From Rhynchosporium graminicola (Eukaryota; Ascomycota; Leotiomycetes; Helotiales; Ploettnerulaceae): a stretch of 64,000 nt of DNA. The notes below the pieces were generated by a model, which saw only the letters and a list, made by a program, of their open reading frames with translations, was not told the DNA's origin and did not search any database. The stretch is from positions 1 to 64,000 of the forward strand of contig FJUW01000029.1 in assembly GCA_900074885.1 (NCBI GenBank), given 5' to 3'. The position numbers and the translations under genes were made by a program. Positions 1 to 64,000 of this stretch are shown here, piece after piece (positions within the stretch are counted from its first letter, which is position 1; every line of letters begins with the position of its first letter).

Positions 1-1752
1 GCGTTTAGTAGCTCTAGGCATAGAGGTATAATATAAGTAGATATTTACTATCTTCCTAAACGTAAGTAAAAGAGTTATAGATAATATAACGCTTACTCTA
101 GAAAGGTCTTAAAACTACCTAAGTAATAAGACCTTATATTACTATAAATATAAAGTAGTAAGAATTACTTGAGAATCTATAACTAAGGAGTGAAGAAGTA
201 GAGAGAGAATAGAAGTATATATATGAAAAGGGGCCCCTAAACTCTACTCGTATAATCTCGCTTAGCAGTAAGTATTTCCACCAATAGGGAGAGACCTCCA
301 AACCTGACTAGTCGTCATACTTACTATCTGTTTCAGGTGATAAAGCTAATATAGGAGCTCTTAGTCTTCAGATTAATAATACCTTCTTCGTTAGTAATAA
401 GACCTTTATAAAAGCAGAAGAAAGAGAGCTATAGAAAGCTAGATTCAAGTCGAATAAGAGAGAGCAATTAACTACTTTATACCTAATTAACTTTAATAGA
501 GGTTATATTACCTTAGAAACTAATAGCTCTATTCGACTATCTTAATAATCGTATGATAAGACGCTAAGACTAATTAAGAAAGAACTAGTTAATCTCACTA
601 ACTCCTATAGAGGTATATAATAAGGTCTTACCTAAATCGAGCAATTTGCTACCTAGAGAGCTAGAGGTTTATACCTAGTAACTATTTCTTAGCCGGAAGT
701 ATCGTTTGATATCTCTTTTATTATATAAACTATAAATCCGATAGAGAAAGACTTTAAGCTCTTAAATAAGAGAATCTTATAGTAAAAGCTTAATTATAGT
801 AAAGGTCTCTGATATATTAAATTAGATAAGAAGTCTCTGAAACTTATTATATTTACTAATAGTTTATTTACTAATTTGAAAGACTTCTACTCTTAAATTA
901 GCTATATCTATATACTTATAGATAAGTATAATAAGGTAAACGTTATTCACTAGTCTTCGGTCTGCTATAAGAGAGTTACTAGATCTGTACTAGCCTCTGA
1001 ACTATACGCTATATCAGAAGGTTTTAATATGGCTAATGCTATTAAGACTACTATCGAATAGATTATAGAGATTATAATACTACCTTTAGTTATAGTTACT
1101 AATTCTAAGTCTTTATATAACTACGTAATACGACTTAATACTATAAGAGAGAAGAGATTAATAATTAACTTTATATATCTACGTTAGGCGTACGAAAAAA
1201 AGGAGATATTAGAGGTGATTTAGGTAGTAGGGCTAGATAACCCTGCGGATACGATAACTAAGATAAATTGCAATAGAGCTTTAAAGGAGCTATTATATAC
1301 GAATTAATTAGTTATTAAGCTTATAAAATAAGTAGATAGAGAGAATTAGGATAACTTGAAGCCGGAAGAGAGCCTATAAGGCGTTTAGTTTAGTTATCTA
1401 ATCTTTAGACCTAATTACGTGGAAACCTATATACTATATAATACTTCTGTATAAGTAGTACTATAGTACTACTCTTATTAGAAGGTAAAAAGCGTTACTT
1501 TTATATAGAGAAGTAGATAGTTTAGAGTTACTTTAAAGTACTCCTAGTGTTAGTCTATATATTAGTCTATAGTCACGTGGTAATCGAGTATCTGTACCGG
1601 GGTTTAGCCGGCCAGATATATCTCCCTTCCGGAGTCTCGACTACTTAGGAAAGATAACTATAATATAACAGATAATACTACTACTATTATCACTATACTT
1701 TGGCTCACGCAGACTACTTGATTATACGTACTACGATAGAGTGATACCAACA
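1..1752 (+). mobile_element. Ty1/Copia LTR retrotransposon, 3' part (copy A), RIP-degraded
   Basis: The 3' end of a plus-strand Copia element, entering from outside the window. Positions about 845-1,310 read, through many TAA/TAG stops, as a Copia RNase H: a block resembling 'VLASELYAISEGFNMAN', then a 'DNPADTITK' tail typical of the family. It matches the opposite strand of 4,791 to about 6,030 in the second element below; similarity stops near position 320, so the first 320 bases differ or are rearranged. The 3' LTR is at 1,548-1,752. CpA/TpG are almost absent, as after RIP, and no ORF is open. Family placement is firm; the upstream extent is unknown. Confidence 0.85.
1548..1752 (+). repeat. 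205-bp Copia LTR (copy A, 3' LTR)
   Basis: Begins TGTTAG and ends CCAACA. It is the reverse complement, with transitions, of the two LTRs at 4,586-4,790 and 10,659-10,863 and has the same 205-bp length. The five bases that follow are GTTTC; the matching left target duplication would lie outside the window. Confidence 0.88.
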
Positions 1753-2342
1753 GTTTCCTTAGTAGTAGACTATATAAGATCGCTCTTAGCCTCCCTACTT
1801 GTTTATTCTTGCTTGTATACCGCCTCGAGTCTTGTGTCGTTACACTAATCCTTCTTTAGAGGCTATTTCGTTCTTACTAATAATACTTTAAGTAAGGTAC
1901 TTAAAGTATAACGTTCCTAGTTCTGACTAGTATATAGTATATAAGCTCGTTAGTTAGTATTAGCTATAAAGTAAAGTAAATAAGAAGTTCGGTTCTTAAT
2001 TAGGATTAAGATATTATAAGTAAGTATTAATTATTATATGAATTTGAGTATAAAGCTCTTATCTAATAGTAGAAGTGCTAGTCTTATATAGAACCTTCGT
2101 TCCCTTATGCTAGCTATATAAGACTATCTTATAGAGCGTGCAAGCTCTCGCGACCTGTCTAGTAGTCTAGTATATCACGTGATCCTGGATCACCTATAGC
2201 TATAACTATATTAGTGCCTTTCTTCTAATAGTACTAACTCTTTTCTAGTACTAAAACTCGTCTAGTACATACCACTGGGTGGTACTATCAGTATTCTGGT
2301 GCTAGGACGGTTTTGGTGCTACGAACCAGGTTGGTTCGTGAC
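1753..2342. other. AT-rich tract, possible LTR remnants
   Basis: No coding remnant recognised. Positions 1,753-1,850 look like the promoter part of an LTR (TATA-like ACTATATAAG followed by a pyrimidine-rich stretch). Positions 2,165-2,342 are a less mutated pocket. Read on the minus strand from 2,342 it starts TGTCACGAACCAACC, an LTR-like start abutting the old Copia integrase remnant. Borders of any LTR here could not be closed. Confidence 0.4.
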
Positions 2343-4585
2343 AATTTTCTACGCTTCTTTTATATAGTAACTTACTCCGGGATATCGACTTCTAGTACTA
2401 GAACTTCGTTCGTAATTATAGACTTAGTATCTTCTATACTATCGATTTCGACTTCGGAATCCTTATCTTAGCTTATAATACCAATATTAGAAGTAGTAGT
2501 ACTAGTAATCTCCACGTCTTAATTTTAACTTAAATTATTAATAGAATTACCTTTAGTTTAAAGTACTATTATAGCGTCTTCTTCGTAAGGTCCTATAACT
2601 AAACTATCTTTATTAAATCGTAGATAAAAGGTACGAATTAACTTTCTATTAACTAGGTATCTATAGATATTATAACTTTTAAATCCTACTAAAATACTCT
2701 TTTTAGCTCTAAGAGCTACCTTATAGCTCTAGACTCTCTTCTTCTTATTAATTAGTATAAAGATAAGATATCCTAATATATAGAGATACTTAATAGAAGG
2801 AGTATAATTTACCTTTAGCTTAATATTATCCTAGAAGTACTTAAAGGGAGTCTTCCCTTTTACCTTAGAGGTAGAGATAAGGTTAGTAATATATATATAA
2901 GCGAGTGGAATCTCCGGCTATATATAGTTAAGTATATTCTGATCTACTATAACTATATATACCTTCTCGATAATCGTATATATAGAGCGTTTAGCTCTTC
3001 TACCTTACTCTAGAGTATACAGAGTAGACTCCTCTAGTAGTATTCTAAGGTGATTAGTAAGCTCTTTTATCTAAGAGGGATAGTACTCCTTACTCTTATT
3101 ATATCTCTATACTTTAATTCTATAGTAATATTATATTTCAGCTAATTAAGGCTAACTTGATTAGCTTTTAATTAGCTAGATAGATATCCGACTTCTTAGC
3201 GTAGATAAAGGCCTACTTTCTAGTCGAATAGGCGTATAAGAAGATAGAGGCATAAGAGTAACTATTCAGACCTTTAAGTTTAAAGTATACTATATCTATA
3301 TAGATTTTATCTATTAATCTAGTAAGTCGAGCACGTGCCGATACCTTATTAACCTTCCGAATAGATCTGCCTTTCTTATATAGTACGTAAAGGCGAGTTC
3401 TACTAGTCTTAAGCTCTATAGACTTTATACTAGTAACTATAGATTAAGTATATCGTACTATATTAAAGCTAGCGTAATATATATATCTATACTAAAGATC
3501 TATATCGACTATAGCTTACTCTATTGCTATAAGTAAGCTTAAACCCGGAAGGCTAGCGTACCTCACGCCGGAGGTCTCCTCTTTAATAATAAATAGATCT
3601 TCGTTAATTATATAGATCTCTTTCTCCTTAGACGTATAGAGGATAGAACTACGTAAATAACCTCCTAATTTATTTAATTTAGAACCGGAGTATAAGTAGA
3701 CTAGAGACTATAAGATATATAGTATATTGTAGTACTTTAATATACGTACTATACTATCGGTCTTTAGCGCCTTAATTATATAACTTCTAATCCTAATAGA
3801 GCGTAATAGCTTATTAATAGTAAGTATATACTATAAATCGTCTTTTAGCATATATAAGGTAAACTTAGAAAGGTTATTAGATATATACTCCGTAGCGCCG
3901 GTATCGTAGAGCTATCGTGACTTATTATAATTAGAGAAAATAGCTATAGAAGCTGTAATAATAGGGAAATATAATAAAAGGGCTACGCTGAAAATACTAT
4001 TCTCATCGGAATTATTATCCTTCTTCTTTCTACTACTAGTCTTCTTCTTATTAGTATTCTCTCTCTTCTTCTTTAGCTGTTTAGTATATAAGATCTACTT
4101 CTTTCCAGACTTCTCCTTAAACTCTTTCTTCTTCTACTTATTAATAATAAAAAAGTTCTCTAGAGTATACTTTAGCGATATCTATTTATAGTACTTATAA
4201 GTCGGCCTAGCTTCCTTACTAGCCGGCTTAGTAGCTCCTCTGCTACTTCCTTTCTTAGAATTAAGTATAGACTTATTACTATATAGAGCTTAACCTGCTA
4301 TCTTATTAGTAGAGTTACTTACTCTTACTTCGTTAGTAATATCTTCGATTAAACTAATTAAAGTTACTTCTAAATTAGCCTTCTAAGTCATATCTAGGTT
4401 ATTACTAGAAGAAACTCTTAAGAGAGAACGTTATCTTTTAGCCTATATAAGCTACTACTCTAGAACTATAGTAATAAATATAATTAGATACTATACTAGA
4501 GGTAAAGCTATTATCAAAGTCTCTAATTTAATAATTAAGAGCTTAAAAGTAATAATAAACTTCTCTAGGGAGTTGAAATCGTTAT
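2343..4585 (-). mobile_element. Older Copia element, gag-protease-integrase remnant (left part)
   Basis: Minus-strand Copia polyprotein remnant with many RIP stops. In order of reading: gag C-terminus with a degraded zinc knuckle at about 4,147-4,201 (CxxC...H...C positions now mostly Tyr/Phe); retroviral-type aspartic protease with an intact DTGATE motif at about 3,886-3,904; integrase; and the integrase C-terminal block near 2,600-2,730 ('RAKKSILVGFKSYNIYR'-like, typical of Copia). It ends at about 2,343, before any reverse transcriptase. Its gag is interrupted at 4,585 by the next element and resumes at 10,869. Protease-integrase order identifies Ty1/Copia. Confidence 0.82.
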
Positions 4586-4790
4586 TATTAGTATCACTCT
4601 GTCGTAGTACGTACAATCAAGTAGTCTGCGTGAGCCAAAGTACAGTGATAATAGTAGTAGTATTATCTGTTGTATCGTAGCTGTCTTTCCTAGGTAGTCG
4701 AGACTCTAGAAGGGAGATATATCTAGCTGGCTAAACCCCGGTACAGATACTCGACTAACACGTGACTATAGACCAATATATAGACTAATA
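4586..4790 (-). repeat. 205-bp LTR (3' LTR of the nested Copia)
   Basis: Direct repeat of 10,659-10,863, starting TATTAG (RIP form of TGTTGG) and ending CTAATA. Differences from the partner LTR are mostly C/T and G/A transitions, so LTR divergence reflects RIP and cannot date the insertion. Confidence 0.88.
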
Positions 4791-7700
4791 CTAAGAGTAC
4801 TTTTAAAGTAGCTCTAAACTATTTACTTCTTCGTATGAAAGTAACGCTTTTTGCTTTCTAGTAAGAGTAGTACTATAGTACTACTCGTGCAGAAGTATTA
4901 TATAGTATATAGGTTTCTACGTGATTAGGTCTAAAGATTAGATAACTAAACTAAACGCCTTATAGGCTCTCTTCTGGCTTTAAGTTATCTAAATTCCCTC
5001 TATCTACTTATTCTATAGGCTTAATAACTAATTGATTCGTATATAATAGCTCCTTTAAAGCTCTATTATAATTTATCTTAGTTATTGTATCCGTAGGGTT
5101 ATCTAGCCCTACTACTTAAATTACCTCCGATATCTCTTTTCTTTCGTACGCTTAACGTAGATATATAAGGTTAATTATTAATCTCTTCTCTCTTATAGTA
5201 TTAAGTCGTACTACGTAGTTGTATAAAGACTTAGAATCGGTAACTATAAGTAAAAGTAGTACTATAATCTCTATGATCTATTTAATAGTAATCTTAATAG
5301 TACCGGCTATATCAAAACCTTCTGATATAGCGTATAGTTCAGAGGCTAGTATAGATCTAGTAACTCTCTTATAGTAGACCGAAGACTAGTAAATAATATT
5401 TACCTTATTATACTTATTTATAAGTACGTAGACGTAGCTAATTTAAGAGTAGAAGTCTTTTAAATTAGTAAATAAACTGTTAGTAAATACGACGAGTTTT
5501 AGAGACTTCTTATCTAATTTGACGTATTAGAGACTTTTACTATAGTTGAACTTTTACTATGAGATTCTCTTATTTAAGAGCTTAAAGTCCTTCTCTATCG
5601 GATTTATAGTTTATATAGTAAAAGAGATATTAAACGATACTTCCGGCTAAGAAATAGTTACTAGGTATAAACCTCTAGCTCTCTAGGCGGTAAATTGCTC
5701 GATTTGGGTAAGACCTTATCGTATATCTCTACGGGAGTTAGTAAGATTAACTAGTTCTTTCTTAATTAGTCTTAGCGTCTTATCGTACGATTATTGAGAT
5801 AGTCGAATAGAGCTATCAGTTTCTAAGGTAATATAACCTCTATTAAAGTCAATTAGGTATGAAGTAGTTAATTGCTCTCTCTTATTCGACTTAAATCTAG
5901 CCTTCTATAGCTCTCTTTCTTCTGCGTCTATAAAGGTCTTATTACTAACGAAGAAAGTGTCGTTAATCTGAAGACTAAGAGCTCCTGTACTGGCTTCACC
6001 TGAAACAGATAGTAGACACGTGTCGAACGTCGATAGTACTATATGGAGCTTCTTAACCTTATGTCTATAGTATATACTGAACTAATAGTTCGCTGATTCT
6101 AGTATACTATATATAGGCCTAACGCACCGCAAAAACTAATATAGCTAAGTCAAAATCTCCTTTAGAGGGCGCACGAAGAAGTTACGTATTAAGTATAACG
6201 TAGACTAAGTATAAGCTTATATAATATCCCGGCTATATACCTTAAACTTAGGGTATATAACTGCGTATACTAGTAGTAGTCGTTAGCTAACTCGTTGAAT
6301 AGTTAGTAATATAGTGAGTACTTAGTTCTTTCTAGAGTCGTTATATACTTGTATAACTAGTCTAGACTTCTCGTAGGCTTTCTATATACTCTTAAATTTT
6401 GTCTAGTCGATGAATTTAGCGTTAAAGACCCTAGCTCCGGCTAGTAATTCATCTTTATAGACTAATTCAAAGATCCCTGCAGCGATTAAACTATTAATCT
6501 CCTTACGTCTTGACGCAGCGTATTAAGATTCTACTACTAGGAAACTAATAAATAATTCATCTGTATAATTCAAGTAAACTTTAATGTTATCGTCTCTGAA
6601 TCGAATTAGCTTTCGTCGTTCTCGATAAGGTTACTTCTTTAGTACTAGTATAGGTCGATTTGACTTAGTAGTACTAAGTGATAGTAAGAGTATAACCTTA
6701 GGTAAAATACTCTCTAGTTCGTCGGAATCGATTTCTTCTTCGTACTATAGTTTAATCGATATAGAGCGAAAGGTCGTTAGTCTACTATCGATTTCTACTA
6801 CGCAGTTCTCTCCGTCTATAGAAATAAGTAGCTAAAGTCTATCCTAGAAGCCTTTCTCTCTCTAAACTAGTACTAGAGAGTTTAATAGAAGGTCTCTTAC
6901 TACTATAGAACTAGGTCTATTCCGAGTATTCAGAGCGTTATTAACTTACCGATAACTCTATAGCTTGCGAATCTCTTCTATAGCCTTATGAAGTGCAGTA
7001 GCTTATTAAGAGACTAATAGTAAAAGGGCGTCTATCTCTACTATTCTGGGGTATACTCTAAATACTAGTAAAATAGGTATAATTCCACTAGGTCCAGAAA
7101 TATAGTTAATTACATAGAATACTATCTATAGTACTATATTTTGACTAAGGTATAGTAATTCCTTCCGAATTATCGTATAAGCTCTCTTCAGAGAGCTATA
7201 GTATCTCTCTACCTTTCCAATAGAGTAATAAGCCTCTATAAGTATAACTTTAACTATAGAACTCTCTATCTTAGCACTCTATACGAATTCTTTCGACTTA
7301 AATTACGTACCTACGTCTATAATAATAAAGTCAGGTAATCTAAGGTAGGTATCTATCTATACCTGCTTAAATCGGTTCTATATATACTCTACAGATATAT
7401 TAATAAGAAAACCTCTGTTCTAAAAGGTAATACCTTAATCGACTATATATAAGACTTATCGACCGTCTAGTTATATAATATCGATCACGACTTCGTAATT
7501 AAAGTGTATATTATCAGTATCGTAGAGCTTAAACTTGAATCTGCCTAGTGATCTTCCGTATAGCTAGTAGTACTTATAGAGCTTAGTAAGCTCCTTTAGT
7601 ACCCCTGAGTTATACTCGTGACCGGCCTATTATAGTAAATCTTCTAGCTTTCTTACTAAGGGGTATCCGAATCAGTAGTAAAGTCGACGTAAATCCGTCT

Positions 7701-9286
7701 CCGTAAGTACTTTTATATTCGACTGGAAACACTCCGTAATATATATCTTAAGTAACTCCTTCCAGAGTAAGAAGAGGTAGCCGAATCTGCGTATAACTAG
7801 TATATCTCCCTATAGTATAATGAGTACGTTACGAAGATTATCTAATATAACTCTGAGCTTATCTATATCGTCTAAACAGAGTAGAAACGGGGTATCTATA
7901 GCTATAACCTCAAATTAGATCTTTCTAATTAGAGAAGGTATAATTATTATACTAATAGAAGTAGCCTTACTAATACCGAATTTGACGTTTATTCCACAGG
8001 AAGGTAAGAGTTCAGTCTTATATAGAGCCTTATAGGCTTCGTATTAACCTTTACCTACTATAGATACCTTTATTACTCTAGTATCGATTATAATTCCATG
8101 AAAAACTAACGAATTATATCAGGGGCTACTTATTATCGTCTCTGCGGTCAGGTTCTCTTCCGTAGCTTCTTCGGCAGTATCTAATAGGTATTTAAAAGCC
8201 GTATTTGCTAGGGTTTCTGTTATTAGCTATATAGCTGCTACTGAGATAGGTCCTATAGAAGTCATGAATAGAGCTTCCGGCTGAGCGTCGGAATCGTAAT
8301 CTATATCGCTCCCGGCTTCGCATGAGGTAAAGGCAGTAGCTATATACTCGTCTTCTATACCTTTATACTCTGCGACGTATTATCTATATGCCTTCTTAAA
8401 GACTCTTCCAAAGTTACCTTTAAACTTAGAAGAGTTCTTCGCCTTAAACTTCTCCTTAGCTTTCTCTCTTTCTTCTATTATATAGTTAAAGGATATATGA
8501 TCTGTAGTATTATATACTTAGTACTTCTTAGTATTACTTTCCTTATCTATCGTATTTATCTTCTTCTCTCCTTATATTCTGAATCGCCTTTTACTATCTT
8601 CTTTCTCTCTATATACTTATCTTTTATCAGAATCGCTTCGGAATTTTCGATTAGTATAGAAAGTAGTACTAGTTATAGGGTATACGTACTCGTAGTTAAT
8701 AATAGAAGTTCTAATAGAAGTAATTGTTTTTTTAGTAGAAGTTATAAGTTAAACTAAAGTAATTTAGTAAGCTTCCGAGCTTTAGTAAGTAGTAATAATC
8801 TTATTTATAACGAACTTCTTATAACGTAATTCAAAAGGTATATTATAACGTAGCTCTCTAATCTATATAGAGAGTATATTAAAGTATTCTGAAGTCGTCT
8901 TTCTAGGGTTCTTCTTCTTAATCGATTTAAGGGTAAGAAAGTTCTATATAGTTAGTAAAGATCTACTAAACTCCTCGCTCTTAAACTAATCTATTATATT
9001 CTTTAGTATAATATCGAATTTAATAATAAGAGAGGTTCTAGGGATACTATTTAGATTATAATAATAGTATTAGAGAGTAGCGCCTTTTAGTATTAATAGA
9101 AACGCCTTACTATACTCCTCTAGTAGAATCTCGGCTCTTAAGTAGGCGTCGTAGAATATTCTGACCTTATTACTAAAGCTATCTCTATCTCCCTTGAATT
9201 TCATCTCTTCTGGAAATATATAGGAGAAGCTAGCGATCTCCTTTCTATACGACTTCTCCTTCTCCTTCTATACCGTATTATAGTAC

Positions 9287-9450
9287 TCTCTCTCTCCTCC
9301 TTTAGTTCCTTAGTAGCTATCTCCTCCTCCTCCTCCTCCTTAGTAGCCTTCTCCTCCTCCTCCTCCTCCTCCTTAGTAGCCTTCTCCTCCTTAGTAGCTA
9401 TCTCCTCCTTAGTAGCTTCCTCCTCCTCTAGCTCCTCCTCCTCTACTTCT
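9287..9450. repeat. TCC/CTCC-rich low-complexity tract
   Basis: Runs of TCC interspersed with TTAGTAGC. On the element's sense (minus) strand this is a GAG/GAA-rich stretch encoding a poly-Glu, coiled-coil-like segment in the gag region of the nested Copia element. Confidence 0.8.
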
Positions 9451-10362
9451 CGTATTCTTCGGTATACGCTTTCTATAGTATTACTACTCTTCTTTATTCT
9501 AGTTAGAGGAGGTCTCTTTATATTACTATACTCCTTCGGTAGAATCTCGGTCTTATTATAGAGGTTCGTAGTATTCTTTATTAAAGTCGAATTCGCTAAT
9601 AAGAGGTAAGCCGAGTGTAGTATAGTGTCTTTATTACAGTCTATAGAACTCTTTCTTTAATCTCTTATATTCTAACTCGTCTTATTAAGTAGCTATATCG
9701 TTTATTATCTTCTTCTCTCTTTTATCTCGCTATTACTATGTAGATATCTGCTTCTCTAGTACTAATGGGTTTAATACTATATACTATAGCTATATAGAGA
9801 GTATCTTCTCTCCTGCTATACTCTCTAGTTCCTTTAAGGTCTAACTACTACGTATAGTATCCTATAGAGTATATAGAAGCTTATATAGCTCTTGCGCAGG
9901 TTCGTCGCCTTCTTCGATAAATATACCTTTAGTACGTAGGGTGAATATAAGGTTATTATTTAACGATTTCTTAATAGATTTGAAAGAGTCTACTATTTAA
10001 CCTTCGTATATCTCCTTAAATAAGGAGTATAAGGGTCTATCTATATAGTTAGAGCTCTTGATTTATCTAATAAGACCTTCTTCCTATTTCTATATAGTCT
10101 CCGGGTCTAGTAGGTCCTTACCGGAGTTCGCAGGTATATCGAAAGCACTAACCTCAGGGGTATTATTATCTCTTATTATATTAAAAGTCTGATTTATATA
10201 AGTGTTTTAGTGCTAATTCCGAGGTTATCTGTAATAGTAGTTATAGAGTTATTCTTAAGTGTTATAGTAGAAGCGCTAGCGTAGCGCGTTTAAGTTTAAC
10301 TTCGAGTTTTCGGCGTAACTCAAAAGCGCGTTCTTTAAAGTCGGGTTGCGGTAGTAATCGAA

Positions 10363-10407
10363 GTACGTAGAAGGTAGGTATGTAGAAGGTAGGTACGTAG
10401 AAGGTAA
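10363..10407. repeat. 15-bp tandem repeat, three units
   Basis: GTACGTAGAAGGTAG repeated three times with one or two changes, in the untranslated leader between the 5' LTR and gag of the nested Copia element. Confidence 0.75.
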
Positions 10408-10658
10408 TAGTAGTATAATATACTAGAATTCGAATCCTTTAACTGTGTCGCAAGTAGAATCCAGGTAAATTATCTTAGTAATTCAAGTTAAATAGTATAG
10501 AAAAGACTATATCTTCTCTAGTACTTAAGCTATTACTATAGTAGATATCTCTACTCTTTAAGATTTACTAGCGCGCTCTTTTCAGTAGTCGGAATTCTTA
10601 GAATCTAAGAATTTGATTACTTTTAAAGAGTGAAATGATCTATATATCTATTGATTAA

Positions 10659-10863
10659 TATTAGTATTACTCTATCGTAGTACGTATAATTAAGTAGTCT
10701 GCGTGAGCTAAAGTATAGTGATAATAGTAGTAGTATTATCTATTATATCGTAGCTATCTTTCCTAGGTAGTCGAGACTCTAGAAGGGAGATATATCTGGC
10801 CGGCTAAACCCCGGTGCAGATACTCGACTAACACGTGACTATGGACCAACATATGGACTAACA
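10659..10863 (-). repeat. 205-bp LTR (5' LTR of the nested Copia)
   Basis: Direct repeat of 4,586-4,790; ends CTAACA, followed immediately by GTTAT, which matches the five bases left of the other LTR. It is the 5' LTR because the element's coding order runs leftwards. Confidence 0.88.
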
Positions 10864-10868
10864 GTTAT

Positions 10869-11990
10869 ACTAGAGCTTAACGTAATCTTATATAGCGTTA
10901 TATACTAATATATTACCTCCTCCTTCGTATTACGCCTATAAGGCCTTCTATATATCTAATAAAGTAGTTTTACTAGTTATATACGCGAGAGGTCCGGCTT
11001 CATAATTTAACGTAATTACTAGCTTTATTTAACTCTCTCTAGACTCCTAATCTTACTACTTCTTAAGAGCTTTATTATTAGTATTATTATCTTATTTATC
11101 TACCTCTTTAGGTATATAGTTATACGACTTAATATTAAGAAACTTACTAATTCTATTAGTTTTAGTAATATTTAGTTTTTTATCTCTCTATTCCGTATAG
11201 TTCTCTCCTTCCTTAAGCTTATAGCTATCTACTAAGTTTAAAGATATAAAGCTACTTATCTTCATAGATTTATATGGCTCTAATATAGTTATAGTAATAA
11301 GTTCTGATTACGGGTCTTCCGGATCCTCTAGATAATCTTAGGATATCGATTTAGTATCTATAGGGAGTAAATCAGGTATATTTTAAGTCTTAGGGACTTA
11401 AGTAGCTTCTAGCGCTAGCGCGGAAAACTCTATACCTCGAGATATAATAATTTCAGAATTATCGACTTTAACTACTATATGAGTATAAGTATTAAGTACT
11501 ATATAGCTTATTTATAGTAACTCTTTAATAGAGCTAGAGTTATTAGAGTATACTTCTTCGACTTCTTCTAATAATAGTAGCGTAGATATAATAGCTAAAG
11601 AGCTCTCTCCACTAGTACTCTACGCGACTATATTTACTATAGAAAGACGCGCTAGTTTAACTGAACTATACGCGTATATTATACCTTAATCGGAAGCTCG
11701 TAACTTGAATCTCTACCCTTAGTACTAAGAAATAGTTCGATAATTACTATTAAGAATTATAGTACTACTACTTCTTTGAGTACTACTCTACTTCTAGCTA
11801 TCGGGGCTTATAACTTATAGTAAAGTTATATTAATATTCAAAGGAAGGCATAGAGTAGTTGAATAATATTAGTTATATTATAGTACTAATTACTATAGAG
11901 AGTTAACTCAAGGTATTATCTAGGAGTATCCGCACGGACTATACACGTGACTACAGTCACCTGATCTATACTAAGACCCATATCCTCGCA
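10869..11990 (-). mobile_element. Older Copia element, gag N-terminal part (right part)
   Basis: Continuation of the element at 2,343-4,585 beyond the nested insertion. If the inserted element and one GTTAT are removed, the minus-strand frame runs across the joint and resembles the core of a Copia gag (DYVKL before the joint, NSLEKFI after it). RIP stops are frequent. A 5' LTR would be expected near 11,850-12,000 but no repeat of a left-end sequence was recognised, so the right border is approximate. Confidence 0.65.
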
Positions 11991-12001
11991 ATAAGTATTA
12001 A

Positions 12002-14298
12002 GTAAAAAGAGAGAAAGAAAGATATAATTAGTTAAGTGAAGAGATTTTTAGAGGAGTAATAAATAGATATTTAGAGTTTATTCGAATAATTAGGCGTTAT
12101 TATTTACTATTACTTCTAGAACTTCAGACCTACTCTAAACTCTATATCTCTAGACTACTCTACTTTATAGTGAAACTAAGAGAAGACTCCTATCGGCCTA
12201 AAAGAGTCGAACTAGTATAGAACTACTTTATAAGAGCTATATTCTTCGTCTGAATAGTAACCCTTTTACTTTAAATATAATATATATTAGAAACTATTTT
12301 TCTATTAATAAAATATACTATAAATAAAAGGAAAGAGTAATACCTTTAAAGAAAAAAACTAGAAAGGCTTCGGTAGCTTCTTAAAGAGTTTTAATAGCAG
12401 AAGACTAAAATCTTAAGTCTAACTTGAAATCTTAAGTAACCTTACGAACTAGGCGTTAGAATTAAAGCTTTCTAAGGAGGAAGTTATAGCTTTTCTGAAA
12501 TAGCTTAATTTATCGTAATACTTTTACTATTTATAGTTATTTATATTACTATTAAGTATTACTATTAGAATCCTGAGTACTTACTACTAGATAGTAGCTT
12601 CCGGACTATTAAACTAGGCTTCGTAATACTATAAGCTCCTGTCTTCTTAGGATTAGCCTTATATACTTATTTACGCTTATCCTAAGTAGTAATTTTTTCA
12701 GCGGGAGTAAGCTTCATAGGTAAAGTGAATTTTCTAGTACTCTTCTTTTTAGGAGAAGATACTAACGTAGCTATATTCTTAGTTTTTTTTTATAGTAGCT
12801 TTAGAGCGTGCTATCTTAACTATAAGCCTTTATTAGTATTAGTACTATTACTATTAGGTATTACTATATAGGGTATAACTTACTAAGAGGAGGTTATAGG
12901 AGTATCTAGTTTTTAGAAGTTTAGAATTTCCTAGCCGAGAGGCTATTTATATATTTATAAATAATAATAACTTATTAACGTAAATACTAAGTAAATAAAC
13001 AAAAGAAGGTATATAGAGTGAATATAAGCGAGTTACTTAAATATAAATCTATCGCAGGTACGCTTTTACTTTTAAAATAAATAACTACTTTTCTTACCGG
13101 ACTAAAATAACTTTTTCTTCTACTAAACTAAAACTAGTAAGTGACCTTTCTCCTCCTATATCTATTTAGTTCTAATAGTAATATAATATAGTAATAGACT
13201 ATAGTTACTATTCCCTTTAAATAAATAAAACACCTATTTTTATACTAACTTTCGATAAGCGCTAAGATACTATTAAGGCAGATACCTAACTTTAGATTAA
13301 GGTAGCTAAGAATACTAAGAGATAGGTAAGTAACTATCTTTATTACTATTCGTAGCTTCTCTAATATTTCTTTAGGCCTTATATCGTGCTTATATTAATA
13401 TAAAGAAATAGAAGGGTTTCAAAGACCTTCTAGATAAGGAGAAAGAGAGCTTATAGAATAAGGCTAAGGCTAGAGTTCTAGCTAAGAGGGCTAAAGCCAG
13501 TAAGAAGTATAATAATTTAGTTATAAGGTACTTAGATATTAAGAATAAGTAGTTAGAGTTAGTTCTTAAGGAGGAGAAAACTATAAGAAAGAAAGTACTA
13601 AGAGTTAGAAATAGAGTAAGTTCTATTACTATTACTTATTACTATCTATTCTAATTATAACTTAGCGGAAGAGAAAAGCTAGAGAGCTTAAAGAAGATAA
13701 TAATAATAATAATAATAAATTAGCTTCTAGTATTAGAGGTTTCTTTAAGAAAAACTTAGAGCTTCTAATTAAGAGATTAGAAGTAAAGATTAACAAGGAG
13801 AGTAGTAAGAAATATTGAGTTAAGAAGAAGGAGATAGATACTTTTATAAAAGATATTACTAATCCTAAGGCTATTAAGGAATTTTATACTAGAGATAAGG
13901 AGATTAAGGTTAAAGAAGATAACTATAATAGTAATAATATTCTAGTTGAAGTCTCTACTAATAAAGAAGAAGAAGATAATAAAGAGGAGTTCTCTAAGTA
14001 GGAGGGATTTATTATTATAGATAAAGAGGATAAAGAAGATATAGATTAAGAGGAATAAGTTCTTTACTTCTTTTATTATTATAATACTCTTAATTGAACT
14101 TCTTTGAAAAACTAAATTACTCCTTATTACTATCTGCTATTACTATATAATCTGAAAAGTCCCTGATTTAAAAACGTAGTTGTTTTTATTAATAGTTATT
14201 AATATTCTAGTATTCCTAGGTTTTAGTATTCCTGGGTTTTCCCTATGAAAAAAAGTCTAATTGCAAGTTGAGATATGTATTCACTAAAACCCGCTATA
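12002..14298 (-). mobile_element. IS3EU-like DNA transposon, truncated copy B
   Basis: Corresponds to 38,868 to about 41,150 of the full-length copy, in opposite orientation. Shared pieces are the inverted-repeat end (finishing CCCGCTATA at 14,298), the lysine-rich ORF remnant with its introns (about 13,250-14,050, plus strand) and the small basic ORF remnant (about 12,600-12,815, minus strand). The transposase half is missing, and the left edge at about 12,000 meets the Copia nest, which probably truncated it. Differences between copies are mostly transitions. The inverted repeat here carries a short internal duplication (14,212-14,245). The orientation is given as opposite to the transposase of the full copy. 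Confidence 0.8.
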
Positions 14299-16421
14299 CC
14301 CTCCCCCTAAACTCTCGGCTAGGCGAAGTCTGGGCGAAAGTCCCCCACACCCGCAACGTCCAGTTCAACAGTATTCATAAATCTAATGCAAAAGCTACCC
14401 CCCCGAAACGAGTATCTCGTGATATGCACAAGTGGCATAACTCGTGATCACATGGGCCACCAGGCCACGATACGAAAAGTTTAGGTTTCGGGAGGCTGTT
14501 TCCGGATCCCCTACAACCAAGCTGTCGGTACTCGGTACCTAGGTAGGTAGATAGATAGCCGTAACCATAGGGCCCACACTCCAGCTCGCTTCTCTTCCGA
14601 GGTGATTAACAAGTTGTATGTGAGGGGTAGGTAGTAGGGAGAGCTTCCGAGGGAAATTGTACGCAATCACGATGTTATGCTTGCCGTAGTAGACAGATAT
14701 CTCGCATCTTGAGAGTTGTAAGATGGAGCAGAGATATGACTGTATCGACGATACCTTTCACCCAGGACTAACTATGCCGCCTGAAGTCGCACGGCATAAC
14801 GAGACCAAAGCTCTCCTCGATCTCTTTAGGAGGCCTTGATATAACAGCTACACATCTTCATTCCCCAACAGTTCAAAAGGCACAATCTGTGAAGAGGTCA
14901 TGAATTCCCCGTCCAATTAAGACTGCAGGACTACTGATCGTCCCTTGAAGAGCTCCCAGCGAGGACAAATACAGCGAAGACCCATCAAAGATTTACTTGA
15001 ATTCGTTGATTACGTCCGATCTTGGATTAGATACTAGTTTCTAGTTACCGTGTTACTTTCCTCGATATTTGTTTCTCGTTCATCGATCACGTTTCCTCGG
15101 ACGACATTGTTCTTCGCGTCGTAACAGGTCTTCAATCAATCTCGATGAAAATCTAAGTCGGAAATGGCCATGAGTGTTCGACGAGAGCTTTCGACCGGTA
15201 TACTTGACAGAGACAGCGCACAATCCGTGGTAGGATAGCAACGCAGCTTCTTGGTCTCCTCTGTACAGATCTTCTTTTCACTCTATATCCGACGCCGAGA
15301 GCTTAAATCAAACAGCTTCATCTCATACAAGCTCACCAGCGCCTCGCAGGCAAAGCAAGGTAATCATTCCAACAATTGAACCCGAATCATGCGCAAGCCG
15401 GTGATCTCTATGCCCTCGGTCTCGAAAATGCAATTCGATATCTCACAAGTAGCATGATGACGGTACTTCCTCTTCTTCCAAAGAATCCACAAAGCTAAAC
15501 AATGACTGCGTCAGTTCAAGAAGTAAATTGAAGAGGGTACGTGCAGAGGAAAGGATTTCCAAAGCTCTCAAGCTTTCAAGTCTGCGTAGACTCTCTTGCA
15601 GAATATCCCATCTTGACATGCACCAGCGCCACTTGGTATCTCCAGGAATCATCTTAGGCTCAAGAGTTCCCACGTTTACACAAATTCACTTGAGACTCGT
15701 ACATAAACCCTCAACCGCCACAGAGGCTCTATCAGCAACCGCCATCCAGCGACGAGATTTCCGCTGCGTCTCGCAGCCCTAAGTAGAGAAGAAGAGATGA
15801 ACAGTAAAATATGAGAGAACACTCAAGGAACGTCGACGAACTTTTTAAGAATTAAATGAAGTTTATCCATTATACCAGAAAAAATTAAAAATTACATCAT
15901 ACGTTAAGATTTAGCCAGAGCATATCACATAGCAATTTCCGTTTCCATCTACAGCTGGGTACACGATCACTTCGCACGCTGATTCCGGTTACTCAAGGCT
16001 TGTCTCTATGCACTTTTTATTGTTTGGTGTTCCGAGAAGAAGAAGAAGAAGTTTGATGCAACTTAGCGAGCGCGAACTTCTGATCTGGAGGTTCCTCCAT
16101 CGGCAAAGCCGAGAGCGCCAGGGTCTCGAGAGTCCGAATGACACGGATCGGACACCTACGATTTGGAGATTGCAAGATGAGATTGAGATATCCTCTGAGT
16201 GCTTGACCGACAGATCGTGAAGAAGGCTTATTTCGTTCAAAGAACCCCTTCTTCCAAGCAAAGCCAGAGTAGCCGAGATCAAAGGATCACACTTGATTTC
16301 TCCGACTTACAGCCCCAATGCCTCATTCACACACTTCACGAATTAACTCAAAGAAACAGTTTACTCCACCCCATCACTCCCAAGACTCCTCAAAAAGACA
16401 GCAGCAACTCCCCACACATCC
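14299..16421. other. Intergenic, no supported gene
   Basis: Base composition turns from RIP-type to normal at 14,298. Short ORFs at 15,443-15,673 (minus) and 16,008-16,220 (plus) have no recognisable domain, splice context or start context. The 15.4-15.8 kb minus-strand translation (WRWCMSRWDILQESLRRLES) faintly recalls helical N-terminal domains of fungal HET/NACHT proteins; this is too weak to call. Confidence 0.5.
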
Positions 16422-19400
16422 TCAAACACCTGACTGTACCTGCCAAAGCCCATCTGATCCCCTCATCATCCTCCTCTTCCTCGATAACGGTTCCTTCCCA
16501 CAAACAACCGGCCTCTCCCCACCCTCAATCATCATCTCCTCATCCTCATCCTCATCTTCCGGAATCTTCCTCTTCTTTGTCACCTTCTGCGCGACACCCT
16601 TCTGGGCTATGACTTTTGGCTCCCATCCATCAGCGAGTTTACGGACGACAGATGGGTAGCGAAATGGAGGGTGGCCTTCTGGAAGATCGAGTGGGCCAAT
16701 GCTAATGTGGGATTCGTCAGTAGTGATGCGTGTAAGAGGTGTGATGAAGGAAGGGCATGTTGAAACACTCACGTCCATCTCTCTCCACGAGCTTCCCAGT
16801 CGTAGATACAGCAGAGAACATCCTGTCTCGTGAAAAACGCAGCTTGTCCCGGGTACTCGGACAGGAAGGAGTAATTGATCCAGTCGCAGAACACTGTTAA
16901 GCGAGAGTCAGCATAAGAACGGGGCAGGTAATCGTGAAGGATTAATCACCATTGAAGTCCTGATCCCTGTGACCTTCCTCCGTGTAGTGACTGAACCAAA
17001 CCATCATATGTTTCACGCATGCATCGAATTGATCTAACCGTTCTTTGGATGGTGGCTGGTATACACGTGGCATTGGCAAATATGGGCCATCTGGATATAC
17101 CCCATCGTCGGGAGACCATCCGTACTTGACAAATCGTACGACGCCTTGAGTAGGTCTCGGTCCCCTATTGACTTCGGCCCAGCTATTTCACCATCTCCAT
17201 CAGTTCATGTTTGATCAAAGAAAAGGGGCTCAAGTTTGCGCGCAGAACTCACCTAAATTTTACCTTTGCCTTTTGACAAGCCTTCAAGAACTGCCTAAAC
17301 TCCGCCGGCGTCACAAATTCCCTTCCCAATCCTACAGTCCGGATCAAATGGCTATACAACACACTCTCGCTCATCTTCCCCATTGTATCAACAGCCATAA
17401 TCAAGCGACTGTCATCAAAGTACGCCGCGATCTCATTATTCCTTTCATCGGTACTCCTTGTTGCCATGTCTCTGAGACCTATTACATTCGCAGATTTATC
17501 AGCAGGCGTAGGCAAGTTTGGTCCCTTCATGCCGGCCGGACGTTCCCCTCGATCTAATGCGCCTATAGCCTCAATAATTCCTCCTCTCTGAGCTCTTCTC
17601 GCGTTCTCTTTGTTGACAATGAAAATGTCTTTGGTCTCGAAGCTGTAGATAGCCATATCAACGTTTTCGGATCCAGTGGCGGGGTCGAGCTTTGATTCTT
17701 TGCCATCCCATCCACTGCCTACTTTTTTGGGGCCCAGGTGCGCTGCCTTGCCGCCAAGACTACGCCAGGTTAGCTACAGGTCGATGCCAGCGACTTTTAT
17801 CGAAAACCTTACGATTGTACGCGAGTGGTCCAAAAGTTAGGGTCGTTAACGTTGAAGTAATGTCTCAGAGGTACGGGGAAGTATATTTGATGCTTCCAAT
17901 CGTCGGCTTTTCTGTGCGTCAAGATTGGATATTCCGCCAGGACTATGAAATCTTTGGCATTCCAAGTATTGATGGTGGTTCTGATTGCCACGTTAGAACA
18001 AATTAAGATTGTCATCGGGAAGGAAATACTTTCTGAAAAAGACCAGCATTGGGAAACCCCTTGGAATTTGCTGTTGCAGGTTGGTTGAACTCGAAGCCGG
18101 CCGTGATGCCTCCAAAGACCTAAACTGTGTTATAACAGAGATGGTTCCTACAGTAGACAAGAAATCTTACATGCATCTCCATTGAAAAGCCTCTGCTTCG
18201 GTCAGAACCACAGGAGAAGAATTCTGTGTCTGGAACTTACAGCTCGGCGAAAAAATCTGCCCCAATATATGGCTCTTTAGCGAGAGGTTTGCCTGGGCTA
18301 CCAGGACGGACGCTTTTCTTCTCCCATATTTCCCACCAGAAAGCATGCTAATTGTTTAGCCGGCATGTCACTAATCCGTCTTATGCTGAAGGCTCAACTT
18401 ACAGTAAGCTCATGAAGTAAAATGGTGGCATTTTTAAAGTTACACCTAAAATCCGAATCAGCATGTATTCAAGGTATCCAAGTGAGTATCAGAAAGGGAG
18501 TTAAGACGGCCCGTGTCTTTGGATGGTTGATACCACGCACATCATTCTCTCCGCCGCTGTGATCTGGTCATTCAACAACGGTTCCAGGTTCTCAAAGCTA
18601 AACCATACGATCGTATTCCCATGATGGCAAAATTCGGTCAAGCCTGTAGTATTATGTTGCTTTCTGTCTCCCGTATCCATATTGATATCCCCGCTGCAGA
18701 GGTGGAATGACACCTTTTTGGAAAGATCCATTAATATGCGGTTGACGTCAATTCTATCTTGATGTATGGTTTGTGGAGACCGGGGTGTCAGCCGGTAGCG
18801 CATACCTCTTTCTGTATAATCATAGTCCTTAGGATATTCTTTGACTGGAATCTGGGAGTATTCGCCAGCGAGAAGAGTGTCCCACCTAAAGAGTTCAGTA
18901 GGTAATGGGGATTGAGGAGGTCTGTTTACCATGACCAAGCAGTGCTGACGTTCAAGAACTGGGTAGCAAGCCTCAGTGCTGTCACGAGTATCAGCTTTGA
19001 CGTCGTCAAATCTCAATGTGCTGGCGAGTCGTATTTCGAGGACTTGATCTTCTGAAAACAATGAGGTCAGACTGACCTGGTTCTAATATACGCCAAACAG
19101 CTAGGTGATCGACCTTTTTATGTCAGATCTATGATGGCACATGTTAGACCGACGGGTGACGAACTTGCCAAAACCCTGGGCGCCCGTTGCCCAAGGGAAA
19201 TAACGCCTGATGCTTAGGTAATTTCTCTTGCCACCTGGGTCTTGCAAACACGGGGTGAATGGGCCAAGTGAAGTTCGTCGAAGTCGCACTATTCAGCAGT
19301 TTCTTGTCTGCTGGGTCGTGATAGGGTGCCAGAGACTCGGAAACTTGTAACTCAGCTGCACTGAAGCCTGTGAAGAACATTAGTAATTTGGAAAGGGTAG

Positions 19401-19620
19401 AGTCAGCTAATCAAGTTGTGAGTCTACCATGAAAGCGTATCCGTTGGTAGGCCTCCAACCTTCTGTGATCTTTATTCTTATCGGCTGAAAAGGGTAATGG
19501 AAAAGATGGCGTGAGTCCACTTTTGAGAGATGTTTTCGTCTTCAGAATTTTGTGGTCTATTTCCCCCTTTTTCCCTGTTGGATGGCCGTATATTCTGGCC
19601 AGTGCGGTCTGCGTCGCCAT
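16422..19620 (-). CDS. HExxH-containing hypothetical protein (putative metallopeptidase-like)
   Basis: Multi-exon gene reading leftwards from an ATG at 19,620. Likely exons: 19,428-19,620; about 19,150-19,367; about 18,508-19,051; 18,403-18,445; 18,241-18,347; 18,171-18,192; 18,030-18,119; about 17,820-17,980; about 17,249-17,720; about 17,000-17,182; about 16,773-16,893; 16,422-16,711. A zinc-peptidase-type HELTHAFWWE motif spans the junction 18,403/18,347, the intron falling between HELT and HAFW. The C-terminus is basic then acidic, with KKRKIPEDEDEDEE and RKRR, suggesting nuclear targeting. No signal peptide is seen. I do not recognise the family. One junction (about 17,980-18,040) does not close in frame with canonical sites and one donor (near 18,507) is weak, so exons are provisional or the gene carries a lesion. 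Confidence 0.6.
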
Positions 19621-20369
19621 TGGGGTTATGATAGATGCTTTATCGATGCACGATTTATGATTTATGATTTTCCTAATGCATTTTGCGGTGAGTTTTCGGG
19701 CTTCAGATAAACTATCAATTGGAATGCAGACAGGAGTTCCACATTCCTGGCGTCACAACAACCAATTTCTGCTTTTAGCAGTAAATATTGTGAGTGCCAC
19801 TTGAAACTCATGATGCGAAGCAAGCACCGGCCCCTAGGTCAAGATGCCAGAATACCATGTTTGCATTTCTCTTCCATCAGAGAATCTAACGAGAACAAGG
19901 TCATGATATGAATAATGGGTGGCGGTTAAAGTGCTTATTCTCTAGCACAAAAATGTAATGAGATAATCCTTTCCATGGTCATTTAAGAATGTGGAATGGG
20001 ATAGATGCTTCGATGGAACCTAGGTCCCTTGGAAGCGACGACTGGAAGCGAGCCGCTTTTATACGTGGACAAACAAGATAGGGAAACTTTACTCGAAGAA
20101 TTTAATTATTGAGGTAAGGTAAAATCCGGGAAAGGAGAAAACCGGCTGGAGATGATTGAATAGGATAGAAAGCAACAAACAGTCGCAGATCGGTCCACGT
20201 GTTTGCGCGCCCAGGCGCGTCCGAAATGACGCGAAACGTAAGTAGTTCCTGCTGTGCCACTTGACTTATTGCATGACATCCACTTCTTCTCTGATCCCCT
20301 CGAGATTCAGAAGATTATCAGCCTGAATTCCACAAACCTCACTCTCACAAATCCAAATCTACCGCCATA
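19621..20369. promoter_or_regulatory. Divergent intergenic region
   Basis: Separates the start of the HExxH gene (minus) from the start of the BRCT gene (plus), so it should contain both promoters. Pyrimidine-rich, CT-rich sequence with short CTCACA-type stretches lies just upstream of 20,370. No specific factor site can be supported. Confidence 0.45.
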
Positions 20370-21127
20370 ATGCCACCAAAAAAGGCCACCAACACATCTG
20401 TTTACATGGTCCTCGTAGGCACCTCTATTGACTCCATTCACGCGTCACTTGACTCAGCAAACGAGCGCGTCGCAGAAGCCAAAGGCGAAGGAAATGGCAA
20501 ACGGAGAATTGAAATACAAGACCTGATCGGAGGAAGTATAACAGTTGATCCTGTCGCGGAGAAGAAGCCTGCTGCCAAGGCCAAAGCAGCGAAGGAGCAA
20601 GTCAAGGAGGAGAATGAGGAGGAGGAACCCGAAGCGAAGATCGCCGCGCCAAAGAAAACAAAGACGCCTGCTGAGCAGCGCGCGGCCAACGCCGCAAAGC
20701 CTAAGCCTGCGGTTGACGTATTGGAATTGCCGGATAATTACAAGGCACTGCTGGAGGGGACAGGAAGCGCGTTGAAAGGACTTTCGATTTGTGTTACGGG
20801 TGTTCCGCCGACGTTGGGCAGGAAGAATGCTGAGAGGTTGGTGGTGAATCACGGAGGAAAAGTCGCGAGCAGTCTGAGTGGGAAGACGAGTTATGTTGTT
20901 GTGGGTAATGATGCAGGTCCTACGAAGTAAGTTTGCCCTTTGACGTTGTTAGGATATGCTAAGTGCGATGCAGGCTTGAGAAGATCGAATCTCTTGGTCT
21001 GACTACACTGGATGAAGCTGGCCTTGTCAAGCTCATCGAGGATGGTGGTGGTAAGGGTTCCGTAGATGAGGAGGAGGAGGAGGAAGCAGAACCTGCCAAA
21101 AGTAAGAAGAGAAAGACCAAAGCCTGA
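20370..21127 (+). CDS. Stand-alone BRCT protein resembling the BRCT region of replication factor C subunit 1
   Basis: Two exons, 20,370-20,926 and 20,974-21,127, joined by a 47-bp intron (GTAAGT...CAG); 236 aa. Residues about 55-115 are Lys/Glu/Ala-rich and disordered. A single BRCT domain follows (about residues 128-205: 'LKGLSICVTGVPPTLGRKNA', 'HGGKV', 'TSYVVVGN', then 'LEKIESLGLTTLDEAGLVKLI'), the pattern of RFC1 and bacterial ligase BRCTs. It ends in an acidic stretch and KSKKRKTKA, a likely nuclear signal. Full RFC1 is about 900-1,100 aa with an AAA+ clamp-loader core; that is absent here and the next 900 bases do not encode it. It may bind DNA ends or 5' phosphates like the RFC1 BRCT, by inference only. 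Confidence 0.85.
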
Positions 21128-22054
21128 GTGGGCTATGGATTATGATATTGAGATCCTCGCTCGGGACTACTTCCAATGTATTTGCTTGCTTTCTCTACAT
21201 GTTTCGTTCATCACCTTTTGGAAGCGTATATGGCCTCTTCGGTTGTGGGGTGGGGGAAGTGGTGAGGCTCAAGTCATGTATAATGTTACTGAGGAGGCTC
21301 ACTTTCGAGAAGCCTTTCACAATCAATTCGAAAAACAATTGAGCCATACTCATTTGATACGAGAACATTCATGAGAGGGACACATTTTATTTGTTTCCTT
21401 TCTATTCATTGGGCCGAAAAGAGCTCTATAACTTGCAGAAATAGAGTCCGAGGTTTCGGCCCTTTCTCAGATTTCGATTCGACTCGTCAATTTTCAAGGC
21501 GAGCTGCCATGTTTGGTTTATCACTGAACGCGCTATTTTTTGCTTCTTTGGGAGCATCATCATCTATATCAGGATGGGCTATCCTCTCCATCGGTAGTTG
21601 TGGCCGGAAGTCTAACCTGTTCAAGAAGTTCGTAAACTCCCCCACACCTGATACACTTGGCATTGTGAACATCAATCCAATGATAAGTACCATGGCCCTT
21701 TCATTCCTTTTCAATGATCTGCAGGGCGTATTTCTTAAAGCGCAGACAAGCAAAGATAAGATAGCCACTACCGAAGTCAAGTCATGCGGTCGATCTCATT
21801 GCCGCTGGGACATCCCGCTTTGAGAAGGTCGTTCGATCGGAGGAGAAGGCTTAGGAAGGTACAAGAGTCTTGGTGCTGTACGATGCCGCTGCCAGCTTTC
21901 TATTCGGCTGATATTTCGAGTGCCGAGATATGTAGTGGAGGCAGATAGAGTGTGCTAACTAAGATATCAGCAAGTGATGGAAGTTATATAGCTGCTTGAA
22001 TCGCGACTTTCTTTTGGTGGTTACTATCTGTCGAAGTACAGTTAGGTTTTCACT
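21128..22054. other. Intergenic
   Basis: Holds the 3' end of the BRCT gene and the promoter of the aminopeptidase gene. Overlapping ORFs on both strands at 21,371-21,823 lack domain or splice support; the minus-strand one has two hydrophobic segments but starts only at a TTG. I make no gene call. Confidence 0.5.
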
Positions 22055-23763
22055 ATGCATTTCTCTACTATCCTTCCGCTTTTCGCTACTTTGCTGTCTT
22101 TGGTTTCAGCTCTGCCTCCTACGGATGTGAGAGTTGCCAATGATGGGAGCCTTCGTTTGATCAAGACCTCCGAGGCGGATCCTGGAACTTGGGTCACTGA
22201 AGACCAGAAGATTGAGCAATATGTTGCTAAGAACATTGGCTTCATCGATATAACGGATATCAAGGTACGATTTAGAATGCCAACTTGACACTCGTTTTTC
22301 CTAACGAAGAACCAGAATGAGACCGTTCTCAATCGTCTCTCGACTGTCCAAAGCGAATCGATTATTCAAGCTCGCGCTGTCACTTATCCCTCCACTCTAA
22401 CCCATCAGACTGAAGCGAATGCTCTGATTGCAAAGTTGAATACTACTGGACCTAAGAGCTGTAAGTGTTCTTTGAAAACCTCCTGATTTTCGATCTGCAC
22501 CCATATTCTCTTCCAAGTGCTCGGGTTCTAAACCTTTCACCTGCTAATCACTCATCAGGGCTGACAACACTTACCACGTAAGTCCAAATTCAATACCGGC
22601 CCGAAAAAAAAATACCTCTCGTTATCCATAAACTCACCCGATCTAGCTATTTCAATCGTTACTACCGCTCTGCCACTGGTACACAGGCTGGAACATGGTT
22701 GCTCGCGCAAGTCAAGAGCGTTGCATCATCCAACTCCGCCATCACCGTCACAACATTCGCTCACTCCTTCAATCAGCCATCAATCATTGCCCAAATTCCT
22801 GGAACTAGCCCAAACATCGGTTCGTCCTCCTTCCTCCTTCCTCCTATCCCATCCCACCCTTTCATCGTTTCCCCACTATCCCATCTTCCAAAATCAATCA
22901 CAAACTCACCTCCCCTAGTCATCGTAGGAGCACACTACGATTCCACCGGCGGTTCAGCAACAGCTAGAGGTCCTGGTGCCGATGACAACGGTTCCGGCGT
23001 CGTCACCATCCTCGAAGCTCTTCGCGTCATTGCCGCCTCTGGATTCAAGCCTAAGAACACTCTTGAGTTCCACTTCTATGCTGGTGAAGAGGGTGGTTTG
23101 TTGGGTTCGCAGCAGGTTTTTGCAAATTATGCTAGCACCGGGAAGAGTGTTTTGGCTGTTGTTATCCAAGGTAAATTTCTCCTCCTAACAACCCTCTGAT
23201 CTTGTGACCTCTTGAATTGATTCGTACTACCGGGTTGCGTTGTCAGATCGGGTTAAGGAGTGAATATTTGGTACTTTGCTGATTGGTTCCTTGGTAGACA
23301 TGACGGGATACTCCCCTTCTGGAAAAGTAAGCGTCTACACCGACTACAGTGACTCCGGACTGGTCGCCTACGTCCGAAAAGTCGTAACGCAATATACTGG
23401 TATTACATACACGACCGACACATGCGGCTACGGCTGCTCGGACCATGCTTCTGCGTACTCTAATGGTTTCCGTAAGTACTCCTTTCTTTTAAACTTGTTC
23501 CCTGACAATTTCCACCTCTGTTTCGTGTCAATCTGGAGTAGAGAGACTGATGATTGGATAGCTGCGAGTTACGTGTGTGATGAAGTGATTAAGACTAGTT
23601 CGCCATACATCCATAGTCCTAATGATGCGCTTTCTACTATTATGTGGGATGCCGTTTTGAGACACACTAAGGTAAGCTGAGAAATCTCATTCAATTTTCT
23701 GTCGATGGCTAATTTGGGGGATAGTTCACTGTGGGCTTCTTGATTGAAGCTGCATACATGTAG
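22055..23763 (+). CDS. Secreted M28 zinc aminopeptidase (leucine aminopeptidase 1-like)
   Basis: Eight exons: 22,055-22,264, 22,316-22,460, 22,559-22,577, 22,647-22,819, 22,919-23,170, 23,298-23,471, 23,562-23,671, 23,725-23,763; 373 aa, a normal length for fungal M28E enzymes. A signal peptide (about residues 1-19, ending VSA-LPP) is followed by a propeptide. Zinc and catalytic motifs are visible: GAHYDS, GADDNGSG, YAGEEGGLLGS, DTCGYGCSDHASAY (with the usual disulfide Cys pair) and SPYIHSPNDALST. The predicted role is to remove N-terminal residues from peptides outside the cell. The third exon is only 19 bp. All junctions keep frame with GT-AG sites, so the gene looks functional. Confidence 0.92.
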
Positions 23764-26118
23764 ATGCACATCAATCAAGGTGATTGACACGGGGGAGGGT
23801 CGCCCTAACTCGCACAATACCATAGTATGCAGAATCAATTTTGGAGAGTCAGTTACGGCATGAAATCCGGTTGGAACATGTATTGAATATCAAATGCATG
23901 TTCATCAACTGAACAATCACGTTAATAAGCACGTCCACTCGCGTAAGAACCGCTATAAAACCATACGTCTTCTCGTCTATATATGATCGTCCCACTGCTC
24001 GTCAATTCGGAGCCTTACAGCTTCATCTGGAGATCGAGTCCGGAGACCTTTTCATCTGGAAGGAAGTCTTTGTCATAGCTCAAAAACGCGTTTCTCACGC
24101 CTTGCCTCCAACTTTTATGAGTTCAAACTAAAATCCCGCCCTAGTAGATTGGTAATCTCGCAGCACACAAGTCTGTTGAGACTTGTGACCGCTTATGTGT
24201 GGTAAGCTGACAGAAACACAGTGACCACAGTTATGAAAACGACAGCACAGACCCCAACAAACAGACATGAGACTCGTTGTCATCCTGAGCGTTGCCGCAC
24301 ACTGAAATTCTAGAATCAAAAGCATTGAATATGAATTCCATCAAATATGATGTAAGGTACACTAGCACGAGAGACTTCTATCAAACATGGCGTAACTCAA
24401 CAATTATCAGCATGGTCATGTCGGGCCTAACAAACTGTCGCGGGGTTCTTTTAAAGAAGTGCTTTTGTTATCACCTCAATTTCTTCTCTTAATATCAGCG
24501 CTTCGGCGTTGAAATTTGGGAACTCATTAGTGAGAAAAGAATAATTCACTAAAGCAAAGCGTTCCTCTCTCCACGCATATAATCAATATTATAGTTAGCG
24601 AATCAAATAAATTACTTATAATATCACTTCTTTATACTTGGCCATCAGATATTCAGAGCCTCGAAAGATGAGGTCGCATGGCTGCTAGCACCGAATTTGA
24701 ACATGATTGTTGCTTTAGGAGAGTGCGTCTCCATGTCTGAAACAGCTCATCACTGGACTTTGGATCAAAGCTCACACCTCAAAATTCAAATATAGACTTT
24801 TTGTTATTGTCCAACATCATTTTAAGTAACACTTTGCTAAAACAGCTACTAGTAATGAAATAGCAATATATCAATCAATACATCGATAGTACCTCTCTTT
24901 GCTTCCAGCCCTATCCGCGCCTTTCTTTGCGGACTCGAGCGGAAGCTTTTAAAAGTTATTATAAAGCCTTATTATATTAATTAAATATAAATATATATCT
25001 ATTATATAATTTATATAACTTAACTATTATATTATCTGATATTAGAAGGCGTTTAATACTTACTTAATCGAATCCTCTTCTTTCCTAATCTTAAAACCCC
25101 TAAATTCTAGAAACTAGTAAGCTTTTCTTTTGAGATATATATAATACGTAGATATTAATCAAAAAACATTAATAAAAAGCTATTATAGATATACTAAATT
25201 TTCTAAGGCTTAATATTACGGACTTCAAATCAGCTATGCGTTAAACTTCTCTTTTATTCTGACCCTAATTCGTCATATGAGTAGCTTCACTCGTAGCTTA
25301 TGTTTATTTGATAGCTTCAGCACCACTCTTGGTGGGCACTCTCTGTGAGTGAAAAGTACCCTTTCGTAGGCATCAAAAGTACCCTGTATTGATAATAAAT
25401 GTCTTTATGACAGCAGGATTGAACAGGTTCGCTAGGTAAGATATTTCATCTTGCATAAATAGCCCCACCTCCTTAGCTTACTGAAATTAGTATTAAGACG
25501 AGCTAAGAAAATATTCAGAATAATATTACTATTAGATCTAAATATCGATTATCAAAGATAGTCCTGAAGTAAATCATATCTTAAGAGGGTTATTCATATA
25601 AGTAGATTCTGTGTAAGTGTGTGAATTATTTAGTGACTTCCTAAATCCGAGGGAAGACGCATCGCGTGAACCCACTGAAAAGCAGATATTCATGCCAGTT
25701 ATTGCCATAGGACATGCTATTCGTTTTTTTTTTTGAAAGCTTGCATAACCGCCTATGATCAGGATGAGCAAATAAAGTTCTTTGTCCAAAAAGCCTTAGC
25801 TAGTATTTAGTGACCTGTTAATGATTTATAAGCTCCCAAGAACTATGAAAAGATCACAGAAAGAATGGAATCAACAGAAGGTCGAATGATTCGCGAAGGT
25901 GTACGATTGTCTCTTTCTAATCTTGTATATCGTAAGGAGCGTAATACCCAACTCATCAGCGTACTCCCAGGCCCGCCAACCATGCAATGCGAACCACTAA
26001 AAGCCAGAAAAGAAAATTGTAAATGCAAGAAAACCCATCTCCGGAGCTCCATCCCAAAATCCTGTACTTTCCCAACATCAATCTATCTAGTCTCAATATT
26101 CGCAACCCAGTAAGCTAT
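23764..26118. other. Gene-free interval with an AT-rich island
   Basis: No gene supported. Roughly 24,940-25,230 is strongly AT-rich and TpA-rich, like the RIP blocks elsewhere but only about 300 bp long; it is probably a relic repeat fragment without recognisable coding content. The rest is ordinary non-coding sequence. Confidence 0.55.
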
Positions 26119-26739
26119 CTATGCGTTGCAATTAACACTGATAACGGTCTGAGGAGGTCCCAAAGCCCATGTATCAGTGTCAATCTTGCTCAAAGCATTC
26201 GTTCTATCGACAGTAACGAAAGTACATCTGCTCGCCAAGTTTCCAAAATCCGACACAAGGGTAGAGATGCTGAGGACATTGTTGGTCTTCACAGATGATC
26301 CATCAAGTGGAACAGTCAACTTGTAGAACGCTCCCTCTGATGGATCTGCACCGTCGAACTCAATGACGATGGAAGTCGGCGCTGGTGGTGGAGGTGGTGG
26401 AGAGGAGCCTTGAACGCAAGAGATGGATATCACGGTCTGAGGAGGTCCGACGACCCAGGTATTGGCGGGTCCTTGGACGAGAGCGGGTGGGTAATCAACT
26501 GTGTTGAGTTTGCACTGAGCGCCGATATCGATCGTGTATGAGGAGACGGAAGAGATGGAGAGGGGATTGTAGGTGTATGTCAGAGAGCCGTCAAGGGGGA
26601 CGGTGAGAGAGTAAGCGGCATCGGCTGCACCGTGGAAGACGATGTTGGCTGATACTGGGAGGGAAGTGCGGACTTCGAGAGGTGCGGCGGATGTGAGAGC
26701 GGCGCCGGTGGCCAAATTCATGAGAGTTGAGAATTGCAT
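26119..26739 (-). CDS. Small secreted protein with two tandem homologous domains
   Basis: Single exon, 206 aa. The ATG at 26,739 is chosen because it starts a signal peptide (MQFSTLMNLATGAALTSAAP); the frame is open further upstream but without a supported start. Two internal repeats follow, about residues 30-110 and 123-206. Each begins with a hydrophobic strand plus FxGA, continues with YxLTVPLDGS and LSIS, has a central Cys before TVD, and ends VGPPQTVISISC or LGPPQTVISVNC. A Pro-rich linker (PPPPPPAP) separates them. Each domain has two Cys, so one disulfide per domain is possible. The family is not recognised; function is unknown, and a cell-wall or effector-like role is inference only. 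It lies alone between gene-poor stretches. Confidence 0.85.
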   Translation of the reverse strand: MQFSTLMNLATGAALTSAAPLEVRTSLPVSANIVFHGAADAAYSLTVPLDGSLTYTYNPLSISSVSSYTIDIGAQCKLNTVDYPPALVQGPANTWVVGPPQTVISISCVQGSSPPPPPPAPTSIVIEFDGADPSEGAFYKLTVPLDGSSVKTNNVLSISTLVSDFGNLASRCTFVTVDRTNALSKIDTDTWALGPPQTVISVNCNA

Positions 26740-29700
26740 GTTGAAGTTTGGTGTTTGGTGGAAGTGAGAAAGTGAGGAAGTTTTGGAAGATGTTGTATGG
26801 AAGATGCCTGTAATGATGTGATGATGATGGAGGATGAAGAGAATGCAAAGTAGGAATAGAGTCTGATATATATACTCCAAGACCTGAATACTGATTACAT
26901 GGAGAGGTTGAGATCAGCAAGTTAACCTCTCGGGTTTGATCATTTACCATTACTTGCCAGATCCGAGAACTCCGTACACTAAAATCTAATTAAAGATACG
27001 ATGACCATGGTTTAGGATCTGTAAGATTATCATAGTATAGTAAGAGACTCGATCCGAACGAGATTTGGAGGAGTAGTGGCTTGTGACATGGTAATGGAGG
27101 CAGCAGTGTAGCGGAGCGGGGCTGAGCTACAAGTGAGCTTGAACTTGACCTCTCACGATGGCTTCAAGCTGACGATATGTAAGTACCGAGGCTAAACTTG
27201 GGTGAGAGTTGTCGGTGCTTTTGCTGAGAAGAGCGATAGCAGGATGTTCAGCTCCAGCTTGCACGCTGAATGTCCCATCACGCTTTCGCCAAATCAAGGA
27301 ACCTACCATGTCACGAAAGGACTAATTCATCACTACAACATTAAGACTCACAAAAGCTTGCAACTCAAACCTCGATATTTAAAACAAAATTCTACCACCA
27401 TAGTCATCAAAAAACAAGCCTATCGGAAGGAAGCTTAAATTTAAGCTTCTTACTGATCTCCATCAAGGCTTCACCAGTTTATTTCGAGAGAGGCGTTGAA
27501 CAAACGCCAACGTACCGATGACAAAATCATGGTATAGGCACCTGATATTCAACGAATAGTAATGCGCGCAAAATTCTGGGGAAGACTCAGCGCTGACGGA
27601 GTGGTGTGCTGGGATACGAATGTCAGCCTTGGTGGCTTGCGTGAGATTGTTTTGATTGAGTCGCTTAAGGCTTATTTAGGGCTGATGATTTTTGGGGATT
27701 GCGCAGCAAGGTGAATATTTTCCGGGGAGAAGGATTAGGGATGGACTGTGGAAGGGCTGAGAGAAAGAGATCTTGGCTTTAATTGAAGGATTCAGAAGGC
27801 GGTCTTGGGAAGGATATTGGTGGTGTGATTAGTCGGAGCTGTGCCGCACGTGATTCGGAGATGTTGCACAGTCTGTCTATAGCTTATGTTGCAGTATGGA
27901 GGAGGATGAATAAGATCTTGGCTGAGCCTTTGGGTATCTAGTTAGTTTCTTCAGTTCTCTTGTGTCATCTTCTTCGGATAGACCGCGACTGATCTAAAAT
28001 TTGATGACATTGCAAACTAAGCGAGATATCTAGGCTAGCTGAACAAAACAACAGTACCGAAAAGTTCCCCGGACTGCCCGTAGACACGTCGTATTTGAAG
28101 CTAGAGGTAAGAATATTCATAACGATCGCCAGTAATGAGACACAAAGTAGCTGGTCCTTCGTAATGACTCTCGCCGAGAGTTTCAAAGGGCTCATGATCT
28201 CGTGTTGAGAGTAACACGGATACGAATGAAACCAGCTCATGTGTCTTACATGCGACTCGGAGTCACAAGAAATTCCATTCCTATTTGCAGCTTGCGTTGA
28301 GATGGGCTACGGCTGATTACTCGACTGTAGGGTGCAGTGACGATATTTTTTGGGACTTCCAGTGCTTTTCACGAGCCTCGAAAGTGAATGGTTGTCAACA
28401 AAATATCGGATCTTCAAATCCGCAGAGGCAGAATGTCTTTACTAATTGTCATAAATGGTTGGAAACGTATGAAACATTATCTTATGACAGTATCCCCTCT
28501 CTCTATTTCAGGATCATTTCATATGCGAGGAAGTCGATCTTCTTCCGTCCTTGCTCTCTTTCCCGTCCCAATTATTCCTGTAACTTAATAGCGTTCTTTT
28601 CCAGGAATAAAATCACTCAAAGGCATAGCATCGACTCACTTTGATTTCTTCGGCCGGTCTAATGTGGGGAGATAGCTGCTAGGATGCTACACATGGCGAA
28701 CTATACGTAAATAGAATGATGCCAGGAAAAACCTCGGAATGGAGGCTCGCGTCGATTCTGACCTGCAAATTCTCTCTGCTTCCCATGCTTTCTAGTATCT
28801 CATTACTGATTCAGTCCTTCGGTGATCTCTTTCGGATCGGCAAATGTTGCCAAAACACGTCCTCTTCTCTCGTGCCCGACTCTGCTCCACTGATCCGCAT
28901 CTCTTTCGAACAAGCGAATGGACTCATCCATCGACTCATACTATTCTTTGTCGGTCTTTCTCCCGCAGCCAGTAAGCGATTCCGCATACTGGGCAGGTAA
29001 CATACAACTCGATTAACAATCCGTACCGAACACCATCAATGGTCCATCATAGCACCACAAAACCCCCAACCCACTTCCCCCCACCGAAAAGCCAAAAGCA
29101 CGTCGATCACTATCACAGCCAAGGAACTATCCTCTAGAAACTTCCCACACTTCTGCATCCTCTCCCTGAAGTGCTCACAGGAAATATGAAAGAGAAACAA
29201 ACGCTTGCTTCATGGTCCTTGAGATACGCAAATCACGTTTACGCGAACCCTCTCCATGCGGGCCAGTAAGATACACTGCATCATCGAAGGCACCTCTGGC
29301 CTGATGAATCGCCGAGTGGTACCACTAAGCCCGCTTCTATTGGTGGGTGTATATTATTCTGCTCTGTTGTATGTTGTTAGAGGATGTCTGGGAAACGGGG
29401 GTTTACGCGGCTCCAATACTTAGGGTTCAGCGTTCTGGACATTTGGGAATCACGCTTTGTTGGAGATCGGAGGGGGTTGCGGATGCTGACACATGATCGA
29501 TATCATGGCGAGGCTGAGGATGTCGAGGAGTTGAAGGAGATGAAGAACGTGGCTGTTGATTAGACCGTATCGTGTTGGGCAACAGCTCATGATTCGAGAG
29601 CACACAAAGGTGACTTTTGGAGATAGGGTACAGGAGTTTGAATACTTATATATATATCCGTGGGTGTCTTAATACAGATGATGAGGTCTCGCTGTGGCTT

Positions 29701-30583
29701 TGTTATCTCCCTCCGCCTACCTCTGCTGAGGGATATGTTTCTTGCAAGATTAAATCATGACGAGTAAAGTCCTCTCTAATGTTCGCGACTGCATCTCTAT
29801 TTCCAGACCGTACTCTCTGACTCGACTTTTGCCAGCATAACATACCCAATCCACTTCACCCGGTCCCAAGAACTCAGCTATCAACCGTACCGACAATTGG
29901 CAGGGAGCTAGTCTAGTGCTTCAGCAAGTCGTGTATCACAATCTGAATTCTTTTTACATTGACGTGATGAAGTTCTGGGGATTGTGCCTCGTATTAGACG
30001 GGAGAGTATATGTAAGGATAGACAAGGTGATTGGGTAATCACGATTCGGATGCTTTGATCTGCTGAGGAAGAAGTTCTTCGGGGGTTTCTTCATGCAAAT
30101 TATCCTTTACGCAGAGTTATAATAGCATGAGACGAGTAACTATATGGTTATGCTCTCAAGAGATCTTTGGCTGGCCTGAAATGGGTTAATGTTGATCCCA
30201 GTAGAGAGAGAGACGAAAGGGCTTTTAGGCCATATTTGGAAAGCAGATATTGAGTATAGCTGCTCAAGCTTCGACAACATACTTGGTGGATGTATTCTTG
30301 TCCATCGAAGCAGGGATTAGTCAACAAGCCCTACAACTTAATAGGATCGAAGATGAAATACCGAGGACGAAATCTTCAAATACCCTGATAGTAGCATAAC
30401 ATAGCGAGCACTTCGCAAGTCAACCAAACCAGTACGATCTTTCTGCATATCTCCTTCCAAATCCTGATACTCATCATCCTTCCTCGCAAAAAAAAGGCTG
30501 CCACATACGATCTCGTACACACGGAGTCACAACACAACCTCTTTCAGCCATCACCCTTAGTGTAAACAGCACCTCAACCTCTA
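26740..30583. other. Gene-free interval
   Basis: About 3.8 kb without a supportable gene. Short ORFs at 27,127-27,309 (minus), 28,285-28,644 and 28,716-29,000 (plus) show no domain, paired strand bias or intron structure. Base composition is near normal, so this is not a strong RIP block. Confidence 0.5.
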
Positions 30584-31140
30584 TCAAAGCTTCAACGTCT
30601 TCCCAGCCGCCTTCGCAGCCCTCTCCCCATCAACAAGCACACACCAGCCCTCGCCTCCTCTTCCCCCATCCCCTCCCACCGCACTCTCCGGCCACTCCCT
30701 CAACGCCCACTCCAGAATCTCATCATCGAAACTGCCCGGCTGGAGCCACACGCCCTTAACGCCGAGTTGCTTGGCCTCTTCTAAGACTTTCATCGTGACT
30801 GTCGGAGGCGTGATGATAGAGACGGATGTTTGTGTTGGGTTGGAGAGGGAGGAGAGGTTGGGGAGCGTGGGATAGGTTTGGATTTCTAGGGCTGGGTAGG
30901 GCGGGAAGGCGCGGATTGAGGGGGAGGTTGGGTTGATGGGTGTTACGGGGAGGGGGGCGTGCGTGTACCATGTGAATACTGTGAGGGTATTAGTGGAGAG
31001 CTCGTAGGATGAGATGGGGATCATTGGTAGGTAGATGCGCACGTACTCTTGTGTCCGAATTTGGTGGGGTCGCTGGAGGCGCCGACGACGGCGAAGTGTT
31101 GCGCTGTGAAGAAGGCTTTTGCTGCTGCTTCGGTGGCCAT
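30584..31140 (-). CDS. CoA-binding domain protein (CoA_binding_2 / YccU-type)
   Basis: Two exons, 31,047-31,140 and 30,584-30,978, with a 68-bp intron (GTACGT...CTAAT...CACAG); 162 aa. It is a single Rossmann-like CoA-binding domain: 'FAVVGASSDPTKFGHK' near residue 16, then TWYTHAPLPVTPINP, a central TPPTVTMKVLEEAKQLGVKG and WLQPGSFDDEI, matching the bacterial YccU and fungal NAD/CoA-binding family related to the succinyl-CoA synthetase alpha N-terminus. Near the C-terminus is a Gly-rich insertion (GGDGGRGGEG) before CVLVDGERA. The role is probably binding CoA or acyl-CoA; the biochemical function of these stand-alone domains is poorly defined. Confidence 0.88.
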
Positions 31141-32328
31141 TTTGAAGGTGGTCGGGGGCATGTATATGGAATGGAAATGTATGTTATGGAGGGTGGAAGA
31201 TGAAGCTATTCAGGAGGCTGGAGGCTGATAATTATAGAGAGTTGGTGGGATAGGGTAGGTGGCGGGGAAGTTGACCGAGGTGACCCGGGATGACCTCCCT
31301 TCTCCCTGGAGCTGGGCTTTAGCGATGTTTGTGTTTCCATTGCTTGGTACATATTCACTTTATTCGTAGCGATATATCAAGGTGAGTAAGTAATATGTAA
31401 TATTGAATATACCTTGTATACCTAGGTATCACCAGATGGACGAGGCAATATACTACGATCCGTCAAAGGATGAACCTAGTTCTTTCATGACATGTATCAA
31501 GCGAAATTGTATAAGTCATATACAACTACTGTAACTATATGGACAATGAAGTCTCGGAGCATAACGTACGTGAATCTTTGTACAGTAATCCAGGGCAAAC
31601 CTTCCTGTTGCCATGGCCACCATTTGCATCCGTGCTGCGCATACTTATACTTATAAATGCACGGCCCAAGGATGAACAAACCAAACATTTCGACATCAGT
31701 CAGTCAGTCCCCTTACTGTCCTACAACATCTACCCAGCTACTAGCTACGACTCCGTTACTATACCTTCACATCTACGCACTCCGTAATCAGAATAGCAAC
31801 AGCATTCATCATGGTAAGCAGAACTTCATCTCATTCTCATTCTCATCTTCGGAATCTGGAATCAGGGAGGGAGGAACGAACCAGGAGACGCGCTGCATGC
31901 ACCTTCCCACTCATATCGGCGCACGCCAAAATAGCACGACATCACATCACTATCAACAAACCCACCAGAAACGGAGGCAGGGACGAACGAACGAACGGGG
32001 GAGGATTTGTTTTGCATGTTGATCGTGACCCTCACTTCTCCTTCTACAACATCGCATCGCATCACATCATCTCTGGGCTTTTGGAACATCAACAACGATA
32101 CAAAACAATACAAACACAATAGAATACCCAGTAGCTACACATCGGATATTGCATCGCTTGCATCTATTCTTTGCTACCCCTCAGTGCCACATCACATCAA
32201 CCTCACGCATCCCATCGCATCCCTTCAACCACGATCCTGCAGACATACACGTCCTCCTTCCTACATCTCTCGCTCCCCGAACCAGATCCCACATCAATAA
32301 GGAGAAACAGAGTCGCAGATAATACAAA
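31141..32328. promoter_or_regulatory. Divergent intergenic region
   Basis: Lies between the CoA-binding gene (minus) and the myosin light chain gene (plus). The half before 32,329 is rich in CATCACATC-type CA/TC repeats and CTCC stretches, usual for 5' leaders of highly expressed fungal genes. No coding signal. Confidence 0.45.
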
Positions 32329-33028
32329 ATGGCAGCTAATCACTCGTACGACGCACAGGCATCCACCAACTACAAAGAGGCATTCGCTCTGTTTGACAAG
32401 CGCGGCAACCAGCGCGTGCAGGTAGACTCTCTGGGAGACTTGTTGAGAGCGTGCGGACAGAACCCAACTCTGAGCGAGATCCGGGATTTGGAGAAGAATG
32501 TCGGTGGAGATTGTACGTGGTCTTCTTCTTGCTTTTTGAAACCGTGCCGAATCCCTCTATTCAAAACCCCCCATCCTACCACATCCTCCGTTCACCGAGA
32601 CACTACCAATTCGAATGACTCGAGGAACGAGGGATTTGTGTTGACGTGTGCGGTAAACAGTTGATTTCGAGACCTTCTCCAAGATCCTAAACCGTCCCGG
32701 CGGCTTCCGCGACCCAGGCGAGCCCGAAGAATACTGTCGCGGTTTCCAGGTCTTTGATAAAGACATGACGGGATTCATCGGTGTTGGACAGCTGAGATAT
32801 ATCTTGACGAATCTGGGGGAGAAGATGAGTGATGATGAGGTGGATGAGTTGCTCAAGGCGGTTGATACGGGGAGTGGAGAGGTGAATTATACTGGTATGG
32901 CCCCTATTCTCACAAGATCAAGATTTGGGCATGGAAGGGAGGAGGGAAAGCCAATGCAGGGCGAAGCAAAGCAGAGGGGCTAATGTCACTATCTGATAGA
33001 TCTTGTCCGTACGATCCTCGCCAACTAG
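32329..33028 (+). CDS. cdc4: EF-hand myosin essential light chain (Cdc4/Mlc1-like)
   Basis: Three exons, 32,329-32,512, 32,661-32,894 and 33,000-33,028; 148 aa, the length of calmodulin-type light chains. Four EF-hand-like helix-loop-helix units are present. The first reads FALFDKRGNQRV, with a loop lacking full calcium ligands; the third reads FQVFDKDMTGFIGVGQLRYIL, closest to a working loop; the last reads VDTGSGEVNYTDLVRTIL. Poor calcium loops and the GDLLRACGQNPT block fit fission yeast Cdc4 and budding yeast Mlc1 better than calmodulin. Predicted role: binds IQ motifs of myosin II/V at the contractile ring and septum. The third exon is only 29 bp. The ATG has a good context (aaaATGG). 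Confidence 0.88.
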
Positions 33029-33810
33029 ACATAAATCGGGAGAGGGCACGGATGAACGGGGCAGAGAGTATACTTCATTGTACGACATACACGCATTCAT
33101 GGCATGCATAGGGGCTATTCTTGGAAGGACTTGATCCTTCTATGGCAAAAGGGGTGGATTATGGCGTTCAGTTCATTATCTTCTCGTTGTTTGCTTGCTT
33201 GGAAGGCGAGTAGATGGATATGGACATGGGGTTTGCGGGAGAACAATGCATTAGACATCAGTTTGAGAATGCAAAGAGTGGTTTTGATCATATTTTTTCT
33301 ACCGAGAGAATCCGCGTGGCTGTTTCTGCTTTGCAAGTCGGTGTGTTTCATTCAGTACATGGAAATCGGCCTGCCCGGTCCTATGTGGACTCCAGCCGAC
33401 TGAGCCTTCTAGTAATCTTGCGCATCATAGATGACATTGCGCTGAGCTGAGCTTTCAGATGTGTATGTACATATCTTATCTCCAAACACAGTATCTGGTA
33501 TTTTCTTAGGAGTATAGCAGCAGCAGTAGCAGGAGGAGCATTATCCAATCCAATCCTTCCTCCCTTCCATCCTACTTCCTTCTCCCACATCAGGTGAGCA
33601 TCTGACCCCTAGACCTCGGCCCCGGATTTCGGATCCATGTACGTATGTGTATATATGTATGTGTGTGTATATATATAGTCGGTCTGATGTGAATCGTCGA
33701 GAAAGCCGATCGATGCTTCATTCGAAAACAGACACGGACTGCTTTCTCGCCTCGGCGGTCTAACGTGATCTGAATCGTCGAGGAAGCTCATGGCCGCTTT
33801 CTTGAATCGT
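33029..33810. other. Convergent intergenic region with repeats
   Basis: 3' region between the light chain gene and the STEEP1-like gene. Contains a TATG/TGTG microsatellite (about 33,638-33,676) and a partial duplicate (about 33,690-33,750) of the end of the neighbouring gene. No other gene seen. Confidence 0.5.
33638..33676. repeat. GTATGTGT/ATATAT microsatellite
   Basis: Imperfect alternating purine-pyrimidine run of TATG, TGTG and TATA units. Confidence 0.75.
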
Positions 33811-34383
33811 TCATTCGAAAACAGGCACTGCTTTCCGCCCTCCCCCAGTGCTCGAGAACGCAATATCCACATCCCCCTCCCCGATCTTCCGTCCACTGCT
33901 CATGACGGCCGTGCTCGTCACGCCGCCTGGCAGGATATAGAGGATTTTCCCATCGTATTCCTGCTCCGTTGCCGTGCTCTTGCTGAGTGTGGAATCGTTA
34001 TCCATATCCATATTCGTCTGGTTTGAAGGTATAGAGGGGGGAGGGTGTGGTGGGAGTTCGAGGGAATAGCCTACGACGAGACGACATCGGCCACAGCGAT
34101 ACAATAGCCGCTTTTCGAAACCTTGATCGCGGCGGATGAGCGTCGCTTTGTGGTCTGCGGAGAGGGAGAGGAGGGTTGTGTGTCCGTGGGGTGGTAGGTC
34201 GTTTGCGTTTGTTGACGAGGGAGGTGAGGAGGGGAGAGGGAGGATTAGAGCGGCGTCTGAGTGTGGTGAGGAGGATGAGGAGGATGTGTTGGACCGACGG
34301 GGGAGGGAGGATAGGGTATGTGTGCTGGCGATGAGGAGGGTGGTGCAGAGGCAGTGGTAGGTTTGGATGGTGGGGGGTGCCAT
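33811..34383 (-). CDS. STEEP1 family protein (UPF0428)
   Basis: Single exon, 190 aa, start ATG at 34,383 followed by TIQTYHCLCTTLLIAS, the conserved N-terminus of the STEEP1/CXorf56 family. A second Cys pair occurs in LLYRCGRCRLVVGYSLE; the CxC and CxxC motifs together probably bind a metal. A Ser-rich segment (about residues 31-60) and an Asp/Ser-rich segment (about 120-145) look disordered, and LPGGVTSTA is near the C-terminus. In animals the protein is linked to ER exit of STING; fungi lack STING, so the fungal role is unknown. The last codons lie in a locally duplicated block. Confidence 0.87.
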   Translation of the reverse strand: MAPPTIQTYHCLCTTLLIASTHTLSSLPRRSNTSSSSSSPHSDAALILPLPSSPPSSTNANDLPPHGHTTLLSLSADHKATLIRRDQGFEKRLLYRCGRCRLVVGYSLELPPHPPPSIPSNQTNMDMDNDSTLSKSTATEQEYDGKILYILPGGVTSTAVMSSGRKIGEGDVDIAFSSTGGGRKAVPVFE

Positions 34384-35450
34384 TTTGGAGGGTTGGTGTA
34401 TGGTGTTTGGTGTTTGGTGAGAGGATAGGAGTGAGGTATAAGTATGTGGGAACAAGAGAGTTTGAGTGCGCGGATCGATTGAGCAAGCGATTGCGAAGCT
34501 CGGTATGTTGTGCTTTGGTATTGTATTGCGTCGTTACGCAAGGTGGATTGAGTTAAGAGATCGTTGATTCTTGTTGTGGTTGTTAAGATAGGTAGGTAGG
34601 CATTGCTCCGAGCGGAGGGTTGGGAGAATGAATTTCCCTACAATACAGTAGGCGGACGACGAGGCTGAGGAGATCATCTCAGCCCTCTCTGAGAGGCTGC
34701 AGCTTGGTGCAGTACTTATAGTCGTTTGAATCAACATTATACTTGTATCGAAGTGCTACCCAGAATATTCCTTTTGAAAAAAATCAATGTTATTGTCTGA
34801 ATGATTACAATTATCTTCTATTCCTTCATTGTTCAGAGATCGGTCGGTCTATTGAAGATACAAATACTTATAGTACAATTATGGTTTTGCTTATACTCCC
34901 TCTTCCGCCTCGTCTCATTTCATTTCACTTCCAGCCACGTTAGGTATTGTACTATACCTACTTATACTACAGCAAGTGTAACACGTGAACCTAGGTCATC
35001 AACGACAACTTGTGCCTCCTGCTCACGCTCGATATCAACATCACCATCACCGTCGCCACCATACAAAACAGAACAAAACAAAACAAAACAAAACAAAACA
35101 AAACAAAACAAAACAAAACAAAACAAAACAAAACAAAACACAACTACAAACAACCCATCTCCCAGCCTTCCTTCTTCATCCACCCCTCAATCACCCCTCC
35201 CCCTCCCCTCCCCTTCACCTTCCCTATCCAATCGGGAGTCACATCTCCCATCCACCTAGTAATCCTGGCTCCCTTCTACTCAAGACTCCTTCTCCTCCTC
35301 ACTCTCTTTCCCCTCCTCCTCTTCATCACGACATTCCTCACACTGGCTTCCCCACGTATCGGCTCACGACTCTCCAGTCTCTTTGGCCAAGTTCGTCCCT
35401 TGGTCTACAATCCCATCGCCTACCTATCTGCAAACATCACAACTTCCACC
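34384..35450. promoter_or_regulatory. Divergent intergenic region with (AAAAC)n repeat
   Basis: Promoter side of both the STEEP1-like gene (minus) and the M3 peptidase gene (plus). It contains the pentanucleotide repeat at 35,064-35,142 and long CT/CCCT-rich stretches (35,160-35,350) typical of pyrimidine-rich fungal leaders. Confidence 0.5.
35064..35142. repeat. (AAAAC)n pentanucleotide microsatellite
   Basis: About 15 near-perfect AAAAC units, about 310 bp upstream of the M3 peptidase ATG and probably in its 5' leader. The first unit is changed to AAAACAG. Confidence 0.92.
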
Positions 35451-37905
35451 ATGGCTCCCACCAAATACCGATCTCCCCCTCAAGCTCCCCCGCTCTTCAC
35501 AGCTACCACTACCTCTCTCGTTTCCGACGCGCGTGAGATCTACGACAAGACGAGGGATCTGTACGATGCACTCGTCAAGGATGTGAAAGCTGAGGATGCG
35601 ACCTTTGACAGTGTGGTGTTGAAGATGGCGCAAAATGAAGATGAGATCGGGTTGAAGAGCAGAATCATTGGCTTCTACCAAGCTGTTTCCACAGATGCCG
35701 GACTGAGAGAGGCGAGTAGTAAGGCGGAGGAGATTATGGATGAGGCGTTTATTGAGCTGAGTATGAGGGAGGATATATTCAAGCTGGTGGATGGAGCGTG
35801 GGAAAGGGCGAAGAAGGATACTACAAAGTTGGATGGGGAGAGTTTGAGGTTGTTAGAGAGGGAGAGGAAGAGTTATATCAGGAATGGTTTGGGGATTGAG
35901 AAGGGAGTGAAGAGGGATAGGTTCAAGGAGATTAAGAAGAGATTGAGCACGGTGGGTTGAAACTTAATAGGAAAGTTCTCTGTGGATGAATAGGAGGCTG
36001 ATGATGATAGATCCAAATCGAGTTCAATAAGAATCTCAACGAGGAGAATGGCTGTATCTGGTTAACTCCGAAGGAGCTGGAAGGTGTTCCGGAGGATGTT
36101 TTGCAGGGCTTTGAGAAGGGCACAGGGGAGAACGAGGGAAAGTTACGGTTCACGTTCAAGTATCCGGACCTATTCCCCACGCTGAAGTTTGCTCTTGATC
36201 CGGAGACGAGACGGAAGGTTTTCATCGCGAATGAGAATAAGGTGCGCCCCTCAAGCTCCTTGTCAAAGAGTCAGTCGCCTTGACGACAAGTCATACTAAT
36301 GACTTGTTTGATAGTTGAATGCCAACGTCCCACTCTTCAAAGAAGCAATAATCCTTCGCGACGAGGCAGCTCGACTCCTCGGCTACCCAGACCACGCATC
36401 CTTCATCATCGAAGACAAGATGGCCAAGACGCCCAAGACAGTCAATGACTTCCTCTCCGATTTACGTACACAGCTCGCACCTGGTGGAGCAAAAGAAGTC
36501 GATCATCTTTTGGAAATCAAGAAAGAGGATTTGAAAGCTAGAGGTCTAGTACGTAATCAGAAGCCCAGTTTCTTTCTACTGAGCCAATTTCTTTCCTTAC
36601 ATCGTCTGATGATTTCCCTGGGAACACTTATCCCTTCCCCAAGACTCTGATCAAGCAGTCACTAATCCATTGTGTGCAGGATTCTTCGGATGATAATTAC
36701 TGTCTCTGGGATTCCCGCTTCTATGGTCGTATGATGGTCGAAAAGGAATGCTCCATCGACGAACAGAAGATTGCCGAATATTTCCCTTTGCAGTCGACTG
36801 TTCAGGGAATGCTCAAAATCTTCGAAGAGATTTTTGGTTTCGTTTTCGTTGAACTCACCGAGGAGGATAAAGCTAAGATCTCAAGTACGTAGTCTCTTCC
36901 ACTTCACGTTACCAATGACTCCGCTAAGCTTTCTCCCTCCTAACAGGCACCGGTAAAGCTGAGGATATCGTCTGGCACGAAGATGTCAAGACCTTCTCTG
37001 TTTGGGATGATGAGGAAGGCGGCGATGAATTCGTAGGCTATCTATATCTGGATCTTCACCCACGTCCGGGTAAATACGGACATGCTGCGAACTTCAACAT
37101 TCAACCGGGCTTCTCATTCCCGAATGGCACAAGACATTATCCTGCCACAGCACTCGTCTGCAATTTCTCAAAACCAACACCTACCAAACCATCCCTTTTG
37201 AAGCACGATGAAGTCGTCACTCTCTTCCACGAGCTCGGTCACGGTATTCATGATCTTGCAGGACGCACAAAGTACTCTCGCTTCCACGGGACTTCTGTCG
37301 TACGCGATTTCGTCGAGGCACCGAGTCAGATGCTGGAGAATTGGTGTTGGACCCCTGGCCCATTGAAGGAATTGAGCAATCACTACTTGACAGGCGAGAA
37401 GATTTCCGACGATCTCATCGCTAAGCAAATCTCTGTCAAGCATGTCAATGCTGCGCTCTTCAACCTCCGACAACTCCATTTCGGCATCTTTGATATGACT
37501 GTTCACACACCCTCTTCTCACGCCGAAGCCGAGGCTTTCGACTTCTCATGCATGTTCAACGACCTCCGCGCCGAGATCTCTGGCTTGAAAGGGCCGGAGT
37601 CTCTACCTGAAGGTAGCAAACACAAGAGTGATTGGGGTAATGGTCAGGCTACCTTCGGCCATCTTATTGGTGGGTATGATGCAGGCTATTATGGATACCT
37701 CAGTTCGCAGGTCTATAGTATGGATATGTTCTATTCGGTGTTCAAGAAGGATCCAATGAGTAAGACGGAGGGGAGAAGATATAGAAAGTTGGTGCTGGAA
37801 AAAGGAGGTAGTCAAGACGAGATGAAGACTTTGGAGGACTTCTTGGGAAGAAAGCCAAGTACGGAGGCTTTCTATAAGGAGCTTGGGTTGGTGGGTGCGA
37901 AGTAA
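35451..37905 (+). CDS. prd1: M3 family zinc oligopeptidase (saccharolysin/thimet-like)
   Basis: Five exons, 35,451-35,951, 36,011-36,241, 36,315-36,548, 36,680-36,884 and 36,947-37,905; 709 aa, close to yeast Prd1 (about 712). The ATG at 35,451 is preferred for its ccaccATGG context; the frame is open upstream but has no ATG. The M3 signature HELGHGIHDLAG (about residue 487) supplies two zinc His and the catalytic Glu; the third ligand is the Glu in FVEAPSQMLENW. Further landmarks are YLYLDLHPRPGKYGHAA and GYDAGYYGYLSS (substrate-binding Gly/Tyr loop). Predicted role: degrades cytosolic or mitochondrial intermembrane peptides of about 6-20 residues. The intact splice frame suggests a functional gene. 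Confidence 0.94.
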
Positions 37906-38654
37906 ATGAGATTGAGAGGGTGCCCAGGTGTAAGATGGGAAGGGTGAGCATGATTATGGGAGTGGTGAAACGCTTCGAACCTTTCTTCGCGCTGCTTGAT
38001 ATGGCGACTTTGTGGGTGCTGGGTGCTATTGCTAAGTTCAAAGCGTGGCCGAGGGTTATTTGATCAGTTACTTCATCCCCATTGATCGAACGATGGCAGT
38101 GGCTTTAAGGACCTCACCAGCAACTATATTTTCAATGGATTTGTATATATAAAGACGTGTAATTGTTTCCTCTATAGGATCCTATGTATTGCCATTCCAT
38201 TCATCCATTTACCTTTTTCTAATCTACGTGAAGAGTGATGTGAGATTGAGAACGTTATTCTATACTGTAGTATGATGAGGTAGACGACGCATGTGTGGCA
38301 GAGTCAGACTACCCTGTTGACTAGTTGTTTTCGTCAAATGAATCGGCAGCCTCGATTATATTGTTACATTGATATCTTTATTTTGAATTGTAGTTGCAGT
38401 AGGGTAGATTCTAGTAGAGTGAATTCTATTCATGATAGGCTGTATTTATTATTCATATGCACCCGATACATAATGATCACTCTAGTATCAGGCACGGTAA
38501 GGAAGGAACGTGGTAGGTATGTAGGTATGTATGTATGTATCCCTCCACTCGACTCGTTAATACGTAACCTCGTGATGGCTGTTGGAGACAGGAGGATGGA
38601 GGATGGGTGAGGCATAGTTGTTTGTGGCATGGTTCGGTGTGGCGTAGGAATGGG

Positions 38655-38689
<35 letters not shown>

Positions 38690-38867
38690 GCCATCGAAAT
38701 AGTGGCGGGGGGTATCTGTGGTTCGGATTGCATGGATATGGGTAAGTGTGCTTACATATGGACAACTTGACAAGTAGGTGGAAGAAGAGGGGCTGATAGA
38801 TAGATAGATAGAATAGATGTGATACCGCGCAAGATTTTCGATAAGCAAGGTTTCAAACTAGCACCTG
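37906..38867. other. Gene-free interval with microsatellites
   Basis: 3' region of the M3 peptidase gene up to the transposon. It contains GTAG/GTAT repeats (about 38,514-38,541), a TGAT run (38,656-38,687) and a short GATA run (about 38,797-38,812). It ends in the 6-bp target duplication CACCTG (38,862-38,867). Confidence 0.6.
38656..38687. repeat. (TGAT)n microsatellite
   Basis: About eight perfect TGAT/GATT units. Confidence 0.9.
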
Positions 38868-38950
38868 TATAGCGGTAGATAATAAGTGGATATCTCATCT
38901 GAGATTTTAGCGTTTTTTTACAGGAAAAACCCAAGAACACTAGAATATTC
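38868..38950 (+). repeat. Left terminal inverted repeat
   Basis: Pairs with 44,538-44,620; about eight mismatches in 83 bp, all C/T or G/A transitions. It contains the dyad ATCTCATCTGAGAT. Confidence 0.9.
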
Positions 38951-39079
38951 AGTTACTAAGTAAATATTAATAGAATCAACTACTTTTTTGAATTATTTAC
39001 TTTTTAGATCATATAGTAATAGTAAATAGTAATACAGAATAATTTAGTCTTTTATAAAAGTTCAATTAAGAGGATTATA

Positions 39080-39930
39080 GTAGAGGAAGAGAAGTAGTAA
39101 ATCTACTCCTTATTATTATCTCTATCTAGAATAATAAATCCCTCCTACTTAGAGAACTCTTCTTTATTATCCTTATTATCTTCTTCTTTATTAGTAGAGA
39201 CTTTAATAATAATATTATTACTATTATAGTTATCTTCTTTAACCTTAATCTCCTTATCTCTAGTATAAAAGTCCTTAATAGCCTTAAGATTAGTAACTTC
39301 TCTTATAAAAGCTACTATCTCCTTCTTACTAACTCTATACTTCTTATTACTCTCCTTAATAATCTTTACTTCTAATCTTATAATCAGAAGCTCTAAGTTC
39401 TTCTTAAAGGAACCTCTAATACTAGAAGTTAACTTATTATTATTATCTTCTTTAAGCTCTCTAGCTTTTCTCTTCCGCTAAATTATAGTTAGAATAGATA
39501 ATAATAAGTAATAGTAATAGGACTTACTTCAGAATTAACTCCTAGTGCTTTCTTTTTTATAGCTTTCTCCTCCTTAAGAACTAACTCTAATTACTTATTC
39601 TTAATATCTAGGAACCTAGTAACTAAATTATTAAACTTCTTACTAGCTTTAGCTCTCTTAGCTAGAACTCTAGCTTTAGCCTTATCTTTTAAGCTCTTCT
39701 TTCCCTTATCTAAAAGGTCTTTATAGCCCTCCTGCTTCTTTATAGTACTACGAGTATAGTATAAGGCCTAAAGAAATATTAGAAAAGCTCTAAATAATAA
39801 GAAAGATATAAAAGTACTTACTTATCTCTTAGTATTACTAGCTACCTTAATCTAGAGTTAGATATCTGCCTTAATAGTATCTCGGCGCTCGTCGAAAGTT
39901 AGTATAATAATTAGTATTTTATTTATTTAA
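39080..39930 (-). pseudogene. Lysine-rich coiled-coil ORF remnant of the transposon
   Basis: The minus-strand translation begins near TFDERRDTIKADI and continues with a Lys/Ala-rich helical segment (KAKARVLAKRAKASKKFNNL). At least two introns are recognisable: complement of about 39,775-39,825 (GTAAGT...TTTAG) and of about 39,480-39,530 (GTAAGTCC...CTAAC...TTTAG). The same exon and intron order occurs on the plus strand of copy B (about 13,250-14,050). Stops come from RIP. No domain recognised; possibly a transposon-encoded accessory or DNA-binding protein. Confidence 0.6.
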
Positions 39931-40341
39931 GAGGAATTGTAATTATAGACTATTACTATACTATATTACTATTAGGGCTATATAGATATAGGAGGAGAAA
40001 GGTATAGAACTTACTAGTTTTAGTTCTAGTAGGAAAAGTAGTTATTTATTTTAAAATAGAGACGCACCTCCTATATATTTATATCCCTAAAACTCAGTTA
40101 ATATTCACTAGCTCCTTTTTCTTTACTATCTAGTAACTTCTTCCTTCCTTCTTTTATTTATTTACTTATAGTTTACTTTAATAAGTTATTAGTATTTACT
40201 AATATATAAATAGACTCTTAGCTAGGAGTTTCTAAACTTCTAAAATCCATATAATACTATAACTACTATTCGGTAAGTTATACTCTATATAGTAATATAA
40301 AATAGTAATAATAATAATACTAATATAAGCTTATAGTTAAG

Positions 40342-40590
40342 ATAGCACGCTCTAAAGCTATAGTAAAGAAACCTAAGAAAGCTACTACTTTAGCACTTTC
40401 TCCTAAGAAGAAGAGTACTTCTAAATTTACTCTATCCCGGAAGCTAACCCTAGCTAAAAGATTAGCTACTTAGGATAAGCGAAGATAAGTATATAAAGGT
40501 AATACTAAGAAAGAAAGTCCTTATCCTATTAAGAGACCTAGTAATAGAGTCCGTAAGTTACTATCTAGTAGTAAGTACTTAGTCTTCTAA
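40342..40590 (+). pseudogene. Small basic ORF remnant of the transposon
   Basis: Begins at an ATA that is probably a mutated ATG and reads ARSKAIVKKPKKATTLA, then SPKKKSTSKFTLSRKL, then RKLLSSSKYL before the end; about 83 codons with a few RIP stops. Copy B encodes the same small protein on its minus strand (about 12,815 down to 12,600), with conservation of amino acids around SPKKKST and VRKLLSSSKY. Lys/Ser-rich and probably DNA-binding or nuclear; no family recognised. Confidence 0.6.
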
Positions 40591-41469
40591 TAGTAATACT
40601 TAATAGTAATATAACTAACTCTTAATAGTAAAAGTATTATAAGAAACTAGGAAGTTTCAGAAGAGTTTTAATCTACTTATCTAAAAGCTCCCTTTCTAAC
40701 GCCTAGTTCGTAAGGTTACTTAAGATTTCAAGTCTGACTTAAGATTCTAAGCTTCTACTATCACTACTCTTTAAGAAGCTACCGAAGCTTTTTTAGTATC
40801 TTTCTTTAAAGGTAATATTAATCTCTATCTATTTATAGTATATTTTACTAATAAAAAAGATAGCTTCTAATATATATTATATTTATAGAAAGTAAGTTAT
40901 TATTTAAAAAAAGGATATAACTCTAGTTAAGTAGTTCTATACTAGTTCTATTCTTATAGGATAGATAGAGTCTTATCTCGATTATATTATATAATACTAT
41001 AATCTAAGGGGGGAGAGTAGAATTTAGAGTAAGTCTAGAGTTCTAAGAGTAATAATATATAGTAACGCTTTATTATTAGAATAAACTTTAAATTACTTTT
41101 TACTACTTTACTAAAAATTTCTTTAACTAACTAAATATAACTTACCTCTTTCTCTATTTTCAAAATCCTTAACTAATATAAATATACTATCTTTAAACTC
41201 CTAAGAAGTATAAGAATAATATAAAGAAGAGATCTATAACTTGTATTTTACTTATAAACTTCCTTTACTAGAACTAAGAAGAATTATATTAGAGAAAGGA
41301 TTAACTACCTCGTAAGTCTATTCTAATAATCTAAGATTTTTATACTAATATAAAAGATAAAAAAGTAACTTTCTATAGAAAGCTAAAGCTTTAGAGAGAT
41401 ACTCCTTAAAAGCTAAATAAATACTTAGTAAATAAGAGACTTTTAAATAAGGTTTCTTAATTATATAAT

Positions 41470-42850
41470 AATAATATAAAGCATAAGAATATACTCTATT
41501 ACTTGGTGGAATTTAAGAGGTTCCCTAAGCTATAAGACTAGTAACTTCGACGGATCCGCGCCTACTTCTACCTCTCTTATAGGAATAAAGCTCTAGAAGT
41601 TATACTAGAGCTTTTATAGTATACTTCTCATATTATACTTTATAATATGAAGAATACTCTTCGTATATAATTAGAGTACTAAAAAGTTACTACCTATTTA
41701 AGAGTTTATTACTAAATAACTCTACTAAAGTATACTATACGGGATCTACTTCTCAAACTAGATCTTATTACTATATAAGTAAGGTCACTTAATACTCTAA
41801 AGCTCTATCGAAAGTTTATAGTTAAAAGTCCAAATAGAATTTAGTCTATTAATAAGTATAATAAACTCTCTCGCTTTAGCTTTCAGATCTATAGTATTAT
41901 AGATAGTTATAGTCGCTGTATCCTTAGCTTCTTTATTAGTTTTTCTAATAGAACTCAAATTATAATTAGTAGATTCTATCTCTATATAGTAAAAGAGTTT
42001 AAGTTTCTAAAAGCTATATATATAGATAAGAGGAAAGAGACTAAGTTATTAGAAGCTATATAATTCCGATTTAGATAAGAGGAAAAGCCTAATATTACTA
42101 TTACTAAAGCACTAGCTTTTAGTATATTAATAAGAAACCAGAGAATTAAGAGGTTCTAGAGGACTCTAATTAATTAGTTTATAAATTAGTAGATAGAGTA
42201 CTTTAGGGATTTAGAGAAGAGAAATCTATTTAATAAGTCTAAATATAATATAATAGTATTATAGTTCTTATATATAAAGTAATTAAGAAGGTTATTTCGA
42301 TAAATAATTACTATTTATAATAAAACACTAATCCGGAAGCAAAAGTCTCGAGAGGACTATCTATTATCTAGCCGATCTCTTATAGAACTCTATTTATACC
42401 CTAAATAGAGTACAAAAAACTATACCTAGCTAGCTAATCTATATCTCTTAAAAGAGTTTAAGAAGAAGTTCAAATAATATAATAATTAGGGGTTTTTAAC
42501 TCCTAAGGTATAAGAGATATATAAAGAAGTAGTTCAGAGTTATAGTATTAAGTATAATTTGAAGAATCTTACTCCTAGTCCAGATTAGCTTTATAAGTAA
42601 GTCTATATACTCTTAAGAGAAGAGCTTTATATTTAGGAACTTACTAGAGAAGTTATTAAACTAAAAAAGAGATATTTAAGAGGAGTTCAGATATTAAAGG
42701 TAATAGGGGTAGAGTTTATTACTACTAGAATTAAAATTCCAGTAGGTTAATATAATACCCTAGTAAACTTAGCTAGTAAGAAGGACTTTAAAAGAGAGAG
42801 TAGTTCAGATAATAAAAGTAATAGAGATACTAGAGATAAGCTCTAAATTA
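41470..42850 (+). pseudogene. Integrase-like (rve-type DDE) transposase remnant
   Basis: One plus-strand frame, broken by about fifteen RIP stops, carries the hallmark of the integrase-core proteins common in fungal genomes. Near 41,860-41,955 it reads KLSRFSFQIYSIIDSYSRC followed by a NRT block; the Asp in IIDSYSRC is a likely catalytic Asp. Near 42,110-42,300 is the R-NQRI...QRTLINQFINQ block and a LEKRNLF stretch typical of the C-terminal half. This is the transposase that would recognise the inverted repeats. Non-functional as it stands. Confidence 0.72.
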
Positions 42851-43049
42851 TATTTCTGAAGTTACTATATTACTATCTACTATTATTATTAAAAAGTCTT
42901 CTTTATTAAAAAGTTTTTTATTTAATTTTCTATTTACTATTTTTTTTTTCTATTTAATAACTTCTTATTAACTAATATATTACTATCTAGTATTACTATT
43001 AAAGATATACTAAATAAAATAAATAAAATAAACTATATAATAAAACTTA

Positions 43050-43450
43050 TTCCTTTAACTTCGCTAGCGTCTTAATAGTTCTCTCTAAACTTCTCCTTAT
43101 AGTAACTCTAGTAGAAACTAATACTAGATCAGAAAAGTCTAAGTCTAAGCTACTATTATCTTCTTCTTCTATTAAACCTATATCCTAATCTTCTTTAGCT
43201 TCTATATCTTTAATTTATATCTCCTTCTTATCCTTAATATCTTTAGTCTAGATCTCTTTCTTTATAGCTTTCTCTATCTTAACTATTACTTTCTTTATTA
43301 CTTCTAACTTTACTCTAGTAGGAACTCTTTTTACTACTATAGCTTATAAACTTACTTTCTATCTCCTTTTCTCCCTAGGCTCTATATTTAGTATTAACCC
43401 TTCTCTCTTATACCCCTTTTTCTTCTTATTCCCCTTTTTAACTTTCTCTT
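43050..43450 (-). pseudogene. Charged ORF remnant of the transposon
   Basis: The minus-strand translation is rich in Lys, Glu and Asp (IEEEDNSSLDLDFSDLVLVS near its end), with short stretches open between RIP stops. It has no recognised domain and is absent from the truncated copy B, which lacks this half. Confidence 0.4.
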
Positions 43451-44537
43451 TCTGCAGAATTATAATATAAATAGAAAGAGGAGGCTATTTACTAGCCTTT
43501 ACTAGTTAAGTATTAATAATATATTAGAGTATAATACTCTTGCTAAAAATATCTTCCTAGGTAAGTAGACTATCTTCCTATATCTTAATATAGTACTCCC
43601 GAGTACTATCTAAGATAAGCTCCTTACTAATAATATCTTTATAATCTCTTATAAATAGAATCTTCTTTTTCTCTAGAGCTTAGCGAATAAATATATTAAT
43701 AGACTAAGAGATAGGGAAAAGTATTAATAGATCTAGATCGACTTTAAGGATTACTAATAAGTATTAGTTTTACTAGAGGTACTTCGATAAAGTAGACTAA
43801 GATTAGAGTCTTTCTAATAGCGTTCCTTAGGTTAATACTAAATATCCCCTTAACTTTCTCTTAGTCTTTTACCTCCCTATTATAGATATCTACTTTATCT
43901 TGATAAAGTTACACTTTATTAATTAGAAAAAGCTCTCGCTTAATAACTATAGGGTAAGATTTATCTTTAATAATAGAGATCTCCTAATCCCTTTTATCTT
44001 TATTATTAGTATATCGCTAGTGTTCTATCTTCTTAGGAGATTTTAGCTTTCTTAGCGATCTCCTCCTTTCGGTATATCTATTAAAGTAGTAGTTATCGCT
44101 AGATAATTAAAGTCTAGTAGAGTATAAGCTATTATAATACTTAAGGTTAAGTATATTAAGTTAGCTTTAAGTTATTAGAAGAATAATTAGGAAAGATTCT
44201 AAGAGTAAAATAGAGACTTTATATATTACTATTAGGTATTACTATATATAGCTCTATCTACTAGAAAATTTATACTTTAGACTTTCCTAGAATTAAGTTT
44301 CTAAAGTAGAGGAATAAAGATTATAAGGCTTTATTATTACTAGAAGGTATTACTATATACTACTACGTAGATATATGCTTTATAGAGTTAAGTTAAAGTA
44401 GTAGTAAAGGAAACTCGTCTTCGACTATTACTTTAACTTTTTATATCTTTCTAAAATATCAATATCTATTATCTAGGATATCTATAAGGTATATATCTAA
44501 AAATTATAGTTATTTATATTAGTAGTTATTAATAATT

Positions 44538-44620
44538 AAATATTCTAGTGTTCCTAGGTTTTTCCTATGAAAAAACGCTAAAATCTCAGATGAGATACCC
44601 ACTCGTTATCTACCGCTATA
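44538..44620 (-). repeat. Right terminal inverted repeat
   Basis: Reverse complement of 38,868-38,950. It ends ACCGCTATA and is followed by CACCTG (44,621-44,626), the second copy of the target duplication. Confidence 0.9.
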
Positions 44621-44626
44621 CACCTG

Positions 44627-47600
44627 GTAGTTGAACAAGGAAGGGACAGGACAGTCTTTTATGTAAAAAAATAAAAATAAAAAATAAAATCTAGTGTTAT
44701 AAGAGCATTTTGGTGCAGAAGACAAGGTACGCAGTTGAGACATGATATTCGCTATTCAGTTATTGTAGTTTAGTTAATACAGACATAATCCACAACATAT
44801 ACAAGCACCGAACTGCAATTTCGGTTTTACTGTTCTCTTCTCCTTCCTTATGGCGGAGAGGATATCATTGCGAGAAAAAAGAGGATAACGTGAATAAGGA
44901 AGGTTGAAAGCTCTCCTAGCCTAGTCCCAGAGGTAAAAAAAAGCTTAGAAGGGGTAGACAGTGCAGTATAGTACCCTCTTTGTTATGTTAAAAAAAAACC
45001 ATTCACGAGAGCGTCGAAGAAAGCCAACAGTCACTTCATCCCAAGATCGAGTAGCGCGCCTCGTCTCTTCGTAGCATCGGAAGCCTTGACATGAGGGATC
45101 GTAAAGCGAGCTTGGATTCAGGAGGAGAGAGAGATAGATTTGGTCGGGGAGTGTGATGCTATAAATAACTATCTCGATGCCACTTGGACGCCTCTGCGGT
45201 TTAGCCGTGCTGGTTTTCGTATTCTCGTGGACGTTTTCCATGTTCGTAAGATAGATGTTATAAGCGTCGTTGATTCCTAAAACTTTCGTTTGTTAATATA
45301 TATATATATATATTGGATGGAGAAATAGGTTTTGTGCTCTTACTTGAGAAAGCCTGCTTTTTTTTGGAGAAGAGCAGGTGGTCGAATAAGAGGCCAAGTT
45401 GAGTGAAGATTGGTTATACTCAGTCGATTCGGAATCCTCCGGGTACGAAAATCCAAGGGAGAATACTTTTTCCGGAATACATAGCTGAGTGAATGATACC
45501 TTGTGATATTGTTGGTAATGTAGCACATACATAGCTCTTGCGTAAATACAAGGGGGGTTCGATACGAGTACGAGAAAATACTACAAAATCGATATACTGA
45601 ATTCTTGGAATTGTTTTATTAATCCATCTCTATGGCGGAGATATATACGTGTCTTAGCTAATTATATCTCTTGGAGTTTCAGTTCACCTTAGAACCCGTT
45701 GATTCACTTAATTCCGCGCGACGCTTTATTAACCTAAAGATATTGATTTCATTATACTAAGCTTCCTCCTCTTAAATATACCTATCTGCTTCGGTATACT
45801 ACCTGAAGAGTACTTGTACTACGCGGTACTCGAGTATCTCATGCTACTCGAACGATTTTAGCAGAAAACCGGAGGTACCTTGGAGGCAAGGGCAGGAGTA
45901 TTTGAATAGCACGGAATGGTCAAGAGACGTTCAAAGGTCGGTTCTGAGTTTGAATAATTCTACAAGTAGGGAATCACCAGAGGACGGTTTTTTTAGCGGT
46001 ACTAGAGGCAAGGCCTCCTCGTGCCTTCCTAAGCGAATACTTTGAGCAAATACACTCAGTTATACCCTTAACTTCGGTATCGACGCTAGCTTATTAGATT
46101 TAAAGTAATGCTTAAAAGGAGTCGATATTCGGTCGATTTAGCAAAAGTATACTCTAGGTAAGTATAGCTACCCGTATGACCTAGAGTACTAAAGGAAGAT
46201 GATTCAAGCCTTGCCCTATATCTGCTCTTCAGTATCGCTGTAGGCTCGTTCTTTGCTCTTGAATCATTCTTGAAGAAGTATAATTTTCTGATTTTGAATA
46301 GCTCTTTAAGAAGGAACTGGTAGAGATCCATCCCCTAGTTATTTCCTTATTATATCTCCAATCAAATACTGAACAGTCCAAAGACCGTCACTGGACGGTT
46401 ATTTTACACCTGCGCTTGCCTATAAGATAGTTCTTAGATAGGCAGAAGACGTCCCTTTAGCACAACTTTCGCTAGCTCGTATGGCGTAGATAACTTCGCT
46501 GATTCTAAAGACTCCTTTCATGGCCTTTGCTTCTCGATCAAGTAGTATTTACAAATAACGAGGAATCCTAGGGATTTCCGAGTTCATAATTCGAGGTAGT
46601 TATCTGTTTCGATACATGAAGTCCGGGGCAAAAGACTACGAGTAGCAGTAAGCAAGGGTTATATACGAGCCTTAGCTTGACGACTCGTAAACCGCAAATT
46701 ACTCCACTTAGCTCACTCTCAATACGATAATAGAAGAGCTAGGATATTCGAAGGAAAGGGAGACAGAGGGTAGATCTAAAGGAAAGGGGGGGAGGNGGGG
46801 GGGGGTAAATCAAGTTTGGACAGGCGGGGTATCCTTTGGGTTTTTCCCGCTGGGGACTTAAAGCTATGTATCGAGGCCTAGGACTTCTAATATACGTCTC
46901 GAGGAATTACTGAATATATAATCTCACGGTTAGGCCCGAAGTTCGAGGAGCCTGTATAAATAAATAGCCTCAGATTTACCGGCATGGGCCTTTAAGGCTT
47001 GGAACCGTACATGATATAGAAAACAAACATACGAATACAAATACTCAAGATAAGTCAAAGCACGCAACTGTTATCCATCAATTAAGGTATACTCGATCGT
47101 ATGACCAGGATCGGCTCTTGAGGAAGAAGATGTCAGAAGTCTGCGGATGAAATCTCTCCTATCTTTCGAGCGTTTTGGTTTCTGATGAGCCCGGCATGCA
47201 CAATACTTGATGCATGAAGTCTTTCAAAGATTATCTGAAATTCCTATTTTAAAGAAGTTTTGCTAACACGATACAGGTTAGCTAATTGCTTGATAAATTT
47301 GAAGCCGCTGGTCCGCTGCCAAAAGACTTGCAGAAGATTCGTCTTGACGCAAGGGGGTTTTCAGGCTCGAGAACTTTTCAAGCTATAGTTAATCATGGAT
47401 TCCGAAAGTCGCTACTTATCCAGGTCATCTTTCTGCCGTTCTTCATGAAGCATTTTGCACCTTGGAAATTTGGTTTCGCGGCTGATAGATAGAAATAGAA
47501 GTCCTGTCAGGACATGAAGTTCTACCCATCTGCGGAAGCTTGCACAGAGTACTAAATGTTTTCATCGAATCAAGAACGCTTGATGATATGGCTTATATAC

Positions 47601-50600
47601 ACTATACGCCCAAATATCTGCCTACCATCCCACCAGTTTGAAACAAGTCTCTCACACAGCCGGAGCTTCGACACATATATGACCATTGGCTGTCGGCTGG
47701 CGGCTCAGTCTCACTCAATTCAATCAGCCGAGTGACAGTTGACACACAACTTCTCGCGATATCTTTCAGATTCTTTCTCGCCTGCGCGGGATTAATTATT
47801 ACCTCTCATAAAGTTATCTCTCAGCACCTGAGAAGGTTGCACAACCAGGCCTCGTTTCGGGTGCGCCCAAGTCCTAATCGACCGTATCAACCCTCTCGTG
47901 AACCCAGGCAAGACCTTATCAGGCCTTGTCTATGAGATCGTGTAAGGTAGTGGATTCAATACTTTCGTGACGAAGGATGATTTTCTGCTACTGCGTCATA
48001 TACTAACTGTTTTATCTTGTTGGATCATTTGAACTACAAGACTGCGCATGTTCATTTCAAGGTGGAGAAGAAGTCTTTTAAGAGAGTGCCTCAGTTGAAT
48101 GCTGCGTGAGTTCGACTCAGGTTTTGATATGTTATGAGGTTTGTGCTGACTAGTTTGCTAGACGAAAGTTCAATGATGAATTGACTAGAGATATTAATAG
48201 TGACTCTAGCCTTTTTAAGCCAGTAATTAGGCAAGCCTTCAAGATATATCGTTGGAAGCTAACATGCTGATAGGGTTTCAGCAGGCTTGTTGCAGATCCT
48301 ATGAGACGAACAAGTTCAGACGCCCAAAAAAGAGACATAATTGCTTATGCTATTATACTAGCCTTTTCTTCCACTGAGATACAGAAGTAGCTTGCTCGGA
48401 CTCCAAGTACAAAATCCAGCCCTGGAGTCGTCTCACTCTAGGTGAACTTGCTGTCGCCAACGAAAGCAGAGTTAATACTGAGGCGTTCCCACCGAAGTCG
48501 TGTCCAGGTGGCATTCTGCCGAAATCCTCTTGTTCCGCTGTGAGGCTTGATTCTAGCAGACCTTCGATCGAAAATATTCAAACCCCCTACATTTGGATGG
48601 ATGGAAACAGTTTGTAAGAGGTCCTCGGACAACAGGTTGCCTTGGGGCAGGGACTTGTGGGAAGGCAAATGTTCAAAGTATCGAAAGGCGAAAGAGTGTG
48701 TTTTTAAGAAATCAACGATAAGGGTCAAGATGGCTGTGGGTTTCGACTTTGTGTATTGAAATGGTGTATCGAGAATCAGAGTTGATCTTGATTAATCGCC
48801 AAGGCGAAAGAAGGATCAGCCATTAGATCTGAAGACGAATTGAATATCACGAGAGTAATATCGGAGAAATAGTTATTAGAAAGAAAACATTAATTATGAC
48901 TAAATTCTCAAGTCTTACAGATTTAAGTCTTATTACTTTCTATAAAGATTGCTTGCATGGATTTATTCTTTCTCTTAACACGATCGAACACCAAGATATG
49001 TCGCCTATTTTCTACGCACGTTGAAGGGGCGAGAAGGTGAATAATGTCCGAATTCGAACTGAATAATGACTCCATAATAACAGAGTTATAATTACCACAG
49101 TGAGTAATGAATCAATCGATTCCGGGATTTTGGTAACGACCTTTATTCCAAATCAATTCGAAACCAAACTAATCATTCAATCCACAAGTCGACGTTGAGT
49201 CGGTTTTGCAACACACTGGTATAAATAAATTGAAAATGGATGTTGACAAACAAATGAGCTTGAAGTACTTCCCGGATTTAGACAATCTTAGAGCTGGTGG
49301 CTACTTTCCTGTTCAGAAAAGGATGTTGCGGAACTGGAAAATCGCGATTCTCCCTTTGGTTGCATTCTTCTATCAATCTTCAGGAAAGGGTGATGCGTTA
49401 TGTTACAGGCGAAGCCGACTTTTGATTTATACTTTAAACAATGTCCCACGTTTTCGTTTACACTCCAGAACTTGATAAATCATCAATTTCATTAGCCATG
49501 TTCCTATATAGTCAAACTCTCTTTTCGAGAAACGGTCTCGTCGTGTCTCCAAGGTCAATATTTCAGTTTGTTCTATTTCAGCTTGGAAGCTGACATGAGT
49601 TTGTGCCAAGTGAGACCGCGAACGTACCAAGAGGTAGGATCGAGTGCTATGCTACTCGTGAATATGCCATGATCATATGATTGCTCGTTATCACAAGTTC
49701 ATGTGGCCAACTCCAAGCTTGGATGAGCATTACTTGCGAATGGTTTTCTCGTCCACTTCCAGATTGACATGTAAGTTCTGTCAGTAAAGGCGCCCAAGTA
49801 CACTCGTTTCATACTATGCAGTCTCATAGGATTTTCCAAGAAACATGTTTCAAGTGCACTGTCGATTTGACAGGCCGAGTAAGAGAGTATTTTCACCACG
49901 TGACTTGTTCTTCTTTGTTATTGACCGAAGCGAGTAAACTCAACAATACAAAAATCCGCCAGGACTTGCGAATGAGTAACGGCAGGCTGAACTACTATCC
50001 TGCCACAGGCTCAAATTGGTCGTGAAAGAGCCTGAACGACCGCACACAATCTGCAGGAACGGCAGTTAAGAGTCTGGGGTTTGAAACCAAGCGAAGACGG
50101 TTTCTGCTTCGAGTTGTTTCAGCCACCGCACGCCCTTTACACCATACCGCATACGATACAAAATCCACGGCAGTCCAAAAAACACAGACCTGGTATCCAA
50201 TCACAGAGTCCTGTTTGTACGAATAACGTCAAAATCTGGAAAGGTCATCTCCCGGATGTGATCTTCGGACGATCATCTCATGCTTAAAGCCAGGAAAAAT
50301 GGGGTCTGGACAGTTGCCAAGCACTGTCGTCTGATCCGACGTCTTGTTCGGTTGCTTCAACCAATGTGTGAAAGCTTCAATGTTTGAGTACGGACCTGAA
50401 ATAGATCGATAAGGATGTCGTGGCTAGCATATCGCAGGGAGTGACTTGCATCTGATATATGCCCTTCTTACCACAGGAACCCACATGGTTTTGCTAAGTT
50501 ATGCGCCTGCTGGTCTGCCTTCAATCCTCATCTACTTTCCTGCATATTCTGATCATCTGTTCATTCCTTCATTCAATCTTATCACACTCCTTCTGTCTGT

Positions 50601-50723
50601 TTTGCTGCTCTTGAGATTTATGTTAATTATCTTGTTTAATTGATCTTCGGTTGACACCGAGGACAAACTGTCGGGCACAGATTACATTCTTTACCTACAC
50701 GATCGTTACGAGAGCTACAGAAG
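44627..50723. other. Gene-poor interval
   Basis: About 6 kb without a supportable gene. The first half (to about 46.4 kb) is mildly AT-rich with a TA microsatellite at about 45,296-45,313. An ambiguous base N sits in a poly-G run at 46,796. Short ORFs (for example 44,945-45,241, 47,286-47,492, 48,438-48,728, 49,206-49,475) show no domain or splice structure and are probably chance or relics. Confidence 0.5.
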
Positions 50724-52567
50724 ATGAATTCAAGGCCGCAACCACCAAAGAAGGCCCATAGCAAGACCGGATCGAAGACTTTGATCAAGGAAAGGGCAGC
50801 ACCGGAGGAGTTCGACTTCGATGCGAAAGTAGCGGCTGCTACAGGAAGGCGGCCATCGAAGTCTCATACGACATTGGATGATGGATTTCACAGGACCCCA
50901 GGTGTGGGGCCTAAGGGGGCAGCAATGGTTCCAAGACCGACTCATTTGCCAGAGGATCCTTTGGTAAGTTGAATATTTCAGATAATTGGCGTATTCACTG
51001 ATTGTGAGTAGAATTTGCCCGGATGGCGTAAGGAGCTTGCTTTCGGCTCTCTCATGCTCGGTACAGCAGTGGTTGGCATGCTGAAGACAGTGTTCGTCAC
51101 TGTAAACTCGGTAATTGCGAGCGAGACGAGTGTCGATTACATGTCGGCAACTGCACTCACAGGAGCACCCATCATTTTCGGCGCGTTCGCAGCACTCAAA
51201 AGTCAGATGTTAAGTCATAGCTTTGGAAAGAGGGGTATTTATCTTGGGAGCTCGATCCTCATGTTGATTGGAGCTCTTTGGAATTTGCATGTCTACGGCA
51301 GTTATGCACAGTTCATGGTGTCTAGGATTTTCCAAGGCATCGGATGGGGAATGTTTGAAGCTTTGATCAGTAGCTCGATTGCAGATATGTTCTTTGTGAG
51401 TGCATTCGGCACAAGCGAGCGAAGACGTACTGACTTAGAGTCCAGGTTCATGAACGATCAGCTCGAACAAGCGCCTACAATGTGGTCTCAATATTCTTCA
51501 CTTGGGGAACTCCAATCTTAGGTGGATTCCTCTCGCAGTCAAACGCTGGATATCGTAACCAGATCATGATCATCAATATCATCCAGGCCATTTCGATCCT
51601 GTTGCTGATCTTTGCGACCCCGGAGACAACATTCGACCGAGCATCATCTCAGCAGCCTACTGTTGACATTGCACCAGATAAATCAGCAATGAAATTATAT
51701 GTCGAAACCCTGAAGCTCAGCAACAAGCACAGTGTACAGAAATTCGCCATGAACGAAGCACTTCGACCACTTAAGGCTCTTGCAGCACCAAGTAGCATCC
51801 TCACAACTCTTCTCACTGCACCTATTCTCGCTTCAGCATTTGGCATAGCCAGCTCCCTGTCCTTGCTTTTTGCACCAATGCCAACATTTCTTTTCCCAGC
51901 AAGAATCGGCTACCTTTTCATCTTACCTTTAGTATTCTCACTTCTAGCATACGCCCTCGGATCACTCGCAACGCGCCTCCTGACCAAGCCGCCACGGCAC
52001 CTCTCCGACTCTGGGATCAAGTTACTGACTGTCGCCGGTCCTGGACTGCTCATAGGTCTCGCTGGCTTATTGGCATTCGGACTCTACACATCAGCAGATC
52101 TCATTCCAGAAATCGAGGACGACGGTACCATCTTCGCACTGAACATTGTCGGGCTTGAAATCTCACTCAAGACCGTCTCATCACTTCTGGGTCTCCTTGT
52201 CTGTGGCGCCATCATACTGCAACACTCCGGATCGACTTACCTTTCAAAATTCGGGCCTTCCAACGGTGTCGGCTCAAGCGAGCTCGCTGGTGCTCATCAT
52301 GTTCTACAGGAGCTTGTGATCGGTATCTGGATTATCGGAATGCCTACGTGGATTTCTGGTGATGGGGCGATGTACATAGCTCCTGGATTAAATAATACGA
52401 GTATTGCTCTCGGTGTTCTGAGTATTGCATTTGGAAGCTCGGCGGGAGCTGTGCTGTGGATCAAAGGAGCGGCCGTCAGTGTTATTGATTCGAGGGTTCT
52501 TGGAAGGACGCCTGAAGGAGGACCTCTTCAGAGATGGAAGACAGTTGATAGCTTCATGGAAGCATAA
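50724..52567 (+). CDS. Major facilitator superfamily transporter
   Basis: Three exons, 50,724-50,963, 51,012-51,395 and 51,446-52,567; 581 aa. A hydrophilic N-terminal tail of about 85 residues precedes about twelve predicted membrane segments, starting with ELAFGSLMLGTAVVGMLKTV. The loop after TM2 is replaced by SHSFGKRGIYLGSSILML, and FMVSRIFQGIGWGMFEALISSS resembles the TM4-5 region of fungal drug:H+ antiporter-like carriers. HERSARTSAYNVVSIFFTWG is a conserved half-domain motif after the second intron, and a long central loop follows TPETTFDRASS. The substrate is unknown; toxin, siderophore or nutrient export are all possible. Located in the plasma or vacuolar membrane. No cluster partners are adjacent. 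Confidence 0.9.
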
Positions 52568-53932
52568 GCGAGAGTAAATGGAACGCCTCTGAAATAGTGG
52601 AATAGAGCGATATTTGAGTCTAAAATAGGAATCAGATGTGGGTTGACTGGTAAACTGCTGTGGATCTGCTAGAATAGTGCAAAAGATTATGAAAATGGAA
52701 TGGAAGCCTGACGTCTGGAAAACACCTGATCATTGACTGACTAGTGCTTGATTCGCTCGAGGCATCATGAGTCTCACATTTTCACTTCATTATTCCAGTG
52801 GCTGTAAGGTCCCGGCAGGCTTTCCTGATGACATTAAAGATCTGTTCTGCCCCGGATATTTGTCTTGAAAGGATGACTGAGAACGCATTCGGGGAGATTG
52901 AAAGAGCAACTTACGAAACTTTTAGAGCACGATCGCAAGTGATTGTCAAAAAAATCCCTATGGTTAAGTCTTTGCGCAGACTTTGAATTTGTTTTGCGCA
53001 CGGCCGTGACATAATATATTCACAAAGCCTCCGTAAGGATTACGTGTAATCGCGCTAGTAAGACTAGCTCAGCTAAGCGAGCTTACCTGCCGATAGATAA
53101 TCTAAGTAAATAGTCTCAATCGCCCCTCTCTAGTAAGTAGTATGCTGTGAAATTATCAGTTATCAAGTGCCTTTCAACCTCGGTATTCTCGTTAACGTCG
53201 AATATCCTTGCAATAGTGGACGCTTACAGTATATCGAATGCAAAAGGATAGGACCTACCCATGTCTAATAAAAATGGCTAATCTCATTCTAGCGAAGCTG
53301 ACGTTATCTAAACTCCAAACAAAAAGTGCAAAAGGTAACCTTTGAGAGCTTGGTTCTTTCTTGAGGAGGAGTCTTGTAACTCTCTGGTACCTTAGCATAA
53401 TTATTGAGTAAATTTCTGTCAAGAGTTACTTGCTTCGTAAAATTATTTACGTATGAGGAAAAACGCTTCTGCTACTGGGATTCCCCATGTTTTCGTAACA
53501 TCGAAAAGGGACATTCTTTCACCGAAGATGATGTAAGTTGCTAAATTATTCTCCGATGAGCCCAACCCGTCCCGCTATCCCGCGAAACAAGATTGTCTTT
53601 GGCTTGCAGCTGCAGCTGAACGAATACAATATATTGCCTTCCTCCTCGATACTTGAACCAATCGTAGAAGCCCAGGGCCCCTGACTGAAGCCCCTTAGTT
53701 TAATATGAAAGGATAATATCCCCGCCACAAGCCTTCGGACAAAAAGGTGTATGATTCTGACTTTTGTTGCTTACTCGCCTTCCATCCTCTACCTGTCGTT
53801 CTCGTATGCCTTCCTGTTCGAAGTCTTTGGCAATTTCGCCTTGTTAGTTCTCCTTCTACCTACCGGCGCTGCTGAGGCTCGCCTTATCTCCTTCCTGCAG
53901 TAGATTGGGGAGACAAAGTCCGGTCCTAAAGG
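52568..53932. other. Intergenic
   Basis: Between the MFS and acyltransferase genes. Positions about 53,030-53,420 are more AT-rich and may be a decayed repeat; no ORF with support. Promoter of the acyltransferase gene lies in 53,750-53,930. Confidence 0.45.
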
Positions 53933-55507
53933 ATGGGAAACGACTTTATGACCGAGAAGGAGCAGGAGAAGCTTCTCGATGGTGATGAACTTGAGTCGAC
54001 GGGGAGCAGCAGAAACTCTTTTATGATGTCGCCGTTACTACCAACAACTTCTCTTGCAAAACCTGTCCGCCCCATATACCTACAGGAGAACTTCGAGATA
54101 TCCGGTCGGTTGAAGGCACTCGTTTGGAACGGTTCTTCCCACCTCAGTTCAAGTGCAGTGGCATCATGGGCGCTGCTACTTGTTCCAAGTTTTCTTCGCC
54201 ATACGCGGAAGACCGTCATCCATCCAACATCTTGGCTTGACGGCTTACGTGGAGTCGCTTCTTTCATCGTCTTCATTCATCATTTCATTCTCTTCTGGTA
54301 TACAGACCTCAACTACGCGTATGGAACTCCCGACCAGAAGTCGTGGAATTTCTTCCAATTCCCCTTCATGCGGGTTCTTTACGGAGGCCGTGGAATGGTC
54401 TGCATCTTTTTTGTTGTTTCTGGCTATGCTCTGAGCTACAGTCCACTTCGAAAGATGCGAAATAGAGACTACGAGCCCCTGCTACATAGCTTGGCGTCCT
54501 CACTCTTCCGCCGTGGTCTGCGACTATTCATTCCGGTTCTGGCTTGTACTTTTGTATCATTAATTATTAATCGACAAGGGTTTGCAATCACTTCGATGGC
54601 GGGACCTGGACCGCAGGGCACCTTCTTTGAGCAACTCAAGGACTGGTGGTGGCAATTTGTTCTCATCAGCAATCCGGTCCAGACGACTGATCCCAACACA
54701 GTTTACTCACACCCGTATGCATTCCAGCTCTGGACAATTCCGAGAGAGTACCGCGGATCTCTCTGCATCTACTTAATGGCTTTATGTCTCGCAACCACAA
54801 CTGGAACCATTCGGCTAGTTTTGATCGTCTTCTCTGCTCACTACTTACTCTGGATTTCAAACTGGGATCTTTACTTGTTTTCCATGGGTATGCTCTTCGC
54901 CGATCTTCAGCTCAAATTCAATGACATTGCTCAGTCTCCAAGACTTCCCCGGCTTTTAAACTTTGTCCCGTCGGCGATCAGGCGGCGTTCAGACGCAATC
55001 ATCTTTACCCTTTCCGCCTTCGTCACCCTCCTATCTGTTCACTTCCTCACACTTCCAGACATGAGTGCAGAGACAGCTCCGGGATACGCTACTATGATTG
55101 CCTGGACACCTAAGGGATACGACGGCACGAACCTGACGCAACGATTTTGGCTCTGCATGGGTTCAGTCATGATCGTTGGAGTATTCTGTTTCTGTCCGCC
55201 ACTCTTCCGAAACAGCAAAACACCATTTTATCAAATCCCATTCAACACACCCTTCGCTCAATATCTTGCAGACATTTCATATGCGTTATACTGTGTTCAT
55301 CCTCACATCGTCTTCACATTTGGGGACAAGATTTTGCAATCTTACGCTGGTGAGACTGGCATGTCATATCTGAGCGGATTTCTCATGGCAGCTGTCGTTA
55401 ATTTTACTCTCACTTTCTGGTGGGCAGATTTGTTTTGGCGAGCTGTTGATATGAAGTCGGTAACAATCGGGAAATGGGTTGCGAAGATGTGTTTTGTTAA
55501 GTTATAG
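53933..55507 (+). CDS. Acyltransferase-3 family integral membrane protein
   Basis: Single exon, 524 aa. After a cytosolic tail of about 75 residues comes the family signature SWLDGLRGVASFIVFIHHF (residues 100-118; the His pair includes the putative catalytic His), then GGRGMVCIFFVVSGYALS and about ten membrane segments. The DISYALYCVHPHI block near residue 450 is the typical C-terminal motif. Related fungal proteins O-acylate sugars, polyketides or wall polymers using acyl-CoA; the acceptor here cannot be told. The poly-T run after the stop (55,518-55,529) is in the 3' region. Confidence 0.9.
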   Translation: MGNDFMTEKEQEKLLDGDELESTGSSRNSFMMSPLLPTTSLAKPVRPIYLQENFEISGRLKALVWNGSSHLSSSAVASWALLLVPSFLRHTRKTVIHPTSWLDGLRGVASFIVFIHHFILFWYTDLNYAYGTPDQKSWNFFQFPFMRVLYGGRGMVCIFFVVSGYALSYSPLRKMRNRDYEPLLHSLASSLFRRGLRLFIPVLACTFVSLIINRQGFAITSMAGPGPQGTFFEQLKDWWWQFVLISNPVQTTDPNTVYSHPYAFQLWTIPREYRGSLCIYLMALCLATTTGTIRLVLIVFSAHYLLWISNWDLYLFSMGMLFADLQLKFNDIAQSPRLPRLLNFVPSAIRRRSDAIIFTLSAFVTLLSVHFLTLPDMSAETAPGYATMIAWTPKGYDGTNLTQRFWLCMGSVMIVGVFCFCPPLFRNSKTPFYQIPFNTPFAQYLADISYALYCVHPHIVFTFGDKILQSYAGETGMSYLSGFLMAAVVNFTLTFWWADLFWRAVDMKSVTIGKWVAKMCFVKL

Positions 55508-56421
55508 ATAAACCCTTTTTTTTTTTTTGCATGACATGTCAGACGATGGTCAAAACCCCTGGAAATTGTGCTTCTGCGAGCTTGAAGCTGCTATATTATC
55601 AGCGACCGCTCCCCCTGTGGTCCCGTGAGCTTCGAAAGCATGTGTGATCTGTGAGTAGAGGTGTATGAATGGAATTTTAGGTCGATGACTGATGGTAATG
55701 AGTCAAAAAGCTCTCAATTAGCTATTATAAGTTTATAGAAGGTTAATATGGTATACGACGCATCCATTCTTCTTTTTGCAATTCTTATGCTTTCCATGGA
55801 CATGGCGACATACTCGCTTCTGAACATGAATAAACCTGGCTCGGTCAGAAATGCAAGAGCGTTCTTTCACCACCCACTGCACGTCCTAATTGAAAGATCC
55901 CGGATGTACATCGCATTTCATGGTCGAAAACAATTCAATCCAGTTTCCAATCCTAGAACCAAGTATTTGCTTCAAAGATCAACGAGGCAGTGCTGTCCTT
56001 GCTGAGCCGCTCACTAGCCCACCAAATCCAGGGAAGATTACATGACTTCGTGATCTCAGGGGCTGTACTCGATCACCATACGGCTCAATCAATGAGAAGT
56101 GATTACCTCAGCGATCAGAAAGCGAACAAGCCAATCACTGACTTCATCATACGAGAGCTTCACAGCTGCACTTCTAATATCAAAGGCCCAGGATAACTCG
56201 GGTAGTACTACATAAGAAGACGATTATTCCTGTCTCAAATACATTGAATTATCAGTCACTACATTTCAGTACCCTCGGAGCCCAATTAATTCACTTCTCA
56301 TCTTTCAATAAATTACTTGGTCTCCGCAACTGCACGACTAAGCGAAACATATCAACAACAAAAAACAACCTCTTTAACATTAATCACGCACCGACTTCAC
56401 CTTCAACTTCACTCTCCAAGA
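55508..56421. other. Intergenic
   Basis: No supported gene; short ORFs at 55,748-56,005 and 55,990-56,196 have no recognisable features. The promoter of the small gene at 56,422 is expected in its right part. Confidence 0.45.
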
Positions 56422-56768
56422 ATGGGTCTCTTCAAAACGGGTCTCATCCTCTACGGTGCACACGTGGCTGCGTAAGTCTCCTTCCTCCTCCTCCTGCTCT
56501 CTCCCCAACACCAAACTTACTAACTCTCTACAGTACAAGACGCTACACCGAGGTTCAAAAAACATCTTTCGGGTTCCCATCAAAACACGCAAGCACTAGG
56601 GCCTCGGTATCAGAAAGAAACTACGGCACCTCCATTGCCACCTCATCAAGCGCCAAGTACTGCTCCTCAGTCTCGGGCAGAGTGGCAGACTTGTCAGCCA
56701 CAGCAATGGGAGGCACCGAGGCAATGTACTTGTGGTGCAGGTCCAAGTCAGAACAATGGGGGGTATAG
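56422..56768 (+). CDS. Small hypothetical protein with hydrophobic N-terminus
   Basis: Two likely exons, 56,422-56,471 and 56,534-56,768, with an intron GTAAGT...CTAACTCTCTACAG; 94 aa. It starts MGLFKTGLILYGAHVAA, an N-terminal pattern seen in many short ascomycete proteins with a single membrane-like segment. The second exon, read in the frame of the splice, is Ser-rich and low in complexity. A second frame of the same exon reads a more protein-like Pro/Gln-rich stretch (APPLPPHQAPSTAPQ), so a further intron or frameshift could connect to it. Function unknown. Confidence 0.5.
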
Positions 56769-57160
56769 GAAGTGTTGATGCAGGACTATATGACTTAGAA
56801 GGGAAAGGGGTTTTCATATGGTTATGTTTGTGCATTTGTTCGTTAATGAAGAGCACGGCGTCTTGGTAGATCTGGAGTTTAGTGTTCTTTTGCTTCGGAT
56901 AATAGTGAAATCGAAGTCAATTTCTTCCATCTGTGAGTAATCAAGATCATCCTTCATGCAGATCTCTTTTGGCTTCTCCTCACACCTATGATACATCCTC
57001 TCAAGCCAGCATGACCCCGAGAGATTTTGCTCTTCCTATAAAAACACTTAAGGACACGTCCAGATATCGTGGGTCGCCAGTATAACATTGAGAGACGTCT
57101 CGAGAGAATGGCCTCTACGGCGCTCTGAGATCGTGTCCTGTTGTTTGGGCGACAATGCAG
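56769..57160. other. Convergent intergenic region
   Basis: Shared 3' region of the small gene (plus) and the RBM25-like gene (minus). No coding signal. Confidence 0.45.
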
Positions 57161-59649
57161 TTACGCAGACAAGCCTCGCTTCTCGCTCTCCGAGAAGAAG
57201 ATCACCATTCGCCAAAGCTTCTTGACGAGAACTTCAGCTTCTTCATCCAGCGCCTACAAAAAGTTAGTCGGATCCCCTTGATAGATGAGATGACATAAGA
57301 ACGGGAGAACTTACACCCTCCAACTGCTCCACCAAATCCTGCGGCTTCCCCCTTGTCCTAACATGCTCCTCCACAACCTCGACCAGCAACTGTTCCTGCA
57401 CTCCAAGATATTCAACGATCTTTTTCTCCACAAATGGTCTCAACTTCTCCACGATGATCGTATCATCGACAAATTCCCACTTAACCTGCCAAGCCCAAAG
57501 TCCTTCCTTCTCAGTCGGTATCTCAGCTGCTAATAGTCTCACAGCTTGATCGCGCTCCTCGTCTGACATCTGAGCCACAGGTGCCGACGGGTCAAATTTG
57601 ATAGGGATGAGTGTGCGTTTTGATGAATTGCCAGCATCTTCCTCGTCCTCGAGTAGGCCTTCGACTTCTGCGACTGTTCGTCGGGGAGGTTGAGCTTTCT
57701 CTTTCTGGACCTTCTGTGCGGCGGCACCGAGAGACAACTTGAAAGGTTGCTGAGCGCGTCCAGGTACACTTCTAGACTCCAACTCCTCAGCTTGGCGATC
57801 CAGGAAGGAATCTGCCAAACCACGAGCTTGTTCTTTGTCAGCTGTATCGCGCTGGCGATCTCTAGCTTCTGCTATGCGATCTCTTTCATCAGCAGCGGAC
57901 TCCCTAGCACGAAATAATGCGCGATTCCGAATCCACATGCTTCGATCGGCATAATAGTCTTCGACTTTTCTAGTAGCTTCAACATCATCGTCCCAGTCAC
58001 GGAGTCGTTGGGCCATCTTTTCTTTCTCGGCGTTTTCTTTAGCTTCGTCTTCATCTTCTCGTTCCTTTTCGCGCTGTACCGCAGCTGTTCGCGAGCGTTC
58101 CCGGTTCAGCCATCTTCGTTCTTGGTCAAGATAGATTTTCTCTAGCTCGGCTTCCTTCTTGGCTGTTCTCCTACGTTCCAATTCTTCATCACTGGCAGAG
58201 TCGTCTTCTTCCTCGCGGTTGATCCACACATCTCCACTCGCTGCGCCGTTGATACCGCTACCATTGACAAATTTGACACCTTGTTGATAGTCACGGGGTA
58301 TTTGTGAGCCAAGCTTGGGACCTGAGGGCGCGTTTGGCACACCACGAGGTCCAAGTGGGATATTGTTAGTTCCGGCCGCAGGTCCAAGAGGAGTATTCGG
58401 AGGAGGCGATGCAAGTCTTGAAGGTCGTGGTGCGCCATTCCGTAATCTTTCAGCAGCCTCCATCTCTTCCTCTCGCTTCAGTCGCTCCATATCCCTCCTC
58501 GTGCTTCGGTCTCTGAATGCTGTGATTTCCAACGCAACAGTTTCACGCATCTCTACCGGGATATCTGCAAGCTCGTCGTCTACTGCAAGTGGTATGTTGA
58601 TAACCTCGATGTTGTCCCCGTTTCCATCATGCATAATAGCGTCCTCTCCACTTTCATCCATCTTGACATACATCGGCGGATGGAATAGTTCGTAGATGGC
58701 GGCCTTTAGTCCCGACCTCGCAGCATCAAGTCGTGCTTGCTCAGCAGCGGGATCATCCCCTCGCTTCGAAGACCAGTTATCCAAATAGTTCAGTGAGTTG
58801 TCGTCCACAAACACCAGCAGCTTGCTTTTTTCTACCTCTTTGTCGTCATTTTCTTCCTTTTTCACTCCATCGCTAGCAGGCTGCTTCTTTGTCGGAATCT
58901 CGATATCCTTGAGAACCTCTACAGCTGTAGCTAAACTCTCCGCATCATCGTATTGCGCAAATCCAAAGCTACATAGCTTTCCATTTGCATCTGTAGCCCT
59001 GTCCCATCTGCGAAGTCGTCCTGCTGTGCTAAGAATTCGCTCAATACCATCATCACCTCCGGCGCCCTCTGTGATACCCCCAACAAAGATAGTTCGTACG
59101 ATTTCTTCTTTCGTAGGCGGAACCAAAGACATCATGCTGTCGCGTAATGCCTGTCGCTGAGCGTCCATTCCTCTCTCTGCCCCTAATCCGGGCCGTCCCC
59201 CGCCAGATGACGGGTTCTCACTCTCTCTTCTGCCTGCTGCGCCGGGCAATGGAGTCGAAGGTTTTGAGGGACCGGTACCTAGGCGGATGACAGGTGCGGA
59301 GAAGTTGATGTTGGGCATGTTAGGAGGGCCCTGAAAGCTGGCAGGAAGTCCGCTTGGTCGACTAGATACTGTTGCGTTGGCTTGTTGTACACCAGGAGGG
59401 GGACCTGTTCCTGGAGCAGACATGCCTGGAGGGGGACCTGTAAGCAAATCGATTAGCACATTTTCTTATAAACAGCATGGACTTCCTTACCCATTCCTGG
59501 AGGAGGTCCCATACCAGGTGGGAACCCATTCTGGCCTGGGAAGCCTCCGAATCCTGGCGGGCGACCAGAGGGTGCAGCTACCGCAAAGTCAGTAAGGTTC
59601 AATTGAAGCTGGAGTTTCACAACTTACCTCCATATGGATTATACGACAT
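57161..59649 (-). CDS. RBM25-like splicing factor (RRM and PWI domains)
   Basis: Four exons, 59,628-59,649, 59,491-59,577, 57,315-59,437 and 57,161-57,253; 774 aa. The N-terminus is Gly/Pro/Met-rich (PPGMGPPPGM repeats). An RRM spans about residues 150-235, with TIFVGGITEG as RNP2-like and LCSFGFAQYDDAES as RNP1-like strand. A long Arg/Glu/Asp-rich helical middle (about 350-620) contains LDQERRWLNRERSRT and DYYADRSMW. A PWI domain is at the C-terminus (about 675-770: GLWAWQVKWEFVDDTII, RPFVEKKIVEYLGVQE, then LVKKLWRMVIFFSE). RRM plus RE-rich centre plus PWI is the architecture of RBM25 and of yeast Snu71 relatives, which work with U1 snRNP in 5' splice site choice. The first exon encodes only seven codons and a base. 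Confidence 0.92.
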
Positions 59650-59885
59650 CTTGTCCACAACTTGTGGATGACTACAGATCCGGACTGAGGATTAATAATC
59701 TGCAAGCAGCTGCGAAAGTAAGATAGCTTCGGGTCGTGATGTTGTTGTCATCGGCGCACCAGAAGAGGCTCAGGAAGTAATTCTAGCTGCGGCCGCATAA
59801 ACTTTAGTCCGGGCCGAGATCCAGATTGGAATATCAAGAATTATCACAACATCACCATTACCAACAACTCCACACCATTCCGCCA
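59650..59885. promoter_or_regulatory. Short bidirectional promoter
   Basis: About 236 bp between the divergent RBM25-like and bS21m genes. Contains GCGGCCGC near 59,790 and no obvious TATA box. Such a short spacing suggests a shared nucleosome-free region. Confidence 0.5.
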
Positions 59886-60716
59886 ATGTAAGTCGTAACA
59901 AGCTCGCAGATGTGTATCTTTATTATCTGACATATCGAAAGGCCAATGGAGATTCGAAGGGTCGCTGACGCGCTGCTGCGCTCGCAAACGTCGCATTTAG
60001 CTGCATTTCTTTCCCCAGCTACGACCGGTCGATTGGGACAGAAGACATGTTCGAACAGGCAAATACAGCGATCATTCACGAGCAGTGTCCAGCGGAGTGC
60101 TCTTCGTCCATCAGCCACAACGACATCCACACCACCTCCATCCGTTGAAGCTTCAACCCCCAGCTCTGATCGGTCTGATAACCAACCAGCCATGCAAGGA
60201 GAAGCCAAATCTCCAGGATGGACTGCGCGCCCTCGGCCCTCCAACTACGGAACCCCTACCCTGACTCCAGAAAAAGAGAGAGCCCTCAATGGTGGTACCA
60301 GCGCTGGTGACCTGATGGCAACGCTTAACCTTAAGAAAAGGGACAATTCACGAATGCAAGTCAACCGCATGAAAGACGTGGGTTCATTTAGTAATCGTAT
60401 TGGGGGCTCGTTTGCCGATGCTATGGCAGCTGAAACTGGAGTCTTCAAAGCAGCTCGCAAGCCGATTCTCCTGAACCCTAGTACTGGAAGAAGTGTTTCC
60501 GTCACCTCGCAGATCGATGTTGCAAAGTCTTTTAGGCTGATGGAGATGAGATGTGCGAGGAATAGGATTAAGAGAGATTCAATGACGCAAAGGTATCATG
60601 AAAGAGGAGGTATGAAGAGGAAGAGGCTGAGGAGAGAGAGGTGGAGGAAGAGGTTCTTGGAAGGGTTCAAAGCTACCATCGTCAGGGTCAAGCAGTTGAA
60701 GCGTCAGGGGTGGTAG
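59886..60716 (+). CDS. mrp21: Mitochondrial small ribosomal subunit protein bS21m (Mrp21-like)
   Basis: Main exon 59,942-60,716, preceded by a probable 54-bp intron (59,888-59,941, GTAAGT...CTGAC...AAAG). Splicing joins AT of 59,886-59,887 to G of 59,942, so the start codon is split; if that fails, the ATG at 59,946 gives the same protein minus two residues (256 aa). The N-terminus is basic and Ser/Arg/Ala-rich as in a mitochondrial presequence. The C-terminus carries the S21 core: DVAKSFRLMEMRCARNRIKR, then HERGGMKRKRLRRERWRKR. It belongs to the mitoribosome small subunit near the mRNA channel. The middle (about 55-130) is disordered, as in fungal orthologues. Confidence 0.86.
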
Positions 60717-63700
60717 ATGCTCTATGACGAGAAATAATGTACAATATATTGTAGAGATTTAAGGTGGGACTTCATGCAGATAATTGGGAACGGTCGAGAT
60801 CTGATGCAGGTGGCCTAACTCTTTGTGCAAGAATGATAAACTGGTTTCAGGTTTTCTGCAGTTGTCGAATTGCCTTGCCAATATAGATCAGTAGGTGCCG
60901 TGCTAGGTCATTAGAAGTGCCAAGTCGCATCCTGCACCAATTTTCGGTTTAAGATGCCAGGCATTAGGATTTCAACTGAATTAAATCAATCCCTGGGAAA
61001 AATCGCCGGGCGAAGCTTCAATCCGCGGCTTCTTTGTGAGAGCATCTGTACAATGGTGGCTAGTTTCCTCTCTTCATGTTCATCTTACCTGTACATACCA
61101 TCTTAAACTTCGGAATTTTCTCATGAGAGCAGTAATCCAAGAAGCTCGTTGCCGGGGAGAATCAAGCCCGCTAATTGAGCATTTCACCCTCTAGAAGCCC
61201 AAGACGGGACGTTATCTAGTCACAGAGCTCATGTCTCGCATTCCTGCTACACAGCTTTGTGTATGCAGACCCGTTAACAGTAGGACTCCAAACAGCCTTA
61301 CTAAATATATCCATGAATATGCATGCATTTGCTGTTTTACTGCTCTGTCGATTGCATTACTGAGATCGCTCGGGGCATCAATCGTAAAGAGTTTATTGAA
61401 TACCATTCAGGACACCCAGCCCGTGAAGTAGTGATTACTTGTAATATCATGTCTTTCATCACACTCGTGCATAGAAATCATGAGTAAATATTATACATAT
61501 GTCAATTCTGCTCAAGGGTACGGCAAATCATAACAGACATCTCTCCTGAGAATGTTCTTGACTGATTGACTGTCAGATGCAGCCTAAAGCTACTGACCAA
61601 ATTTTGCGACCTAAGATAGAATCCTCCAATTTGTGAGTCCTCTATGGGAGCATAATTCATTCCCTCATCATCTCACCTGTGTTTCAACATATTTACTTGA
61701 ATATCGGCAAGCTATCAATGTACATGGAACCCGCATGATAATTGATCGATAGATGGCATCAAACTCCACCGTCTCGTAGTATCTCAAGGTTAGCAGTATC
61801 AACAGTAAAGCGAAATTTATGCCTCAAAGGTCACTATCATCCATCTAGAACAGTCATGATAGCTAGCTTGGGGACAAGGAGGCACCATAAAAGTGTTTCG
61901 CGACCGTAGCGTAATTCTCCTCAATACAACCAGCCAGTAGCCTCCTTATGCTGAATCAATGTGCAAATTCTCTGGAGCTGGCTTCCGCAGTCAGAAGTAG
62001 TAATAAAACTCTAGTCGCCATCCTCGCTTAAGCTCGATCGAAAGTCAACAAGGAAGTCTAGTGCTCTCCTTCTGCTTCATTATAGCACGACTTGCGATTC
62101 TTTTAGCCTATCACAGTTCACTGCCAGATAATTAATTTCCGCAGCATTATTTGGGTGGTGGAATTTCCTGGCTAAAAACGGTGGTGGATTTGGCATTTGA
62201 GATGTGCTTATAGTTCTCTATTATCATTATTATCCATACATACAAAAATATTAACGATGTTGCAAAAACTTGAGTAACTTCTCTTCAAACTACACCCAAT
62301 ACCGTTGATTTTTTGGTGCTATAGCTACTTGAGTGGTAAGAAAGTACTAAAGTCAATTGTAACGCTCATAAATCGTATTAGAAAAATCGCTTTACGCTAG
62401 TTTGACTAGGTTCTGAAGTTATTTGCTCGCTTTTATCTACTGAGACCGCTGCAGACATACGGCTGCTTTTGTATCTTGATATTTATTAAGCGTCAATGTG
62501 GTCGTCTGTATTGTACGCTTTTTATATTTAGGTTCATGCACATTTGTGGTCTTTGTATATTATTGGATCAATATTTCATACGAATAAAAGTAATAGCTTG
62601 GAGCTACTATTAAAGATGTTTAAGACACTCGATCTTCTTCGCGCTTTTGTTTGTAGTCCTTTGGATAGCGCAAACTTCTATTCATATGATCATGATCCGT
62701 CCGCGGTTCAGTAACGAGCCTGCCCAGTGCCTTATGTAGCAAACTGAGCTACAAAAATGCCCTCTATAGCTTTACATTCGAAGCTGATATTTCCAAGTGA
62801 TGATAACCTATCGATCGAGGTAGGTAGATGTCTATTCATAGTCAGGCATAACCTACTGACGCTTTAAATTACATACAACTATGCACTTAACTCAAATCGA
62901 ATATCGAGTTCCAAGATAATCGGATTGTTCGAATCGGATTGATCTGAATAGATCGGGACAATTCTTCCAAGCGAAGCCAGCAAGTACATAAGATGGGCCG
63001 TGGAAACTACGCTCATCGCATAGGATGTCTCGTTGAGTCGTTGCGAAATTCGGCAGGATTTTGAAACACTCACCATCATACGTATATGCTGTTATACTTC
63101 CATTCTGTCCATCTAAGACGTTCGCCGCAGGCCTTCTGGACCAGTTTCAAAATCCTCGGCGGTTTTAGAATCGCAAAATCGTGATTCAGACGCTTTTCTT
63201 GCAAGTGTAGTTTATCAGCAGCATGATGATTTTACCTTTCCATTGCATTATTTTACGTTGAAGTAGGATTGGTTACTGGCAAACTCGTGATCTAACATAA
63301 TTGCTTGTCAAGAGCTGCGAGTCTTTCCACGGGCAGTGAGGGTCAATACTCTAGCTTACGGATGCGACGACCAACACTTGGCATCCTCGGGAACAAAATC
63401 CATTGGAGTGAGGACAGCTAAAACTAGGAATCAAATCTGGCTATTCGAACTTCGAAACCATACTAGAACTTTACGCTCTTGTGTTTCCCGTCTTCCCGAT
63501 GGTGCTGCTCTATGCGCACTGCGACCTCTGCGTCAGAGATCTTGTACTTAGCTCAAGCAACGATGAATACAGTCATTTTGTCCAAATTTCTGCTAGAGGA
63601 GCCGTAGGCCGCCAGAAACAGAGAAGTGAAGGAAGCATTACATGAACTCCGGGCCAGCTACCCGAGGTATTGAAACAATCTATTAGCACAGAGCTACAAT

Positions 63701-64000
63701 ACCATGGAGGTAGATCAGGACAAGCAAATTCTTGTTTACCGAATGAGGACAGGGCAGATTCCATCAAGGTTACATCTTCTCAACACCAAAGTCGCCGAAA
63801 TATGACAGGAATTGCCTAGAAGAAATCTTCAGAGTCACCCACATTTTTGATGACCTAAATACAGTTTTGAGCCATCACACAAATGTCGCATCAGTCGACC
63901 TGGCATCCAACCCGCACAACACAGCCTTCACATTGCTTCAAATTTGTGAACATGATCATACAGTCGGGGAAATTACTCATCATGGCACACGACAACGATG
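60717..64000. other. Gene-free interval
   Basis: After the 3' region of the bS21m gene no gene is supported. ORFs at 61,212-61,431, 62,879-63,079 and 63,336-63,767 are short, overlap on both strands and carry no motif. Composition is mildly AT-rich but not RIP-like. A gene entering from beyond 64,000 cannot be excluded. Confidence 0.45.

Follow-up and report, generated by a model that had tools for sequence, protein, structure and literature searches.

A probable IS3EU-type DNA transposon with a histone H3 variant gene in Rhynchosporium graminicola

Chromatin genes carried by transposons reveal how genomes silence mobile elements and how the elements respond. The stretch of Rhynchosporium graminicola DNA analysed here (the window, 64,000 nucleotides) contains a transposon that has between its ends a gene for histone H3, one of the proteins on which cellular DNA is wound, and the presence of this gene raises the question of whether such elements supply their own packaging against silencing. 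The anatomy and classification of the window element very probably make it a RIP-killed cut-and-paste DNA transposon of the IS3EU type, with a gene set including a histone H3 variant. Its features are listed in Table 1.

Table 1. Features of the window element and of a second, related copy (window positions)
Feature	Position	Strand	Remarks
Left target-site duplication	38862..38867	.	CACCTG
Left terminal inverted repeat (TIR)	38868..38960	+	~93 bp, starts TATAGCGG; end type A; 89% match to other arm
ORF1 remnant	39145..39760	-	lysine-/glutamate-rich frames, probably two exons; boundaries approximate
H3 exon 1 (tail)	40342..40552	+	first codon now ATA, then ARSK, ~69 further codons; limits predicted by reading frame and splice-like sequences
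H3 intron 1, inferred	40553..40628	+	GTAAGT...TAATAG, 76 nt
H3 exon 2	40629..40811	+	alpha-N to alpha-2 of histone fold, 'KLPF.RLV', 'DFKSDLRF'
H3 intron 2, inferred	40812..40863	+	52 nt
H3 exon 3, start	40864..40938	+	loop 2 and alpha-3; 3' limit uncertain
Transposase remnant	41269..42846	+	5' limit uncertain; many stop codons
PF24764 integrase core	41815-42354	+	inside transposase remnant
ORF4 remnant	43049..44050	-	frames with acidic stretch; boundaries approximate
Right TIR	~44529..44620	-	end type B
Right target-site duplication	44621..44626	.	CACCTG
Second, truncated relative (family B)	12005..14303	-	outer TIR-like end at 14303

Ends, insertion sites and copies

The complete transposon spans 5753 bp (38868-44620) and is flanked on each side by an exact copy of CACCTG, as a preliminary description had stated. 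The inverted repeats reported there at about 83 bp are present but nearer 93 bp long, with arms 88-89% alike, and a repeat search that counted the duplications in returned arms of 104 nt at 88% complementarity. This exceeds the 30 bp expected of IS3EU. At least 20 element ends were found in the 55-Mb genome, the same 20 with each of two queries, the count being a lower bound from 20 of 20 first-look candidates scored. Besides the window pair, 18 ends with these TIRs occur elsewhere in the genome, so the TIR and duplication structure in the window is not due to chance. Nine convergent (head-to-head) pairs account for 18 of the 20 ends and the other two ends are single. When flanks were compared for lengths of 4-9 bp, a 6-bp target duplication was present in all nine pairs, exact in six, exact in C96 provided an additional T on the left is assigned to the element, and with one transition each in C48 and C56. 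The ends together with these duplications confirm the earlier claim of a full-length TIR transposon with a 6-bp duplication, and no pair had a duplication of another length. All 20 ends read TATRG (TATGG, n = 11; TATAG, n = 9), and inspection of the TIRs covered the copies other than C82, C24, C28 and C58. The TATAG version is the expected product of RIP acting on the ends.

The element copies are interrupted by RIP-type stop codons, and the sister elements C56, C60 and C68 carry the same H3 gene at different insertion sites. Five of the nine end pairs lie 17.6-47 kb apart with 6-bp duplications, as would be seen in a family of giant cargo-carrying transposons of that size. In C56, C60, C68 and C25, however, the element parts match the 5.75-kb core or an internally deleted form of it at 93-96%, and blastn against the core showed that other repeats are nested within these four of the five wide pairs (all except C46). 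We rejected the giant reading for those four, and for the family as a whole it is extremely improbable. The window copy provides a clean reference (ends, duplication and gene order) for annotating the family in RIP-damaged genomes, where annotation that lacked such a copy might misread elements as giant ones or as amplification of the host H3.

Integrase and classification

The rve-like coding remnant noted earlier on the plus strand is real, the window transposase matching PF24764 with an E-value of 1.6e-13 (51.3 bits, cut-off 26). PF24764 was matched by all four aligned copies, and a scan of the species' own genome found it at seven places, each above the cut-off and all among the nine loci at which the protein search had located an integrase. 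At the positions that we took, by reference to integrase motifs, to be the catalytic triad, each of the four aligned copies has N where the first D would be expected and K in place of the E. Identity to the window integrase is no more than 50-56% for the integrases outside family A. Two protein searches, one with the read-through sequence singly and one with the four-copy alignment, scored 7991 and 7993 candidates and yielded no relative of this damaged enzyme at E <= 0.001; a profile search of the PDB found none either. In the live element a DDE integrase would have bound the TIRs of about 93 bp, excised the element and joined it to 6-bp staggered cuts in the target.

Membership of a fungal IS3EU-type family, as first proposed, is supported by the 6-bp duplications, TATRG ends, long TIRs and PF24764 integrase. 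Polinton/Maverick elements are 15-40 kb long and carry DNA polymerase B and capsid genes; with a core of 5.75 kb and no such Pfam match in the scanned frames, this class was rejected. Ginger1 and Ginger2 have 4-5-bp duplications and a PF00665 integrase. They were likewise set aside, the duplications here being 6 bp and PF00665 (rve) being matched by two of the four aligned copies with a best E-value of 0.19.

The view that such families are poorly described in fungi holds in part, as Styx, TET-carrying IS3EU and 'Intons' are already in print. According to Kojima (2025; PMC12730594), fungal IS3EU have 6-bp duplications, TAYGG..CCRTA ends and TIRs over 30 bp, and TET-carrying members are known from rusts and Tuber. 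These share with the window element the duplications, the ends, TIRs of more than 30 bp and extra genes that include a chromatin-related class. They carry TET/JBP and an alpha-kinase gene in opposite orientation to the transposase, whereas in the window element neither was matched by Pfam in the scanned frames and an H3 gene is present. Styx of Zymoseptoria resembles the window element in its IS3EU-like integrase, 6-bp duplications and four coding sequences, but has a TIR of 36 bp (against about 93 bp) and a length of 7.9 kb (against 5.75 kb), and the available part of its report names no histone gene (PMC10853768). 'Intons' are summarized in the accessible text of a meeting report as IS3EU-derived fungal elements with five to six proteins (Kapitonov, 2012; PMC3520738); compared by description, they are alike in being fungal, IS3EU-derived and equipped with several conserved proteins, which are unnamed there.

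Capture of H3 by hAT transposons has been reported from Pyrenophora tritici-repentis (PMC3538342) and from Pseudocercospora, Cercospora and Sphaerulina (PMC6710886), and cargo of the same kind could point to a hAT element akin to these carriers. They too are fungal DNA transposons with a diverged H3-like gene between TIRs; every transposon copy in Pseudocercospora is RIP-damaged, and the Pyrenophora H3L has tail insertions, as does the element H3. The published carriers, however, have a hAT transposase, and the Pseudocercospora element has TIRs of 20 bp, duplications of 8 bp and an H3 copy without introns, whereas the window element has an integrase, 6-bp duplications and predicted H3 introns. 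With PF24764 found instead and no hAT domain (hAT/DUF659 transposase) in the scanned frames, a hAT element is scarcely credible. TET/JBP was previously known from IS3EU and, separately, H3 from hAT, and we found no published report of an H3 gene in an IS3EU-type element.

The histone H3 gene

The preliminary description held that ends, insertion site and gene content could be defined; this was right for the ends and the site, but the gene content was understated and the H3 gene missed. Exon 2 of the window H3 matched PF00125 with an E-value of 3e-17 (51.4 bits in the genome scan), and the spliced H3 of sister copy C56 matched it at 6e-28 across profile positions 6-118 of 122. Exon 3 is clearest in the sister copies ('..KRVTI.KKD..'). 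Among 176 PDB matches to the element H3, the 60 listed are all named H3. The seven element-borne exon-2 peptides all scored higher against host H3 (146-183) than against the host CENP-A-like protein (83-100), and a CENP-A identity was rejected. C58, a diverged copy, has intron 1 at an identical position and in the same phase. Families A, B and C58 have two intron positions in common that do not occur in the H3 exon of the host, which reads as an ordinary fungal H3.

Compared with an ordinary H3 tail, all five readable tails keep K4, K9, K23 and K27 in register (that of C23B read by skipping one inserted base), and the idea that the element H3 lacks the methylated lysines was rejected. The ARKS motif was not read in any of the five. 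The element H3 has about 25 residues added in the tail, altered neighbours of K4, K9 and K27 and a different C-terminal end; neither tail nor C-terminal end alone gave a significant match among the best 120 of 2313 H3 homologues in a local search. The altered lysine neighbours are partly what RIP could give.

At eight of the nine integrase loci, across three diverged groups, H3 lies upstream of the transposase on the same strand, and the gap between the matched stretches is 658-690 bp at the six uninterrupted loci. The one integrase locus at which no H3 was found (C90) is cut by nested repeats and a contig end. The genome contains 16 PF00125 matches, nine of them with several stop codons, namely the eight H3 at integrase loci and a truncated copy at window 12.3 kb. 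The family B relative there has ORF1 and the H3 gene in the same order as the main element (2335 aligned columns, 79% identical), with no integrase match between 12005 and 14303. A place directly upstream of the integrase, on its strand and at a near-fixed distance, would suit a histone fold that served in transposition itself (by dimerising, binding DNA or steering insertion), perhaps fused to the integrase and not nucleosomal. Such a role is improbable, as about 0.3 kb in which no frame is recognisable by eye lies between the H3 exons and the frame of the integrase, and the profile match takes in nearly the whole histone, as in a free-standing H3.

Constraint on H3 and its possible role

Fixation of H3 at one place in three IS3EU-type groups, if true, would be a further and apparently independent association of H3 with a DNA transposon in fungi. 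A captured host H3 (transduplication) that hitch-hiked with no benefit to the element is a serious contender, little short of an even chance. It has precedent in the published hAT captures (PMC3538342 and PMC6710886), and transversion rates between families A and B are consistent with it. These were 0.04-0.08 in the H3 introns and 0.07-0.08 in exon 2, a likeness which implies that protein constraint is not strong; the tail exon diverges fastest (0.129), and no exon-specific constraint on H3 was seen by transversion rate. Against a mere passenger, gene, place and strand are constant at the eight loci despite the divergence of the integrases, and the intron positions are common to the H3 copies wherever sequence was compared. 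The present host gene, whose intron positions differ, is also an unlikely source for a capture that took introns along.

An excess of exon-2 protein identity between A and B likewise speaks against a passenger. In the comparison of C56 with C82 (A against B), identity was 42 against a shuffled expectation of 33.2 (p = 0.0006), and the test on transversions only gave p = 0.013. Of the six frames, the histone frame ranked first in both A-B controls, in which one minus-strand frame reached significance as well (p = 0.015 and 0.002). In the comparison of A with C58 a minus-strand control frame scored equal to the histone frame, and for B against C58 the transversion-only p-values were 0.17 and 0.11. 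The shuffling test thus supports constraint on exon 2 as read from sequence between A and B, and not cleanly for C58. H3 had probably joined the element before the groups split and has been retained since.

The function of the H3 is much less certain than the anatomy and classification of the element. By analogy with TET/JBP in fungal IS3EU, its likeliest use would be as a variant or decoy changing how the element is packaged in chromatin or silenced, a possibility to which we give rather less than even weight. As a decoy the variant could engage silencing enzymes; alternatively it could form nucleosomes poorly bound by silencing readers. Such counter-silencing is made somewhat less likely by the retention of K4, K9, K23 and K27 in the tails. 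That these elements form a long-lived fungal IS3EU-type lineage with its own H3 variant as a core gene, controlling its own chromatin, is an unlikely further reading. Were control of chromatin borne out, H3 would, with the hAT captures, count as a gene to which fungal transposons have turned repeatedly for counter-defence, and its presence in three element groups makes transposon histones as counter-defence a testable idea.

The element also contains open minus-strand stretches that the first description left unmentioned. No Pfam family scored above cut-off for ORF1 (three frames; weak matches only in the family-B copy) or for ORF4, and the frame test on ORF1 gave no clear protein-level signal. 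The read-through frames of both stretches had no match to alpha-kinase or TET, which RIP damage could hide. The longest open piece of ORF1 (39145-39477) encodes 110 aa.

Ends, target duplications and copies of the element

The full-length transposon recognized in the preliminary description proved to be right. The duplicated target site CACCTG was present on both sides, and inverted repeats lie just inside it, although at about 93 bp they are longer than the roughly 83 bp claimed. A genome search (G000, 55.3 Mb, 121 contigs) with the left terminal inverted repeat (TIR) returned at least 20 places and the right TIR returned the identical 20, the count being a lower bound as all 20 first-look candidates scored with either arm. 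Eighteen of these ends formed nine head-to-head pairs, 3.5 to 47 kb apart, with one end apiece on contigs C71 and C90. All 20 ends start with TATGG (n = 11) or TATAG (n = 9). Flank comparison for duplications of lengths 4 to 9 identified a 6-bp duplication at all nine pairs, exact at C23 (the window element), C33, C60, C25, C68 and C46, exact at C96 provided one extra T is counted into the left element end, and with one transition each at C48 and C56. The two ends of one element can be told apart because the sequences just inside the TIR differ, one type being approximately GTTACTAAGTAAATAT and the other ATTATTAATAACTACT.

Features of the window and their coordinates
Feature	Position	Strand	Remark
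Simple repeat	9300-9450		rich in CTCCTC; within AT-rich left part
Truncated family-B copy (C23B)	12005-14303		
H3 gene of truncated copy	12321-12521	-	
Target duplication, left	38862-38867		CACCTG
Transposon	38868-44620		5753 bp
Example of end-type difference	38945-38975		
H3 exon 1 (putative)	40342-40552		
H3 intron 1 (putative)	40553-40628		
Core histone match	40607-40999	+	PF00125, E 3e-17
H3 exon 2 (putative)	40629-40811		
H3 exon 3 (putative)	from 40864		
Integrase core match	41002-42865	+	PF24764, E 1.6e-13, translated across stops
Example of end-type difference	44510-44540		
Target duplication, right	44621-44626		CACCTG

An all-versus-all blastn covered nine loci of family A (the window element's group), all but C46 and C71. 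C56, C60 and C68 contained the 5.75-kb core of the window element at 93-96% identity, broken up by other repeats, and C90 contained one half of it. C25, C33, C48 and C96 were internally deleted, with about 0.9 kb left from both ends and other repeats inside. The window copy was the sole uninterrupted full-length copy among the nine loci. The deletions in C96, C33, C48 and C25 (loci L034, L035, L036, L039-L041) have similar break points, those of a non-autonomous sub-family carrying other repeats.

Integrase, point mutation and classification

PF24764 was matched by all four aligned copies (best E 1.3e-16) and PF00665 by two of the four (best E 0.19). At the columns that we take, from general integrase motifs, to be the first D and the E of the catalytic triad, all four copies carry N and K, which is what repeat-induced point mutation (RIP) would give. 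A PF24764 profile scan of the genome listed seven places, all included among the twelve matches at nine loci listed by an integrase protein search. Five of these loci belong to family A; C82, C24, C28 and C58 showed 50-56% identity, with one outlying C28 piece at 42%. C82, C24 and C28 probably form a family B with the truncated second window copy, since their matches to H3 and integrase show a similar distance from family A. The truncated copy, 66% alike to the element over the first 91 columns of the TIR and about 79% in the interior, carries its own H3 gene and ORF1, which in the full-length element is a lysine/glutamate-rich minus-strand remnant.

The GC content of the element is 26%, its TpA/ApT ratio 1.71 and its substitution index 0.14; the corresponding values of two flanking stretches are 48% or 46%, 0.69-0.73 and, for the index, 1.22-1.25. 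Over 5146 aligned columns the window copy and C56 differed by 276 transitions and 14 transversions, with 7 gap-holding columns. This base composition and transition excess are the mark of RIP. Every integrase and element-borne H3 match listed in the protein searches of the genome contained stop codons; the only stop-free match listed in the H3 search was the host H3 gene.

Passages of the literature describe fungal IS3EU elements with 6-bp duplications, TAYGG ends and TET/JBP and alpha-kinase genes aboard (PMC12730594), IS3EU-like Styx with 6-bp duplications (PMC10853768) and general IS3EU termini and duplications (PMC10045372). The IS3EU assignment proposed earlier is supported, short of proof by a tree, and we hold the element's anatomy and IS3EU-type classification to be likely correct. 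Fungal 'Intons' derived from IS3EU and said to have five to six proteins appear in a meeting report (PMC3520738); a word search of the literature for the two names given there turned up no other paper.

The histone H3 gene within the element

What makes the element more interesting than its IS3EU assignment is the histone H3 gene that it carries. H3 capture is on record for hAT elements (PMC3538342, PMC6710886); among the top-listed titles and abstract openings of open-licence papers none reported an IS3EU-type element with a histone gene, which does not prove absence. Reading frame, splice-like sites and copy comparison suggest three exons, and the spliced read-through peptide of sister copy C56 matched PF00125 (positions 6-118 of 122; E 6e-28). 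Of 176 PDB sequences matched, the 60 shown were all named H3. The genome contained 16 PF00125 matches, including nine H3-like matches with several stops (the truncated window one and those at eight integrase loci) and six stop-free matches at four loci (host H3 on C72, a CENP-A-like gene on C119, C64 and C19). The sixteenth, a core-histone-like match with one stop (C107:256963-257178, +), is on a contig for which no integrase match was listed. Eight of the nine integrase loci have an H3 gene upstream of the integrase and in the same orientation, the gap between matched stretches being 658-690 bp at the six uninterrupted loci; nested repeats interrupt C60 and C68, and the protein search of the genome found no H3 match at integrase locus C90.

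Both H3 intron positions are common to family A, two B copies (C23B, C82) and C58, a third group, with identical phase in A and C58. The host H3 exon (C72) is unbroken through both positions, and a donor-like site of its own follows four codons past the second. Because the intron positions are common to the groups and absent from the host exon, a single acquisition of the gene probably preceded the split of A, B and C58, and today's host gene, introns included, was probably not its source. Judged by eye, family A and C58 are almost the same in the 3' half of putative intron 1, although the neighbouring exon has only 53% protein identity.

Constraint and tail of the H3 protein

In exon 2, C56 and C82 have 42 of 59 residues in common against 33.2 expected from shuffled differences (p 0.0006; transversions only, p 0.013), and C56 and C23B 43 against 34.1 (p 0.0004; transversions only, 0.031). 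Of the six frames, the histone frame ranked first in both A-B pairs, though one minus-strand frame also reached p 0.015 and 0.002. C56 and C58 have 31 of 59 in common against 22.1 expected, a minus-strand control frame scoring equally, and the transversion-only p for B against C58 was 0.17 and 0.11. Across the alignable half of the element (nine ungapped blocks), the strongest A-B coding signal came from two plus-strand frames of the H3 block (z 3.1 and 2.7). However, transversion differences in the H3 introns were about the same as in exon 2, which counts against constraint. Together, these sequence comparisons provide moderate evidence that the H3 protein mattered.

The element tail begins ARSK, where an ordinary H3 tail begins ARTK. 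Numbered from the first alanine, lysines 4, 9, 23 and 27 are in register in all five tails known from their start (C23B read across one inserted base), and an ARKS motif was not read in any of the five. Residue 10 is P, L or T, or N in C23B if the inserted base is not skipped. RIP could have caused residues 7, 8 and 28; it does not account for residue 10 in family A. Judged by exon lengths, the part between these tail lysines and the fold has about 25 residues more than its counterpart in ordinary H3. The tail is thus altered, with changed neighbours of the lysines, but the lysines used in silencing are not lost. A counter-silencing role for the element H3 is less likely than not.

Compared with host H3 and with the CENP-A-like protein, all seven exon-2 peptides (four family A, two B, C58) were nearer to the former. 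In the frame of the CENP-A-like host gene (L057, C119:107190-107680), 18 residues that separate 'KLPFSRL' from 'VREIA' align to a gap in H3 and are perhaps an unspliced intron.
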